The notes beneath the pieces were generated by a model, which searched no databases, was not told the DNA's origin, and was given only the letters and a program-made list of their open reading frames with translations. Source: Rugosibacter sp. (GTDB taxonomy: Bacteria; Pseudomonadota; Gammaproteobacteria; Burkholderiales; Rhodocyclaceae). Taken from it: a DNA stretch of 64,000 bases. Location of the stretch: positions 33,284-97,283 of the forward strand of contig SCUZ01000056.1 in the NCBI GenBank assembly GCA_004322535.1, read 5' to 3'. Shown here piece after piece: positions 1 through 64,000 of this stretch. A program made the translations under genes and the position numbers. The first letter of the stretch is position 1. Every line of letters starts with the position of its first letter.

Positions 1-213
1 GACGACGCCTTCATCCCAGCCAGCAATGACTCGACGTCCACCCAGTAAAAACTCGAATGGCTCATTGCGGTCTTTGCTTGAATCAAATTTACGTCCATCG
101 GTCAGCCAGCCCGTGTAATGTACGGTGACTACTTGTCCAGCACACGCTTGTTCGCCGGCTCCTTCAATAGTATCTTCAATTTCCAAGCCACTGGCAGTTG
201 TTATTTGATTCAT
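1..213 (-). CDS. FKBP-type peptidyl-prolyl cis-trans isomerase (C-terminus cut off)
   Basis: This reading frame is too short for the ORF track because the window edge cuts it after 71 residues. It starts at an ATG (213-211) and translates as [20 protein letters not shown] followed by the FKBP core [18 protein letters not shown] and a flap segment ending [14 protein letters not shown] domains catalyse proline isomerisation during protein folding. No signal peptide is visible, so it is probably the short cytoplasmic one-domain form of about 110-115 residues, found widely in Proteobacteria. The missing part would carry the remaining active-site strands. It runs in the same direction as the downstream-numbered signalling gene, 28 bp away. 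Confidence 0.9.
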
Positions 214-241
214 GTTTCTTGGCTCCGATAAGTTAATTTGA

Positions 242-2476
242 TCAAAAGGAAATATGCTGCTGCATGCCTTGCGGAATAGCCGGACTGAAGATACTATCCG
301 CTGCTTCTGCTGGCAAGGAACGAGAAAAAAGATATCCTTGAAATTTGTGGCAGCCCAGCCTGATGAGTGCATTGAGCTGATCCAGTCGCTCAACCCCTTC
401 AGCAATAGTTTCCAGCCCCATGCTTTCCGCCAGGCCGACAACGGCTGTCACGATAGCAACATCATCCGAATCTGTTGTGACATCACACACAAAACTCTGA
501 TCAATCTTGAGTTTATGCACATGAAAACGCTTGAGATAACTCAAGCTTGAATAACCTGTACCAAAATCGTCAATGGCGATTCTTACGCCAAGCGCCGCCA
601 GTTCATCCAGTATCGAGATCGTTTCGTGAGCATCATGCATCAAGCTGGATTCTGTAATTTCCAATTCAAGAAAATTCGCTGGCTGGCCCGTTTCCAAAAG
701 AATTCGACGAACGGTATCCGCCAATCCCGGCTGACGGAACTGTCGCGGTGACAAATTGACGGAAATCGGCACCACCAGCCTGCCAGCTTCTTGCCACAAG
801 TGATTTTGACGCAACGCCTCGGCGAGTACCCATTCCCCTAAAGGCACGATCAGCCCGGTTTCTTCCGCAATTGAAATAAAGTCGCTCGGCATAATCAACC
901 CATGCACTGGATCGTTCCAGCGAACCAAAGCCTCCATACCACAAACAGTTCGACTACCCCAATCTATGAGCGGCTGATAATGCAGCACCATTTGTCCGGT
1001 TTTGATCGCTTGCTGCAAACGCTGTTCTATCGCGAAAAACCGTGATGCCTGTTCATCCATTTTCGACGAATATAAACGAAACGTATTGCGCCCCGCGTCT
1101 TTAGCGTGATACATCGCCGCATCGGCGTTTTTCATTAATACTAATGCATCGCTTGCATCATCCGGGTAAATACTGATCCCTATCGATGGCGTCACTTGCA
1201 ACGAATACTTCTCGATCATGATCGTGGGCTCTAGAACGGCCAAAATCTTTTCAGCCACCAGCAAGGCATCGCCGACAGAAGAAATTTCATGCAAAAGAAT
1301 GACGAACTCATCACCGCCGATGCGCGACACGGTATCGACAGCACGTACGACGCCGGTCAATCGCTGAGCCACCTGCTTGAGCAATTCGTCACCAATCGCA
1401 TGGCCGAGCGTATCATTAATTTTCTTGAAGTGATCCAGATCAAGAAACATCACAGCGGCTTGGTGATTATTGCGTTGCCCACTGGCTAACACTTGTTCCA
1501 GGCGGTCATGGAGTAGCATCCGATTAGGCAATCCAGTCAAACTGTCATGATGCGCAATCTCCCATACATTCCGCTCAGCGCGTATGCGTTCTGATATTTC
1601 CTGCTGCAGCTGAACTACCACTGATTCAAGTTCTTTGGTGCGCTCCTGAACACGGCTTTCAAGTATGTCACGGGCATCGCGCAAGGTTTCTTCTGCCAAC
1701 CGACGATCAGTAATGTCCTCGAGCATCCAAACCGCACCCGCCTTGGGATGCGCGGCATCAAAGGCCGTTCCCACCATACGCAGCCACGATGAGCGTCCGT
1801 CATCATGCAAATATTTTTGCTCGGTACTAAAAACCAGTCCCAATTGGAACTGCAACGAGGCGAATTGCTGGAGGCGATCATACATCCCACTGTCCGGGAA
1901 AAACAGATCCTCCGATTGATCACCCGATAACTCGGCAACCATGCGCCGAAGTGCTTCCCAGCGCTGATTACTTCGCACAATCCGGCTTTCCCTGATAATG
2001 GCAACCCCCATGGCCTGCGATTCAAAAATTGCCGTCAGTTCATGAGTTCGGTTCTCCAAAGCCTGCGTAATCAACCGCTCTTCCGTAATATCTTCAATGG
2101 TCCACAGGGTGCCATCAACAACATGCTGCGGATTAATTGCCCGTCCGCGTAAACGACACCATACACGGCAACCATCTTTGCGCTGCATTTCATAGTCAGT
2201 CTGAAATAACTCGCCCGCCATAAGCGGGCTACTGGCAATCACCCCCAGTGACTCATAATCCTTCTCACTCGGATAAAGCACCACCGCTTGCCGTCCGACG
2301 AGCTCTTCAACCGTATAACCAAAGATCGCCGCGCACTGTTCATTCGCCTGCACCAGTAAGCTCTGCCGGGTAAACAATATCCCGATAGGCGCGTTCTTCA
2401 TGATCGCATCCAGCCCTAGCTGAGCAGTCATGGGGCGGGGTGCTAACAGCGGCGTAGCTGTCTTCATGGCATCCAT
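242..2476 (-). CDS. PAS-PAS-GGDEF-EAL cyclic-di-GMP signalling protein
   Basis: A 744-residue cytoplasmic protein with no membrane segment. Order of parts: PAS sensor about 20-130 (GYTVEELVG), second PAS about 145-262, a short coiled coil about 262-305, GGDEF domain about 310-470 and EAL domain about 485-735. The cyclase site is intact ([11 protein letters not shown]) and is preceded five residues upstream by RAVD, the RxxD inhibitory I-site. The EAL domain keeps EALVRW and the [10 protein letters not shown] loop, so both synthesis and breakdown of cyclic-di-GMP look possible; the net activity cannot be told from sequence. The start codon overlaps the stop codon of the upstream reductase gene by one base (TAATG), which suggests translational coupling. 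The PAS ligand is unknown. Confidence 0.92.
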
Positions 2477-3384
2477 TAAATTTCTTTCTTAGCTGGGCTG
2501 TTATTTCCCGAGGCTGCTGAACCGATTTTTTCGAGGAACTGCAGCACAGCAACCGTATCCGACTCGCCCATCCCGCTACCCACCAGTGCATTAAATACCT
2601 GCGCTGCAGCAGCAGCTGCAGGCAGCATCAGGCCCAGGCGATGCGCCTCATTCATCACGATGCATAAATCCTTCTGCTGCATCCATGCCTTAAATCCCGG
2701 GGAAAATTGTCGATCCAGCATGCGCTGGCCATGATTTTCCAGAATCCTTGAATAGGCAGAACCACCCAACAATGCCTCCCGCACCCGTGCCGGATCGGCG
2801 CCACTCTGCTGTGCAAAATTCAACGCCTCTGCTACCGCCAGCACAGTAACTCCGCCAAGTATCTGGTTACAGGCTTTAGCTACTTGGCCTGTACCGCACT
2901 CACCAATCCAGGTCACCGTTTTACCCATGCACAAGAACACCGGCTTGATCTCTTCAAACACCTCGCGAGCACCGCCCGCCATAATGGTCAATGTGGCATT
3001 GATCGCGCCGATTTCCCCCCCTGAAACCGGCGCATCAAGAAACTTAATCCCTTGTTCAGCCAGACGTCGACCAATCCGGCGTGCTGCATCGGGGGCAATC
3101 GTACTCATGTCTATGACGCATAAACCTGCCTTCGCGCCAGCAATAAGGCCTTCCTCCCCCAAGCAAACGGTCTCGACATCCGGGCTGTCAGACACCATGG
3201 TAATAACCACATCGGCATGTTGCGCAACACCCGCAGGATGTTCATGGATCACAGCTGACGTCTTAGCAAACGGCACTAAAGAGGCTTCACGACGCGCCCA
3301 CAAATGCAGTGTATGGCCGGCCTGTGCCAAATGAAGCGCCATTGGCCGACCCATCAAACCCAAACCAATAAAACCAATGTTCAT
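2476..3384 (-). CDS. NAD(P)-dependent 3-hydroxyisobutyrate dehydrogenase family reductase (2-hydroxy-3-oxopropionate reductase-like)
   Basis: About 302 residues if started at MNIGFIGLGLMG, where a GGAAA ribosome site lies about 8 bases upstream; the ORF track start 14 codons earlier has no such support. The N-terminal Rossmann motif GFIGLGLMGRPMA binds the dinucleotide, DAPVSGGEIGA is the family substrate-binding loop, and GQVAKACNQI carries the catalytic lysine. The family reduces beta-hydroxyacids such as tartronate semialdehyde, glyoxylate or succinic semialdehyde, or oxidises 3-hydroxyisobutyrate; the exact substrate is not decided by these motifs. It lies directly upstream of and is coupled to the GGDEF-EAL gene, and 22 bp downstream of the DUF4202 gene. 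Confidence 0.85.
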   Translation of the reverse strand: MNIGFIGLGLMGRPMALHLAQAGHTLHLWARREASLVPFAKTSAVIHEHPAGVAQHADVVITMVSDSPDVETVCLGEEGLIAGAKAGLCVIDMSTIAPDAARRIGRRLAEQGIKFLDAPVSGGEIGAINATLTIMAGGAREVFEEIKPVFLCMGKTVTWIGECGTGQVAKACNQILGGVTVLAVAEALNFAQQSGADPARVREALLGGSAYSRILENHGQRMLDRQFSPGFKAWMQQKDLCIVMNEAHRLGLMLPAAAAAAQVFNALVGSGMGESDTVAVLQFLEKIGSAASGNNSPAKKEI

Positions 3385-3406
3385 TGTGTTATTTCCATTA
3401 ATCAAT

Positions 3407-4027
3407 TCAACTAATCGCCCGAGCAATCAGCGCCACATATTGTTCCGGTAAACACAGCGCGCCTGATACAGCGAACTGATGGGCGTTATCCGACATTTTC
3501 TGCCATGTTTTACGAATGATATCGATCCATTTTTCTTCATCGTAATCCGGTTTGCTGGCCACAAAACTGGCCATATAGTGCTCAATAAAAACCAAGCCAG
3601 CAACATCTTCCAGTAACTGGCTATCCGGATTATGCTTCAGACGCCGTTTCGCAATGGCCGCTTGCGTGCGTTCAAGTGTGCTTTCTGTGCGATCCGCCGC
3701 ATACCCTGCCTGCTGCATCAAAGTCCCGGCAAGTTCGGCATGCATGCGATACAGGCCTGTGCGCCACTGAAAATAGCCCTCTTTAGTCAGCGGATAATCA
3801 CTGCGAGGCACGCTCCAGCGACGAATATGTTGCGCACGCACTGCCAACTGTACCGCCTCGTCTGCATCGGGCGCATAGCGATGCAGCATCTCGCTCATGC
3901 GCTGGCTATAGAGCAGCTCTTTGGGCTGACCCTCATCCTGGTTCGGGTCTTCACGATTCACTGCATCAAACAGCGCCATCGCCCGGGCAAAACGCGCCGC
4001 ACTTTCGGTAAGCTCTTTCATGGACAA
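3407..4027 (-). CDS. DUF4202 family protein
   Basis: A 206-residue soluble protein (MKELTESAARFARAMALFDAVNREDPN...) that I recognise as DUF4202. The family has no assigned biochemical role; members are helical, rich in conserved Trp, Tyr, Arg and Glu (HIRRWSVPRSDYP, EHYMASF), and in Proteobacteria lie in varied housekeeping surroundings. Two starts are possible: a TTG at 4027, six bases after an AAGGA site, or the ATG at 4021. Spacing slightly favours the TTG. It sits 12 bp downstream of argJ on the same strand and is probably cotranscribed with it. No function is proposed. Confidence 0.75.
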   Translation of the reverse strand: MSMKELTESAARFARAMALFDAVNREDPNQDEGQPKELLYSQRMSEMLHRYAPDADEAVQLAVRAQHIRRWSVPRSDYPLTKEGYFQWRTGLYRMHAELAGTLMQQAGYAADRTESTLERTQAAIAKRRLKHNPDSQLLEDVAGLVFIEHYMASFVASKPDYDEEKWIDIIRKTWQKMSDNAHQFAVSGALCLPEQYVALIARAIS

Positions 4028-4039
4028 ATCTTTTCCTTA

Positions 4040-5278
4040 TCAAGAGCGGTAATCAGCATTGATTTTGACATAGTCATACGACAGATCACAGGTCCACACG
4101 GTAGCATTAGCTGCGCCGCGTCCCAAATCAACGTGTACCGTGATTTCAGCAGCCTGCATAATGCGCGCGCCATCTTCTTCGCGATAACTCTCAGCGCGTC
4201 CACCCTGGGCAGAAACCAGTATCTGCTCCCCGCCGCTGCCCAGCCAAACACGCACCCCCGACACCTCCAGATCATCGATGCCCGCATAACCAATCGCAGC
4301 AAGAATACGACCTAGATTGGGGTCTGAGGCAAAAAATGCCGTTTTAACCAGCGGCGAATGCGCAATGGCATAGCCCACTTGACGACATTCCGCAGACGTT
4401 TTACCGCCGCTTACCGCTACCGTAATGAATTTTGTCGCCCCTTCACCGTCGCGCACAATGGCTTGCGCCAACTCTTGTGCGACGCCAATCACCGCCTCAC
4501 GCACTGCGGGCCAATGCGGCGAGTGTTCATTTTCGATCAATAAACCACTCGCACCCGTGGCAATCAAAATGAAAGAATCATTGGTTGATGTGTCGCCATC
4601 CACGGTGATGCAATTGAATGAAGTGTCGGCCGCTTCTTTTGCGAGCTGCTGCAACAGGACGGGTGCCACGCCTGCATCTGTCGCTACAAATCCCAGCATC
4701 GTCGCCATATTCGGCCGTATCATGCCGGCACCTTTGGACATGCCGGTCACCGTCACTGAAAAGTCGGCGCTGGTGATACGGCGCGAAGCCGCTTTGGCCA
4801 CCGTATCCGTCGTCATGATGGCATGCGCGGCAGCATGCCAATTATTTTCTGATAAATCAGCATGCGCTGCGGGTAATCGCGCGACGAGACGATCTGTCGG
4901 TAAATGCTCCAGAATCACTCCCGTAGAAAACGGTAACACATCACCCGGAGCACACCCTAATGCTTGCGCCACCGCAGCACAGGTGTCATTTGCTGCGGCC
5001 AAGCCCTGCTCGCCCGTGCCCGCATTGGCAATACCCGTATTGATGACCAACGCGCGCATACTCGCTGTGTGTGCCAAGTGTTCGCGACACACGATCACTG
5101 GCGCGGCACAAAAACGATTCTGTGTAAAAACACCCGCCACATGGCTGCCTGGCGTTAAAGCAATCAAGGTCAGATCACGCCGATTTTTCTTGCGAATTTC
5201 GGCTTGCGCTGTGCCCAGCCTAACACCCGCCACAGGCAACAAAGCCGCAGCATCGGGGGTTGTGTAATTAACTGGCAT
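4040..5278 (-). CDS. argJ: Bifunctional glutamate N-acetyltransferase / amino-acid acetyltransferase ArgJ
   Basis: ArgJ transfers the acetyl group from N-acetylornithine to glutamate in the cyclic arginine pathway; the bifunctional form can also use acetyl-CoA. The protein is 412 residues from [15 protein letters not shown]; the ORF track extends 21 residues further upstream over the intergenic gap, which I rejected. The precursor cleaves itself at the conserved Ala-Thr site, visible as MATMLGF (Thr about 193), making alpha and beta chains that form the active site; the KGAGMIRPN stretch just before it is also typical. It starts 31 bp after the end of glnE on the same strand and is followed closely by the DUF4202 gene. 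Mono- versus bifunctional activity cannot be read from the sequence. Confidence 0.95.
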
Positions 5279-5309
5279 ACAGTTCCTATAATTTTTTCTA
5301 TGATGACTT

Positions 5310-8042
5310 TTAAGTTTCAAAGACATGATGCCACAAAGCACGAACAGCGTTTATTTGCGGCTCTATCGCATCTGGCGATACAGTCGCCTGTGCAAAATTC
5401 AATCGCAAACCATGTTGCAGATGACGAAAATCACGATACGCATCGCGCGCTGCATTCGCCAACTCAGCGGGAATCAATGACAAATCCGCTGCTATTTTTA
5501 ATAGCGCGATATTACCCAAATTACCGGTTAACACCGCGTATTTATGGGCATGTCCCAGCACCAGATATTGCACGATAAATTCCACGTCAATCAGCCCGCC
5601 TGGATCGTGCTTCAAGTTAAAAATCTGCGTGCGCTTATCACCCCGTGTCGCATGGGTGTCATGCATTTTTTTCCGCATGGCCAACACATCTTGCTTAAGT
5701 TTGGCCAGATCGCGCACCTGACATAACACGTCACGGCGAATCTCTTCGAACGCAGCGCCAACTGTTGCGTCACCTGCCGAATAGCGCGCCCGGGTGAGCG
5801 CCTGATGCTCCCACACCCAGGCAGATTCAAGCTGATAAGCACGAAAGGACGCAATCGAACTCACCACCAAACCTGCCTCGCCATTCGGCCGCAGGCGCAA
5901 ATCCGTCTCGAACAACTGTCCGGCGGAAGTCTGCGCTGACAACCAGGTATTCAAGCGCGTGCCCAGTCGGGAGTAAATTTCTCCTGCGTCCGGATCAGGA
6001 TCATCGTAAAGAAAAACCAGATCAAGATCAGAAGCAAAACCGAGTTCTTTACCACCCAATTTACCGTAGCTGACCACCGCAAAGCGGGGGGTTTCGCGAT
6101 GCCGTTTCGGCAGCTTTTTCCAGGCACACACAAGCGCCGCCTCAAGCAGGCTATCGGCCAGATCAGAAAGATGATCAGACAATTTTTCCACGGTGAGCAG
6201 ATTCGCCATATCCTGCATTAACACGCGAAAAACCTGCGCGTGATGTTGCTCCCGCAATACATCCATCTGGCGCTCGGTATCCGGCTCAAGCACCAATAGC
6301 GTCTGCTGCAACTGATGACGAAATGCAGACCAATCCGGCGCTACTTCAAGCAAACGTTGATCGAGCAGCTCGTCGAGCAAAATCGGGTGCTGCTCAAGAT
6401 AACTGGCAGCCCAGCGTGAACTATCGAGCAGAGTAACTACTTTTTGCAGCGCCTGCGGGTATTGCTGAAGCAAGGCAAGGTAAGCCCCGCGCCGCGAAAT
6501 GACATCAAGAAAACTCAATCCACGCAAGAGGGCTTCGTCCGGATTGTGCGCTTGCGCAGCTGCCTCAATCATGCGCGGAACAAGCACATCAAAGCGGCGG
6601 CGAATTTCATCCGGCAACTGTTGATAGCGTGACGCCGCATGCAGCGCAGCAACGTGCGCCGCCGCCGCCGTGGGATCGTGAAAACCCAGGCGTTCAAAAT
6701 CCTCGGATGACCGGCTCTTGGCTTCGAGCCACAACATCGCTAGCGGATGCTGATCATCATCGGGACTGACAAAAATCTGATCGAAATGACTGGAAACAAG
6801 CGCGCGATGGCTATTCAGCGCTTCAGTCAATGCGGAAAAATCGTCAAAATTCATCGCCTGCGCAACGCGGTGCCGGTCATCTGGCATTGTCGGCAGCCTG
6901 TGCGTTTGCGCATCATCCAGATATTGCAGGCGATGCTCAACGCGGCGCAGAAAATCATACGCGGAAGCTAAAGCCAAGGCGGTTTCAGGCGGCAGGGTAC
7001 GGTTGTCTGACAACAGTTGCAGTACGGTGAGCGTTGGCTGCACTTGCAAGGCTGTATCGCGGCCACCCCGAATCAGCTGGAAAACCTGCGCAATAAATTC
7101 GATTTCGCGGATGCCTCCGGGGCCGAGCTTGACATTATCCACCTGGTCTTTTTTCATCACCTCATGCCGAATCTGCGCGTGCAGATCGCGCATGGCATTG
7201 ATCGCGCCAAAATCCAGATACCTGCGAAAAACAAATGGCCGCCTGATCTGCTCTAACTCGTCAAAACGCTCACCCGTCAAGGGCCGTGCCTTGATCCAGG
7301 CATAGCGTTCCCACTCACGACCCTGGGTAATGAAGTAGTTTTCCAACATATTGAAAGAACACACCAAGGGGCCCGAATCACCATTCGGCCGCAAGCGCAT
7401 ATCCACACGAAATACTTGGCCGTCCGACGTTATGTCGGCGATAGCATTGATTAGCTCGCGCCCCAGCCGAGCGAAAAACTCGCTATTGGAAATGCTGCGC
7501 GCCCCATTACCTGTCGCGAGACTCGTCGCATCAGTGTCTCCGTCATCGGGGTAGACAAAAATCAAATCAATATCCGAAGAAACATTCAACTCGCGCCCAC
7601 CCAGCTTGCCCATGCCGATCACGATGAGTGATTGCGTTAGCCCATCCGCATTGCGCGGCACGCCATACCGCGCGACCAGCCCGTGCATCAACACGCCAAC
7701 CGCCTGATTGATTGCCAGTTCGGCGATGCATGTCATGGTTTCCATCACCTCGGCCAAAGGTGCGAGGTTTGCCAGATCGCGCGTCGCAATACGCGCATAA
7801 GCCCATTGCTTGAACTCTCGCAATAACGGCTTCAAATCTGCTTCACTCGTTAATGGGGTTGCTTGCCTACCACTCAGCCAGCCAGAAAGCTCAGCCCTTG
7901 TGACAGGTGTTTTGAGCGATGCGATCACTTCATCGGCAAGCGTTGGCTTGGCGGTCAGCAGCCTTTCCAGGTATCGAGAAGCGGAAACAGCCTTAGCAAT
8001 ATCAGCGATAGTGTCGGCAAGCATGGTGGCCATAGAAGGCAT
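5310..8042 (-). CDS. glnE: Bifunctional glutamine synthetase adenylyltransferase/deadenylase GlnE
   Basis: GlnE adenylylates glutamine synthetase when nitrogen is plentiful and removes AMP when nitrogen is scarce, under control of PII proteins. At 910 residues it has normal length. The two nucleotidyltransferase halves are both intact: the N-terminal deadenylase has [11 protein letters not shown] with DID at 157-159, and the C-terminal adenylylase has [11 protein letters not shown] with DLD near 673. The start at 8042 has little ribosome-site support; a second Met three residues on (8033) is an alternative. It diverges from the yhdP-like gene, with 89 bp between starts, so promoters for both must lie in that gap. 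Confidence 0.96.
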
Positions 8043-8131
8043 CGGTTAGAATTTCAGTTCTGATGCCACTATTTTCGCCCTTTTCGGGAACTTCAGTGTG
8101 TCCAATAGCGTGATCTCCGTGCCCTTTTTAC

Positions 8132-11100
8132 ATGCCTCAAATTCCCACCTTGTCTTCATTCACTAACAATCGGCTCCTGCGAGGCCTGCCTCGTTCGAGT
8201 GGATTTGTGCGCATTTTTCACGTGTTGTCATGGGGTGCCACCCTGCTCTATTTTGCCGTGGCATTGCTCGTCATTGCCTTACGTTATGGCGTGTTGCCAC
8301 AGATCGAAAATTATCGTGGCGATATCGAGCAAGCCATCAGCACTGCAATCCAGCAACCCGTCCGCATTCGCGCCATTGAAGCTCACTGGATAGGATTAAG
8401 ACCCGTCCTCAACTTGCAAGGTGTCGAGATTCGAGATGCAGCGGGCGATTCACTACTCAACCTTGAACACGTCACCGCCGAACCCGCGTGGGATTCACTC
8501 TTATATGGTGAATTACGTCTGGCCCGCCTCGAATTGCTTGCGCCACGCATCGTATTAAGCCGCGACAAATCAGGCCGCTTCTTTGCCGCCGGATTGGAAA
8601 TCACCCCAAAAAAGACCGACCGGAATGCTTTTTCACTTTGGCTATTTGCACAGCATCAAATCGTCATTCGTGACGCCGCAATCACCTGGCAGGACTTCTT
8701 GCGCAATGCCCCGCCGCTCGAGCTTAATCATCTGAATTTTCAGCTCGACAACAATAAACCGTCACACCGTTTTGGCTTTACTGCGGAACCGCCCCGCGCT
8801 TTGGCGACACGACTGGATATTCGCGGCAACCTGAAAAGCCGCGACCTGAACCAACTGGCGACCTGGTCAGGCGAAACCTATGCTGAAATTGATTACGCTG
8901 ATCTCGCCGGGTGGCGCGCCTGGGTTGATTATCCTGTAGCCATTCCGCAAGGCAGCGGTGCCTTGCGCTTATGGCTCAACTTCGCCAACGCACAGCTCAC
9001 GGCAGCTACGGCTGATGTCCGCCTGGCAGACGTGCGCCTGCAACTACGCCCGGATCTTCCCGAACTGGATTTATTGAAACTGGATGGCAGGCTCGCCGCA
9101 GAACGTATTGATGGTGGGTTTTCCGGATCCAGCAATCACCTGGCGCTGACCACCCGCAATGGGCTGACACTGCCCCCGACAGATGTCACACTGCGTTGGC
9201 AAAGTAAAACTCCGCAACAAACAACGCTGGCCGGATTAAGTTTATTGGACCTGATCCCGCATGCTAAAAAAACTGGACCCGATGAAAACAATAAACCCAG
9301 CGGCAGCTTTACTGCCAATCAACTTGATCTGGACACCTTGTCAAAGCTGGCGACTTTTCTCCCCCTGAATGCGACCGCCCGCGAGCAACTGAACCGTTAT
9401 TCACTACAGGGCAAATTGGCTGAGCTTAGCCTTAACTGGCAAGGCCCCGTGGACGCGCTACAGCACTGGTCGATTAACAGTCACCTGACAAACCTTGGCG
9501 TGAGCAGCCTCGGCCCTATTACCCACATGGCCGGCATCAATGGTCATATCGCTGGCACAGACCAGGACGGCACCATCGAGCTGAACGGGAAGAACAGCAC
9601 AATTGCGTTACCCACCATTTTTGCTGAACCCAACCTTGCGCTGGATACTTTCACCACACAAGCCAAATGGGAGAAAATCGCCAATGGCTTGAGTATTCAG
9701 CTGATAAAAGCCACCTTTAGCAACCCTGATGCGGCAGGAGAGGCCAGTGGCAGTTGGCATGCCTTGCCGGCTGGCCCGGGCGAAATTGATCTCGTCGCCC
9801 GGCTGACGCGCGGCAACGGCAATGCTGTCTGGCGGTACATTCCACTGGTTGTCAGCCAAGCGACACGTGATTGGCTACGTACCGGCATTCTGGCCGGCAC
9901 TGCAAGTGAAGCAAACCTCGTGCTCAAAGGAGATCTACGCCACTTCCCCTTTCGCGGCGGGCCGAGCAAAAATCAGGGCGGCCTGTTTGAAGTACGCGGT
10001 AAATTCCACGCAGCAACACTTGACTATGCCACCGGCTGGCCGGACATCACGGGTATTGATGGCGAATTGCTGTTCGCCGGAGAGCGCATGCTGATCACTG
10101 GCAAAACCGGCCGTATCTTTGGTGTTGATCTACGTGACGTGCGTGCAGAAATTGCCGACCTGCAAACACCAGAAGAACTGCTCATCGTCACCGGCAAAGC
10201 TGCAGGCCCGACCCCCGACTTCCTGCGCTATATCGAAGCCAGCCCGGTCGGGGCCCGCATCGATCACTTCACCGAGAACATGAAGGCTGCTGGCACTGGT
10301 GAACTGGAGCTCAAGCTGGACCTGCCACTGCGCCGCATGGAGCACACAAGGATTGCAGGGAAATACCGCTTTGACAGTAATCGGCTCACCATAGATGCCG
10401 ACTTGCCGCCGCTGGCCGATGTACGCGGGCAGTTGCAATTCTCCGCCGACAATCTTGAAGCCCGAGATATTCGCGGCACATTGCTGGGAATGCCTCTCTC
10501 TGTAAACATCACCACCAGCAATAATGGCGTTCAAGTCAATGCAGCTGGGGAACTTACTGTCGCCGCGCTGCGCCGCCAGTTTGCCCATCCTGTGTTCGAT
10601 CATCTTTCCGGCGGCGCGAAATGGAATGGCGATATTCGCGTGAAAAACAAATCGGCCGATGTCAAAATCACGTCCAATCTTGTCGGTCTTTCATCCAGCC
10701 TGCCTGAACCTTTTAATAAATCAGCCAAAGAGCCATTAGCAGCAAGCTTTGAACGTCACGTCCTGACCAACATTCGCACCGACATCGGGAGCGCGCAAAA
10801 GGTCGGCGCTGGGGATACGGCGCAAAGCAAGACGACGACAAAACCATCTCGGCCCACCCCCCTGCTGACCAACATCCCGCGCGACATGCTGGATATTCGC
10901 CTGGGGCCTACCGCGCGGTTACAGCTGGGTCGTCGCCAGGATGTCTCGCCCGCTGTCATCACCCAGGGCCTGCTCACGCTCGGCGACGTCAGCGCTGCCT
11001 TGCCTGAACGGCAATTGTTGGTGGCAATGAATTTACCCAAGCTCGATGCCGATGCATGGCGCCGTCTTTTGCTGATAAACACAGGAGGGAATCAAAAAAC

Positions 11101-12280
11101 CGCAACATCCTTGCCTGCCGTGCAATTTGATCTCCGCGTGGCAGACCTCAAACTTTTCGATAAAAATTTACACGACGTTCGCGCCACAGGCGGCCGGGTG
11201 GATACGCTGGTAACCAAAGGCGAATTAAAAAGCCGTGAACTTTCCGGCAATCTGGAATGGCAAAGTGCAGGCAAGGGAAAACTTATCGCCCATCTGGACA
11301 AGTTCTTCATACCAGAAACCAGTGCCACACCCGCCAGTTTGCAAGCGCAGGCCAACGAAGTCATTAACGATTTGCCGGCACTGGACATCAGCATTGGCGA
11401 GCTGTCGCTGAAAAATCGCCCGCTGGGCAGTGTGCATCTCACCGCCGAAAACCGCGATGCTGCGTGGCACACCGTGATCAACGTCAAGAATGACAATGAC
11501 ACCCTGTCGATCAAAGGCCGCTGGCGTCCACCACCAACACAGTCTGAAACACAAATTGATTTCGATTTAACATCAAACAATATTGAAAAGACACTGTCCC
11601 GCTTGAGCTATCCGGAATCACTCCGCAGCGAACGGGTTAGCCTCACAGGTCGCTTTACCTGGCGTGGCGCTCCGCTCACAATTGATTACCCCAGCCTCAA
11701 TGGCAAACTGAAAATTGATACAGATAAAGGGCAAATCAAAAAACTGGAACCTGGCGTAGGTCGGCTGCTAGGCATATTCAGCTTGCAAACACTGATCCGT
11801 CGCGTCACACTGGATTTCCGCGATGTGTTTGGTGAAGGCTTTGCTTTCGATAGCATCCGAGGAGAGTTTGATTTTATTAACGGAGTCATGAATACCACTG
11901 ACTTGAAAATCAATGCCCCTTCGGCAAAAATCTTCCTCAAAGGAAGCATTAACCTGCTGAATGAAACACAAAATATCCAAGCCCGTGTTCAACCCGCTCT
12001 CGGTGAGAGTGTCGCGGTTGGCGCAATGATAGCCAATCCGATCGCCGGTGCTGCCGTCTGGGCCGCACAAAAAATATTAAAAGATCCTTTTGGCCAGATT
12101 TTTACATTTGAATATCAGATCACCGGCCCTTGGTCTGATCCTAAAGTCAATAAATTGGGGAATACCGTTGAGCCCGCCGTTGAACCTCTAATAAAGCCCA
12201 TAGTCGAACCCGCAGTACCCTCCCCCACAACCAAACCTGCCGAAAAATCTTCTTCTGCTGTACCACGGATTACCCCATGA
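8132..12280 (+). CDS. yhdP: YhdP family AsmA-like envelope protein
   Basis: A 1,382-residue protein with one N-terminal membrane segment (about 25-50, LSWGATLLYFAVALLVIALRYGVL) followed by a very long periplasmic beta-rich region, the layout of the YhdP/TIGR02099 family. In E. coli YhdP is one of the AsmA-like bridge proteins (with TamB and YdbH) that carry phospholipid from inner to outer membrane. The AsmA-like C-terminal region with LLGIFSLQTLIRRVTLDFRD is plain near residue 1,210. The C-terminal tail is Pro/Glu/Ser rich. The gene ends ATGA, overlapping the start of the amidase gene, so the three genes to tldD form one operon. This order (yhdP, nitrilase, tldD) is common in Betaproteobacteria. 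Confidence 0.93.
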   Translation: MPQIPTLSSFTNNRLLRGLPRSSGFVRIFHVLSWGATLLYFAVALLVIALRYGVLPQIENYRGDIEQAISTAIQQPVRIRAIEAHWIGLRPVLNLQGVEIRDAAGDSLLNLEHVTAEPAWDSLLYGELRLARLELLAPRIVLSRDKSGRFFAAGLEITPKKTDRNAFSLWLFAQHQIVIRDAAITWQDFLRNAPPLELNHLNFQLDNNKPSHRFGFTAEPPRALATRLDIRGNLKSRDLNQLATWSGETYAEIDYADLAGWRAWVDYPVAIPQGSGALRLWLNFANAQLTAATADVRLADVRLQLRPDLPELDLLKLDGRLAAERIDGGFSGSSNHLALTTRNGLTLPPTDVTLRWQSKTPQQTTLAGLSLLDLIPHAKKTGPDENNKPSGSFTANQLDLDTLSKLATFLPLNATAREQLNRYSLQGKLAELSLNWQGPVDALQHWSINSHLTNLGVSSLGPITHMAGINGHIAGTDQDGTIELNGKNSTIALPTIFAEPNLALDTFTTQAKWEKIANGLSIQLIKATFSNPDAAGEASGSWHALPAGPGEIDLVARLTRGNGNAVWRYIPLVVSQATRDWLRTGILAGTASEANLVLKGDLRHFPFRGGPSKNQGGLFEVRGKFHAATLDYATGWPDITGIDGELLFAGERMLITGKTGRIFGVDLRDVRAEIADLQTPEELLIVTGKAAGPTPDFLRYIEASPVGARIDHFTENMKAAGTGELELKLDLPLRRMEHTRIAGKYRFDSNRLTIDADLPPLADVRGQLQFSADNLEARDIRGTLLGMPLSVNITTSNNGVQVNAAGELTVAALRRQFAHPVFDHLSGGAKWNGDIRVKNKSADVKITSNLVGLSSSLPEPFNKSAKEPLAASFERHVLTNIRTDIGSAQKVGAGDTAQSKTTTKPSRPTPLLTNIPRDMLDIRLGPTARLQLGRRQDVSPAVITQGLLTLGDVSAALPERQLLVAMNLPKLDADAWRRLLLINTGGNQKTATSLPAVQFDLRVADLKLFDKNLHDVRATGGRVDTLVTKGELKSRELSGNLEWQSAGKGKLIAHLDKFFIPETSATPASLQAQANEVINDLPALDISIGELSLKNRPLGSVHLTAENRDAAWHTVINVKNDNDTLSIKGRWRPPPTQSETQIDFDLTSNNIEKTLSRLSYPESLRSERVSLTGRFTWRGAPLTIDYPSLNGKLKIDTDKGQIKKLEPGVGRLLGIFSLQTLIRRVTLDFRDVFGEGFAFDSIRGEFDFINGVMNTTDLKINAPSAKIFLKGSINLLNETQNIQARVQPALGESVAVGAMIANPIAGAAVWAAQKILKDPFGQIFTFEYQITGPWSDPKVNKLGNTVEPAVEPLIKPIVEPAVPSPTTKPAEKSSSAVPRITP

Positions 12281-13071
12281 AGCTTGCCGCCCTGCAGATG
12301 ATTTCAGGCCCGACCGTCACTCCAAATCTGGACACTGCGGCACGACTGATCAGCCAAGCCGCCGCTGCGGGGGGACAGTTGGCCGTCTTGCCCGAATATT
12401 TTCCACTCATCGGCGCAAGTGATGCAGAGCGTCTCGCGGCGCGCGAAGCAATGGACCACGGACCAATTCAAGAGTTTTTGTCCACGATGGCACGCCAGCA
12501 TGGTCTCTGGCTGGTCGGTGGGTCGTTGCCGCTAGTGTCCAACAACCCCGCCAAAATGCGCAACACCTGCCTAGTGTTCAATCCGCAAGGCGAACGTGTG
12601 GCTCGCTACGACAAGATGCACTTGTTCGGGTTTCACAAGGGCGATGAGCACTATGACGAAGCCGCCACCATTGAAGCGGGTGATGAAGTAGTTACGTGCG
12701 ACACGCCGCTTGGCCGGATGGGTTTATCCATTTGCTATGACCTCCGCTTTGCCGAGCTTTACCGCCACATGGGCGAAGTCAATCTGATCGTGATGCCCGC
12801 CGCTTTCACCGAAACCACCGGCCGCGCACATTGGGAAACTCTGCTGCGCACCCGCGCGATTGAAAATCAGTGCTATGTTGTTGCTGCGGCTCAAGGAGGT
12901 CGTCACCCGAATGGCCGCATGACCCATGGCAACAGCATGATCATCGACCCGTGGGGCGAAATATTGGCCCGCATGGACAAGGGCGAAGGCGTGATTCTGG
13001 CCGACTTCGACCCCCAGCAATTAGCCGACATCCGCACACGGCTGCCTGCGCTACAACACCGAGTTCTCTAA
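12277..13071 (+). CDS. Carbon-nitrogen hydrolase, probable deaminated glutathione amidase
   Basis: A 264-residue member of the nitrilase superfamily with the full Glu-Lys-Cys triad: Glu40 in VLPEYF, Lys113 in [10 protein letters not shown] and Cys153 in [10 protein letters not shown]. The YDKMHLF and [12 protein letters not shown] signatures match the Nit1 branch, which removes the amide from deaminated glutathione, a side product of transaminases; a role as omega-amidase is the alternative. It overlaps yhdP by four bases (ATGA) and is followed after 8 bp by tldD, so it is read as the middle gene of the operon. Cytoplasmic, no signal peptide. Confidence 0.9.
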
Positions 13072-13079
13072 GGAAAATC

Positions 13080-14522
13080 ATGAACGCAAATCACCTCTCA
13101 GTCGCCGAAGAAACTCTTTTGGCTCCCTATGATCTCACTCCACACAAGCTGGAACGCGTCTTTGGCCAGCTCATGAGCCATCATGTGGATTTCGCTGATC
13201 TGTATTTTCAATATGCGCGATCCGAGGCTTGGAGTCTGGAAGAAGGCATTGTCAAATCGGGTAGTTTCAATATCGAGCAAGGCGTTGGCGTGCGCGCCAT
13301 CTCGGGTGAAAAAACCGCCTTCGCCTATTCGGACGATATCAGCCTTGGCGCGCTGCAAACCGCCGCTGGTACAACCCGAGCCATTGCGGCTGGAGGCGCG
13401 CATCGCTTAGCCCCCGCGTTACGCCATCGCCGAGTCTCCCCTGCACTGTATGCTGCAGGTGACCCGATCAGCTCACTGAAAGATGCTGAAAAAGTATCGC
13501 TGCTCGAGCGCCTCGAAGCCATGGCACACGCCACCGACCCGCGCGTCAAAGAAGTCATGGCCAGCATTTCCGGCACATGGGAAGTGATACTCGTCGCCCG
13601 ATCTGACGGCCATTTGGCAGCGGACGTTCGCCCGCTGGTGCGCATTTCACTCTCCGTCATCATGGAGGAAAATGGACGCCGCGAGCAGGGCTCTTCAGGT
13701 GGCGGCGGACGTTTTGATTACGCCTACTTTATCGATGACATGCTGCGTGAATATGCCCGCTGCGCGGTTCACCAAGCCAGCGTTAACCTGGCGGCAAAGC
13801 CCGCGCCTGCCGGTGAAATGACGGTTGTACTCGGCCCCGGCTGGCCGGGTATTCTGCTGCATGAAGCCGTGGGACACGGGCTGGAGGGCGACTTTAACCG
13901 CAAAGGCAGCTCGACCTTTTCCGGCAGACTCGGGCAGCGCGTTGCCGCCAAAGGCGTCACGGTAATTGATGACGGCACGCTGGTTGATCGCCGTGGCTCG
14001 CTCACGGTGGATGACGAAGGCAACCCAACGCAGCGTACTGTGCTGATCGAAGATGGCATCCTTGTCGGTTATCTGCAAGACAGCCTGAACGCACGCTTGA
14101 TGGGTATGGCGCTCACGGGAAATGCCCGCCGCGAATCCTTCGCCCATCTACCGATGCCACGCATGACCAATACCATGATGGTGAACGGCGAGCATGACCC
14201 GCAAGAAATCATCAAATCCGTCAAAAAAGGAATTTACGCAGCTAACTTTGGCGGCGGCCAGGTCGATATCACCAGCGGAAAATTTGTCTTTTCCACTGCC
14301 GAGGCTTACCTGATCGAAAACGGAAAAATCACCACGCCCGTGAAAGGCGCAACCCTGATCGGCAATGGGCCAGACGCCATGACTCGCGTCTCGATGATTG
14401 GCAACGACCTGGCGCTCGATCCGGGTGTTGGCACCTGCGGCAAAGATGGCCAAAGCGTGCCAGTAGGCGTAGGGCAGCCCACCTTGCGAATTGATGGGCT
14501 GACGGTTGGCGGCACGGCGTGA
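13080..14522 (+). CDS. tldD: Metalloprotease TldD
   Basis: TldD with PmbA/TldE forms a heterodimeric zinc protease that trims unfolded peptides and matures some ribosomally made peptides. The protein is 480 residues from the ATG at 13080, behind AAGGAAAATC; the ORF track start 210 bases earlier overlaps the amidase gene in another frame and was rejected. The zinc site HEAVGH lies at about 261-266, followed by [10 protein letters not shown], and the conserved tail [20 protein letters not shown] is present. TldD is the catalytic partner; the pmbA gene is not in this window, as is usual. Last gene of the yhdP operon. Confidence 0.95.
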
Positions 14523-14903
14523 AGAAAATCACACCGTGTTTGCGCACGATGTGCGCGACCGGCATCAACACCTGTATTTCAATTTTCAAATAGCCAGGCA
14601 TTGTCGCTAAATAGCGACAACAAAAAATCCACCATCTCATCGAGATACGCAACGGGCGCTGCTTTTTGTCGCCATCAAGCGACAAGCAATCCAAGCAGGT
14701 TTTTAGCGGGTTCCGCAATCATTTGAAAACAATCACAAAAATATCTGGCCTGCTATTTGCTATACAGGTTTGAGTTGTATGCCCGATAAATTGGCCTGAT
14801 CGCACTCAGCACCATTGGTCGCGAACCTATCGGACACCTACGGGACTTCAATTGATGCATCATTCTCAAACCAGCAGCGTTCATTTTCAATACCTCAATA
14901 CTT
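14523..14903. other. Intergenic stretch with two hairpins sharing the same stem
   Basis: No gene is seen in these 381 bp. Two hairpins share the arm TTGTCGC: one at 14601-14620 (TTGTCGCT, loop AAAT, AGCGACAA) and one at 14666-14685 (TTGTCGC, loop CATCAA, GCGACAA). The first is followed by an A-rich run and neither has a clear U-tract on the tldD strand; read on the minus strand the first has a T-run before it. They could be end-of-transcript structures for tldD, or a small dispersed repeat. Further right the sequence is AT-richer and should hold the olsB promoter, but I see no convincing -35/-10 pair. Confidence 0.5.
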
Positions 14904-15695
14904 ATGCATACTCGATCCACGCCAGTCTCTGATCAGCGCCCCATAGCGCACCCCCACTCTCGATTACATCTCCATCTTGCAAAGACAACAGAAGAAATTC
15001 ATGAAGCACAACGCCTGCGCTACAAGGTATTTGGCGAGGAATTAGGTGCTCATTTAAACAAAGAGATACCAGGTCACGATACGGATCTATTTGACATTCA
15101 CTGTGATCACCTTCTGGTACGCACGCATGACGCCGGAGAAGTCATTGGTACTTGCCGCCTCATTTCTCCAGAAGCGGCAAAATCTGCAGGAGGCTATTAT
15201 GCCGAGGGCGAATTCTCGCTCACACAATTACAGCACCTGCGCACCGGCATGATAGAAATTGGTCGGTTCTGCATTCATCCTGATTATCGCAGCGGCAGTG
15301 TCATGGCTTTGCTGTGGTCCGGATTAGGGCAATACATCGCTCATCGCCAATACCTCTATTTAATTGGCTGTGCCTCCATCAGCATGCACGATGGTGGTCA
15401 TAATGCAGCCAATCTCTATCAACAACTGAGTGCCAAACACACCATGCCGGAAGAATATCGAACGACTCCGCTGCACCCTTTGCCTTATCAAAAGCTGGCG
15501 AGTGGAAAGCCTGCAGTCATCCCCCCGCTAATCAAAGGCTACTTGCGTGCAGGTGGGCATATCTGTGGAGAACCTGCATGGGATACCGATTTCAATGTAG
15601 CCGACCTGCTTTTTCTGCTCCCCATGACACGATTGAATAAACGCTATGGGCGAACTTTTCTTGATCCCTATCGCACTACAGAAGGATTCCATTAA
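14904..15695 (+). CDS. olsB: L-ornithine N-alpha-acyltransferase OlsB-like (GNAT fold)
   Basis: A 263-residue GNAT-fold acyltransferase of the haemolysin-like/OlsB family. OlsB moves a 3-hydroxyacyl group from acyl carrier protein to ornithine, the first step of ornithine-lipid synthesis. Family marks are RYKVFGEELGAHL, the IEIGRFCIHPDYRSG strand-turn and the late FNVADLLFLLPMTRLNKRY. It appears to stand alone: no olsA is beside it, though fused or distant olsA is common. It is separated from tldD by a 381-bp gap and converges with the radical SAM gene. A role with another acyl acceptor cannot be excluded. Confidence 0.82.
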   Translation: MHTRSTPVSDQRPIAHPHSRLHLHLAKTTEEIHEAQRLRYKVFGEELGAHLNKEIPGHDTDLFDIHCDHLLVRTHDAGEVIGTCRLISPEAAKSAGGYYAEGEFSLTQLQHLRTGMIEIGRFCIHPDYRSGSVMALLWSGLGQYIAHRQYLYLIGCASISMHDGGHNAANLYQQLSAKHTMPEEYRTTPLHPLPYQKLASGKPAVIPPLIKGYLRAGGHICGEPAWDTDFNVADLLFLLPMTRLNKRYGRTFLDPYRTTEGFH

Positions 15696-15752
15696 CAGGC
15701 TGTGCAACACGACTGCGGCGACACGTCCGGCAGCATCGCAGTGCCTGCCGAT

Positions 15753-16886
15753 TCAAAACAGGGATTGCTGTACAAGCCCAGTGGGTGTGCTCGTCGCTTG
15801 CCTGATATCCATATCCGGCGGTTGGAACAAAGTGGAATCCAACGCAGGCAAATGTTGATCGAGTCTTAAACGTCGGCAAGCAATCTTAAAGCGTTGCTGA
15901 ATGATATCGGCTAACGGCCCATCGCCACGATGACGATGGCCAAAGCGACTGTCATATTCCTTGCCGCCATGCATTTGGCGCAGCAGGCTGAATACATGTT
16001 CGGCGCGACCGGCTTCTTCACGTTCCAGCCAGTCACGAAATAGCGGCTTGACCTCATGCGGGAGGCGTAGCAACACATAACCTGCCGTGCGAGCGCCGGC
16101 ATCAGCTGCGGCTTGCAGAATGTCTTCCAGCTCGTGATCCGTCAGGGCCGGTATCAATGGCGCCACTAAAACCGCGGTCGGTATGCCTGCAGCAGACAGC
16201 GTCTCCAGCACAGAAAGTCGGCGCTGGCTAGACGCCGCGCGTGGCTCCATACGCCGCGCCAGATCAGTATTCAGCGTGGTAATTGATACAGCAACGCGCA
16301 CCAGATGCTGTTTTGCCATCTCGGAAAGAAGTTCCAGATCGCGCAGAATCAACGCGGATTTAGTCACAATACTTATCGGATGACGACAGACGGCCAGCGT
16401 TTCCAGTATCCCGCGCGTCAAGCGCAGACGCCGCTCTACCGGCTGCCAGCCATCGGTATTAATGCCCAGCGCCAAGGGTTTACACACATACCCTGGATGC
16501 GCGAGCTCCCGGCGCAACACCTCAACCGCATCGGGCTTATAGGCCAGCTTGGTCTCAAAATCCAGCCCCGGCGATAACCCCAGATACGCATGACTGGGCC
16601 GCGCAAAACAGTAGCTGCAACCATGCTCACAGCCGCGATACGGGTTGATTGAACGATCAAACGGAATATCTGGCGAATGGTTATAACTGATCACCGACTT
16701 GGCCGTATCGACGATCAGTTCAGTGGCCAGCTCAGTAGTCAAATACGGTGCAAACTCTTCAGTCTCGGTCCACCATCCATCGTCCGCTTCCTCGCGTTGC
16801 CAACGGGCGTAGCGATTGTCCGGATTACCAGCGGCGCCGCGTCCTTTTTGTGTGGCCTTCATTGCATGATCTTTATCATCCCGCAT
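15753..16886 (-). CDS. PA0069 family radical SAM protein (SplB-like)
   Basis: A 377-residue radical S-adenosylmethionine protein. The iron-sulfur cluster motif is CEHGCSYC (CxxxCxxC) in NPYRGCEHGCSYCFARPSHAY, close to the arrangement of spore photoproduct lyase-like and PA0069-type proteins. The reaction of this family is not established. Two starts are possible, Met1 at 16886 or Met9 (MKATQKG) at 16862; neither has a strong ribosome site. The stop is 8 bp... downstream of nothing on the same strand, and its start lies 8 bp after the end of the MoaB/CinA-fold gene, so those two are probably cotranscribed. Confidence 0.88.
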   Translation of the reverse strand: MRDDKDHAMKATQKGRGAAGNPDNRYARWQREEADDGWWTETEEFAPYLTTELATELIVDTAKSVISYNHSPDIPFDRSINPYRGCEHGCSYCFARPSHAYLGLSPGLDFETKLAYKPDAVEVLRRELAHPGYVCKPLALGINTDGWQPVERRLRLTRGILETLAVCRHPISIVTKSALILRDLELLSEMAKQHLVRVAVSITTLNTDLARRMEPRAASSQRRLSVLETLSAAGIPTAVLVAPLIPALTDHELEDILQAAADAGARTAGYVLLRLPHEVKPLFRDWLEREEAGRAEHVFSLLRQMHGGKEYDSRFGHRHRGDGPLADIIQQRFKIACRRLRLDQHLPALDSTLFQPPDMDIRQATSTPTGLVQQSLF

Positions 16887-16894
16887 GCAGCGTT

Positions 16895-17665
16895 CTATGT
16901 CGCGGCAGATCTCGGATCGGATGTGTACCCTAGTGCCATCACCCCGTGGCGCAGCATCTCCATCGCTGGCGGCACCTGTCCCGGTTCGCCGCGCACACCC
17001 AGCTCGACATGAAAAGGCATGGCTTGCGAGCCAAGGAAGGGCAAACTGAAAGTCTTCACGGCAGGGAACCGCTCTTCAACAGCGAGCATTAACGGAATCA
17101 GCAAACTTTCAACACCACCCCAAACGAGTATGGCATCATCCGTCACGGGTGTGGCATTGAACAGGTGACGATACCTGGTATCTAATACCCACTCCACCAT
17201 TGGCCAGGCCATTTGCGGAAAACCCGGCACAAAATAATGTCTCCCCAGTGAAAAACCGGCAATGCGGTTAAACGGGTTGGGAATAATTTGGCTACCTGCA
17301 GGAAAGCGCCCCATATCCAGCGATTCAATCGTCAGTTCGCGATTCATCTCGACAAAGCGAGCACGAATTTCATGCTCTGCCTCGGGATGCAAAAACAAGT
17401 CGACGTCTGCCGCCGCCGCCGCCGCCTGGCGTGTGTGATCATCAGGCGTATTGCCGATGCCGCCGAAACTAAAGACAATGTCACTACTCGCTAAAGTGCG
17501 GCGAAAAGTATCGATCAAGCGCTGCCGGTCATCCCCGATATACATTGCCCAGTCCAGATGCATGCCGCGCACAGCAAGGATTTCAAGTAGCTTGGAAAAA
17601 TGGCTATCCGCACGCTTGCCACGCGTGATCTCATCGCCAATAATAATTGCACCAATCGATTGCAT
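16895..17665 (-). CDS. CinA N-terminal-type (MoaB/MogA fold) protein
   Basis: A 256-residue protein made of the molybdopterin-binding MoaB/MogA fold found at the N-terminus of CinA (competence/damage-inducible) proteins: IGAIIIGDEITRGKRAD, then the DIVFSFGGIGNTPDDHT nucleotide loop. It lacks the C-terminal nicotinamide-mononucleotide deamidase domain of full CinA, and stand-alone forms have no settled function. It lies just upstream of the radical SAM gene (8-bp gap) and 67 bp from the start of the neighbouring 849-residue gene's 3' end, all leftward. Call is firm for the fold, open for the reaction. Confidence 0.85.
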   Translation of the reverse strand: MQSIGAIIIGDEITRGKRADSHFSKLLEILAVRGMHLDWAMYIGDDRQRLIDTFRRTLASSDIVFSFGGIGNTPDDHTRQAAAAAADVDLFLHPEAEHEIRARFVEMNRELTIESLDMGRFPAGSQIIPNPFNRIAGFSLGRHYFVPGFPQMAWPMVEWVLDTRYRHLFNATPVTDDAILVWGGVESLLIPLMLAVEERFPAVKTFSLPFLGSQAMPFHVELGVRGEPGQVPPAMEMLRHGVMALGYTSDPRSAAT

Positions 17666-17732
17666 TGCGGTTTCCTCTATGTTGTCTTTCTTATCGTTTG
17701 CTCAGGTCAGCAGGCAAAGACCTCTCAATGAT

Positions 17733-20282
17733 TCAACGACCAAACTGCGGAGCATCCAGCGGTCCTGTAATGGACACGGCACGCCTCACGTTAATGAAAT
17801 TCGACTTAAGCTCAACAAAAAACCGACTGCTTATCATCTTGTCGGCGCTGATGTCTGCGTTGCCTGTCGTTGTCATGATACCGTCAATCATTTTCACATT
17901 GCGCAGTTGCGTCTTGCCGTGACTATAAGCAAATTTTCCGTCGAGTGTGGCATAGGGCGTTCTGCCACCACTGCCCAGCCCGCGTAAAGCCTGGCCAAGA
18001 TCTATGCCGTGTAGAACCCCCCGCTCGACTAGAAAGCTGCCTTCCGCGCGTGCAGATGCCGTGAGTAACGCCGGGTCGGCTGCTTGCATTGCAAAGGTGC
18101 CGCTCCCGCTAAGCAGCCCGCCTTCCGATAGCGCAGGGAACATGGCCGCCGTATCAAGCAGCTTTGCCCGGGCTTCACCATTGAGCGTCCATCCAGCGCT
18201 CCAATTCAACCTCGCCTTGCCACTGACATAACCACCATGGATTTCACCCGAAAATCCAGACACCGCAAATTCCTTGTTTACCAGAATGCCGACTGCTGAA
18301 AAATTGTTAAGCGTCAGCTGTTCAAGCCCACTCGGACTCACACTCTCCAGACTCAGAGGCACAGTGTAAGCTGCAGCACTTAGCGTCACGCGCGCGCCAT
18401 TGTCTATTGCATTAAGCTCGGCATTGAACTTCCGGCCCGGCGTCCGCAATTCAATCTTCTGCCAGTTGCCATGAGCATCGACCGCGGCATTGGCATCGAA
18501 ATTTGGCAATGCACCAAACGGCCCGCTCACCTGTACGCCTTTGACCTCGATACGTGGAAAGCCCAGAGCATTCGCTTGTGCCCTACCGGCCAGAATCCAC
18601 GAAACTCCCTCGGCATTCAAGGTCGCCGATTCAGCATCAATCAAAGTAATCGCGTTCTGGCCACTGAAAAGTGTGCCAATTGAAGTCTTGGCCTTGACTA
18701 GTGCAACACGAATCTGGCCCTGATCGCCAATAGTGACATCTTGCAGACGCCAATGCGGCGTAGGCAGCAGCCAGAAGTGTAGAGCCTTTGCTTTTACCGG
18801 TTGCCTGAATTGAGCAGTCGCTGTTTTTTCGAGCACGGACAACCGCTCATCAAATGAAATGACATGCAGAACGGCCACCCCCACAAACAGAGCAAATACT
18901 GCGCCTCGCACAAGCTTGCGTCGCACCTTTTGATTCTTCCTAAACTGGTCGGTCAAGGCATGATGCATCGATGCCAGCGTGCTTGCGATACCTGTTGCCC
19001 AGGCTGTGCCAGTCCGGCGTACACTCTGTCGATCCGGTAATGGAGTTGCTACTACGAAGCCTTTTTCCATCTCATCCATATAGGCTTTTTTTTCGGCAAG
19101 TTCCTGCGCTTCTCGCCTTGCCCTGGCCTTGGCCTCGGCTTTCTCTTTGGCCGCGGCCTCACGCCGCATCTTCGCTTGCGCTTTTTTCTGCGCTGCGGCT
19201 GCCTTCTTTGCACGCTTTTCTTCAGTCTTGCGCTGCGCCAAAGCGTCAGCCTCCTGTTGGGCTTTAGCTTCCATCTCGCGCCGGATCTGCGCTGCAGCTT
19301 CTTGCTTCGCCTGCTCTTCCCCAGCCTTGCGCTGTGCCAAAGCGTCAGCCTCCTGTTGCGCTTTAGCTGCCTCTTCTTGCCGTATCAATGCTTCAGCGTC
19401 CGTCTTCGCCTGCTCTTCTTCAGCCTTGCGTTGCGCCAGAATTTTGGCTTCCAGTCGCGACTTTGCCCATATTTCGCGTCGCCGCTGTTCAGCCGCATCT
19501 GCTGCAGCCCTCGCTTCTGCTTCGCGTTGCAGTCGCTCTTCTTCAGCCTTGCGTTGCGCTAGAGCATCCGCTTCCTGTCTCACTTTAGCTTCCACCTCTT
19601 GCCGTATCAGCGCTTCGATTTTTTTACGCGCCAACTCTTGCTCGGCCTGACGTTGCGCCACGGCTTCAGCGTCCTTTTCAGCCTTAGCCTCTGCCTCATG
19701 CTTCAGTCGTACTTCGATTTCCCGCTGTGCATCTAGTCGTGCCTTTTCTTTGACCTCTTTCGCGGCTTGCGCTTCTTCCGCCCGGCGGAGGGTCTCCGCT
19801 TCAGCTTCCTTCTGCACCCGATCTTCTTCGGCCTTGCGGCGCGCCAATACCTCAGCCTTTTGTTTTGCCTTGACTTCAGCTTCTTGCTGTATCTGCACTT
19901 CAGCTTTTTTACGTGCCTGAGCTTCTGCCGGATCTACGATAGGGGCAGCAGGCATCGAAGGCGGGGCGGCCATCGCGGTGAAATCAAATTCATTTTCGGC
20001 GTGGCTTACCAATGGCGGGGGCCTTACTATCGCGCCCGGCCGCACAGACGGCGCACGGTATTCCTCCGGGTCACGAATATAGCCATCCCTGATCAGTTCA
20101 GATATGACTTGCTGCAACGCTTTTTCAGAGTAACCGTCGAGCGCTTTGAGCAGTGCATGAAAATCGGATTTGCCATCCACGGACTCCAGCACTCTGCGCA
20201 GCTCACGCGGGAAACCTTTCGTTTTATTCACAACCTCGCGAAAACCCCGCGCAGTTTTTGAATAAATTGTTTTATCTTCCAT
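17733..20282 (-). CDS. Large protein with N-terminal helical domain, long coiled coil, one membrane segment and AsmA-like C-terminus
   Basis: I do not recognise a named family for the whole 849 residues. Residues 1-90 form a compact helical domain (SDFHALLKALDGYSEKALQQVISELIRDGYI) resembling a winged-helix or response module. About 120-410 is an almost unbroken Ala/Glu/Lys/Arg/Gln coiled coil with imperfect repeats of the type ADALAQRKAEEE, reminiscent of TolA-like stalks. A single hydrophobic segment lies near 450 (VRGAVFALFVGVAVLHVISF). The rest (about 470-849) is beta-rich and resembles AsmA-family C-termini (ARAEGSFLVERGVLHGIDLGQALRGL). The topology suggests a long cytoplasmic stalk and a periplasmic lipid-type domain. 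It lies between the EI24 and MoaB/CinA-fold genes on the same strand. The repeats make GC-rich shadow frames on the other strand. Confidence 0.8.
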   Translation of the reverse strand: MEDKTIYSKTARGFREVVNKTKGFPRELRRVLESVDGKSDFHALLKALDGYSEKALQQVISELIRDGYIRDPEEYRAPSVRPGAIVRPPPLVSHAENEFDFTAMAAPPSMPAAPIVDPAEAQARKKAEVQIQQEAEVKAKQKAEVLARRKAEEDRVQKEAEAETLRRAEEAQAAKEVKEKARLDAQREIEVRLKHEAEAKAEKDAEAVAQRQAEQELARKKIEALIRQEVEAKVRQEADALAQRKAEEERLQREAEARAAADAAEQRRREIWAKSRLEAKILAQRKAEEEQAKTDAEALIRQEEAAKAQQEADALAQRKAGEEQAKQEAAAQIRREMEAKAQQEADALAQRKTEEKRAKKAAAAQKKAQAKMRREAAAKEKAEAKARARREAQELAEKKAYMDEMEKGFVVATPLPDRQSVRRTGTAWATGIASTLASMHHALTDQFRKNQKVRRKLVRGAVFALFVGVAVLHVISFDERLSVLEKTATAQFRQPVKAKALHFWLLPTPHWRLQDVTIGDQGQIRVALVKAKTSIGTLFSGQNAITLIDAESATLNAEGVSWILAGRAQANALGFPRIEVKGVQVSGPFGALPNFDANAAVDAHGNWQKIELRTPGRKFNAELNAIDNGARVTLSAAAYTVPLSLESVSPSGLEQLTLNNFSAVGILVNKEFAVSGFSGEIHGGYVSGKARLNWSAGWTLNGEARAKLLDTAAMFPALSEGGLLSGSGTFAMQAADPALLTASARAEGSFLVERGVLHGIDLGQALRGLGSGGRTPYATLDGKFAYSHGKTQLRNVKMIDGIMTTTGNADISADKMISSRFFVELKSNFINVRRAVSITGPLDAPQFGR

Positions 20283-20372
20283 GTCGTTACTGCTCGGTTA
20301 TAGAGACAACAATGAACGATATATCATAGTTTCAACCGGCTTGTGAGGAACGGGGCAATTTTCACCACAGTT

Positions 20373-21086
20373 TCATAGCTGAATTCCTTGTAACTGCCTC
20401 TGTTCGCGCAAAGCCGCCAACCCCAGATGGACAAACACCAGCGCGGTAAATGCGGGGGCGACGAGCTGTAGCAACGGCACATGCGCGAGCAAGGCACAGC
20501 CTGTGCCTGCAAGATAAAACGAGGATTTTTTAGCCTTCACCAGCTGGGTTATCTCTGCCGCAGTGGCATGTTCAATCAAGGCATCCACGCGGAAGGTGCG
20601 CTGATTCAACCAGGCCGTCCAGAACAATGACAGCACCAGCACCACACCGGGGATGAGGAGCAAAGGCAAGGACAGCAGTCCGCCGAACAAGAAGACACAT
20701 CCCGCCGCGAGCGTATTGACCAGGCTACGCCAAAACGCATTTTCGCCATGCCGCACCAGATCGGGATAATCGCGGGATGATACATGGGTGATCAAGGACG
20801 GCAACACAACAACGGCGACCAAGAATAACGCCGTCAGATAAATCAGCGTGGCAAATGCCGCCAGCAATAGAAAAACAGCTGCCCAGTGAGCGACCCATTC
20901 CCAGCCTACCCACGGCAACTGCGGCACAATCTGCGCCATCAAGGCAAGGCCATGCGCCCAAATCAAAATGCCGACAGTGCCCCATAAAGCTGCTGCGACT
21001 ACTGGCGGCCACAGCACATGCCACAGAATATCGCCACGCGCCAGATCGCGAACTGCTTTACCCGATGCCGTGAATAGTTCATGCAT
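20373..21086 (-). CDS. EI24 domain membrane protein
   Basis: A 237-residue integral membrane protein of the EI24/CysZ-like family. Several hydrophobic segments are plain (LWHVLWPPVVAAALWGTVGILIWA, FLLLAAFATLIYLTALFLVAVVVL, FLFGGLLSLPLLLIPGVVLVLSLFW, YLAGTGCALLAHVPLLQLVAPAFTALVFVHL), together with the typical WTAWLNQRTFRVDALIEHA loop. CysZ relatives move sulfate, but most members in Betaproteobacteria have no tested function and no cys genes are near here. It begins 33 bp after the hrpA stop and is probably the last gene of a crcB-hrpA-EI24 run. Confidence 0.85.
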   Translation of the reverse strand: MHELFTASGKAVRDLARGDILWHVLWPPVVAAALWGTVGILIWAHGLALMAQIVPQLPWVGWEWVAHWAAVFLLLAAFATLIYLTALFLVAVVVLPSLITHVSSRDYPDLVRHGENAFWRSLVNTLAAGCVFLFGGLLSLPLLLIPGVVLVLSLFWTAWLNQRTFRVDALIEHATAAEITQLVKAKKSSFYLAGTGCALLAHVPLLQLVAPAFTALVFVHLGLAALREQRQLQGIQL

Positions 21087-21119
21087 GATTTCTCCCGAGT
21101 TTTCTGCTGACAGTATTCA

Positions 21120-24100
21120 TCAGCGCATTCTCGCATCCCACATCTTTTGCAGCCGCTTGACGGATACCGGCGTGGGGGTGCGTAATTCTTGCGCAAACAG
21201 GGCAACGCGCAATTCTTCAAGCAACCAGCGGAATTCTTCCATAAAGGGATCATCCAGCGTGTCTTTGATATAACTCGCCTGACCTGATTTTTGCAAGGCA
21301 TGGCGCTCACGCTCCCAAGGCTTGCCCAGCGTTTGCCATTCGGCCAATAAGCGCGCCTCGCGGAGAGAGTCGCTACGCGCTTTGTCCAGCCGCAAAGTAG
21401 CCGCCTTGAGATAGCGCGGATAATGCTGCAATCGCTCATAAGGCACCCCAACAATAAAGTTCTTGTGCAGCAACGCCGCCAATTGTGCGTTGATATCCGC
21501 GCAGGTGGCGGCTAAGGTTCTTTGCGCTGCTGCGATCTTTTTTTGCAACACCGCGTAGTCACCGATGACGGCCGCAATCAGCCGCGCAATCTCTTGGGCA
21601 ACGAGCAAAATGCGCCCACGCGCCGCATCGCACCGTATTACGAACGCCGACTTTTCCAGCGGCAAAGGCGCCATCAGGCAGGTGCGCTCAAGTGTCGCAG
21701 CCACCAGTTGCGCCTTGAGTTCTTTTTCCGATCCCAGAAGAATGAACTGCAATGCCACCTCGCGCAGGCCGGGTAATTTTTCGATGGCTTTAATTTGCGT
21801 TGCCAACTGGAGCGAAAACAGTCGCATCAAGCCACGACGATGCTCGGCCTGCGCCCGCTCTTGCGTGTCAAACACCGTCAAGCGCACGCCCTGAATTTCA
21901 TCCACCAGTGCAGGGAAGCCCATGACTTGCCGACCTTTGACGTTAACCTCGAGCAACTCCGGCAACGGCCCAAAGAGCCAATCGCCATACAGAACCTCAT
22001 CATCCGCAGGCTGCTTTACTGGCAAAGTAGCAGTGTCACAGCGGGTTGCTTCAGTGCTGGCGTCGTGCATATGAGTAACTTCACGCTTGACGGCCCCGGT
22101 CACGCCATCCTGCCAAATCTGGGCCACGCGCTCGCGATATTCCGTGCGCAACTCGGTCAAATGGCGCGAGATCGCCAAAGTGCCGCCATGCTCATTCAAT
22201 AGCCGAAAATTCATGAAGAGATGCGGCCGCAACTCGCCCAGACGGAAAGCATCGAGTGGCAGCTTCATGGCCAGTTTTTCTTCCACTGCCTGGATTAATG
22301 CACGTAACAACGCTTCATCGCCAGGCATTGCGGTAGCGCAAAAATCATCTGCAAAACCATCCAGCGGCTGCAGGCGATGGCGATATTTCTGCGGCAAGGT
22401 TTTTAACAGGGCGACCACTTTTTCCTTGAGCAGGCCGGGTACCAGCCACTCACACCGCTGGGCAGAGATCTGATTCAACGCCACTAGCGGAAAATCCAGC
22501 GTCACCCCATCGTCCGGCGCGCCGGGCTGGTGGTGATAATGCAGGGCAAGTTTCTGCCCGTATTGCTCCAGGTACGGGGGAAAAGCCGCTGTGGTAATGC
22601 CTGCGGCCTCATGCCGCATCAATTGTTCTTTTTCCAGAAACAACAGTTTCGGATTGGCGGCTTCAGCCTCGCGTCGCCAGCGATCAAATGCCGCCAGCGT
22701 GGTGATGCCATCGGCAACCACGGCATCGTAAAAGGCGTAAATCAGTTCGTCATCCACCAGTACATCTGGCCGTCGGGATTTGTGTTCGAGCGTTTCAATC
22801 TCCTGCATGAGCTTGGCGTTGTGCTGAAAAAATCGCCACTTTTTCACCCAGTCCTCGCCGACTCCGCCTTCCACAAGGGCCGAGCGAATCAATATCCCGC
22901 GCGAGAGTTTTGCGTCCAGTGGCCCGTAATGCACACGCCGCTTGGCATGCAGCAGCAGGCCATGCAGCGTCACGCGCTCCCACGCAACCACCTGCCCCGA
23001 CCCTTTTTCCCAGTGCGGGTCATAGATGTGGCTGCGCAGTAAATGGCTGCCTACTTGCTCCAGCCATTCCGGCTCAATGCGCGCCACGCACCGCGCGAAC
23101 AAACGCGAGGTTTCGACAATCTCGGCTGCCACAATCCAGCGCCCGGCTTTCTTGATCAGGCTGGAACCCGGATGAATAAAAAACTTGATGCCGCGCGCAC
23201 CTAAATAATGCGCATCTTCTTCGCTCTTCAAGCCGATATGGCCGAGCAGGCCGGTGAGTAGCGCCTTGTGGATGGCTTCGTAGCTGCCGGCAAGCTGACT
23301 CTCTTTCCAGCCATGTTCATGACACAGTGTCAGCAACTGGGTATGCACATCGCGCCACTCGCGCATGCGCAGCCACGAGAGAAAATTCTGCCGGCACCAT
23401 TGGCGCTGCTTGTTCGATGTTTCATGTTTCCAAACCACATCCGCTGCTTGCCAGAGTTTGAGATAGGAAAGAAACTCGGATTTTTCATCTTTCCACTTCG
23501 CATGTGCTTGATCGGCTGATCCGGCCTGCTCTTGCGGCCGCTCGCGCGGATCCTGCACCGACAACGCGGCGGCGATGATCAGCATTTCATTCAGGCAACC
23601 CTGCTCGCACGCGGCCAGAATCATGCGGCCAATTTTCGGATCGAGCGGAAGCTTTGCCAGTTCAACGCCTGCCTTGGTTAACGCCTTCGTTGTCTCGTCG
23701 ATGGCGCCCAGCTCGGCGAGCAACTGGTAACCGTCGGCAATCATGCGCGGCGCAGGGGCTTCGAGGAAAGGAAAATTTTCCACATCGCCCAGATGCAGCG
23801 ACTTCATGCGCAGAATCACCCCGGCCAGGCTGGAGCGCAGAATTTCCGGCTCGGTATAGGCAGCGCGTTTATTGAAATCATCCTCGGCATACAACCTAAA
23901 ACAGATACCTGCAGACACCCGGCCACAACGCCCGGCGCGCTGATTGGCCGCCGCGCGGGCGATAGGCTCGACCTGCAATTGCTCGATCTTGTTGCGATGC
24001 GAATAACGCTTGACGCGCGCCAGCCCCGTGTCAATCACATAGCGTATGCCTGGCACGGTGAGCGATGTTTCCGCCACATTGGTCGCCAGCACCACGCGGC

Positions 24101-25007
24101 GGCCCTGGTGGGAGGAAAATACACGCGCCTGTTCTGCTGCTGACTGGCGCGCAAACAAGGGCAGAATTTCAAGACCTGGCGCCATGGTGGAAAATGAGTG
24201 TTTGCGTAATGCTTCCGCCGACTCGCGAATCTCCCGCTCGCCCGGCAGAAACACCAGCACATCACCTGGCCCGGCACGGTGCGCCTCGCTAACGGCATCG
24301 ACAATGGCCTCATTGATGTCACGATCCGTCGTCCCCTTTCCAGCGGAAGATGCATTGGCAACAGGGATCTCAGACCATGGGCGATACCGTGTCTCGATCG
24401 GATACAGCCGCCCGGAAACCTCGATCACCGGTGCGGCTTTTTCGTTGGAAGAAAAATGCTGGCTGAAACGCTCCGCATCCAGCGTGGCCGAAGTGACGAT
24501 GACTTTTAGATCAGGCCGCTTGGGCAATAATTGCTTTAAGTAACCGAGCATGAAATCAATGTTCAGGCTGCGCTCGTGCGCCTCGTCGATAATCAGGGTG
24601 TCGTACTGGCGCAGCAACGGGTCGGTTTGTGTCTCGGCCAGCAAAATGCCATCTGTCATCAGCTTGATGTAAGTCTCCGTCGAGACCCGATCCGTAAAAC
24701 GTATCTTGAAGCCGACATAGCGGCCCAGCTCGGACTTCAGTTCCTGCGCAATGCGCGTCGCCGTGGCACGTGCGGCAATGCGGCGCGGCTGCGTGTGGCC
24801 AATGAGTCCATTCAGTCCGCGCCCGATCTCCAAACAGATTTTTGGCAGTTGCGTGGTCTTGCCCGAGCCGGTTTCGCCACAGACGATGACCACTTGATGT
24901 TGAAGAATGGCAGCAGCAATTTCTTCCCGTCGCAAGGTAACTGGCAGCGCTTCGTCATAGACGATTGTCGGCCGCGCAGCGCGGCGCGCCTCGGCGTCGA
25001 ACCTCAT
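21120..25007 (-). CDS. hrpA: ATP-dependent RNA helicase HrpA
   Basis: A 1,295-residue DEAH-box RNA helicase. The Walker A motif GETGSGKT is at 44-51, the DEAH box at 141-144 (LIIDEAHERS), and the VATNVAETSLTVPGIRYVID and QRAGRCGR motifs follow. The length and the long C-terminal DUF3418 region identify HrpA and not the shorter HrpB. HrpA resolves stalled or collided ribosomes and acts on mRNA processing in E. coli. It starts 10 bp after the end of crcB and ends 33 bp before the EI24 gene, all leftward. Confidence 0.96.
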   Translation of the reverse strand: MRFDAEARRAARPTIVYDEALPVTLRREEIAAAILQHQVVIVCGETGSGKTTQLPKICLEIGRGLNGLIGHTQPRRIAARATATRIAQELKSELGRYVGFKIRFTDRVSTETYIKLMTDGILLAETQTDPLLRQYDTLIIDEAHERSLNIDFMLGYLKQLLPKRPDLKVIVTSATLDAERFSQHFSSNEKAAPVIEVSGRLYPIETRYRPWSEIPVANASSAGKGTTDRDINEAIVDAVSEAHRAGPGDVLVFLPGEREIRESAEALRKHSFSTMAPGLEILPLFARQSAAEQARVFSSHQGRRVVLATNVAETSLTVPGIRYVIDTGLARVKRYSHRNKIEQLQVEPIARAAANQRAGRCGRVSAGICFRLYAEDDFNKRAAYTEPEILRSSLAGVILRMKSLHLGDVENFPFLEAPAPRMIADGYQLLAELGAIDETTKALTKAGVELAKLPLDPKIGRMILAACEQGCLNEMLIIAAALSVQDPRERPQEQAGSADQAHAKWKDEKSEFLSYLKLWQAADVVWKHETSNKQRQWCRQNFLSWLRMREWRDVHTQLLTLCHEHGWKESQLAGSYEAIHKALLTGLLGHIGLKSEEDAHYLGARGIKFFIHPGSSLIKKAGRWIVAAEIVETSRLFARCVARIEPEWLEQVGSHLLRSHIYDPHWEKGSGQVVAWERVTLHGLLLHAKRRVHYGPLDAKLSRGILIRSALVEGGVGEDWVKKWRFFQHNAKLMQEIETLEHKSRRPDVLVDDELIYAFYDAVVADGITTLAAFDRWRREAEAANPKLLFLEKEQLMRHEAAGITTAAFPPYLEQYGQKLALHYHHQPGAPDDGVTLDFPLVALNQISAQRCEWLVPGLLKEKVVALLKTLPQKYRHRLQPLDGFADDFCATAMPGDEALLRALIQAVEEKLAMKLPLDAFRLGELRPHLFMNFRLLNEHGGTLAISRHLTELRTEYRERVAQIWQDGVTGAVKREVTHMHDASTEATRCDTATLPVKQPADDEVLYGDWLFGPLPELLEVNVKGRQVMGFPALVDEIQGVRLTVFDTQERAQAEHRRGLMRLFSLQLATQIKAIEKLPGLREVALQFILLGSEKELKAQLVAATLERTCLMAPLPLEKSAFVIRCDAARGRILLVAQEIARLIAAVIGDYAVLQKKIAAAQRTLAATCADINAQLAALLHKNFIVGVPYERLQHYPRYLKAATLRLDKARSDSLREARLLAEWQTLGKPWERERHALQKSGQASYIKDTLDDPFMEEFRWLLEELRVALFAQELRTPTPVSVKRLQKMWDARMR

Positions 25008-25017
25008 TGCACCTGCC

Positions 25018-25401
25018 TCATTGCGCTAATTTTTGTATGGTCAAAATGCCCAGGCCCGTCATCAACAAAGAGCCGAACAAATGGATTGAGGCCACACCCA
25101 CTGCCCAGCCATACTCGGCGCGTTGAATCAGCGCCACAACTTCTGCCGAAAACGTGGAAAACGTCGTCAGGGCACCCAGCACACCAGTGATGAAAAACAA
25201 GCGCAACTCAGGCGAAAGATCGAGATTCAAGTGAAACAACGTAACCGCCGCGCCCACCAGGTAACCGCCGAGCAGGTTCGCTGCCAGCGTGCCCAGCGGT
25301 GCCGTGGGAAACAGTGGATTCAGCCACAGACCGAGCCCCCAGCGCAGCCATGCACCCAGCATGGCACCGAGACCAATGGCAAAAAGACTTGTCCAATTCA
25401 T
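25018..25401 (-). CDS. crcB: Fluoride exporter CrcB (Fluc)
   Basis: A 127-residue protein with four membrane segments, the normal size of the dual-topology fluoride channel. It shows the family features GAWLRWGLG near the start, [14 protein letters not shown] and [16 protein letters not shown], the last holding the phenylalanine-box and threonine-rich pore region. The ORF track frame runs on to 25986 antisense to glnS, which is a shadow; the real start is the Met at 25401 (or 25404). No strong ribosome site precedes it. I looked for a fluoride riboswitch in the 75-bp gap to glnS and saw none. It shares that gap with the divergent glnS. Confidence 0.93.
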
Positions 25402-25476
25402 CATGGCTATTTTACGCCTGCATTTCATGCCTGCCAGTAGAATCACTTCTTTGCTTTCATTTGGCGCACTCCACTC

Positions 25477-27279
25477 ATGTCTGACACTGAAAAAACTTCT
25501 AATTTCATCCGGCATATCATCGAGGCCGATCTGGCCGCGGGAAAATATGCCGCGCGCGCCTGGAGCGGCAAGCCCGGCCCTGCCGCGCAACAAAAAGTTC
25601 CCGCAGGGACGCAGAGCGCTGGCGCTGGTGATGCGGCAGCAATTGACGTCGCAAAGATTCGTACCCGCTTTCCGCCGGAGCCCAATGGCTATCTGCATTT
25701 CGGCCACGCCAAATCCATCTGCCTGAATTTTGGTCTGGCACATGACTACGGCGGTGCCTGCCATCTGCGTTTTGATGACACCAATCCGGAGAAAGAAGAA
25801 CAAGAATATGCCGATTCGATTATCGATGCCGTGCGCTGGCTCGGCTTTGACTGGCACTTTGGCGCCGAGAACAACCTCTACCAAGCCTCGAACTATTTTC
25901 ATTGGATGCTGGAATTTGCTGAAAAATTGATCGATGCAGGCTATGCCTATGTCGATTCGCAAACCGCCGAAGAGATGCGCACCCATCGCGGCACGCTGAC
26001 TGAAGCGGGTAAAGAATCACCTTTTCGTAACCGCACAGCCGCCGAGAATCGCGAACTCTTCGCCCGCATGAAGGCGGGTGAATTCGCCGATGGCACGCAT
26101 ATTCTGCGCGCCAAGATCAACATGGCCTCGCCCAACATCAACCTGCGCGACCCCACCATTTATCGCATCCGCCACGCCACGCATCACAACACGGGGGACA
26201 CCTGGTGCATTTATCCGATGTACACCTTTGCCCATCCGATCGAGGATGCGCTGGAAAACATTACGCACTCGATCTGCACATTGGAATTCGAAGATCAGCG
26301 CCCGTTTTATGATTGGTTGCTCGCCCGATTGGCCGAGCTCGGCTGCGTGAATACACCACTACCGCAGCAAATTGAATTCTCTCGGCTGAATCTTTCTTAC
26401 GTTGTGCTCTCGAAGCGCAAACTGATCCAGCTCGTCGAAGAAAAACACGTCAGCGGCTGGGATGACCCACGCCTGCCCACGCTCGTCGGCGCACGCCGAC
26501 GCGGCTATACACCCGAAGCGTTTCGCCACTTCATGGAGATGATTGGCGTCAGCAAATCCGATTCCTGGATCGACTTTGGCGTGTTCGAAGAATGCCAGCG
26601 CCAGCACCTGAACGACATTGCCCCGCGCCGCATTGCCGTACTTGACCCGGTCAGGCTCATCATCGACAACTATCCGGAAGGGCACGAAGAACTCTGTGAA
26701 GCACCCAACCACCCGCAAAAACCCGAGTGGTGCAAGCGCCCGATTCCCTTCTCAAAAGAATTGTGGATAGAGCGCGAAGACTTCATGGAAACACCCACCA
26801 AAGGCTATTTCCGCCTCTTCCCCGGCAACACCGTGCGCCTGCGTTATGGCTTTGTCATCAAGTGCATCGGCTGCGATAAGGATGCCGGCGGCAAAATCAC
26901 CGCTGTGCATTGCGAATACATGCCCGATTCAAAATCAGGAACGCCAGGGTCAGACGCTTACAAGGTCAAGGGCAATATCCACTGGGTATCCGCAGCTCAC
27001 GCCTATGCCGCCGAAGTGCGCCTTTATGATCGCCTGTTTGCCGTTGCAGAACCGGGCGCCGACGGTGGAGATTTCATCCGCGATCTCAACTCGGCTTCGC
27101 GTGTTGTCATTCAGGCACAACTCGAACCGGCATTAAAAAATGCAGCCGCAGAAGAACGCTTTCAGTTCGAGCGCCACGGCTACTTCGTCGCTGATTGCAT
27201 CGATTCAAAATCCGGCACGCCAGTATTCAATCGCACGGTGACACTGAAAGAATCCTGGCATGCAACGACGAAAAAATAA
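25477..27279 (+). CDS. glnS: Glutamine--tRNA ligase GlnRS
   Basis: A 600-residue class I aminoacyl-tRNA synthetase charging tRNA-Gln. The HIGH signature reads HFGH at 74-77 ([15 protein letters not shown]) and the KMSKS counterpart is VLSKR at about 310-314, both typical of GlnRS. It is about 45-50 residues longer than the E. coli enzyme; much of that is a Pro/Ala/Gly/Gln-rich insert at about 26-58, between the conserved [16 protein letters not shown] and [13 protein letters not shown]. The start ATG at 25477 begins [15 protein letters not shown], matching family N-termini. Last chromosomal gene before the mobile element. Confidence 0.96.
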
Positions 27280-27351
27280 TTCTGCGGTACTTGCCCTCAT
27301 CAGGGTTCATACTGAACGGATAAGGTATGGGAGAAGAAAAAAATGAAAACC

Positions 27352-27366
27352 GTGGCGGAGAGGGTG
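27352..27366 (+). repeat. Left attachment site copy (displaced tRNA-Ser 3' end)
   Basis: Fifteen bases identical to the 3' end of tRNA-Ser at 49345-49359, in direct orientation. The flanks differ on both sides, so this is the core displaced when the element entered. It lies 73 bp after the glnS stop. A 21-bp arm motif follows at 27482. Confidence 0.85.
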
Positions 27367-27481
27367 TCCGCCTAACTCAGTTCCGGTCGAGTCCAAAATA
27401 GCCCCTATGAAAGCCTTGCCACAAGATGATTTAGAAGATACCCACTCTTGACAAATCCTTATTAGTCCGTCAAAATCTAAC

Positions 27482-27502
27482 GCACATTTGATGGTTCATT
27501 TG
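27482..27502 (+). repeat. Candidate integrase arm site (left copy)
   Basis: The sequence GCAC(A)TTTGATGGTT(C)ATTTG matches 49277-49297 at 19 of 21 positions in the same orientation. One copy lies inside each end of the element, 115-130 bp from the left core and about 48 bp from the right core, as expected for arm-type integrase binding sites flanking attP. The left copy is also just ahead of the integrase gene and could take part in its control. Confidence 0.5.
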
Positions 27503-27527
27503 ATGGCTATGATTTGGGGGTTGAATT

Positions 27528-28775
27528 GTGGGTAGGGGAACGAACAAGCTGACGGACAGAACGGTACGCTCGCTCAAGGCTCCCGGACGCTATGGCGACG
27601 GCCTTGGGTTGTGGTTACAGATCAGCCCGGAAGGTAGCAAGTCCTGGCTATACCGCTACATGCTGAATAGCCAAGCGCGCATGATGGGACTCGGTCGTTA
27701 TCCTGACTTTTCCCTTGAGGAAGCTAGAGAAAAGGCGACGGAATTCCGCAAGCTGCTCAAGGAGGGTAAAGACCCGATCAACGAACGCGATTCCAGAATG
27801 GCTATCGAGCACCTAGCGCGCAAGAAGCTGCTGACATTCGATGAGTGTGCACATGCCTATATTGAGGCAAACCGTGCTGCATGGAAGAATGCCAAGCACG
27901 CCAGCCAGTGGGAAAACACCCTCGACACCTACGCCAGTCCGATCATCGGCAAGCTGCCCATTGCGACGATCGATACCGGCCTGGTGCTGAAGGTGCTCGA
28001 AAAGATATGGATCACGAAGCCAGAAACAGCAAGCCGCCTGCGTGGCCGCCTTGAGGCTGTGCTGGGCTGGGCAACGGTGCGCGGCTACCGCAAGGGCGAC
28101 AATCCCGCCGCCTGGCGCAATCATCTTGACAAGGTGTTGCCGGTTCGCTCTGCCATCAAGCGGGTGCAGAACCATCCCGCCCTGCCCTATGGCGAGATTG
28201 GCGCATTCATTGCCGCCTTGCGCGAGCAGGCCGGAATAGCTTCACGCGCCCTTGAATTCGCCATCCTGACAGCCGCACGAACCGGCGAAGTTATCGGTGC
28301 GACGTGGCAAGAATTCGACCTGAACGCAGGCATCTGGACTATCCCGGATGAGCGCATGAAGGCCAAACGCGAGCATCGCGTCCCGATTTCTGCTCGGGCG
28401 CTGGAAATTGTCAAAGAGCTATTGCCGCTCAAGACCGAGGACAACAGCCCGGTATTCCAAGGAAAGGGCGGCAAGGCGTTTTCCAATGCGGCGATGCTGG
28501 CTGTCCTGAAGCGAATGGGGCGATTCGATCTAACGACTCATGGCTTCCGCTCCACCTTCCGCGACTGGGCAGGCGAGACCACAGCCTACCCACGGGAAGT
28601 GATTGAACACGCCCTGGCGCACCAACTCAAGGACAAAGCCGAAGCCGCCTATGCGCGCGGTACGCTGTTCGACAAGCGCCGCAGACTGATGGTCGATTGG
28701 GCGACCTACTGCAATACGGAGAAGAAGGCAGGAAGGGAAACGGTAGTGCCGTTCCGAAAGGGTAAGACATCGTGA
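27528..28775 (+). CDS. int: P4-type tyrosine site-specific integrase
   Basis: A 415-residue integrase with an N-terminal arm-binding domain of the DUF4102 type (LTDRTVRSLKAPGRYGDGLGLWLQISPEGSKSW), a SAM-like core-binding domain about 110-200 and a C-terminal catalytic domain. Catalytic residues are Arg251 (AARTGE), His338 and Arg341 (HGFR), His365 and the nucleophile Tyr375 (AAYARG), so it looks active. It starts at GTG 27528 behind a G-rich run. Integrases of this type use tRNA 3' ends, in keeping with the tRNA-Ser repeat. The transposon at 28800 begins 24 bp after its stop. Confidence 0.93.
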   Translation: MGRGTNKLTDRTVRSLKAPGRYGDGLGLWLQISPEGSKSWLYRYMLNSQARMMGLGRYPDFSLEEAREKATEFRKLLKEGKDPINERDSRMAIEHLARKKLLTFDECAHAYIEANRAAWKNAKHASQWENTLDTYASPIIGKLPIATIDTGLVLKVLEKIWITKPETASRLRGRLEAVLGWATVRGYRKGDNPAAWRNHLDKVLPVRSAIKRVQNHPALPYGEIGAFIAALREQAGIASRALEFAILTAARTGEVIGATWQEFDLNAGIWTIPDERMKAKREHRVPISARALEIVKELLPLKTEDNSPVFQGKGGKAFSNAAMLAVLKRMGRFDLTTHGFRSTFRDWAGETTAYPREVIEHALAHQLKDKAEAAYARGTLFDKRRRLMVDWATYCNTEKKAGRETVVPFRKGKTS

Positions 28776-28791
28776 CTAATACTTCGTCAAT

Positions 28792-28820
28792 AAATTGCAG
28801 GTAGTGTCCTAATTTGAATT
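28792..28820 (+). repeat. Target duplication and left inverted end of transposon
   Basis: AAATTGCA (28792-28799) is the target duplication; the 21-bp terminal repeat follows directly. The partner is at 31046-31074 in inverted orientation with the same duplication outside. Both matches are perfect by eye. Confidence 0.9.
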
Positions 28821-29042
28821 AGACAGCGCGCGCCTTACATTTCTTGCAAAGGAATGTCGGCTGAGGATCATTTGCTGGCCCTTCTGGATTTCCCAAAATA
28901 AAGCCCGATGGTATTTCAACTACCCGAGTGTTGAATTTTCCATCATGGTGAGGTGGAGTTTCATTTTCTTCTAACTCGACTACCCCAGTTCGTGGCCGTT
29001 CGGGCAAGTTAATTTCTTTGTGAATATTTCGCGCTTCGCCAT
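28819..29042 (-). pseudogene. Small zinc-ribbon protein gene, split by a frameshift
   Basis: A strong ribosome site (GTGGAGG) lies 5 bases before an ATG at 29042, giving MAKREIFTKKLTCPNGHELG and then a stop. One frame over, the reading goes on as GVVELEENETPPHHDGKFNT and ends TFLCKKCKARAV. Joined, they make a protein of about 73 residues with a CPxxH pair and a CxxC pair, a plausible four-ligand zinc ribbon with the ENETPPHH motif that I have seen in small uncharacterised proteobacterial proteins. The ORF track shows only the second half, from a TTG. The break lies near CTGGGGTAG. It may be a true pseudogene, an assembly error, or a frameshifting site. It follows the winged-helix gene by 19 bp. 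Confidence 0.6.
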
Positions 29043-29061
29043 AAAACCTCCACCTAAATTC

Positions 29062-30036
29062 TCAGGCCAAGTCATCGTCCTCATCTGAAAGCACTGACTT
29101 CTGCGCCTCAAGCAACTTAATCAGCTTGCCAATTTCCTTCGGCCCAATATCGCCAGCAATAATCAGGCGATAGTTGGTTTCTTTTGATAAGGGACCACGA
29201 AGCCACTCACGTTCTTGCTTGTCCAAGCCGATCGTTGGCATCTCGACCAACGGAAGAATGGGTGGAGCTTTACTATGGCTAGCAGGCACCCATTTTTCAA
29301 TAACGCTCACTTCATTCATCGGAATTCCAGTTTGGTTACCTTCTATGAATATCCAAGACTCTCCATCGTGCTCCTGAATTTGGCGAACACGAGTTGGAGT
29401 TGCTAGCTGGAGCACCCCGTTGGATTCCCATTGAATAAGGTCACCGATTTCGACTTTAGTCTTAGTATCGGCTGGAGTCTCCTGTTTGCGCTCATCAGTA
29501 GGAGACATACTATCAGATTCTTGTAATTTTGCAAACGAAACAGTGTTCCGTATTTCTCGAATAAAATCGCTCACTACGTTTTCATTGAACTTCCGATCAA
29601 GCACTAGGTAATGCCGCAAATTGGCATCGGAAGGAAGCGTCGGCCATTTCGTCAGAATTTCTTGGTGAATTTTTGGCAATAGCGCCGCGCGCTTTATGGC
29701 CTCATCGCGCTCTTTTGAATCTTGGCGTTCGTCTAGGATGATTCGCAGTGCCAGATCGGTTAGTTTCACCTTCCTCTGGTCACCAGACCCCTCATCTTCC
29801 ATAAGCCCGAAGGCAAGAAGGGCCGCAATAGCCTGCTTACCCCCACTACTAGCATAAGAGTAACCCCAATGTTCTGCCGCAACCTTAACGTTAGCGGCGG
29901 CTCGTTTCTCAGCACCATAAAACTGCCTGGCCCGTTCGATCGCCGACTTTAGGTCAATAGATGGATACGCGGGGCTCCGATGAACCGCCCCGCGTTTGCC
30001 TTTACCGTCGTTGCTTTGAGTATCTTGCTCAGCCAT
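29062..30036 (-). CDS. Unrecognised protein with winged-helix-like N-terminus (transposon passenger)
   Basis: No family name is assigned. The 324-residue protein begins with a low-complexity tail, then a helical region (KSAIERARQFYGAEKRAAANVKVAAEHWGYS) and what looks like a winged helix (QAIAALLAFGLMEDEGSGDQRKVKLTDLALRIILD). A charged linker about 175-195 leads to a small beta-rich domain (VEIGDLIQWESNGVLQLATPTRVRQI) and a C-terminal helix with LIIAGDIGPKEIGKLIKLLEAQ. It may bind DNA and act as a regulator, but that is inference. Both it and the zinc-ribbon gene downstream lie inside the inverted repeats. Start ATG 30036 follows AAGGAGTTGTC. Codon use and GC look lower than in the core genes. 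Confidence 0.75.
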   Translation of the reverse strand: MAEQDTQSNDGKGKRGAVHRSPAYPSIDLKSAIERARQFYGAEKRAAANVKVAAEHWGYSYASSGGKQAIAALLAFGLMEDEGSGDQRKVKLTDLALRIILDERQDSKERDEAIKRAALLPKIHQEILTKWPTLPSDANLRHYLVLDRKFNENVVSDFIREIRNTVSFAKLQESDSMSPTDERKQETPADTKTKVEIGDLIQWESNGVLQLATPTRVRQIQEHDGESWIFIEGNQTGIPMNEVSVIEKWVPASHSKAPPILPLVEMPTIGLDKQEREWLRGPLSKETNYRLIIAGDIGPKEIGKLIKLLEAQKSVLSDEDDDLA

Positions 30037-30154
30037 GACAACTCCTTAGATGGGGATGCTGTAGTCATACTAAGATATGTCTCAGATAAAGTCAAGCGCT
30101 AAAGAGACCCAATAGAGACATTGCCATCAAATTTAATCTCCAATATGCGCTAAC

Positions 30155-30187
30155 AAGTCTTGACAAAGACTTTGTCCCCATTATAAT
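30155..30187 (+). promoter_or_regulatory. Strong sigma-70 promoter with dyad over the -35 box
   Basis: TTGACA at 30160-30165 and TATAAT at 30182-30187 are both perfect, 16 bp apart. A dyad AAGTCTT-GACA-AAGACTT (30155-30172) covers the -35 box and looks like an operator. The expected start near 30194 falls on a strong ribosome site (AAGGAGGT, 30195-30202) before an ATG at 30211, and the transcript would run through the two hairpins and the tRNA-like gene. Divergent from the winged-helix gene. Confidence 0.8.
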
Positions 30188-30210
30188 TGGCGGCAAGGAG
30201 GTGGTTATCG

Positions 30211-30339
30211 ATGAGAAGAGAGTTTGCCCCCATGAGCCATGCCTGCCGACGTGGGGGCGGAAAAGAAAAGGCCTGCATTGGCGTCCTTCCTAGGGGCATG
30301 ACCAATGCAGGCCGTGGTGGGCGCTGCTGTACCGCTTTT
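30211..30339 (+). ncRNA. Candidate structured leader RNA with two strong hairpins
   Basis: Two long stems lie in a row: GCCCCCA (30226-30232) with TGGGGGC (30252-30258), and GGCCTGCATTGG (30270-30281) with CCAATGCAGGCC (30302-30313), a perfect 12-bp stem with a 20-base loop. They lie between a consensus promoter and a tRNA-like gene. The same stretch is an open frame from the ATG at 30211 behind AAGGAGGT (MRREFAPMSHACRRGGGKEK...), and that frame carries on through the tRNA to 30588, which is unlikely for a protein. It could be a regulatory RNA, or a short leader peptide within one. A comparison with phage P4 immunity RNA comes to mind but is unproven. Confidence 0.4.
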
Positions 30340-30412
30340 GCCCCCGTAGCTCAGTTGGAAGAGCGCAGGTTTCGTAGCCCGGAGGTCGCCAGTTCGAATC
30401 TGGCCGGGGGAG
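30340..30412 (+). tRNA. tRNA-Thr(CGT)-like gene, degenerate
   Basis: The 73 bases have full tRNA spacing: acceptor GCCCCCG, D arm GCTCAGTTGGAAGAGC, anticodon loop TTCGTAG (anticodon CGT, with U33 and A37), five-base variable loop, T arm GCCAG-TTCGAAT-CTGGC and acceptor CGGGGGA. Faults are a G-A mismatch at 1-72 and two mispairs in the anticodon stem (28-42, 31-39). No CCA is encoded. Such flaws suggest a mobile-element tRNA that is decaying, or a tRNA-like RNA with another use. It lies inside the transposon, which is unusual cargo. Confidence 0.65.
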
Positions 30413-30549
30413 CTTTCTATTTCAGTAGGACTACCGAGTGCGTCAACACCCGGAAGCCCGCAACCGACACCCGTATGAGGGGTAACGATTGCACCGGTAA
30501 AGACAATCGAATCATAGCCTTCATACGGGCCTTTGTAAAGGAGCCCGCT

Positions 30550-31047
30550 GTGAATACGTTGAGTCAGATAAGCAAATTCAAGTGTTGAACTGCTTGGTGG
30601 AAGGCGTTTCCATTCGTTCGATTGAGCGCATGACAGGAATCCACCGCGACACCATTATTCGGCTGATGCTCCGGGCCGCTTCAATTTTCTGCCCGTGTAA
30701 TGGATGAGAAGTTCCAAAACCTTCACTGTGAGGAAGTCGAAGTTGACGAATTGTGGGGATTTGTTGCCAAAAAGCAAAAGCACGTCAGCAGTACCGATGA
30801 TGCCCGCGAGGTCGGCGATCAGTACATCTTCGTTGCCCTCGATGCCAATACAAAGCTAGTGCCGACCTTCCTAGTAGGTAAGCGTAGCGCTGAAAATGCC
30901 GTGGAGCTGATGCGTGACTTACAGTACCGCGTGGCGAATCGTCCTACGATTACGACTGACGGCTTTCGGCCATACATTGAAGCCGAAAAAGAAGTGCTAG
31001 AAATGTTCAAAGCTACTTTTCCGGTTGCGGTCAAGAAAAGTCCTTAA
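30550..31047 (+). pseudogene. IS1-type transposase, broken and C-terminally truncated
   Basis: Three frames together give an IS1-like DDE transposase: a start-like GTG followed by NTLSQISKF, then LNCLVEGVSIRSIERMTGIHRDT (helix-turn-helix part), then MDEKFQNLHCEEVEVDELWGFVAKKQKHV and DQYIFVALDANTKLVPTFLVG with TTDGFRPYIEA. The first and second catalytic acidic regions are seen; the final part (normally with a YVERQN-type motif and the last acidic residue) is missing because the frame stops at 31047 as the right terminal repeat begins. At least two frameshifts are present. It cannot be active as it stands. Confidence 0.85.
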
Positions 31048-31074
31048 TTCAAATTAGGACACTACCAAATTGCA
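31046..31074 (-). repeat. Right inverted end and target duplication of transposon
   Basis: Perfect inverted copy of 28800-28820 followed by AAATTGCA (31067-31074). The duplication sits two bases before the TTGACT -35 box of the toxin-antitoxin operon, so the transposon entered just upstream of that promoter without destroying it. Confidence 0.9.
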
Positions 31075-31075
31075 C

Positions 31076-31103
31076 TTGACTTTGTATATTATATGATTAC
31101 AAT
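31076..31103 (+). promoter_or_regulatory. Promoter of the higBA operon
   Basis: TTGACT (31076-31081) and TACAAT (31098-31103) are 16 bp apart, 24 bp before the higB ATG. The spacer is very AT-rich and partly symmetrical (TGTATATTATATGATTACA), a likely site for HigA autoregulation. The transposon target duplication touches its upstream edge. Confidence 0.65.
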
Positions 31104-31127
31104 GTATGTTCATTGATTGCTAATTTC

Positions 31128-31406
31128 ATGATTAAAAACTTCACTCACAAGGGGCTTGAACGGTTCTTCAAGAAGGGCGATCACCGAGGCATCATTGCCA
31201 GGAGTGAGGCTCGAATCGAACGTATTCTGGATCGGCTGAATGCAGTCGTGAAACCTGAAGACATGAACATTCCCGGCTACAAGTTCCATGGCCTGGGCGG
31301 TAACCGTAAAGGCACCTATGCTGTGACAGTAACCGGAAACTGGCGTATTACTTTTGAATTCGATGGCGAAGACGCCATCAATGTGGACATGGAGGATTAT
31401 CACTGA
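31128..31406 (+). CDS. higB: HigB-type (RelE fold) mRNA-cleaving toxin
   Basis: A 92-residue toxin from the ATG at 31128 (MIKNFTHKGLERFFKKGDHRGI); the ORF track adds five residues from a TTG. The RelE/plasmid-maintenance-killer fold shows in GYKFHGLGGNRKGTYAVTVTGNWRITFEFDGEDAINVDMEDYH, where WRITFEF is the conserved core strand. Such toxins cut mRNA on the ribosome. The toxin comes first and its stop overlaps the antitoxin start (TGATG), the typical HigBA order. It may keep the integrated element in the cell. Confidence 0.92.
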   Translation: MIKNFTHKGLERFFKKGDHRGIIARSEARIERILDRLNAVVKPEDMNIPGYKFHGLGGNRKGTYAVTVTGNWRITFEFDGEDAINVDMEDYH

Positions 31407-31723
31407 TGAAGAGCCTGCGAGACCCGAATCGCCGCCCGACGCACCCTGGTGCAATTCTGCGCGAGGATGTGTTACCTGCCCTTGCAATGACACAAACAGA
31501 GCTTGCTGACCGGCTGAATATCTCCCGCCTGTCGGTGTCACAGCTTCTGCATGAAAAACGCAGCATGACGCCCGAGATGGCCGCGCGCGTCGGCAAGTTT
31601 CTCAACACGACGCCCGAGAGCTGGCTGCGGATGCAAGAGGCCGTCGATTTGTGGGAAGTACAACAGCACCCGGAAAAGCTGGCCGGGATCAAGCCAATCA
31701 AGGCGGAGCTTATCGCCGCATAG
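31406..31723 (+). CDS. higA: HigA-type XRE antitoxin
   Basis: A 105-residue antitoxin. RRPTHPGAILREDVLPALAMTQTELADRLNISRLSVSQLLHEKRSMTPEMAARVGKFLNTTPESWLRMQ is the characteristic HigA helix-turn-helix (VapI-like). It neutralises HigB and represses the operon. Translation is coupled to higB by the one-base overlap. Confidence 0.93.
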   Translation: MKSLRDPNRRPTHPGAILREDVLPALAMTQTELADRLNISRLSVSQLLHEKRSMTPEMAARVGKFLNTTPESWLRMQEAVDLWEVQQHPEKLAGIKPIKAELIAA

Positions 31724-31824
31724 TTTTTACCGCCGCCTGACGGTTTCAGGTAAAGCGGGCAAGCTAAGAGGTAAGCACTCGAAGCCTGCCCTAATCACGA
31801 AGCACCTATTAAGGAGATGCAAAC

Positions 31825-31989
31825 ATGACTGCTCACAATTCTATTCCCTTCAACGTGGCGAAATTAGCCACACCTGACAACACAATCACTGAAAGCATGA
31901 GCACGGCAATCCTCACTCCAGAACTATTTTGTGATGCAAAGAAACAGGCTGGTGAACTATTGGCGCGAGCTATTCAGCCCGGCGAATAA
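31825..31989 (+). CDS. Small unrecognised protein, 54 residues
   Basis: Too short for the ORF track. It starts at ATG 31825 behind AAGGAGATGCAAAC and reads MTAHNSIPFNVAKLATPDNT, then TESMSTAILTPELFCDAKKQ and a short end at TAA 31989. No domain is recognised; it is soluble and likely helical at the C-terminus. The strong ribosome site and position at the head of a run of small genes (to 33038) support it as a real gene. Confidence 0.65.
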   Translation: MTAHNSIPFNVAKLATPDNTITESMSTAILTPELFCDAKKQAGELLARAIQPGE

Positions 31990-32019
31990 CGGCAGGTTTT
32001 CATCCAGCGGGGTGATTCA

Positions 32020-32298
32020 ATGGCTCCTGAAATCCCGGGCGGTGACGTTGTGATTATTGATACCTCAATCACCTGGCACGTCAAGGATGGCATTTACCTC
32101 ATCAATTTCCCCGGCAAGCCTGGCACACAGTTTCCGCCAACCCAGTTGATTCGTTCGGTAATCAAGGGCCATCCGGGCCGTGAAGACGAATACTGGGTGA
32201 CCTGCCTCAACGAGAGCTATCAAGGGGATTGGATCAAAGGCGAGGACATGAACATTGCCGGTCTTGTCACTGGTTCCGTTCGCTGTTCAACACATTGA
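32020..32298 (+). CDS. Stand-alone S24/LexA-fold-like domain without catalytic residues
   Basis: A 92-residue protein starting at ATG 32020 behind GGGGTGATTCA. MAPEIPGGDVVIIDTS resembles the M-P-I-GD-V strand that follows the catalytic serine in LexA/UmuD/phage-repressor C-terminal domains, and DGIYLINF and LIRSVIKG match later strands. The Ser that normally precedes the Met is absent because the protein begins there, and the usual catalytic Lys position is Arg. It may therefore be a non-cleaving dimerisation domain or a leftover of a repressor. Similarity is by eye only. Confidence 0.55.
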   Translation: MAPEIPGGDVVIIDTSITWHVKDGIYLINFPGKPGTQFPPTQLIRSVIKGHPGREDEYWVTCLNESYQGDWIKGEDMNIAGLVTGSVRCSTH

Positions 32299-32308
32299 GG
32301 AGATGGCC

Positions 32309-32506
32309 ATGAAAACCAGAAAACAGTTTCACATTTTCAACGTAGAGAGTCTGCCCAATGGCGGCAAGGCGATGCGGATGCTGTCATGGAAAAACTACTC
32401 CATGCTTCAAGCCAAGAAGGTTTTGAGACGGCTCTGTCTACGTTACCCGTCAGCCACTATCTACGCATGCAAAAGCTTTTCGTACAACGAAGGAGGTGCA
32501 GCATGA
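32309..32506 (+). CDS. Small basic protein, unrecognised
   Basis: A 65-residue protein from ATG 32309 (MKTRKQFHIFNVESLPNGGKAM), seven bases after GAGGAG; the ORF track start is 18 codons earlier inside the previous gene. It is basic and aromatic (LSWKNYSMLQAKKVLRRLCLRYPSATIYACKSFSYNEG). No family recognised. It ends ATGA, overlapping the next gene. Confidence 0.6.
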   Translation: MKTRKQFHIFNVESLPNGGKAMRMLSWKNYSMLQAKKVLRRLCLRYPSATIYACKSFSYNEGGAA

Positions 32507-32859
32507 GCGCCGCGAATATGATGCAGGTGTTATGGGATGCAGCATGCCCACACTTGACAGACGAAGAGTTGGCTGATCTGAAGAGCACAGAGATGGCCGA
32601 ATACCAGCTTGAGCATGTGGCTGATGTAATGGAAGGCATCGGCTGTCTGGTTAATGATGATACGAGTGTAGGCAGCTTCCAAAGCGCCCATGATTTGCCT
32701 GCCCTGCTGTTCTCGCTATCAAGTACTGTTAGGGCTCTTGGGCAATCGGTCTTAATCTCAGGCGCGGCGGGCTCCATCTTGCAGGATCGAAAGGATCAGG
32801 CTGCGAAGGCTAGCGCGAGGATGTCAAGCAAAGGCAAGGAAGCAAAGGCAGCGTTATGA
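32503..32859 (+). CDS. Small helical protein, unrecognised
   Basis: A 118-residue protein from ATG 32503 behind AAGGAGGTGCAGC (MSAANMMQVLWDAACPHLTDEELADLKS). It is mainly helical, with a conserved-looking acidic N-terminal half and a Lys/Ala-rich tail. No family is recognised. It overlaps both neighbours by four bases (ATGA), so the three genes from 32309 to 33038 are one operon. Confidence 0.65.
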   Translation: MSAANMMQVLWDAACPHLTDEELADLKSTEMAEYQLEHVADVMEGIGCLVNDDTSVGSFQSAHDLPALLFSLSSTVRALGQSVLISGAAGSILQDRKDQAAKASARMSSKGKEAKAAL

Positions 32860-33038
32860 GCACCAGCATCACCCGCCGCCCAGGTACCGACGTTCGCACC
32901 CCAGCAGAGAAGCACGAGGATGCTCTGTTAGCGAGGTTCAAGCAGATCAGCCCGTGCGCCAGAATGAAGCTACTGCGCAAGCTGAAGGCGATTGTTGATG
33001 AGGACAAGCGCCGTCTGCTTAATGTGCTGAGAAAGTAA
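32856..33038 (+). CDS. Small basic helical protein, unrecognised
   Basis: A 60-residue protein (MSTSITRRPGTDVRTPAEKH...) rich in Lys and Arg with a likely C-terminal helix (ARMKLLRKLKAIVDEDKRRLLNVLRK). It overlaps the previous gene by ATGA and is followed 7 bp later by a clear terminator, so it is the last gene of the small-gene operon. Confidence 0.6.
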   Translation: MSTSITRRPGTDVRTPAEKHEDALLARFKQISPCARMKLLRKLKAIVDEDKRRLLNVLRK

Positions 33039-33045
33039 GACACCA

Positions 33046-33068
33046 CCCCGGATTCGTCCGGGGTTTTT
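33046..33068 (+). terminator. Rho-independent terminator
   Basis: Stem CCCCGGA-TTCG-TCCGGGG (33046-33063), with a TTCG tetraloop, followed by TTTTT. It ends the small-gene operon that starts at or after higBA. Confidence 0.92.
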
Positions 33069-33216
33069 CTTTCTGCCTCAACCTTGGCATGTTTCAACAT
33101 CAAAAAACTTGGTATCTTTGGTAAAAAAACCAGGACATTTATGGACACTCTTAAACAACTTAACACAGCGCTAATTCATTACAATCCTGCACCGTGCGGT
33201 GTCGCCTTGGTTTAAG

Positions 33217-34026
33217 TTATGTCGTTTCTGCTTCTGGCATTTGCCACACCCAGCCGCCCGAGAATCCCGACTTGGTTTTGATCACGCCCAGCTTTTCTGC
33301 GGCTCGCTGCATTGTGCGCTCACCAATGCCGATACCTTCGGAAGCGGAACGGATCACGGCGGCATCGCGTGGGCCATCTTTCAACAGGCCAGCCAGCAAA
33401 GCCACGGCTCTGCCGGTGAGTGATTCTTCCTCGACATCTAGGCTGACAACGGCATCCAGCTCTGGCCATAGCTCCGCCCCGGTTCGCTCGTCGTAGCTGC
33501 CATGGGGTGGCTTGAATGCCAAACACCGGCGCGGCCACGAAACATCAGGGCGGTAATCGGTTGGCGCGTTTTCGATCTCACCAGCAAGTGCAGCCAGACA
33601 AGTTTGCTCAGCGGACATTCTTCCGCACTGTGCACATGGCCGGGGTGGTTCCAGCGTTACCACGTTGGCGTGACGCAAGGCGATGGTGTCGTGGGTACTA
33701 GGTGAAATAGCCTGCCTGATCGAGACGCGCGGCTTCTCTGCCTGGTCGTTGATCTCGACGGTGCCGCCAACAATGCAGCTGATACGCTCAGCCAGCGCCA
33801 AGGGGTTGCGGTACAGAACAGGCACTTCGCCAAAGCTGCTAATGCGCGCGTAGCAGAGCGCCGTTCTGGGGAATACACGAAGTAGCGCTTCTGGGTTGCG
33901 TTGATCTGCCATGAAGTCACGGTGCTCGTTGATCACCTCGGGGCAAAGCAGCACCGCGAGGTCGTGGTTGATGGGTGCCCAACCGGTGGTACCTAGCTGG
34001 CGGTGGATGAATTCTTTTGCGTTCAT
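33217..34026 (-). CDS. Unrecognised protein with RepA/primase-helicase-like C-terminal winged helix
   Basis: A 269-residue protein from MNAKEFIHRQLGTTG (ATG 34026, behind AGGGAGAAAAGGCC); the ORF track frame runs 98 codons further upstream without support. The middle has a cysteine cluster (PCAQCGRMSAEQTC) and the C-terminal 65 residues (AVALLAGLLKDGPRDAAVIRSASEGIGIGERTMQRAAEKLGVIKTKSGF) match the winged-helix end seen in plasmid RepA-type helicases and phage replication proteins (GERTLQRAKKKLGV...WVW). It is probably a DNA-binding protein of the element. It is divergent from ietA across a 527-bp gap. Confidence 0.65.
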   Translation of the reverse strand: MNAKEFIHRQLGTTGWAPINHDLAVLLCPEVINEHRDFMADQRNPEALLRVFPRTALCYARISSFGEVPVLYRNPLALAERISCIVGGTVEINDQAEKPRVSIRQAISPSTHDTIALRHANVVTLEPPRPCAQCGRMSAEQTCLAALAGEIENAPTDYRPDVSWPRRCLAFKPPHGSYDERTGAELWPELDAVVSLDVEEESLTGRAVALLAGLLKDGPRDAAVIRSASEGIGIGERTMQRAAEKLGVIKTKSGFSGGWVWQMPEAETT

Positions 34027-34553
34027 GGCCTTTTCTCCCTTCGGTTGCGTAAAATTTTCTTGACTGATTTCGATAGATTCCCGCTTAACCGAACAGTAGT
34101 TCAGGAAAGCAAAAAGCCACAATCTGCTCAAGCCTTCCCGATGTACGCGCATCGTTTCCGTGTGGAAGAAAGCTTGATGAGACTGTGGCTTCATCGCCGC
34201 TGCGCGTACATTGGCAAGCACACTTTGCCACACATGGCGCGAGCCTCGAACATGAAAAAAGCAAATTATTTTCAGTTTGCAATATCCGCGTTGCAAATCG
34301 CTTTGTTGAAACTTGAGCAAATAGTGTGGTTTTGTGCTGGTTGCTGCGCGACGCCCAGGCCGCCGGCTGGCAAATGCGGGGGCATGTGCGGTATCGGGTG
34401 AATGGGAAGGCGAGAAAAAAAGCGAAATAGCCTTTCTTGCGTAATCAGCTACTTGTAATTTTTGTCATCAAATACTTTATTTCCATCATCAGATAGTCTA
34501 TATTTGTGGTCGACTTCTTTATTTCTGTTCTCGATTTAAGAACTGAGGCCACC
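34027..34553. other. Gap between divergent genes with inverted repeats
   Basis: No gene is supported in these 527 bp; the ORF at 34003-34401 is a shadow. A perfect 10-bp inverted repeat lies at 34142-34151 (TGTACGCGCA) and 34201-34210 (TGCGCGTACA), and a 7-bp dyad TTTGCAA-N8-TTGCAAA at 34276-34297 looks like an operator. The right part is AT-rich and should hold the ietA promoter. A small RNA between 34140 and 34210 is possible. Confidence 0.45.
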
Positions 34554-35681
34554 ATGGACCACCTGCCAGAAGTGCTCAAGATTCTTGAAGGCGCTCTTAA
34601 ATCCAACGCCCAGATGGCCGTCAACTATGCCAACTTACTCGCTGAAAAGCTGGATCGGGAAGGCAGCGGCCAACATGCCAAGCTGGTACGCGACAAGCTA
34701 TCCAGAGCCCCCAAACAGTTGTTTTCCACGGCCGGCGTATTGAACCCACTGCCTGTCGACTCAGAAAGCCGCTTTCCCCTTGCTGACGAAACACGTCCTG
34801 TAGTCGATGAGGGACGCATTCTCATGAATGCCCAGACAACCGCGCTAGTCAATGAATTTGTTGCCTGTGTTCACAAGGCTGACGATCTGATTGCCGCCGG
34901 TGTCGGGTTTTCCCCGAGCATTCTCCTTTACGGCCCCCCAGGCTGCGGCAAGACTGTATTGGCAAATCAGATTGCGGCAAAACTCGCCCTTCCCCTGCTG
35001 ACGGCACGCTGCGATACTTTGGTCTCTTCATTTCTAGGCGCGACATCGAAGAACATCCGCACCCTGTTTGAACATGCAGCGGGTCGGCCCTGCGTGCTGT
35101 TTCTGGATGAGTTTGACGCACTCGCCAAGGCGCGCGACGACAAGCAGGAACTGGGCGAACTCAAACGTGTGGTTGTCAGCCTGCTGCAAAACATTGACGC
35201 GCAATCGCATAACACGGTCGTCTTGGCCGCCACCAACCACCCGCAATTGCTCGACCCGGCTGTTTGGCGACGGTTTGCGTACCGAATTGAAATTGGGCTA
35301 CCCGACAATGAGCAAATCAGTGCGCTACTAAACTCGCGTCTTGGCAACTATGCTACCGCGAAGGAAAGCGAAACCGTGGTTCCGTTGTGTTCAGGTTTGT
35401 CGGGCGCATTGATCGAGCAGGCAGCGCATGACTCAGTTCGCGCCGCCGTACTGGCGAATCGCAAGGCCATTGATGTGGCCGATCTGGCTCGTCGCCTTGT
35501 CCGCGCCCAGGATGGCGGTCGTCCGCTGAATCTTGAGGACGAAATGAGGCTCTTGAGAAGCCGGGCGCCGAACCTCTTCGACTATCGGACCCTACACAGC
35601 TTGTTTGGGGTCTCCATGCGCCGTATCACGCAAGTATTCAAGGAGCAAAAGGAAGATGCCCACGAACGCGCAGCAGCATAA
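34554..35681 (+). CDS. ietA: IetA-type AAA+ ATPase of an anti-phage pair
   Basis: A 375-residue ATPase (ATG 34554, MDHLPEVLKILEGALKSNAQ) with an N-terminal helical region of about 90 residues and one AAA module of the Vps4/FtsH class: Walker A GPPGCGKT, Walker B VLFLDEFDALAKARDD, sensor VVLAATNHPQLLDPAVWRRF with the arginine finger. It overlaps the subtilase gene by 26 bp. An AAA ATPase with a subtilisin-like protease was described as ietAS on rhizobial and Ti plasmids and later shown to protect against phage. The gene-pair match is by protein type and order; I could not run a search. Confidence 0.85.
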   Translation: MDHLPEVLKILEGALKSNAQMAVNYANLLAEKLDREGSGQHAKLVRDKLSRAPKQLFSTAGVLNPLPVDSESRFPLADETRPVVDEGRILMNAQTTALVNEFVACVHKADDLIAAGVGFSPSILLYGPPGCGKTVLANQIAAKLALPLLTARCDTLVSSFLGATSKNIRTLFEHAAGRPCVLFLDEFDALAKARDDKQELGELKRVVVSLLQNIDAQSHNTVVLAATNHPQLLDPAVWRRFAYRIEIGLPDNEQISALLNSRLGNYATAKESETVVPLCSGLSGALIEQAAHDSVRAAVLANRKAIDVADLARRLVRAQDGGRPLNLEDEMRLLRSRAPNLFDYRTLHSLFGVSMRRITQVFKEQKEDAHERAAA

Positions 35682-37950
35682 TCCAATCCTGCGGGTTGCC
35701 CAGAGCGACCAAGATTATCGCCAGCCCGAAGGCGGCGGCGGTGGTGGCGCAAAGGAAATCGTCGAAGTCACCCAGGCACTGCGCGACAACCTGCACGGAA
35801 AATTGCTGACTGCACGCAGCACCCTAAGTGCTGGCTTGCAGCAGTGGCCGAACCTCCCCGGCGTTGCCAAACTGGTATTGCGTGAGCAGGCATTAGCCAA
35901 GTCGCACCGCCCGCTGCATTTACTGAGCCGCGCCGAAATCCCCATGATCGGCGCAGCGGGGTTGGGGCAGCTATTGTTGTCGGTAACCACGCGCACGTTG
36001 ACGCTACTTGACGAACAAATCACCACGGCCAACACCAAGGCTGCGCGCGCCAACATTTCCACCATCGACGACGTGCTGCCCTATGGCATTCACGACCGGC
36101 TTGGTGGCGAATCTGGCTGGGGTATTCGGGATCTGTCTGAATGGCTCCAGGCAGGCCGCACGCTCAAGGCCGAATTGTTCCGGCATGGCGCGGATGAAAT
36201 TGATTCCGCCCTTGAACAACAGTTTGCAGCGTGGGCCGCTGAGTTAGGCGCCAGCCTGACCCGGCTCGATTATCTGACGCCGCAGAAACTCTACTCAGTG
36301 ACCACCACCCACCACGATTTGCTTGAGAAATTGTTGCAATTCCCCGGCCTGCGTACCTTGGCTCCCATGCCGATCTATGTCGCGGAAGACATTGGCAGTC
36401 AGGCCGTGGAAATTGGTAATGCCGACCCGAATACTGCTCCTGCTCCCGACAGCCAAACCAACTACCCCCTGGTGGGCATCATAGATACCGGCATCGACCC
36501 GAAGCACCCCATGCTTTCGGCGTGGGTAGCGGCGCGGGAAAGTTACATCATGCCGCCCGAAACCGACTTTGTGCATGGCACCTTTGTCGGCGGACTACTG
36601 GCCGCAGCCCGCTCGCTCAATTTCGGCGATGCTGCATTTCCTGACCTTCGTGCCAAGATTCTTGATGTCTGTGCGCTAGAAATCACCGGCGCATTGGAAA
36701 CCGACCTGCACGCACGCATTCTCGAAGTCGTCCGCCGCCATCTCGACGTCAAAGTCTGGAACCTCTCACTCGGCGGGCGGGTGCCAGGGCCAACCGACCG
36801 CTTCAGCGATTTTGCGCAAATGCTCGATGCGCTATCCGACGAAACCGGCTGTCTCTTCGTGATTGCCGCCGGCAACTATGTCACCAAGCCTTTCCGCACC
36901 ATACCACCCCAACCTCACATCGGCGATGATGATCGCATCAGCATCCCAGCAGAATCGGTGCGTGGGCTGTCTGTAGGTTCGCTGGCGCATCTGGATGTCG
37001 CACACTCCGCCGTCAAGCGCGGGCAGCCATCGCCGTTTTCTCGGCGTGGCCCCGGCCCAGTATCCATCCCCAAGCCGGAAGTCGTCCACCTCGGCGGCAA
37101 TTGCTCCCTTATCGGCGACCCAACCTATACCGCCCTGCGCTCGCTGCTACCAAACGGAAAACTGGGCGAAGACATTGGCACCAGCTTTGCCGCACCCTTG
37201 GTGGCCTTGCTGGCGGCTCACACCTGGAATTCGGTGGAAAGCGCTGGTGGTATCGCCTATCCCGAACTGGTCAAGGCCCTGCTCATTCATAGCGCCGTTC
37301 TGCGCAGCCCGGAACGTGGCGGCGACGCGCTGCATTATTACGGCTTTGGCCAACCCGGCGACGAAGCTGAAGCGCTGTACTGCGACCCGCACACATTCAC
37401 CCTGATGTTCGAGGCCGATGTGCGCGACGGTATGGAATTCGAGAAATTCCCGTATCCTATTCCGGCCTGCCTGCGCACTGATGATGGGCGATTCCGGGGC
37501 GAAATACTGATCACGATGTGCTACTCGCCGCCCTTGAACGGTCAACACGGCGTCGAATACTGTCGCGCCAACGTTGATCTGTCTTTCGGCAGCTATGACC
37601 TCTGGCCAGATGGCAAGCGTCACCAGCGCGGTGTCGTACCTCTGGAGCCGGGCGACAAGAACCAGCTTTATGAGGCCAAGCAGATTGAGCACGGCTTCAA
37701 ATGGTCGCCGACCAAGGTCTACCGAGCGCGCTTTCCGAAAGGGATCGCCGCAAAGGACTGGCGTTTGAAGCTCGACGTGTTGCGCCGTGCCGGTGAAGGA
37801 GTGCCCGACCAACCACAACGGGTGGTTGCACTTGTCACCCTGCGCGGACTGGACAGTGACCAGCCGGTCTATGCCGACGGCGTGCGCGCCATCAATACCG
37901 TCGGCTGGTCAGTGCGGGCCATGTCGCAAGCGATTCAGGTCTCTACCTGA
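35656..37950 (+). CDS. ietS: IetS-type subtilisin-like serine protease of an anti-phage pair
   Basis: A 764-residue S8 peptidase from MPTNAQQHNPILRVAQSDQ (ATG 35656, AGGAG 10 bases upstream); the ORF track start is inside ietA. The triad is complete: Asp in GIIDTGIDPKH, His in VHGTFVGGLLAA and Ser in GTSFAAPLVAL. An N-terminal part of about 280 residues with a glycine run (GGGGGG) precedes the protease, and a beta-rich C-terminal part follows. No signal peptide, so it acts in the cytoplasm, as expected for an immune protease held in check by the ATPase. Transcribed with ietA. Confidence 0.87.
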   Translation: MPTNAQQHNPILRVAQSDQDYRQPEGGGGGGAKEIVEVTQALRDNLHGKLLTARSTLSAGLQQWPNLPGVAKLVLREQALAKSHRPLHLLSRAEIPMIGAAGLGQLLLSVTTRTLTLLDEQITTANTKAARANISTIDDVLPYGIHDRLGGESGWGIRDLSEWLQAGRTLKAELFRHGADEIDSALEQQFAAWAAELGASLTRLDYLTPQKLYSVTTTHHDLLEKLLQFPGLRTLAPMPIYVAEDIGSQAVEIGNADPNTAPAPDSQTNYPLVGIIDTGIDPKHPMLSAWVAARESYIMPPETDFVHGTFVGGLLAAARSLNFGDAAFPDLRAKILDVCALEITGALETDLHARILEVVRRHLDVKVWNLSLGGRVPGPTDRFSDFAQMLDALSDETGCLFVIAAGNYVTKPFRTIPPQPHIGDDDRISIPAESVRGLSVGSLAHLDVAHSAVKRGQPSPFSRRGPGPVSIPKPEVVHLGGNCSLIGDPTYTALRSLLPNGKLGEDIGTSFAAPLVALLAAHTWNSVESAGGIAYPELVKALLIHSAVLRSPERGGDALHYYGFGQPGDEAEALYCDPHTFTLMFEADVRDGMEFEKFPYPIPACLRTDDGRFRGEILITMCYSPPLNGQHGVEYCRANVDLSFGSYDLWPDGKRHQRGVVPLEPGDKNQLYEAKQIEHGFKWSPTKVYRARFPKGIAAKDWRLKLDVLRRAGEGVPDQPQRVVALVTLRGLDSDQPVYADGVRAINTVGWSVRAMSQAIQVST

Positions 37951-37966
37951 CCCAATGCAACCGTAG

Positions 37967-38159
37967 TCATGCGGCCACCGATGGGGCAAAACAGCGCGCC
38001 AGCAGCGCGTCAAAAGCGGCCTGGGCTTTGGCGGTGGCGGCGGATTGTTGTGATTGGATGCTGATAACATCGCTGCAACGCAGTTCAAAGGTCTCTTGCA
38101 AGGCTAACGGTGGCAAGTGAATCGGCAGGTTTCGCAAGATTTCGAGGTTAATGTTTTTC
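37967..38159 (-). pseudogene. 3' fragment of a type I restriction specificity gene (hsdS)
   Basis: The minus strand reads NINLEILRNLPIHLPPLALQ then ETFELRCSDVISIQSQQSAA and ends ALLARCFAPSVAA with TGA at 37969-37967. This is the conserved end of the second target-recognition half of HsdS (LPIPLPPLALQ, then helix with QSQQAAATAKAQA). Only about 64 codons are left; the rest of hsdS and hsdM/hsdR are absent. It shows that the spot next to ietAS once held another defence system. Confidence 0.8.
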
Positions 38160-38748
38160 TGCGCGGCCTGCGGTGCATTTGCTTCGAGGGTGGGTGTGGT
38201 TTTGTGATGGTTTTGGCACTAGTGCCAAAAAAACATTGCAATTATTCAACCGCTTGGGAAAGGTGGTTTTCGCACTCAAATCAGGTATTTCATCGATTTC
38301 GCGGGGGTTTTGGCACCGAATCTTCCGCAAACACTGATGGATACTAACGGTGACAAATCGCGCGCGAAACGGTGACAAAACGCCCACCTACTCACAAATA
38401 GGTAACGTTACCGGTTTGCTCTCTTGTCCATCACATGGACATTGCCGGACATGTTGCTTTATGTTGCTGTTGACGAGCAGTTTTGCCCCCTGACTGCCTG
38501 ATTTGAGCAAAGGTGCAACGTTGCACCTTGATCTGATTTCCGACAACCTGCGCTTTTGTCCAATTCGGACAAAATGTGGGCATCTGTAGTCATTCGATGC
38601 CCTCGGTCGTGATCTTGAGGTTGTCGAATACTTCTGCTGTCCTTTGGCTAAGTATTAGCTTAACTCTAGCATCTTTTAGCATCCTCGCCCCGGTTACGCC
38701 CGCCGTCTTGGCGCTGAAACCCGCTGCTATACTGGCTTGGCGAAGACG
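38160..38748. other. Gene-free stretch with a cluster of palindromes
   Basis: No gene is supported in these 589 bp. It holds a 20-bp perfect palindrome TTTTGGCACTAGTGCCAAAA (38211-38230), two direct copies of AACGGTGACAAA 22 bp apart (38346, 38368), GGTAACGTTACC (38401-38412), TGTCCAT-CAC-ATGGACA (38425-38441), a second 20-bp perfect palindrome AAGGTGCAACGTTGCACCTT (38510-38529) and TTTTGTCC-N5-GGACAAAA (38554-38574). The group lies downstream of both the rightward ietAS and the leftward phage operon, so operator, origin or termination roles are all open. Confidence 0.6.
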
Positions 38749-41700
38749 CTAGGGCTGTAATTTCTGCGCCGCCTTCGATTCAGTCACGGCGGCCTTGAGC
38801 AGGGCATTACGTTCCATGGTCAATTGATCCAGCTTCTGGCGCTTCTCGGTCGGGTTCAGTGCGTCATTGCGCTTGACTGCCTGCATCTCGTTGTTGATCG
38901 AACCGAGGTTCTTCGCAGCCCTTTCCAGGGGCTTCGCTTCTCCGGCCAGCGGTGACTGTTCCTTGCTGTCTGCAAATTCACGCAAGCCAAGATCATCCAG
39001 CTCGCGGAGAGTTCCACGCAGACGCTTGGATTCTTGCAGCAGGCTGTAGAACTCGGTTTCGTACTTGGTATGCTTGGGTGGCTCATTGGCATAAAATCGG
39101 CGCACCACGGGCAATTCATCGGTGCGCTTTTCTGGCAGCTTATTGCCAAACAAGGCTTGGTCAGTCAGCATCAATCCATACATGGCATAGGTGTTGAAAT
39201 AGCCGCGTAGCAAGGCTTCGGCACGAGATGGATTGACTTGTAGCGCCTCGGGTAGGTCACGGGTAGCCATGCCCACCGCCTTCATGGTCTCGCTAGTGCC
39301 CGGCTTCGATCTGAGGAAGGGCTGTACGTTCTCCATGCCCGGTGTTTCAATCGGCGCCTTGGTGAAGCTGTTGCGGTTCATCGCCTGCTCGGCCAATGGG
39401 GCGAGTATCTGCGGCATGAGGTTCACATTGAACGTCGCGCCCAGGATGCGCGCGAAGTCCTTGCCCAGGCCAGTCGGATCGGCGGCCATGATCTTCTCGA
39501 CTGAACGCTCAGCACCAGAGGCCAGCGCGCCAATTTCCCATATCTTCGGGTAGCGGAAGTGATTCTCACCGACAAAGAAATGCCAATTCGCGTCACGATC
39601 CCAATCCGGCAGGTCGGCATAGCGCGGATCGTTTTGGTTGAGCAGGTACAGCCCGGCGCTCAGCAGGGCGATGGTGCCCGCCTTGGCCGCAATCGCCCCT
39701 TTGTTCGGATCGTGGGCGAGGCCGCGATACAAGCGATCCCATGACACCAGCGCAGGCTTGAGGAACATAACAGTGTCATACATAAAGCCCAGCGCCTTGG
39801 AGTCTCCCCGCATGGCAAAGTCCGTGCTCACCTCGCGCCCCTGATAGGCCGCATGCCGGGGGTTTTCGCCACGCTCGATGGCTTTCTTGTACTCACCCAG
39901 TCGGGTGCTCATCTCGAAGGCGTCACCCAGCGTTTCGACAAAGTGCAGCATCTTGGACGGCGCATCCAGCACGGTGCGGTAATCGATACCCTGGCGACCG
40001 TAGAATTTTTCCAATTTGGTGCGCAGGGCTGCTTCGTCCAGATAAATTGAACTCAGGCCACCACCGTTGGCGATGTAGTCCTTGTAAATCGGATCGTTCG
40101 TCATCCGTAGTCGCATGCCTTGCAGACTGTCGATAATCGGCTTGAAGCCTGAACGCGACATGACGGAACCCATGAGGGTATCTCTGGCGATATTAGCCAT
40201 CCAGAAGTCCGGCGTCATGGTTATCGTCGCCTGACCGATGCGCTTGGGCAGTCCGAGCCAGCGCACGACCTCGGATTGCACCGGCCGATCAATAGCAGAA
40301 AGTGCGCGATAAAGAATTGGATCGCCCACTTCAAACCAGACTGGCTTGCCCTGCTGTAATACCGCCACCACGTTCTTGCCCGCCGGTGGCTGACCTTTGA
40401 TGAGGAAGTCGAAGAACGCGGGCGCATCACCGTCAAGGGCAATGCCGTAGCGCTTGAGCATGGCATCCAGTACCTGATCACCGCTGATTTTCACCGGGCG
40501 CGAATCGGTATCAATCTTGACCATGAACTTGCCGCCGCCTTCGCGCTGCGACAGCTTGGCAATCTTCAGCCGCGCCTCGTTCTTGACTGACTTGTCGAGC
40601 AGCATTGCCGCATTGCCGACCATGTTGCCGAGCACGTCCTTGATGTTGGTCGTTCCACCCGTCAGCGCCTGGATTCCCTGCCATTCACCGGGCTTGCCCT
40701 TGAGGCCGCCGGGCTGCTCCACACGATGGAAGGGCAGATATTGCGTGCGCTGCCACAAGCGCCGTGATTCCGGGTTGATAACATTCTGCGCTTCGGCAAA
40801 ATCGAGGATGCCCCGGTTCCATGTCTGGTAATCCTGGAATGCCTTTTCCCGCTCAGGGGTTCTCAGCCGGAGCATGGCGTCAATTTCGCCGCTGGTGAAC
40901 AGATGCTCTCTGCCTTGGCCATGCAGCTCACGGGAAGAGCGGCCAACGAAGTACAGCAACGCATCGTCAAGGCTTTTCGCCACCGGCTTGAGGATCTCTT
41001 CCAGCCCCTGGCCTTTCCATGAAAACGAGCCGTCGCGGTTCTTGACTGGGTAGCCGAAACGCACCGCGCCATCCGCAATCGAAGCCGAGGCACGTGAGAG
41101 CCGGGCAGACTCATAGGGGCCGTTCGGGTTGATCTTACCGGTAAGCGAACGCTCCATCTGCATGATGCCATGCAGGTCATCCACGGTACTTTGGCGGAAC
41201 TTGTCCCAGAAGCGGTCGAAGTATTCCGCGAGTGGCTTGTCAGTGCCGATCTTCGAGCGCGCCCTATTTAATGAGTCCTGGCCAAACCATCCGGTCATTT
41301 GTTTCTGCGCCTTGCGCAGTGCCGGACCGTATTGGTGTTTATCTGCAAAATCATTCAGCCATGAATAAACCCTTGGCGCACGTGCTTCGAGCGTTTCCGG
41401 TTGCGTAAGGAAGAGCCTGACGCCTTCGGCAAATCCTTCCGGTACGGACTGCTGATCGTAGCTCACCGACTTCAATTCTTCACGCAGGGCTTTATCACTT
41501 CGCCAAGCGCTGGAGATTTCCTTTACCCGATGATCAATCAGGTGCGCAATCTCATGCGCGGCCACTTCGATGTCTGAGGCATTCTTAATGCGCACTTCAT
41601 TCACCCCTGGGCGAAAGAAACCGAGCCGCTTCTTGCCTTTGACTCGACCTTCGTAAATGGTCGTGTCCATCGCTTTGGCTAGATCGCTGACAATCTGCTC

Positions 41701-43680
41701 GCGGCGGATCGGTTTGGGCAGGTCGGCAACCGTCGCGGCTTTGGCTACCGGCTCACGCATCTGATCAACCATCGGCGCATAGTTCGCGCCTGGAGCCCAT
41801 GAATTCTGCACGGGGGCTGCCATGTCTTGCGCTGCGGCGCGCGGCTCATCCGGTATGCGTACTAGCACCGGCTTTTTCATTTGGTTAATGGTTGCTGGAT
41901 CAAGGCCGAGGCTGTTCGCAGCCTCGCGCAAGTGGGCGCGGTAATCGGCTGCCTTCTGACCATCGGCTTGATACACCCGCTTGATCGCTTCCGCGCGTTT
42001 GTGCCCAGCCTCGACAGTGCCATCACGTCGGACGATGGGCGCGCCCTCGGCATCGTCAAGCGCCACAGCGAGCTTGCCCGGAGTGAACTCGCGGTTGATG
42101 TCCTGCACGATCATTTCCTGCTGATGTCGATCCGGCGCATCACTGTAGCTGCGCGGTTTTACGTTGTCGGCTTCGATAAGTCCCCACTTCGCTTGCCGTG
42201 GCGGCGGAAAAACTTCGGCGTTAATGCCATCTCTACCGGCCAGCCGCTCTTGATCCTGTACCAAAGGACGGGTGCCGGAATACCGATCCGCCTCGCCCAC
42301 TCTGGAAGTGGTAGCGTCTGCCCGTTGTGCGTCAGCCATTTCGACGCCCGATACAGTTTCGCGGCGGGTGGGTTCTCCAGCGGCAATCCGTTCTTCGCCC
42401 GGCGCAGCACGGAATTCGCTACTGGTTGCCCTGGCAATCTCGCGGCTTGCGATATGGTCATTGCTTGGCCATCGATTACTACTATCCGGCAACATGTCCG
42501 CCGCCGCACTTGGGGAGGTTGCGTTGTCCACAGGCAGTTCCCCGGCGCGTAATTGCCGTTCACGTCCCAACGCCCCAGCCAATGCCGCTGCGTCGAGGCT
42601 GGCCCCATGTCCTTGAGGAACTGCTGAAAGCTCTGCATCCACGCCGGGCACACGGTTATCCCCTTCCCGCCGTAGTATTTCCAGTCCCGCCGACCCGCTT
42701 CTGTGCAGCGCCGGATCATCGCCCGCCAGGCGTTGCGCTCGCGTTGAAATGGCTGCATCGCTTACCCCTTCGAGCGGGATGAACCCACTGGGCGCATTGC
42801 CTTCACTACCGCCTTGATGGCTCGCTGAAGCTTCGGGTTGGCGGGCGGCTTCTGCTGCGGCAGGGGCTTCATGGGGGGCTTTTGTGGTTTGCTCATTTGG
42901 CGTATTCCTGGTTGAAAACTTTTCGTGGGCGGCCTTCGCACCATTGGCGCCGGGGGCAATCAACATGGGCAAGGCGTTGATGGTGGTGTCGACCGCAGTA
43001 GCCAGTGTCGGGCTATTGGTGGCCTCAAGCGTCTTGTCGCCAGCCGCTGCGCCTGCTTTGGCGAGCATCTCGAACGGGTACAGCGTGGCGTTGGTCAGGT
43101 GCTGGCCAAGCTCGGTCTTGGGTTGGTAGGTCAGCGCATTGCCCACGGCATGCACTACATCCGCCGGGTCGGCATCGGTGATTCCAAGGGCTTTGGATGC
43201 AGCCGCACCAAGGCCAGCAATACCCGCTATTGGGAGTGCTGCACCCATGGTGGCCAAATTGGCTGCCGTCTCTGCCACCGGATAGCCGGATGCTACGGCC
43301 TGCACGGTTTTTGCTGCCGATACAACATAAGGTTCAGTGGCCATTGCGATGCGCTGCATGGTGGATGGCGCATCTGTTTCGCTTGATTCGAGCGGAATAA
43401 AGCCGGTTTGACTGGAACTATCCCCCGTTCCATTGGGTGTGCTGGCCTCTTCATCCAGCGGCACAAAGCCGCGCCTTGCGGCAGGCGGCTCCTTGTTAAA
43501 GCGTTGCCGGTATTCGGTGTTTAGCGCTGCCTGAACCTCGGGGGGTTCAAGCGCTGAATCCGTAATTTCATTGGACACAATCTGTTCAGCCTCGGCGTCC
43601 CGGGCTGCCTGCTCGGCAGTGCTGATGCGCGGGAAGTCGTCAGGGCGGCGATTATTTGTAGAGAGCGGAATGATTGGCAT
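38749..43680 (-). CDS. Large polyvalent phage protein (ParB-like, HEIAH metallopeptidase-like, LPD38-like)
   Basis: A 1,643-residue protein of the polyvalent type that some phages inject with their DNA. The N-terminal 110 residues carry GFVPLD (71-76) and GFIPLE (93-98), and a third GFIPLE is at 299-304. Next come a disordered Ala/Arg/Ser/Glu-rich stretch (about 105-510), a DdrB/ParB-like region about 515-610 (PGKLAVALDDAEGAPIVRRDGTVEAGHKRAEA), a HEIAH motif at 709-713 in a zinc-peptidase-like setting (EVAAHEIAHLIDHR) and a long helical C-terminal part resembling LPD38 (GNAAMLLDKSV, TMTPDFWMANIARDTLMG). Residues 308-507 are encoded over another open frame, the HNH-like gene. It is the last gene of the leftward operon, 2 bp after the preceding gene. 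Confidence 0.85.
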   Translation of the reverse strand: MPIIPLSTNNRRPDDFPRISTAEQAARDAEAEQIVSNEITDSALEPPEVQAALNTEYRQRFNKEPPAARRGFVPLDEEASTPNGTGDSSSQTGFIPLESSETDAPSTMQRIAMATEPYVVSAAKTVQAVASGYPVAETAANLATMGAALPIAGIAGLGAAASKALGITDADPADVVHAVGNALTYQPKTELGQHLTNATLYPFEMLAKAGAAAGDKTLEATNSPTLATAVDTTINALPMLIAPGANGAKAAHEKFSTRNTPNEQTTKAPHEAPAAAEAARQPEASASHQGGSEGNAPSGFIPLEGVSDAAISTRAQRLAGDDPALHRSGSAGLEILRREGDNRVPGVDAELSAVPQGHGASLDAAALAGALGRERQLRAGELPVDNATSPSAAADMLPDSSNRWPSNDHIASREIARATSSEFRAAPGEERIAAGEPTRRETVSGVEMADAQRADATTSRVGEADRYSGTRPLVQDQERLAGRDGINAEVFPPPRQAKWGLIEADNVKPRSYSDAPDRHQQEMIVQDINREFTPGKLAVALDDAEGAPIVRRDGTVEAGHKRAEAIKRVYQADGQKAADYRAHLREAANSLGLDPATINQMKKPVLVRIPDEPRAAAQDMAAPVQNSWAPGANYAPMVDQMREPVAKAATVADLPKPIRREQIVSDLAKAMDTTIYEGRVKGKKRLGFFRPGVNEVRIKNASDIEVAAHEIAHLIDHRVKEISSAWRSDKALREELKSVSYDQQSVPEGFAEGVRLFLTQPETLEARAPRVYSWLNDFADKHQYGPALRKAQKQMTGWFGQDSLNRARSKIGTDKPLAEYFDRFWDKFRQSTVDDLHGIMQMERSLTGKINPNGPYESARLSRASASIADGAVRFGYPVKNRDGSFSWKGQGLEEILKPVAKSLDDALLYFVGRSSRELHGQGREHLFTSGEIDAMLRLRTPEREKAFQDYQTWNRGILDFAEAQNVINPESRRLWQRTQYLPFHRVEQPGGLKGKPGEWQGIQALTGGTTNIKDVLGNMVGNAAMLLDKSVKNEARLKIAKLSQREGGGKFMVKIDTDSRPVKISGDQVLDAMLKRYGIALDGDAPAFFDFLIKGQPPAGKNVVAVLQQGKPVWFEVGDPILYRALSAIDRPVQSEVVRWLGLPKRIGQATITMTPDFWMANIARDTLMGSVMSRSGFKPIIDSLQGMRLRMTNDPIYKDYIANGGGLSSIYLDEAALRTKLEKFYGRQGIDYRTVLDAPSKMLHFVETLGDAFEMSTRLGEYKKAIERGENPRHAAYQGREVSTDFAMRGDSKALGFMYDTVMFLKPALVSWDRLYRGLAHDPNKGAIAAKAGTIALLSAGLYLLNQNDPRYADLPDWDRDANWHFFVGENHFRYPKIWEIGALASGAERSVEKIMAADPTGLGKDFARILGATFNVNLMPQILAPLAEQAMNRNSFTKAPIETPGMENVQPFLRSKPGTSETMKAVGMATRDLPEALQVNPSRAEALLRGYFNTYAMYGLMLTDQALFGNKLPEKRTDELPVVRRFYANEPPKHTKYETEFYSLLQESKRLRGTLRELDDLGLREFADSKEQSPLAGEAKPLERAAKNLGSINNEMQAVKRNDALNPTEKRQKLDQLTMERNALLKAAVTESKAAQKLQP
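42159..42758 (-). CDS. HNH/homing-endonuclease-like protein nested in another frame of the polyvalent gene
   Basis: A 199-residue frame on the same strand as the polyvalent gene but shifted by one base. Unlike a shadow frame it has clear family sequence: WRAMIRRCTEAGRRDWKYYG, GKGITVCPAWMQSFQQFLKD, then NGNYAPGNCLWTT, a common phage HNH-like layout, followed by two NUMOD-like segments (LTHNGQTLPLPEWARRIGI...GWPVEMALT). The usual LDR before the loop reads LGR, so nuclease activity is doubtful. GAAGGGGTAAGCG before the ATG at 42758 could serve as ribosome site. It probably entered the gene and the host frame now runs through it as a disordered stretch. Confidence 0.75.
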   Translation of the reverse strand: MQPFQRERNAWRAMIRRCTEAGRRDWKYYGGKGITVCPAWMQSFQQFLKDMGPASTQRHWLGRWDVNGNYAPGNCLWTTQPPQVRRRTCCRIVVIDGQAMTISQAARLPGQPVANSVLRRAKNGLPLENPPAAKLYRASKWLTHNGQTLPLPEWARRIGIPAPVLWYRIKSGWPVEMALTPKFFRRHGKRSGDLSKPTT

Positions 43681-43682
43681 GA

Positions 43683-45143
43683 TTATCTGTAGTGCCCAGT
43701 TACGCGGCCGTTTTTGTCAAGAACCTCAACACCCTTTGGGGTGTCTTTGCCCAGCTTGAAATTCAGCATGGATTTATCTGATCGGAAACGGTTGGCCACG
43801 TCAGCACGGTCTAATCCTGCGGCAGGTTCCGTGGGCTTATCCCCACGACGATCAAAAACTTCATCATCCCCGACCTTTCGCCGACCTGCCAGTGCGACTT
43901 GGCGCGCGAGACCTGGGTCATAATCCGGGTTTTCTCTGCCAGTGTTGGTCGCTTTTGCTGTCCTGCGCATGATGTCCTGTTGCGTCATGCCACTAACTGC
44001 ATCGCGGGCGGCGTCAATCTCAAAATTGCTTCTTTGCTGGGTAGCGGTTAATCCACCACGGGCGTCGAGTTGGCGGGTCAGGCGCGCATCACGTCGGTCT
44101 TCGCGCGTTTGGTCTCGTTCGGACCTGAGGCCTTCGAGTTGAATTGATCGATCCAGCGTTGCCGCCTCCGAGTCACGTTTGGCTTTTTGCTCTGCGATGA
44201 ATTTCACGGCCTGCACCGGATTGAGCGCAAGTGCCGACTGCTCGGCCAAATCTGACACCTTTCCGGTTTTTGAACCAACGACCTTGCCTGAGGCGTCGAC
44301 TTGATCAATCTGGAGCTGGTCGCCACCGAGGTATTTCAGGTTAACCTTGTAACCATCAGGGAATCCGTCGCGGTTGTAAAGATTTTCAAAGTTTTTTAGC
44401 GCGCCTTGATGGTCGCCTACAGAAAAGCGGCGCACGCCCGCCATATATTCTTTGGCGTAGCTCACGCCTTCGTTTGAATCGAGGAAGTCGGTGAGCTGTT
44501 TTGCTTCCGCCACCTTGCCCTGCCTGAGCAATGCCTGCACCTCCTTGGGTGCAATATCCTTGAGGTAAAAATCCAGCGGATCGCGGAGCTGATTTGCACC
44601 ACCGGCTGCGACCGATGCGGGCGTAGGTGCGTTGGTGATAGCCCTGATTTCGTCTTGATCGGCAAGATCGCGGCGCTTGGACGCATTGCTCAGGGTTCTG
44701 AGCGCGTCATCGGGGCGTCCGGCGCGCTCATAAATTTGAGCCACCTCACTTGCTTTTGCAGAGTCAACCTCTTGCTTTGAAAATGGCTGATTTTCTCTTT
44801 GCTGAAAAGAGGAGCCCACGCCCATTGAATTCACGACACTTGCGGGTGATTGCCGACGGGCAGTTAAAGCCTCTATCGTGGGCTTGAAGTCAGCCTGTAT
44901 TTGGGTGCGCTGCACATCGTCCGTAGCACCTGCCAGCCGTTGATCCATTGCCTGCTGTGCTGCTTTGAGTGCATCCTCACCAGAGGCGGCTTGCGTTTCG
45001 GTGGGCGCTACCTGGCTAGATACGTTGGCTAGATCACCTTTGATCCGGGCGTCTTCAATATCAGCGGAAATTTTTCTGCTGGTGGTGTAAGTACCATTGA
45101 ACCCATCCAGAAAATCTTGAATACCATTTCGCTTGCGTCCCAT
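43683..45143 (-). CDS. Probable phage internal virion/structural protein
   Basis: A 486-residue hydrophilic protein from MGRKRNGIQDFLDGFNGTYT (ATG 45143, behind GGGAG); the ORF track adds 11 residues. It has helical, Gln/Ala/Asp/Arg-rich stretches, a TPR-like part (EVAQIYERAGRPDDALRTLSNAS) and a coiled coil near 340-400. I do not recognise a named family; its size, composition and place just before the polyvalent protein fit internal or ejected proteins of podovirus-like phages. Gap to the next gene is 2 bp. Confidence 0.6.
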   Translation of the reverse strand: MGRKRNGIQDFLDGFNGTYTTSRKISADIEDARIKGDLANVSSQVAPTETQAASGEDALKAAQQAMDQRLAGATDDVQRTQIQADFKPTIEALTARRQSPASVVNSMGVGSSFQQRENQPFSKQEVDSAKASEVAQIYERAGRPDDALRTLSNASKRRDLADQDEIRAITNAPTPASVAAGGANQLRDPLDFYLKDIAPKEVQALLRQGKVAEAKQLTDFLDSNEGVSYAKEYMAGVRRFSVGDHQGALKNFENLYNRDGFPDGYKVNLKYLGGDQLQIDQVDASGKVVGSKTGKVSDLAEQSALALNPVQAVKFIAEQKAKRDSEAATLDRSIQLEGLRSERDQTREDRRDARLTRQLDARGGLTATQQRSNFEIDAARDAVSGMTQQDIMRRTAKATNTGRENPDYDPGLARQVALAGRRKVGDDEVFDRRGDKPTEPAAGLDRADVANRFRSDKSMLNFKLGKDTPKGVEVLDKNGRVTGHYR

Positions 45144-45200
45144 GTTTTTCTCCCGGTAATATTGAGAGCGTGCCACGCATGGCGCGAGGCATCAGCAACA

Positions 45201-45542
45201 TCAAGGCGAAATGTTGCTGATACGGTAGTACTGTTGCGAAAACGACCGTTGCTTGATTTCTCGCGTCCCGAATTTGCCAACGTCAGGGCGGTAGCTAATA
45301 ATCCCACTGGAATAATCGAGCACCACATCATGCGCGCCGGTGGCTGCAATGGCCTGCATGTGCCGCCACGCGTCAGCAGCGGTGGCTTTGGGATGTCTGG
45401 ATTTGTACGCTTGCGCAAGCTGGTAAAACGCATTCTTCTGCCTTGTAATCCGCTTGGTTGAGCGGTTTCGTTTTGTAATGCCTTTTTTAAGGCTGCTGAC
45501 GGGTTTTTTATTGGTGGGAGTGGGTAGATATTCGGTGGTCAT
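45201..45542 (-). CDS. Small basic phage protein, unrecognised
   Basis: A 113-residue basic protein (MTTEYLPTPTNKKPVSSLKK...) with many Lys and Arg in the first half and a more globular second half (DAWRHMQAIAATGAHDVVLDYSSGIISYRPD). No family recognised. It lies in the leftward phage operon, 18 bp after the preceding gene. Confidence 0.6.
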   Translation of the reverse strand: MTTEYLPTPTNKKPVSSLKKGITKRNRSTKRITRQKNAFYQLAQAYKSRHPKATAADAWRHMQAIAATGAHDVVLDYSSGIISYRPDVGKFGTREIKQRSFSQQYYRISNISP

Positions 45543-45560
45543 TGTTTTCGTCTCCGGCGT

Positions 45561-45899
45561 TTAATTAAGTAGCTTGCCTGTTCTGTTTCTATCCGCCTGT
45601 CCTTCGACTTCAACAACAGTAACAAGCTCTGCTTTGACTGTCGCGAGCATTTGATGCAGCTTGTCTGCACATTTACAGACCTCTTGCGCCAGCGCATACG
45701 CACGCTCAGCGGTCTCGCTCGACGGGTTGGCGTTGAAATCGGTTTCAAGCGTTTTCTGAAAAAGAACATGCGCAAATAATTGGTTGGCCGTGTGAGCTAA
45801 GGCGTCGGCGTTGCTTGCGGCATAACCGAGGTAGTCTGTTGCAACCTCAGCCAGCATGACAGCGGTGGTTGCGTGAACTTCTGCGAGGGTGTTACTCAT
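45561..45899 (-). CDS. Small helical phage protein, unrecognised
   Basis: A 112-residue, almost entirely helical acidic protein (MSNTLAEVHATTAVMLAEVA...) with Ala-rich heptads and a CKCADKLHQML segment. No family recognised. Its start overlaps the end of the upstream winged-helix-like gene by eight bases, so the two are coupled. Confidence 0.6.
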   Translation of the reverse strand: MSNTLAEVHATTAVMLAEVATDYLGYAASNADALAHTANQLFAHVLFQKTLETDFNANPSSETAERAYALAQEVCKCADKLHQMLATVKAELVTVVEVEGQADRNRTGKLLN

Positions 45900-46242
45900 G
45901 GTTTTCTCCTGGAACTGATTTATAACGAAGGTAAGACGGATGTCTTGCAGATCGGATTGAACGCACCATGCCGCGCTCTTGCAAATAGCGCATGCCCCAG
46001 GACACTGCGCCGCGTGACCTGCCAGTAATCTGCATTAGCTCCCAATGCTCTAGCCAGCGCGGGTGTGCTGCTTTGAGTGCTTGCAGAACTTTTTCTGTAG
46101 CTGATCCCGTGCGGATGCCTTTCGGGAATGGATTGGGTGGCCACGGTGGGCGTTCGACATCGGCTTTGGCCGTAGCAGCTGAAGCAGAAATACTCATCAT
46201 TTGTTCGAGTATGCTGGGCAGCTTTGGTGGTGATGCGTTCAT
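45892..46242 (-). CDS. Small winged-helix DNA-binding phage protein
   Basis: A 116-residue protein. A Pro-rich segment (RPPWPPNPFPKGIRTGS) is followed by a winged-helix-like domain, ATEKVLQALKAAHPRWLEHWELMQITGRSRGAVSWGMRYLQERGMV, with a wing ending RHPSYLRYKSV. It may regulate the phage operon. It overlaps the end of the dnaB-like gene by four bases. Confidence 0.6.
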   Translation of the reverse strand: MNASPPKLPSILEQMMSISASAATAKADVERPPWPPNPFPKGIRTGSATEKVLQALKAAHPRWLEHWELMQITGRSRGAVSWGMRYLQERGMVRSIRSARHPSYLRYKSVPGENHE

Positions 46243-47594
46243 CCCGGAAACCCAGTCGCCTTTGGCTTGAATGAATTGCGCGGGCTAGGCCCTTGCCATG
46301 ACGAAAATGTCATCAATCTGCCGTCATAGCGCAGGTTGATTTCACCTACTGGGCCGTTTCGGTTTTTTCGTAGGAGCAGCTCGGTAAACTTTTTCCAGTC
46401 TTGGGATTCTGAATAAAGTTCCTCCCGGTGGAGCATGGCGACAATATCCGCGTCCTGCTCGATTTCGCCGGAATCCCGCAGGTCGCTCATCATCGGGCGC
46501 TTGTCGTTACGGCCCTCTACACCACGGTTAAGCTGCGCCAGTACGATAATCGGTACGTTCAATTCTTTCGCCAGCGCCTTAAGGTCACGCGACAGGCTCC
46601 CGATCTGTTGCGTTCGGTTGTCCCCGTACCCAGTCATGAGGCCGAGATAGTCAATCACGATCAGATCAAGTCCTGACTTGCGCTTCGTCCTTTTGGCGCA
46701 CGCACGGACATAGCTGACGGTGATCGCTGGCTTATCATCCACCCATAGCTTGTTGCTGGCGATATTCGGCACAGCATCGGACATGTGTTCCCATTCCGCC
46801 ACGTCCTTCGTGCCTGAGCGCATCGCGTGCATGGAAACAGAAGAACGCGCAGACAATACCCGCATTCCAATTTCACGCTTGGTCATTTCCAGCGTGAAGA
46901 ACAGCACTGACTTGCCCCGGCTGGCGACGTTATCCGCCACGTTGCAGGCAAAAAGCGTCTTACCAACCGAAGGCCGTGCGGCAACAATAACCAACTGCCC
47001 ACCCTCTAATCCGCCAGTCAGGTGATCGAATTCCGCAAAGCCAGTCCGCAAGCCGGATGTTTCATCGCGGGCATCGATGTAGGACAGCACGTCATTCACT
47101 ACGTCACCAATGAGGGCTGGCTCATCGCCCTGCTGGTCAATTTCCGCCGCAAGCTTTAGCTCAATCTCGGCCACGATGTCCGTTGATGTTTTTAATCCAG
47201 GCTTGAAGCATTGGGTTTGCAGGTCATTGCCCACACCAACCAAGCGGCGCAAAGTGGCCTTTTCGCGGATAATTTCGGCATGGCGCCTGATGTTAGCGAT
47301 ACTGACTGTGCTGTTGGCCACCTCGGCCAGATATGTCAACCCACCCGTCTGATCGACTTCGTTGGACCGTTCAATCGACTCGAACACAGTTACCACATCG
47401 GGCAGCTTTCCGGCGTTGGACAGCAGGGTGATATGCCGGAAAATCCGTCGGTGGTCGTCGCGGTAAAAATCGGTTTCGCGCACTACGTCCGCAACCCTGT
47501 CCCACGCGCGGCCATCCAGCAGCAGGCCGCCGATCAGGGATTGTTCCGCCTCGACGGAATGCGGCGGGAGTTTGATTTCGGCGCTGGCGTTCAT
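46239..47594 (-). CDS. dnaB: Phage replicative DNA helicase, DnaB family
   Basis: A 451-residue hexameric helicase of DnaB type. The N-terminal domain begins LPPHSVEAEQSLIGGLLLD; the RecA-like core has Walker A AARPSVGKT near 205, KREIGMRVLSARSSVSMHAM, LIVIDYLGLM (Walker B) and the late SDLRDSGEIEQDADIVAMLHRE. The start is ATG 47594 behind GGGAGG, not the ORF track start 11 codons before it. It follows the initiator gene with a four-base overlap, so the initiator probably loads it on the element's origin. Confidence 0.93.
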   Translation of the reverse strand: MNASAEIKLPPHSVEAEQSLIGGLLLDGRAWDRVADVVRETDFYRDDHRRIFRHITLLSNAGKLPDVVTVFESIERSNEVDQTGGLTYLAEVANSTVSIANIRRHAEIIREKATLRRLVGVGNDLQTQCFKPGLKTSTDIVAEIELKLAAEIDQQGDEPALIGDVVNDVLSYIDARDETSGLRTGFAEFDHLTGGLEGGQLVIVAARPSVGKTLFACNVADNVASRGKSVLFFTLEMTKREIGMRVLSARSSVSMHAMRSGTKDVAEWEHMSDAVPNIASNKLWVDDKPAITVSYVRACAKRTKRKSGLDLIVIDYLGLMTGYGDNRTQQIGSLSRDLKALAKELNVPIIVLAQLNRGVEGRNDKRPMMSDLRDSGEIEQDADIVAMLHREELYSESQDWKKFTELLLRKNRNGPVGEINLRYDGRLMTFSSWQGPSPRNSFKPKATGFPG

Positions 47595-48382
47595 GCGGCC
47601 TCCCGGTGGTACTTGTTTTCGAGGCACTTTGCAAAACCCGCTGGTGACATCAAGAAGTCAATGTCGGCAAGAAATGGCGGCTTACCAGGTTGTGGATTTG
47701 CTCTTCCCGTTAGGAAGGAGGATTCTGCACAGGTGGCGAAAAATGCTTTCCATGATTTGAGACCATCATCAACGGTTTGGTAGCCAAAGGGTTTGCATGT
47801 CAACTTCGCTGCCTCGTTCCAGCGGGCTTTGATAGCACCCCGCCGTGCTGTGTTAAGAATTTTGCACACTGGGTTGTCTGGCATCAACCCATGGTAAGCG
47901 TCAATGATTTTATTTACTGGACACAGCAGCAGGTCGGCGCTAGCCGACGTAGCAGTTGAAAGGTTAAGGGAATCAGGAATCAGGTTAAGGGAATCAGCCC
48001 GAGCGCTTCCGATTTTCTCGGAACGTGTACCGATTATTTCGGTAGTGCTTCCGATTTGCTCGGGGGCGGGTATCTCTGATTCGGTTTCGTTCTTGTGCGG
48101 GTTCTGATGTTTTCTGAAATTCAGCACTTGAATGTAACGCTTGTCGGCGACCGCATAACGCTGAATGAATTCTTCCGCCTGAAGCCAATCAAGCAAAGGA
48201 TCCATGTCGACGTCGCGGTAGGGGAACGTTTCAGCCTTGATCCGCAGGGGACGGTCTTCAAGTCGGCCTTCTCTGTCCGCCAGCACCCACAAACCTTGGA
48301 AGGCCAGCGTGTATAACGGATCGGCAACACCGAGAAGTTCATTTTTGAACAAGCCAGGCTTTATGTTACGTGAGCGCGCCAT
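47591..48382 (-). CDS. Phage replication initiator (O-like) carrying an internal origin
   Basis: A 263-residue protein. The N-terminal part (MARSRNIKPGLFKNELLGVADPLYTLAFQGLWVLADREGRLEDRP) is the winged-helix initiator domain seen in many phage replication proteins; a linker at about 98-140 is encoded by tandem repeats (EQIGSTT-EIIGTRS-EKIGSAR, then DSLNLIPDSLNL); the C-terminal part would bind the DnaB helicase gene product encoded next. Having iterons within the initiator gene is the lambda O arrangement. Confidence 0.8.
   Translation of the reverse strand: MARSRNIKPGLFKNELLGVADPLYTLAFQGLWVLADREGRLEDRPLRIKAETFPYRDVDMDPLLDWLQAEEFIQRYAVADKRYIQVLNFRKHQNPHKNETESEIPAPEQIGSTTEIIGTRSEKIGSARADSLNLIPDSLNLSTATSASADLLLCPVNKIIDAYHGLMPDNPVCKILNTARRGAIKARWNEAAKLTCKPFGYQTVDDGLKSWKAFFATCAESSFLTGRANPQPGKPPFLADIDFLMSPAGFAKCLENKYHREAA
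47960..48065 (-). repeat. Iterons: candidate origin of replication inside the initiator gene
   Basis: Three units start at 48007, 48028 and 48049, exactly 21 bp apart. Each is a dyad: TTCCGA-TTTTC-TCGGAA, TACCGA-TTATT-TCGGTA and TTCCGA-TTTGC-TCGGGG. Next to them on the left are two direct copies of AGGTTAAGGGAATCAG (about 47960 and 47981). The period of two helical turns and the dyads fit binding of an initiator dimer; the lower-GC flank could melt. Confidence 0.75.
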
Positions 48383-48384
48383 GG

Positions 48385-48651
48385 CTACGGCCTATCAATC
48401 AGTTTAGGCATCGCCGCGCGACCAGCAATTCTTGCAAGCAAGTTAAGCCATTCATTGCACGTTGCGCAAGTATTGCAGGCGACAAGCGGCACGCCGCAAT
48501 AGCAACAAGGTGCCGTCCTGCGCTTATGTGAAAATTTGATGACATTGCTCCGGCCATGCGGGGTAACCTGCGCACTGTTCAGATCCCCTTGAACTGCCGC
48601 TTCACCCTGCGCCCGGCTGCCACCGGGCGTTTTCACGTTAAGAGGCTGCAT
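48385..48651 (-). CDS. Small zinc-ribbon-like phage protein
   Basis: An 88-residue protein with a basic middle (VIKFSHKRRTAPCCYCGVPL) and paired cysteines (CCYC, CNTCATC) that could bind zinc. No family recognised. It overlaps the end of the alpA-like gene by 14 bases and is followed 2 bp later by the initiator gene, so it belongs to the early operon. Confidence 0.6.
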   Translation of the reverse strand: MQPLNVKTPGGSRAQGEAAVQGDLNSAQVTPHGRSNVIKFSHKRRTAPCCYCGVPLVACNTCATCNEWLNLLARIAGRAAMPKLIDRP

Positions 48652-48931
48652 GATCTGCCTCCTTCCGCAAACTGGCTTTTCTTATTACAGCCATATTCGC
48701 TTTGCGCTTAAGCGGTGCGGAAAGCTCAGCCTCGCGCTGACTGGCTTTCTCAGCCTGTTCGTTCAACCAAGCAGCAATATCAGTTGATTTCCACCGCCGG
48801 GACTGTGCCCCGATGAGGTCACCAGGTGGAAAGTCGCCAGCTTTAATTAATACATAGATGCGGCTGGTTGAAAGGCCGACAGCGCCACATACGGCGCGGA
48901 TCGGCATATAGGTAAACGGTAATGAGTGCAC
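48638..48931 (-). CDS. AlpA-like regulator/excisionase
   Basis: About 97 residues from a GTG at 48931, seven bases after AAGGAG; the ORF track start 10 codons upstream lacks a ribosome site. VGLSTSRIYVLIKAGDFPPGDLIGAQSRRWKSTDIAAWLNEQAEKA is the MerR-like winged helix of AlpA/phage excisionase proteins. AlpA activates integrase or excision genes in P4-like elements. It is the first gene of the leftward early operon. Confidence 0.85.
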   Translation of the reverse strand: MHSLPFTYMPIRAVCGAVGLSTSRIYVLIKAGDFPPGDLIGAQSRRWKSTDIAAWLNEQAEKASQREAELSAPLKRKANMAVIRKASLRKEADHAAS

Positions 48932-49138
48932 TTGGTTTCTCCTTGCGGAAACCCTGTGCAATTCTGGCCCTGGGCGAATGCGGGCCTTCTTAGCGCCTTG
49001 CTGGCATTACGCCAGGCCAATCATGTTGTCCTGCGCCACTGACTGTTAGCTGGCACCACCATGATCCCGCTACTGCCTCAACAGCATTTCTGCCTATGGG
49101 CGGTGTAGCGGTGATGCGCGATTACATTGCAGGAGTTA

Positions 49139-49167
49139 CTTTATTCAGCTTGGCGCGGACTTGTCAA
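49139..49167 (-). promoter_or_regulatory. Promoter of the leftward phage early operon
   Basis: On the minus strand TTGACA (49167-49162) is followed after 17 bp by ATAAAG (49144-49139), a weak -10. It points at the alpA-like gene, leaving a leader of about 200 bases. Confidence 0.5.
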
Positions 49168-49276
49168 TACCCTAGCAAAAAATAATTTACAACATACCCA
49201 AAGCCCGGCAACGAATGGTGGGCTCGTGTAAAGTTGAGGCCATATGGGCGCAATGTACGGAGTCCTGTTCAGCGGT

Positions 49277-49297
49277 GCACGTTTGATGGTTAATTTG
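49277..49297 (+). repeat. Candidate integrase arm site (right copy)
   Basis: Matches 27482-27502 at 19 of 21 positions in direct orientation, 48 bp from the right core repeat. Confidence 0.5.
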
Positions 49298-49344
49298 TGG
49301 GTTGATTCGATGATCTTCCTGAAAGCCTCATGAACACATGTTTA

Positions 49345-49435
<91 letters not shown>

Positions 49436-49494
49436 GCGACGCGGGATTATAGCCGTGAAGCGACAAGCCTGAAAGAAAAAAGGGAGTGATCAGA

Positions 49495-52243
<2,749 letters not shown>

Positions 52244-52253
52244 CTACGATTCT

Positions 52254-53630
52254 CTATGATTTTTTTGCGGGCTCTACTACGGTGATCTTTGGTGCTTTTG
52301 CAGACTGTTTTACCTTTGCAGACTCTGCATCCAAGGCGCGAAAATGCGCGAGCTTGTCGGCAATTTTTTGTTCCAACCCTCGCGCCACTGGCTGATACCA
52401 GCTTACCTGCGGCATGCCGTCGGGAAAATAATTTTCCCCTGCGGCGTAACCCTCGGCTTCGTCATGCGCATAACGGTAATCGGCTCCGTAGCCTAGCTCT
52501 TTCATCAGCTTGGTTGGCGCGTTGCGCAAGTGTTCCGGCACGCCACGGCTTTTGTCTTTGGCCACAAACGCGCGCGCCGCATTATAGGCGAGGTAAGCCG
52601 CGTTCGACTTCGGCGCCACCGCCAGATACAGCACCGCATTGGCCAGCGCCAGCTCGCCTTCCGGGCTGCCCAGCCGCTCATACGTGATGCAGGCATTCAA
52701 CGCCACTTCATGCGCGCGCGGGTCGGCCAGGCCGACATCTTCAATCGCCATGCGCACGATGCGCCGCCCCATGTACAACGGGTCAGCCCCGCCATCGAGC
52801 ATGCGCACCAGCCAGTACAACGCCGCATCCGGGTTCGACCCGCGTACGGATTTATGCAGCGCCGAAATCTGATCATAAAACGCATCGCCCCCCTTATCGA
52901 AGCGACGCAGATCCGCCGCCAGAATCGAATCCAGAAAGTCGGCGCTGACGATACGGTGCGGGTCTGCCTGTTGGTCTGCCTGCGTCGCTGTTTTTACCTG
53001 TTCCAGCACATTCAACAGCCGCCGCGCATCGCCATCGGCATAACCCAGCAGCCGCTCACGCGCGTCGGATTCAAAATCCAGCTCGGGAAAAGCCTGCACC
53101 CGCGCCCGATCGAACAGCGCGCCCAGCTCATCCTCCGTCAAACTGTGCAGCACATACACTGCCGCGCGCGAGAGCAGTGCGGAATTCACCTCGAATGACG
53201 GATTCTCCGTCGTTGCGCCGATAAACGTCACCGTGCCATTTTCAACATACGGCAAAAACGCATCCTGCTGCGCCTTGTTGAAGCGATGCACTTCATCCAC
53301 AAACAAAATCGTGCGCCGCCCGAGCGCACGCTGGCTCTCCGCCTGCTGCATCGCCTCGCGGATATCCTTGACCCCGGAAAACACGGCGGATAAGGCCACG
53401 AATTCGGCATCGAACGCATCCGCCATCAACCGCGCCAAGGTTGTCTTGCCCACCCCCGGCGGCCCCCACAGAATCATCGAATGCGGCACGCCGGAAGAAA
53501 AGGCCAGATGCAAAGGCTTGCCCGGCCCCACCAGATGCGACTGCCCGATCACCTCGTCCAGCGTCTGCGGCCGCAAGCGTTCCGCCAGCGGCGCAGCAGG
53601 CGGCATACCCGCGAAAAGATCAGCACTCAC
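52254..53630 (-). CDS. rarA: Replication-associated recombination protein RarA (MgsA)
   Basis: A 458-residue AAA+ ATPase that acts at stalled forks with SSB and RecA. Walker A is GPPGVGKT, Walker B FVDEVHRFNKAQQD, and the AALYWLVRMLDGGADPLYMGRRIVR tetramer region is present. The GTG at 53630 (VSADLFAGMPPAAPLAERLRP) matches known N-termini; the ORF track runs 52 codons further into the integron-integrase scrap. In many Proteobacteria lolA stands directly upstream; here that place is taken by the integron scar. Confidence 0.95.
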   Translation of the reverse strand: MSADLFAGMPPAAPLAERLRPQTLDEVIGQSHLVGPGKPLHLAFSSGVPHSMILWGPPGVGKTTLARLMADAFDAEFVALSAVFSGVKDIREAMQQAESQRALGRRTILFVDEVHRFNKAQQDAFLPYVENGTVTFIGATTENPSFEVNSALLSRAAVYVLHSLTEDELGALFDRARVQAFPELDFESDARERLLGYADGDARRLLNVLEQVKTATQADQQADPHRIVSADFLDSILAADLRRFDKGGDAFYDQISALHKSVRGSNPDAALYWLVRMLDGGADPLYMGRRIVRMAIEDVGLADPRAHEVALNACITYERLGSPEGELALANAVLYLAVAPKSNAAYLAYNAARAFVAKDKSRGVPEHLRNAPTKLMKELGYGADYRYAHDEAEGYAAGENYFPDGMPQVSWYQPVARGLEQKIADKLAHFRALDAESAKVKQSAKAPKITVVEPAKKS

Positions 53631-53805
53631 GCAAAACGATCCCAGCCGACTGCCGCTTGCCAAAATGACAGATAAATCGTTTAATCCAATCGGTATAAGA
53701 CGGCTCGGTACGTAGGCTGTCGTGCTTGAGGCATCTCTTGCCACGCACCTGATCCAGCAATTTCGGTGCGGTGCCAGTTGGTTCAATTGATGGTAACCGC
53801 TCCAT
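53620..53805 (-). pseudogene. 5' fragment of an integron integrase (intI)
   Basis: Sixty-one codons: after MERLPSIEPTGTA comes PKLLDQVRGKRCLKHDSLRT and EPSYTDWIKRFICHFGKRQ, the N-terminal SAM-like domain of integron integrases (LLDQVR..LKHYS.RTE.SY..WIKRFI.FHGKRHP). After GKRQ the similarity ends and the frame runs into the start of rarA. All catalytic residues are lost. The direction, pointing away from the cassette-like gene at 53948, is the normal integron layout. Confidence 0.82.
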
Positions 53806-53947
53806 GCTCAGGCTCCACTACAAACAAATTCAGCTTTGATTTTAAATGAAATATGACTTCAACTAAATTTTTATCCGGCACATTGATGGAAAGTTTTCCA
53901 TCTTTTAGGCAGCTGACTTTACGTTAGGCCGCACCGGAGCCCCTGCC
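53806..53947 (+). other. Candidate attI recombination site of the integron scar
   Basis: Between the intI fragment and the first gene to the right, TTTACGTTAGGCCGCAC at about 53918-53934 contains GTTAGGC, a perfect GTTRRRY crossover core in the expected orientation and place, as in attI1 (AAAGTTAGGC). A low-GC hairpin GATGGAAA-GT-TTTCCATC lies just before it at 53886-53903. Recombination would join cassettes after the first G. Confidence 0.5.
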
Positions 53948-54796
53948 ATGCCCATCCGCTTTGACTGGAAGTTCATCCTTACGCTGTTGTTCACAATGGC
54001 AAGCACCGTCGTTCCAGTTTGGCTGTGGCAGGCCGACCTCTCGTCAAAGGCGCTAACACTCACGATCAAGTCAGCTGTCGACTTGCAGCCACAAGGTCTA
54101 GACCAGCTTGAAGGTATACAGGTGTCTATCGACGGAAACCCGCTACGTACACCGTTCGTATCCGTTCTTGAGCTAACGAACACCGGGTCTAGACCTATCC
54201 TCGCTGCAGACTTCGAAGGTCCGCTCAAGATAGCTGTCGCGAAACCCTCGGTAGTAGTTAAGGTACTACTCGGATCAGCGACACCAACGTCGCTAGAACC
54301 AAGAGCGGATCTCATCGAAAGCCTGGTTGCTGTGAAGCCGCTGCTGCTCAACCCAGGCGACGTGATCCGGCTTACTGTCGTAACCGCAGATGCACGGCCG
54401 GAGTACTCAATACGCGGCCGGATTGCTGGTGTCCAGAAAGTCACAGTCAACGACGCTCAGTCGGCCAGCATAACAAAGGTCCTTTGGCTGATGCAGGTCG
54501 TAGGTACTCTATTGCTCGTGATCTACTTCGTAAGCATGACGGAGTTCATGTACGCAGGAATCCGCAGACGCACCTTCCTGCCATTCCCGCTAGCAACTGG
54601 TCTGGTCACAGGCTCTGGAGCGGGATTACTCTTGATAATTCAGAGCGCTATCGAACAAACAAAAGAGTGGGCGTTCTGGCCCTATATAGCGATGGCAGTA
54701 TTGGTGTCAGCGCCAATACTTGTCTTCCGAAACCGTCAGCGAAGTGCGGCCTACCCTGTTGGTGCAGCCGACGCGCATGAAGCCACGCGCGGCTGA
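53948..54796 (+). CDS. Unrecognised membrane protein in first-cassette position
   Basis: A 282-residue protein with an N-terminal hydrophobic segment (FILTLLFTMASTVVPVWLW), a beta-rich extracytoplasmic part (about 30-170) with FVSVLELTNTGSRPILAADFEGPL and PGDVIRLTVVTA, then three hydrophobic segments near 178-200, 215-235 and 245-260. No family name is assigned; such single membrane proteins are common in integron cassettes. It starts 21 bp after the candidate attI core. I found no clear attC after the stop (only AACGTTAACG at 54804), so it may be a fixed or decayed cassette. Codon use differs from neighbours (more CTA, ATA, GTA). Confidence 0.7.
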   Translation: MPIRFDWKFILTLLFTMASTVVPVWLWQADLSSKALTLTIKSAVDLQPQGLDQLEGIQVSIDGNPLRTPFVSVLELTNTGSRPILAADFEGPLKIAVAKPSVVVKVLLGSATPTSLEPRADLIESLVAVKPLLLNPGDVIRLTVVTADARPEYSIRGRIAGVQKVTVNDAQSASITKVLWLMQVVGTLLLVIYFVSMTEFMYAGIRRRTFLPFPLATGLVTGSGAGLLLIIQSAIEQTKEWAFWPYIAMAVLVSAPILVFRNRQRSAAYPVGAADAHEATRG

Positions 54797-55077
54797 CCAA
54801 GAACGTTAACGCGATAGATTCAATTAACCGCCAGCTTTGTAATCAAAATAAGTAATCAAAAAAAGAGGGCTAGGCTCAGTTTTCTAAAAGTCGGCACCCC
54901 AAGGGTACTTCCTACGGGACGCGCTGATGACACGGTAAGATAACGAAAAATTCAGGCAATGACGCGATATTGATTGCCTTATGAAACTTACATGGGCAAT
55001 CAGCAAGGCTGACAGCTTCCACCAGAACGGCCAGCCGATGGCCTTCTTTTTCTGATTTTTTAACGAGAGAAACTGAC
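54797..55077. other. Gap with hairpins upstream of the rhodanese gene
   Basis: No gene is supported. There is an inverted repeat AGGCAAT (54954-54960) with ATTGCCT (54973-54979), and a terminator-like hairpin GGCCA-GCCGA-TGGCC (55029-55043) followed by TTCTTTTT, only 27 bp before the rhodanese start. The last could end upstream transcription or attenuate the rhodanese gene. No attC is seen. Confidence 0.45.
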
Positions 55078-55426
55078 ATGGCCTATACAGAAAAATTTCA
55101 GAAACTTGCTGATGCCGCACGTTCACGTGTCGAGGAAGTATTGCCTGAACAGGTGGACGCTTTGCTGGCTGCAGGGGCGATTGCGCTGGATATCCGCGAT
55201 AAGGAAGAGCACGATGCTGACCATATCGCCGGTTCACTGCATGTCAGTCGCGGCAAGCTGGAGATGAATATCGAGGGCGTGATACCCGATCTTGACGCCA
55301 CGATTCTCTGCTATTGCAATGCCATTAATCGGGGAGCGCTATCGGCGGATACCCATGCGCAGCATGGGCTATAAAAATGCCAAATTCATTGCTGGCGGCC
55401 TGAAAGCTTACCGCGCTCTGACGTAA
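55078..55426 (+). pseudogene. Rhodanese-like protein gene with a +1 frameshift
   Basis: The ORF (MAYTEKFQKLADAARSRVEEV, ATG 55078) is a single rhodanese domain with DIRDKEEHDADHIAGSLHVSRG and the active loop CYCNAINRG. After GALSADT it leaves frame and stops at 55374, but the next frame continues RSMGYKNAKFIAGGLKAYRALT and ends at TAA 55426, the normal end of the family. Removing one base in ACCCATGCGC restores a protein of about 115 residues. Rhodaneses transfer sulfur through the loop cysteine. It may be a recent pseudogene or a sequencing error. Confidence 0.75.
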
Positions 55427-55773
55427 ATCAACTGATGATACTGGGCGACAGACCACGGTTTCTCTGTTTTGTCTGTCATGCCTGATTGGCGATTTCAAGC
55501 AGAATGTGGAAATACCAGCTCGCTTGATAGTTGGCCTGGTGCGCGATGCTCGCTTAACCTGAAGATTGACGCTAGCGCTTTCCGTTCGCCTTGGCGCGGC
55601 GAGAAGAGCGCACTTTGCTCGACCGTCCTGCTGCGCGGGGATTTATCAGCCCCGGTTTTTTGATCAGGTTTTTTGACGCCTTGCGCTCAGCGTGCTATTT
55701 TCTTTCACCATCACCATGATTTTCTCAGCCTGCCTTTATCTTCAGGGTGGGCTTTACACTTGAAACCAACAAC
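55427..55773. other. Gap between rhodanese and Kdo hydroxylase genes
   Basis: No gene is supported; the small frame at 55469 has no ribosome site or family features. It contains the terminator at 55637-55661 and a second T-run just after it. Confidence 0.5.
55637..55661 (+). terminator. Rho-independent terminator
   Basis: GGGG (55637-55640), loop ATTTATCAG, CCCC (55650-55653), then GG and TTTTTT. It lies about 210 bp after the rhodanese end and 113 bp before the Kdo hydroxylase start. Confidence 0.65.
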
Positions 55774-56649
55774 ATGACCCCTATCGTCACCCTGCCAAAC
55801 ACACTTTGGGATCAACCATGCTCAGCGATGGAGCAAGAAAACGCACTTCATGCGCTGGAGCAAGGCAGCGTCTTGTTCTTTCCGCAGCTGAGCTTTTCGT
55901 TAGACAAGGATGAGAGCCGGTTTCTGTCGCCAACCATCGCGGCGAAGAGCAAGAATGTCAGCCTGGATTGTTCCCGTGGAATACTCAAGGGAAGCAGCAC
56001 TGACGAGGCGGAACAGCAGCTATTGCAAAGCATGATGCAGCGCTTTGCCACATCAACTGTCGCCCTGCTGCACAATTTATTGCCGCACTACACGGCGGGC
56101 TTAGTGCAAGGGCGCACGAGTTTTCGGCCGGTAGAAATTGCCCAGCGAGCGGCCTCGTGGCGGAAAGACGATACGCGGTTGCACGTTGATAGCTTTCCGT
56201 CGTCGCCCGTACAGGGCAAGCGAATTCTGCGTGTTTTCAGCAATGTGAATCTGCAGGGGAAAAGCCGTTCGTGGCGGCTGGGCGAGCCGTTCGAAAACAT
56301 CGCTCGCCGCTACCTGCCTGTCTTGCCCCGCCCAGTGTGGGGTTCAAGCCAACTGCTCAAGTTAACCGGAATTACCAAGAGCCGGCGCAGCGCCTATGAT
56401 CATTTCATGTTGCAACTGCATGATCGGATGAAGGCGGACATGGACTATCAGTCGCAAGTAGATCAAGTGGCTTTCGACTTTCCCGCCGGTAGCTCGTGGA
56501 TGACATTCACCGACCAGGCATCGCACGCCGCCATGGCGGGGCAACACGCGTTTGAGCAAACCTTTTACTTGCCCGTTGCCTGCATGCAAAATCAATCTCT
56601 TTCACCGTTGCGCGTGTTGGAACGCTTGGCAAACCGGACGCTGGTTTAG
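55774..56649 (+). CDS. kdoO: Kdo hydroxylase family protein (KdoO-like)
   Basis: A 291-residue Fe(II)/2-oxoglutarate-dependent oxygenase from MTPIVTLPNTLWDQP (ATG 55774; the ORF track begins nine codons earlier). KdoO hydroxylates C3 of the outer Kdo sugar of lipid A, changing the envelope surface. Visible features are the cation ligands in DTRLHVDSFPSSP (HxD) and a later His in TDQASHAAMAGQHAFEQTFYLP, together with RRSAYDHFMLQLHD. The family occurs in Burkholderia and other Betaproteobacteria. It stands alone behind a terminator. Confidence 0.85.
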   Translation: MTPIVTLPNTLWDQPCSAMEQENALHALEQGSVLFFPQLSFSLDKDESRFLSPTIAAKSKNVSLDCSRGILKGSSTDEAEQQLLQSMMQRFATSTVALLHNLLPHYTAGLVQGRTSFRPVEIAQRAASWRKDDTRLHVDSFPSSPVQGKRILRVFSNVNLQGKSRSWRLGEPFENIARRYLPVLPRPVWGSSQLLKLTGITKSRRSAYDHFMLQLHDRMKADMDYQSQVDQVAFDFPAGSSWMTFTDQASHAAMAGQHAFEQTFYLPVACMQNQSLSPLRVLERLANRTLV

Positions 56650-56745
56650 CGTTCTTTCCACCTAGTTCTTTAGATTCAGTGGCTTCATCAGCGCCAGCGC
56701 GTTGCTTGCTCTGCGCTACCTGCAGGCCGCCTTCAGGAACTTTTC

Positions 56746-57480
56746 TTAAAAGCTTTCGTTCTCGCGCAAGTATCGCCACTGCCCTAGCGGCAAATCGCCC
56801 AGGCGCACGCGGCCAATGCGCACGCGCTTCAAGCCCGTGACACGCAAGCCGACTAACTCGCACATGCGGCGAATCTGTCGCTTGCGGCCTTCTTTGAGAA
56901 CAAAACACAGTTGATCTTCATTGGCCCAGCGCACCTGTGCCGGACGCAGTTGTTTGCCGTCCAGTTCCAGTCCGTGGTTGAGCAGTGCCAGGTCATGGCT
57001 ATCCAGCGGGCCTTCCACACGCACCAGATATTCTTTTTCCACGGTGGAATCATCGCCAATGAGTTGGCGCGCCACACGGCCATCCTGCGTGAGCACCAGC
57101 AACCCGGTGGAGTCAATATCCAGCCGACCGGCCGGAGCGAGGCCTTTCATGTGCGCTAGCTGAAAGCGCTGCGTGCCACCCGCCGCCTGCGTCTTGGCTG
57201 AAATCAGCGAGGAAGCCGGCTGATGGCCATCTTCGGCCTGCCCTGAAACATAGCTCATCGGCTTGTGCAGCAAAATCGTGACCTGTCGCGCTTGCGTGGC
57301 GCGCGCTTCCGGCGCCATCGAAATCACGGCGTCCGGCATGGCGCGCGTGCCGAGTTGCGTTATCCGCTCGCCATTCACAAACACCAGCCCGCGCTCAATG
57401 TAAGCGTCGGCCTCGCGACGCGAACACAAGCCGCGCTCGGCCATGAGTTTGGAAATGCGGCTACCTTGCGTATCATTCAT
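56746..57480 (-). CDS. Pseudouridine synthase of the RsuA/RluF family
   Basis: A 244-residue rRNA pseudouridine synthase with an N-terminal S4 RNA-binding domain ([30 protein letters not shown]) and the catalytic motif [15 protein letters not shown], where the Asp attacks uridine. The N-terminal S4 form and [24 protein letters not shown] point to RluF-like enzymes (23S rRNA 2604/2605), but RsuA or RluB-type specificity cannot be excluded. It is divergent from rlmJ with 24 bp between starts. Confidence 0.88.
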
Positions 57481-57504
57481 GGTTGTTCATTCTATCCTGC
57501 CGCC

Positions 57505-58374
57505 ATGCTCAGTTATCGCCACGCCTATCACGCCGGCAATCACGCCGATGTTTTAAAACATCTGGTACTCATGCTGTGCATGCAGCACATGAACAGTAAA
57601 GACAAGCCCTACACGGTGATCGACACGCATGCGGGTGCAGGGCTTTACGTGCTGGATAGCGAACAGGCCAAGCGCACGGGTGAATTCATCAACGGCATAG
57701 GTCGGTTATGGCCGCGCACCGATTTACCCGCGCCGCTGGCGCAATTCATGACAAGCATCAAAGCACTCAATCAAAGGGGCCAGCTGCGCCGTTACCCTGG
57801 CTCGCCCTGGCTGATTGATCACCTGGCACGGCCCGTTGATCGGCTGCGCTTTTGTGAATTGCACCCGACTGATTTTGCCTTGCTGCGCCGCCAATACAAA
57901 GAAGCAGGCCGCCGGGTGACCGTTGCGCAAGCCGATGGATTTGATGTGCTCAAGGCCAGCCTGCCCCCGCCTTCGCGGCGCGCTCTGGTGCTGATCGATC
58001 CCTCCTATGAAATCAAGAGTGACTACCTGAAAGTCGTCGCCGCCATCAAAGATGGATTAAAACGTTTTGCCACCGGCACCCTGCTGGTCTGGCACCCGTT
58101 GATCCCATCGATTGAAGCGAATCAACTACCCGATAAACTCAAAAAATCCGGCGCCACGCACTGGGTGCACGCCACATTGAGCGTATGCGCCACATCCACG
58201 CAGGGGCGGGGCATGCACGGCAGCGGCATGTTCATCATCAACCCGCCCTGGACACTCGCGGCAGAACTCAAGGCCACCCTGCCTTACCTTGCGCAAATCC
58301 TGGGCTTGGACAATCACGCATCCTGGAAAGTGGATGAACTTGAGCAAAAGGCCTTAAAGCCTGGCGGCGCATGA
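57505..58374 (+). CDS. rlmJ: 23S rRNA (adenine(2030)-N(6))-methyltransferase RlmJ
   Basis: A 289-residue Rossmann-fold methyltransferase from MLSYRHAYHAGNHADVLKH (ATG 57505), a start diagnostic for RlmJ; the ORF track extends 80 codons antisense to the pseudouridine synthase. The SAM motif is YTVIDTHAGAGLY and the catalytic tetrad is DPSY (VLIDPSYEIKSDY). It methylates A2030 of 23S rRNA. It converges with the dioxygenase genes. Confidence 0.95.
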   Translation: MLSYRHAYHAGNHADVLKHLVLMLCMQHMNSKDKPYTVIDTHAGAGLYVLDSEQAKRTGEFINGIGRLWPRTDLPAPLAQFMTSIKALNQRGQLRRYPGSPWLIDHLARPVDRLRFCELHPTDFALLRRQYKEAGRRVTVAQADGFDVLKASLPPPSRRALVLIDPSYEIKSDYLKVVAAIKDGLKRFATGTLLVWHPLIPSIEANQLPDKLKKSGATHWVHATLSVCATSTQGRGMHGSGMFIINPPWTLAAELKATLPYLAQILGLDNHASWKVDELEQKALKPGGA

Positions 58375-58428
58375 ATGGCTTGATGTCGTAAAACGCAACA
58401 ATGGGTACGGAGTGTTTGCCAAGTGCCC

Positions 58429-58941
58429 TCACACGTTGAAAATATCCATTTGCCGTGGAATCACGTCGTTGCACACGACGATATATTTTTCCCGAATACT
58501 CAACGCCTCACCCTTGCGCGCCAAGCGGTAACGATAATGGCCAAAAAACAGGTCCGTGCGTTTTTCCTCATGCTTGTAGGTGTTGACCTGAAAATTCGCG
58601 GTGACAATCACCTCGGCCGTGGCAACAGAGCGCACGCGCACATTCGTCACCAAATGGCGCGTGCGGGGCAACCGCAACAAAGACGACGATAATCTGGACT
58701 CGATACGCCATACACGGTCTTCCATGCGGGCGCGATTGCCGCAATAAATCAGCGAAATTTCACTCTGCGGATCATCAATCAATACATGATCATCGTCCCA
58801 TGAAGGCGCCCAATAGACGGCATCTTCCTCATACAACGCCAGCCAGTCGCGCCAGCGCCGTTCATCCAGACAATCGGCTTCTTCCAGCAATAACTCGTTG
58901 ATCGCTTCACTCAAACTGCGTTCCATCCGTTCAACCTGCAT
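58429..58941 (-). CDS. Aromatic-ring-hydroxylating dioxygenase beta subunit (benzoate/anthranilate type)
   Basis: A 170-residue SnoaL-like fold subunit. EEADCLDERRWRDWLALYEEDAVYWAP and ISLIYCGNRARMEDRVWRIES are typical of BenB/AntB small subunits, which shape the alpha3beta3 complex but carry no metal. The start overlaps the alpha gene's end by 11 bases, so the pair is coupled. No reductase gene follows; rlmJ runs the other way. Confidence 0.88.
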   Translation of the reverse strand: MQVERMERSLSEAINELLLEEADCLDERRWRDWLALYEEDAVYWAPSWDDDHVLIDDPQSEISLIYCGNRARMEDRVWRIESRLSSSLLRLPRTRHLVTNVRVRSVATAEVIVTANFQVNTYKHEEKRTDLFFGHYRYRLARKGEALSIREKYIVVCNDVIPRQMDIFNV

Positions 58942-60376
58942 TTTTATCGCCCTCCTCGCGGCGCATTCCTTCAGTGAGCAACTTTAACCACTGGCGATAT
59001 TCGCCGTGATACAGCGTCTCATCCGCCACATTCGGGGCGCTGACGTCGGGTGCAAACCCGAGCTCTTGCGCCAGTGCATCAGCACCTGCAACGCGCCGTT
59101 TCATGCCTCGATCAAAATCCTGCCATGGCGCACTGCGCGCTGCTGCATAGCCGTTTTGGCAGGCATCGAATTCAGTCAAATCATCCGGTGTCGCGATACC
59201 GCTGGCACCATAAAAATCTTCATATTGCCGCACGCGACGCTCACGCGCCTTAGCCGACTCACCCTTTGGTGCAACACAATAGGCATGCACTTCTGTTTGG
59301 TCGGTAGCAATCGGCCGCCAGGAACGCAGCTGGGTCGAAATACCATCGAACAAAATTACGTTGGGATAGATCAGCACCTGGCGCAAGCGCTTGGCCATCC
59401 AGGTCGCCTGCAGTGACCCGACACGCGCTTCCAATGCATCGTAATCCATGCCCAGTGCACGATCGCGAAAGTTGGGTATATCAATCCAGATCATGACATG
59501 GCCATTACCCAGGTCGTAATTGCCATTCCCGATGTCACCCAGGCTCACCTGAATCGCCTTGACCTTATCTTCACTACTGGTTCCCTTGGCAGCAGCGGCC
59601 TCAGCTGCCTGCTGAGCGCGTAACTTTGCCAGACGAAAATAGGACGCATGGACAATATCCACGTGATAGCCATCCACCCCGTTTTCTGCCTGCATTTTCC
59701 AGTTGCCGCGGTGGGTGTACACCGAATGCCCACGGAGCACCTCAAGGCCTTCCGCTGACTGATTCGCAAAAAGTTCCAGAAACGGCGCAGCACCGGCCAA
59801 GTGGGTTTTGATATCCGGCACATCCGGGTTAAGACTCGCAAAAATGAAACCGTGATAACTGGCCACATGCGGCACAGGCGTCAAGCTGTGATCCTGCTTT
59901 TGCCAGTGGTCAGGATAAGCCCCTGCAGCTTCATCCTTCACGTCCAGCAACTCGCCCTGGTTGTTGTAAACCCAGCCATGATAAGAACAAACCCACCGTT
60001 TGGCGTTGCCCTTGTCTTTGCGGCACACCATGGCACCACGATGCGAGCACGCGTTGATAAAGCCTCGCAATTGGCCATCTGCGCCACGGCTGATAATGAC
60101 CGGCTGGCGCCCAATCACCGTTGTCACAAAATCATTCGGGTTGGGTATCTGGCTCTCATGGCCGATATAGATCCACGTTGCCTCCCACACATGTTCGAGT
60201 TCCAGTTCAAACAGTTCCGGATCGGTATAGACCGAGCGATGCACCTTGAAGGTCTCGCCCGGCACATCAACAATGCGCGCGGCAATATCCTGCATCGACA
60301 GGCCTGCGGATGATTTTGCTTGTGGCGGCGCGCCTGAAGTGCGGAATGCCGTATTCCTGTCGTGACGATCATTCAT
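58931..60376 (-). CDS. Aromatic-ring-hydroxylating dioxygenase alpha subunit (benzoate/anthranilate type)
   Basis: A 481-residue catalytic subunit. The Rieske cluster is bound by C110-S-H112 and C130-S-Y-H133 (NACSHRGAMVC, WVCSYHGW). The mononuclear iron site has His238 and His243 in ENGVDGYHVDIVH, with bridging Asp235. Overall it resembles BenA/AntA, which add O2 to benzoate or anthranilate; the true substrate cannot be told. Electron supply would need a reductase, absent here. A promoter and dyad lie just upstream (60400-60430). Start ATG 60376 behind AGGAGAGAGGC. Confidence 0.9.
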   Translation of the reverse strand: MNDRHDRNTAFRTSGAPPQAKSSAGLSMQDIAARIVDVPGETFKVHRSVYTDPELFELELEHVWEATWIYIGHESQIPNPNDFVTTVIGRQPVIISRGADGQLRGFINACSHRGAMVCRKDKGNAKRWVCSYHGWVYNNQGELLDVKDEAAGAYPDHWQKQDHSLTPVPHVASYHGFIFASLNPDVPDIKTHLAGAAPFLELFANQSAEGLEVLRGHSVYTHRGNWKMQAENGVDGYHVDIVHASYFRLAKLRAQQAAEAAAAKGTSSEDKVKAIQVSLGDIGNGNYDLGNGHVMIWIDIPNFRDRALGMDYDALEARVGSLQATWMAKRLRQVLIYPNVILFDGISTQLRSWRPIATDQTEVHAYCVAPKGESAKARERRVRQYEDFYGASGIATPDDLTEFDACQNGYAAARSAPWQDFDRGMKRRVAGADALAQELGFAPDVSAPNVADETLYHGEYRQWLKLLTEGMRREEGDKNAG

Positions 60377-60399
60377 GCCTCTCTCCTCATTTTTTACAA

Positions 60400-60430
60400 A
60401 TAATGTTTTTTTGACTTTAGCAGAGTCAAA
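60400..60430 (-). promoter_or_regulatory. Promoter with dyad ahead of the dioxygenase genes
   Basis: On the minus strand TTGACT (60429-60424) is followed after 18 bp by CATTAT (60405-60400). The inverted repeat TTTGACT-N7-AGTCAAA (60410-60430) covers the -35 box and could be an operator. No regulator gene is beside it. Confidence 0.55.
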
Positions 60431-60536
60431 GCCTCCATTGACTGCACTTTACTCAAAAAACGGGCGGGCCATATGAAAGCCCTGACCAACCCGCTAAAAT
60501 AGGCTGCTTTCCCCGCATGAGAAAGTGCGGACGGGA

Positions 60537-60564
60537 CTTGAAACATCATTATTCAGCCCCACGT
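60537..60564 (+). promoter_or_regulatory. Sigma-32 (heat-shock) promoter of grpE-dnaK-dnaJ
   Basis: CTTGAAA (60537-60543), 13-bp spacer, CCCCACGT (60557-60564) is close to the RpoH consensus CTTGAAA-N11-16-CCCCATNT. It lies 28 bp before the grpE ATG. No CIRCE element (TTAGCACTC-N9-GAGTGCTAA) was seen. Confidence 0.8.
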
Positions 60565-60591
60565 AGCCAAAGTTTAGTCAGGAGACCCTCC

Positions 60592-61203
60592 ATGCAAGAC
60601 ACGCCAAACTCACCAACAAACAACTCAAGCGAGCCTATCGAGAAAATTGATGCAAGCACCGTATCACCAGCACCAGCGCGCTGCGTCCCTTCGGGAACTT
60701 CTCACGATGAAGCGAACAACACCGAAACATCCTCAATGGACACTATGCCCAGCCTGGAAGAGCTTTTGCGCCAGGCCGAGCTTGCCTCCGCCGAGCACCA
60801 TGACGCCTGGCTTCGCGCCAAGGCCGAAACTGAAAATGTACGCCGTCGCTCACTGGAAGACATTGCCCGCGCCGGCAAGTTTGCCGTAGAAAAATTCGCC
60901 ACCGAGCTGCTCGCCGTCAAAGACAGCCTGGAAGCGGCGCTGGCCAATGAAAACCAAAATGCGGAAAACCTCAAGGCCGGGGTTGAGCTCACATTAAAAC
61001 AACTCTCTGCTGCGTTTGAAAAATCCCGTCTGGTTGAAATTTCGCCACTCGGCGAAAAGTTCGATCCCCATAAACACCAGGCCATCAGCCAAACCGAGGC
61101 CGACGGCGAGCCCAATCACGTGCTCTCCGTCTTGCAAAAAGGTTATGCCTTGCATGATCGCGTGATTCGTCCGGCATTGGTCATTGTTTCCAAAACAAAG
61201 TAA
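60592..61203 (+). CDS. grpE: Nucleotide exchange factor GrpE
   Basis: A 203-residue co-chaperone that removes ADP from DnaK. It starts at ATG 60592 behind AGGAGACCCTCC; the ORF track begins 25 codons earlier over the promoter. A disordered N-terminus of about 60 residues (Ser/Thr/Asn rich) is followed by the long dimer helix ([40 protein letters not shown]) and the beta domain with [19 protein letters not shown] and [22 protein letters not shown]. First gene of the heat-shock cluster. Confidence 0.95.
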
Positions 61204-61315
61204 CTCAACGAAATACCCAAAAAAATCATGCAGCGGCTTGAATTCAAGCTGGATATCCCCATAACAAAACAAGAGCAAGTTTTTAAGATTTCACATTTTT
61301 AATAAAGGAAAAATC

Positions 61316-63256
61316 ATGGGCAAAATTATCGGTATCGACCTTGGCACTACCAACTCTTGCGTTGCAATCATGGAAGGCGGCAAGCCTAAAGTGATCGAAA
61401 ACGCCGAGGGCGCACGCACCACCCCATCCATCGTGGCTTACGCCGAAGATGGCGAGATTCTCTGCGGCGCCGCGGCCAAACGCCAGGCGGTAACCAATGC
61501 CAAGAACACGTTGTATGCGGTCAAGCGGCTGATCGGCCGTCGCTTCGACGAGAAGGAAGTGCAAAAGGACATCGACCTGATGCCCTTCAAAATCGTCAAG
61601 GCCGACAATGGCGACGCCTGGGTAGAAGTGCGCGGCAACAAGATGGCGGCACAACAGGTTTCCGCCGAAGTGCTGCGCAAGATGAAAAAAACCGCCGAAG
61701 ATTACCTGGGTGAAGAAGTCACCGAGGCCGTCATCACCGTACCCGCTTATTTCAACGACAGCCAGCGCCAGGCCACCAAGGATGCCGGCCGCATTGCCGG
61801 TCTGGATGTCAAGCGCATCATCAACGAGCCTACCGCTGCGGCGCTGGCCTTCGGCATGGACAAGCAGGAAGGCGACCGCAAGATTGCCGTGTATGACCTG
61901 GGTGGCGGCACGTTCGATATTTCCATCATCGAGATTGCCGCGCTCGATGGCGAACATCAGTTTGAAGTGCTCTCCACCAATGGCGACACCTTCCTCGGCG
62001 GCGAAGACTTTGACCAGGTGCTGATCGACTATGTGGTCACCGAGTTCAAGAAAGAACAGGGCGTCGACCTGAAGAACGACGTGCTCGCCCTGCAACGACT
62101 GAAAGATGCCGCAGAAAAAGCCAAGATCGAACTCTCATCCAGCCAGCAGACCGAAATCAATCTGCCCTATATCACGGCGGATGCTTCCGGCCCGAAACAC
62201 CTGGCGCTGAAAATCACCCGCGCCAAGTTTGAATCGCTGGTGGAAACCCTGATCGAGCGTACCATCGCCCCCTGCCGCCTGGCCGTCAAGGACGCCGGCG
62301 TCAGTCTCACTGACATCACCGACGTCATTCTTGTCGGCGGCATGACGCGCATGCCCAAGGTGCAGGATAAAGTGAAAGAATTCTTCGGCAAAGAGCCACG
62401 CCGCGATGTGAACCCTGACGAAGCCGTAGCCGTTGGCGCTGCCATTCAAGGCGGTGTACTGCAAGGCGAAGTCAAGGACGTGCTGCTGCTCGACGTAACG
62501 CCACTGTCGCTGGGTATCGAAACCATGGGCAGCGTGATGACCAAGCTGATCCAGAAAAACACCACCATCCCGACCAAGGCTGCCCAGGTATTTTCAACCG
62601 CCGATGACAACCAGAATGCCGTGACCATCCACGTGCTGCAAGGCGAGCGCGAAATGTCCGCCGGCAACAAGAGCCTGGGCCAGTTCAATTTGTCCGACAT
62701 TCCGCCCGCACCACGCGGCATGCCACAGATCGAAGTCACTTTTGACATTGACGCCAACGGCATTTTGCATGTATCAGCCAAGGATAAAGGCACCGGCAAG
62801 GAAAACAAGATCACCATCAAGGCGAACTCGGGCTTGTCTGAAGAAGAAATTCAGCGCATGGTGAAAGACGCCGAAGCCCACGCCGAAGAAGATCACAAAG
62901 CCCGCGAAATGGTCGACGCCCGTAACCAGTGCGATGCCATGGTGCATTCCATCAAAAAGTCGCTTGCCGAGCATGGTGAAAAACTCAGTGCGGAAGAAAA
63001 ATCCGCCATTGAAGCCGCCATTAGCGATGCCGAAGCTGCCCTGCAAGGTACCGACAAAGAAGCCATCGAAGCCAGGACGAAAGCCCTGACCGATGCATCA
63101 ATGAAACTCGGCGAAAAAATTTACGCTGAATCCCAGGCGGCAGCCGGTGCGGGGGGACCTGGTGGTGCGCCAGACGCAGGTGGTGCTGGCCAGACCAAGG
63201 CCGACGAAGGCGACGTGGTCGATGCTGAATTCACCGAAGTAAAGGATAAGAAGTAA
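61316..63256 (+). CDS. dnaK: Molecular chaperone DnaK (Hsp70)
   Basis: A 646-residue Hsp70. The ATPase domain begins [21 protein letters not shown] and has [39 protein letters not shown] and [14 protein letters not shown]; the linker [16 protein letters not shown] leads to the substrate domain, with the Gly-rich tail ending [13 protein letters not shown] typical of proteobacterial DnaK. Start ATG 61316 behind AAAGGAAAAATC. Between grpE and dnaK is a 112-bp gap. Confidence 0.98.
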
Positions 63257-63285
63257 ACATCAGCAGAAAATTGATATAACCCTCC

Positions 63286-63316
63286 TCGGGCCGCTTGCCA
63301 TTTTGGCTGCGGCCCG
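63286..63316 (+). terminator. Hairpin between dnaK and dnaJ
   Basis: CGGGCCGC (63286-63293) and GCGGCCCG (63309-63316) form an 8-bp GC stem with a 14-base loop. The T-run after it is short (TTCTG), so it is more likely a partial attenuator or mRNA-stability element that lowers dnaJ level than a full terminator. Confidence 0.55.
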
Positions 63317-63347
63317 TTCTGCTTGGCTCTGACAACTCTGAACAATC

Positions 63348-64000
63348 ATGGCAAAACGCGACTTCTACGAAATTCTTGGCGTCAATCGCGACGCTTCCAA
63401 TGAAGATATCAAAAAGGCCTACCGCAAGCTGGCCATGAAACACCATCCGGATCGCAATCCGGACAACCCCAAATCCGAAGGCCTCTTCAAGGAAGCCAAG
63501 GAAGCCTACGAGATTCTCTCGGATGAACAAAAACGCGCGGCTTACGACCAATACGGCCACGCGGGCGTCGATCCGCAAGCCCGTGGTGGTGGTAGTGGAT
63601 TTGGCGATTCCTTTTCAGACATTTTTGGCGACATTTTCGGTGGCGGCGGCGGCAGCCGCTCGAATGTCTATCGCGGGGCCGATCTGCGCTATAACCTGGA
63701 AATCTCGCTGGAAGACGCCGCCCATGGAAGCGAGACCCGCATCCGCATTCCCACCATGGCCGAATGCGAAGCGTGCGAAGGCAGTGGCGCTAAAAAAGGC
63801 ACGCAACCAAAAACCTGCCCCACCTGCGCGGGACACGGCCAGGTGCGCATGCAACAAGGATTTTTCTCGGTGCAGCAAACCTGCCCCAAGTGCCACGGCA
63901 CCGGCCGCTATATCCCCGAACCGTGCACCACGTGCCATGGCGCTGGCCGCATCAAGCAGCACAAAACGCTCTCCGTCAAAATTCCCGCCGGTGTTGATGA
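63348..64000 (+). CDS. dnaJ: Chaperone DnaJ (C-terminus cut off)
   Basis: The first 217 residues of DnaJ, too long for the window. The J domain ([20 protein letters not shown]) has the HPD motif in KHHPDRNPD; a Gly/Phe region ([19 protein letters not shown]) follows, and then four zinc-binding repeats [24 protein letters not shown] and CTTCHGAG. It stimulates DnaK ATP hydrolysis and delivers substrates. The frame is open to the window edge at IPAGVDD. Confidence 0.97.

Follow-up and report, generated by a model that had tools for sequence, protein, structure and literature searches.

The element at positions 28800–31066 of the window (the whole 64,000-nucleotide stretch of DNA analysed here) is a decayed, 2,267-bp member of a group of IS1-family passenger transposons in which homologs of anti-phage defence genes often fill the cargo slot. 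It carries a winged-helix gene and, divergent to it, a structured small RNA with a Shine–Dalgarno (SD) sequence, an AUG followed by tandem AGR codons, two hairpins (A and B) and a pseudoknot. Gene and RNA form a conserved pair, and in transposon-borne copies a tRNA-like gene often trails this module. The window's module is without a match in the libraries searched. Its best explanation, which we hold tentatively and which reads function from anatomy, is an addiction or defence cassette of a repressor and a tRNA-sequestering RNA, spread by the IS1-family transposon. The features of the element are as follows.

28792–28799, no strand: left copy of the target-site duplication AAATTGCA (sequence; empty site in G008/L356)
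28800–28821, plus: left terminal inverted repeat GGTAGTGTCCTAATTTGAATTA, 22 nt, 100% complementary to the right end
28819–29042, minus: small zinc-ribbon-like gene (CPNGH ... CKKC), split by a frameshift into two overlapping frames
29062–30036, minus: winged-helix cargo protein, 324 aa, motif RSPxYPxI (AlphaFold2 model, homologs)
30160–30187, plus: consensus sigma-70 promoter of the divergent RNA, TTGACA-16-TATAAT (12/12 matches)
30162–30176, no strand: 15-bp palindrome GACAAAGACTTTGTC, candidate operator over the -35 box (sequence)
30195–30201, plus: Shine–Dalgarno AAGGAGG (sequence; motif scan)
30211–30219, plus: start of the mini-ORF, ATG AGA AGA, with tandem rare Arg codons (motif scan)
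30226–30258, plus: hairpin A, GCCCCC...GGGGGC (folds)
30241–30247, plus: loop of hairpin A, GCCTGCC, pairing with 30316–30322
30270–30313, plus: hairpin B, 12-bp perfect stem (inverted repeat I5, fold)
30316–30322, plus: tail GGTGGGC, 3' pseudoknot partner of the hairpin-A loop (pairing test)
30340–30413, plus: tRNA-like gene derived from tRNA-Thr(CGT), degenerate anticodon stem (ARAGORN; Rfam RF00005, 46.1 bits)
30470–30529, plus: hairpin C, 3' of the tRNA-like gene (inverted repeat I4; z = -2.97)
30550–31044, plus: IS1-family transposase pseudogene, two frameshifts, C-terminal third missing
31045–31066, minus: right terminal inverted repeat (inverted-repeat search)
31067–31074, no strand: right copy of AAATTGCA (sequence; empty site in G008/L356)

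The insertion is real. In a congeneric genome (G008, locus L356) the two flanks meet at a single copy of AAATTGCA and no other DNA separates them, which shows that the 2,267 bp were inserted together. This empty site adds to the perfect 8-bp duplication of the preliminary description, which is exact on both sides; the perfect inverted ends that it gave as 21 bp are indeed perfect and are one base pair longer, 22 bp. Searches of the window's genome found neither further copies of the 22-bp ends, making the element single-copy there, nor another transposase of the IS1-family passenger group. The element is flanked by a tyrosine integrase gene of prophage type (27528–28775) and a higBA toxin–antitoxin pair (31113–31723), and a glutamine tRNA-synthetase-like gene (25477–27279) adjoins.

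The transposase is broken, as had been noted from the sequence. The missing C-terminal third takes in the region of the catalytic Glu, and what is left matches NF033558 at 9.1e-8, under the whole-protein cut-off. With two frameshifts and this loss, the element cannot move itself. Most relatives have an intact transposase of their own, which implies that the non-autonomy of the window's element is local decay. Movement in trans can be raised only as a possibility, since no second transposase of the group was found in the genome.

To place the element we gathered 152 non-redundant transposases from viral contigs, plasmids and genomes. All searches covered sampled genomes; several of the contigs are metagenomic, and provirus flanks may be among the viral ones. 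Similar inverted ends and a duplication delimited 92 elements; the boundaries of the other 60 were not set. The delimited elements have a median length of 3.1 kb (n = 92), and 85 of the 92 have exact 8-bp duplications, so that they and the window's element show the 8–9-bp target duplication typical of IS1. The exact 22-bp end is present in 13 contigs, whose phyla include Planctomycetes, Verrucomicrobia and Proteobacteria among others. Other elements exist that have identical or similar ends, lie between different flanks and encode an intact transposase. The element was rightly described as a non-autonomous IS1-type cargo transposon from a family bearing a tRNA/RNA module. This module is, however, just one of many kinds of cargo in the family, and copies of it are also found away from these transposons. 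The expectation that IS1 elements rarely carry passengers fails here, where passengers are the rule and just 3 of the 92 delimited elements are shorter than 1.3 kb.

Two intact relatives, L038 and L050, score above the cut-off of PF03400, the Pfam domain of IS1 transposases, and plasmid records annotate intact relatives as IS1 family transposase. Membership of IS1595 was ruled out, as the IS1 models score better. In the intact relatives the transposase is one ORF of about 275–300 aa, not two ORFs, insA and insB, joined by -1 frameshifting; a single-ORF branch of the IS1 family is known. L038 and L166 are intact transporter IS (tIS), with cargo and transposase within one pair of ends and duplications. 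The group shares with the IS1 family and tIS an IS1-type DDE transposase, GGTAGTG ends, 8-bp duplications and passengers between the ends. It differs from them in its size (2.3–5.6 kb), in having large, variable cargo as a rule, in its spread across phyla and in its tRNA-like genes, and the window's copy differs further in its dead transposase. A search of one literature library found no paper describing this group. In most elements a small basic protein (KGGKARAxxLSxEQRxEIAxxAAxxRW) is encoded just inside the left end, for example at L166:3368–3601; it has no Pfam match and is possibly an accessory transposition or core gene.

The cargo of the sister elements suggests, from sequence matches, that many members of the group transport defence or toxin–antitoxin genes. 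Roughly one in three of the largest cargo genes matches a PADLOC defence model (RmrA, PD-Lambda-2). Among the 80 largest cargo proteins, 13–14 match RmrA and 13 match PD-Lambda-2_B, while 20–21 contain an XRE helix-turn-helix and/or an IrrE domain. The RmrA and PD-Lambda-2_B models share this XRE plus IrrE architecture, which makes the exact defence fraction uncertain; because the models include general architectures of this kind, part of the PADLOC matches may be something other than genuine defence systems. Further sister cargo comprises restriction-modification, Abi_2, SocA-Panacea, STAND and AAA proteins, along with Abi/PD-T4-5 matches. Matches to defence models are frequent in the cargo of the delimited elements L055–L306, many of them in viral contigs, and an IS1-family element in one viral contig (L186:1898–4025) carries a DNA methylase together with a probable endonuclease. 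RmrA and PD-Lambda-2 fill the cargo slot of sister elements, whereas the window's cargo matches neither.

Of the two protein genes in the window's cargo, the zinc-ribbon-like gene is split by a frameshift, as first described, and has no Pfam match above cut-off. The winged-helix gene is intact, and the early assignment of its product agrees with the AlphaFold2 model: residues 21–170 have a mean pLDDT of about 87–96 per block, and a confident N-terminal part with the element order of a winged helix is followed by a helical domain and a small beta domain. The protein is probably a repressor. It matches no family above cut-off in Pfam, NCBIfam, PADLOC or PHROGs, and thus no toxin–antitoxin or defence family described there. 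Comparison of the model with the PDB gave no confident match (best E 7e-3), a search of viral sequences with the protein found nothing, and searches of plasmid and phage DNA with the element turned up tRNA similarity only. Homologs of the protein lie inside the delimited elements L024, L038, L166, L291 and L303, and others (L170–L174) have no IS1 ends or transposase nearby. The divergent winged-helix/RNA pair recurs in distant bacteria.

The promoter and hairpins of the divergent RNA bear out the preliminary description. The promoter matches the consensus at all 12 positions and is overlapped by GACAAAGACTTTGTC, the operator-like dyad, and the two strong hairpins are real, as an inverted-repeat search and folding indicate. 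No shared operator was established. The mini-ORF of the window has no early stop, its frame being open to 30588. Its tandem AGR start was spotted first by eye and afterwards scanned for with a fixed pattern. SD-ATG-AGR-AGR occurs in 9 of 18 homolog divergent regions and in 46 of 11990 control windows (0.38%), giving a binomial P of 8e-18, an upper estimate of the strength because the choice of the 18 regions was not blind to the discovery of the motif. Within the set of delimited elements the pattern is found in five only, all with the winged-helix gene. The AGR pair is missing from half of the 18 regions, mostly those of more distant homologs, and L297 has a single AGA. AGR codons make up 3–11% of the Arg codons in these contigs. 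Beside the closer homologs, the mini-ORFs start as follows.

Window: ATG AGA AGA
L166: ATG GCT AGG AGG
L038: ATG AAT AAA AGG AGA
L291: ATG CGT AGA AGA
L024: ATG AGA AGA AGG
L170: ATG ATT CTT AGG AGG
L174: ATG TTC AGG AGG
L303: ATG GCA AGA AGA
L347: ATG AGA AGA

The mini-ORF may encode a functional peptide, as Arg-rich and NxK segments recur. The pseudoknot between the hairpin-A loop and the sequence 3' of hairpin B is supported by a pairing test in which native beats swapped pairing across 11 homologs (permutation P 0.003).

A short ORF followed by hairpins and an RNA gene resembles a regulatory leader. Ribosomes slowed at the AGR codons or the pseudoknot would then sense the supply of Arg-tRNA and control read-through towards the tRNA-like gene or other DNA downstream, and the winged-helix protein would be an ordinary autoregulator. 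The conservation of hairpin and pseudoknot is compatible with this, as is the fact that some mini-ORFs extend through hairpin A into hairpin B. In L170 and L174, however, the RNA ends shortly past the hairpins, at sequences that resemble terminators, and there is no gene for it to regulate; from its spacing hairpin A appears too distant to be disrupted by a ribosome stalled at codon 3. We consider a leader somewhat unlikely.

The tRNA-like gene of the window was correctly recognised as a degenerate tRNA-Thr-like gene, with support from both ARAGORN and Rfam. Its nearest tRNAs are Thr, and it shares its body and CGT anticodon with tRNA-Thr(CGT) of Burkholderiales, from which it differs in two anticodon-stem mismatches (28:42 and 31:39), G1 opposite A72 and no encoded CCA. 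It thus falls short of a complete cloverleaf with a paired anticodon stem, whereas relatives such as that of L297 are intact. A role as a normal decoding tRNA was ruled out, since the copy is degenerate and the genome has a normal Thr-CGT. Across the group, 9 of 150 loci have an ARAGORN tRNA on the strand of the transposase, no more than 450 bp upstream of it, and none has one on the opposite strand; judged from 1,069 control windows, 0.77 would be expected per strand (Fisher P 1.6e-6). These genes sit 106–163 bp upstream of the transposase and differ in body and anticodon. A separate scan for T-arm plus acceptor gave 9/150 against 1/150, with controls at about 1%. This bias in position and strand rules out chance matches. 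A tRNA-like stretch seen by eye in L347 was confirmed by neither ARAGORN nor Rfam and is excluded from the counts.

Winged-helix modules borne on transposons have a tRNA in the window, L166, L291, L297 and L024, the last being tRNA-Sec-like (40.7 bits, E 2e-5, just below the gathering score of 47). L291 (3817–3914, minus) and L297 (oriented 409–495) each have, inside or beside an IS1-family element, a tRNA-Ser with an intact fold and a UUA anticodon, predicted to read the stop codon UAA; this anticodon also occurs in L235, on a Leu-like body, and in L186. In L291 and L297 the tRNA is divergent to the winged-helix gene and situated away from the transposase, so the idea that the transposase alone carries a tRNA in its leader was dropped. 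Tandem tRNA-like genes occupy the same place upstream of related transposases at L167:2685–2838 and L168:4340–4488, and their differing acceptor stems stay paired. At L244:4113–4661 and L168:3757–4335 a different helix-turn-helix (HTH)-like ORF immediately precedes a tRNA-like gene and is read in the same direction, as if there were a second type of HTH plus tRNA module.

Such tRNAs could themselves be the functional payload, with altered anticodons (UAA-reading Ser/Leu, ACU, GCU and UGC types) acting as suppressors, decoys or replacements in phage–host conflict and the leader merely driving them. Their recurrence at one position and strand, confirmed by the T-arm scan, and the UUA anticodons of four elements, two of them with an intact tRNA-Ser fold, point in this direction. 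Against it, only about 7% of elements have a tRNA, the genes are scattered over the transposase tree, the window's copy is degenerate, and homologs of the module outside transposons have none. The genes of L291, L297, L235 and L186 contain no in-frame TAA requiring a UUA tRNA; genes dependent on it were ruled out, as the transposase and cargo frames are open without TAA suppression. A tRNA payload seems to us improbable. That the element is an ordinary decayed passenger transposon, with a generic winged-helix regulator, a captured fragment of a chromosomal tRNA and leader codons arisen by chance, would fit its single copy, two pseudogenes and degenerate tRNA, but the conserved mini-ORF start (P 8e-18) and pseudoknot, the intact winged-helix gene and the recurrence of the pair in distant bacteria already disfavour this reading and make it very improbable.

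The preferred reading, a cassette of repressor and tRNA-sequestering RNA, draws on CreT, the tRNA-sequestering RNA toxin of the CRISPR-regulated CreTA system (PMC8501985). CreT depends on a strong SD, an AUG, a pair of adjacent AGA codons and a stem-loop, and additional tRNA-Arg relieves its effect; rare codons opening a longer ORF might work too, as the CreT paper notes (PMC8501985). The RNA of the window has these parts in the same order: a strong SD, an AUG, a tandem of rare AGR codons that opens the ORF or lies close to its start, and a stem-loop downstream. From this we infer a tRNA-sequestering RNA guarded by a repressor, in an addiction or defence cassette. Unlike CreT, whose partner is the CRISPR-derived CreA RNA and which in a CreTA module lies next to a type I Cascade, it is paired with a divergent winged-helix protein, and no pair of repeats like that of a creA is evident in the region. 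It also differs in its longer ORF, two hairpins with a pseudoknot and tRNA-like tail.

In the proposed mechanism, translation would start efficiently on the mini-ORF, and the rare Arg codons at its beginning would tie up tRNA-Arg(UCU/CCU), so that growth would stop. The winged-helix protein would hold the divergent promoter silent, and the RNA would be freed once the element is lost or the protein is interfered with, resulting in transposon addiction or abortive defence. The tRNA-like tail probably helps to process or stabilise the RNA or, as a guess, adds a second translational effect. More tentatively still, the same anatomy may represent an undescribed mobile class of addiction or defence systems, composed of a winged-helix repressor, a structured RNA whose mini-ORF with tandem rare codons starves the cell of tRNA-Arg and, in transposon copies, a tRNA that sometimes reads UAA, spread by defence-carrying IS1-family transposons.

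If this is true, tRNA-sequestering RNA toxins occur beyond CRISPR loci, and a version guarded by a protein travels on transposons. The analysis also points to natural UAA-reading tRNAs as mobile cargo, and to a large group of small IS1-family transposons with anti-phage genes, in whose cargo slot further systems not yet described could be sought.
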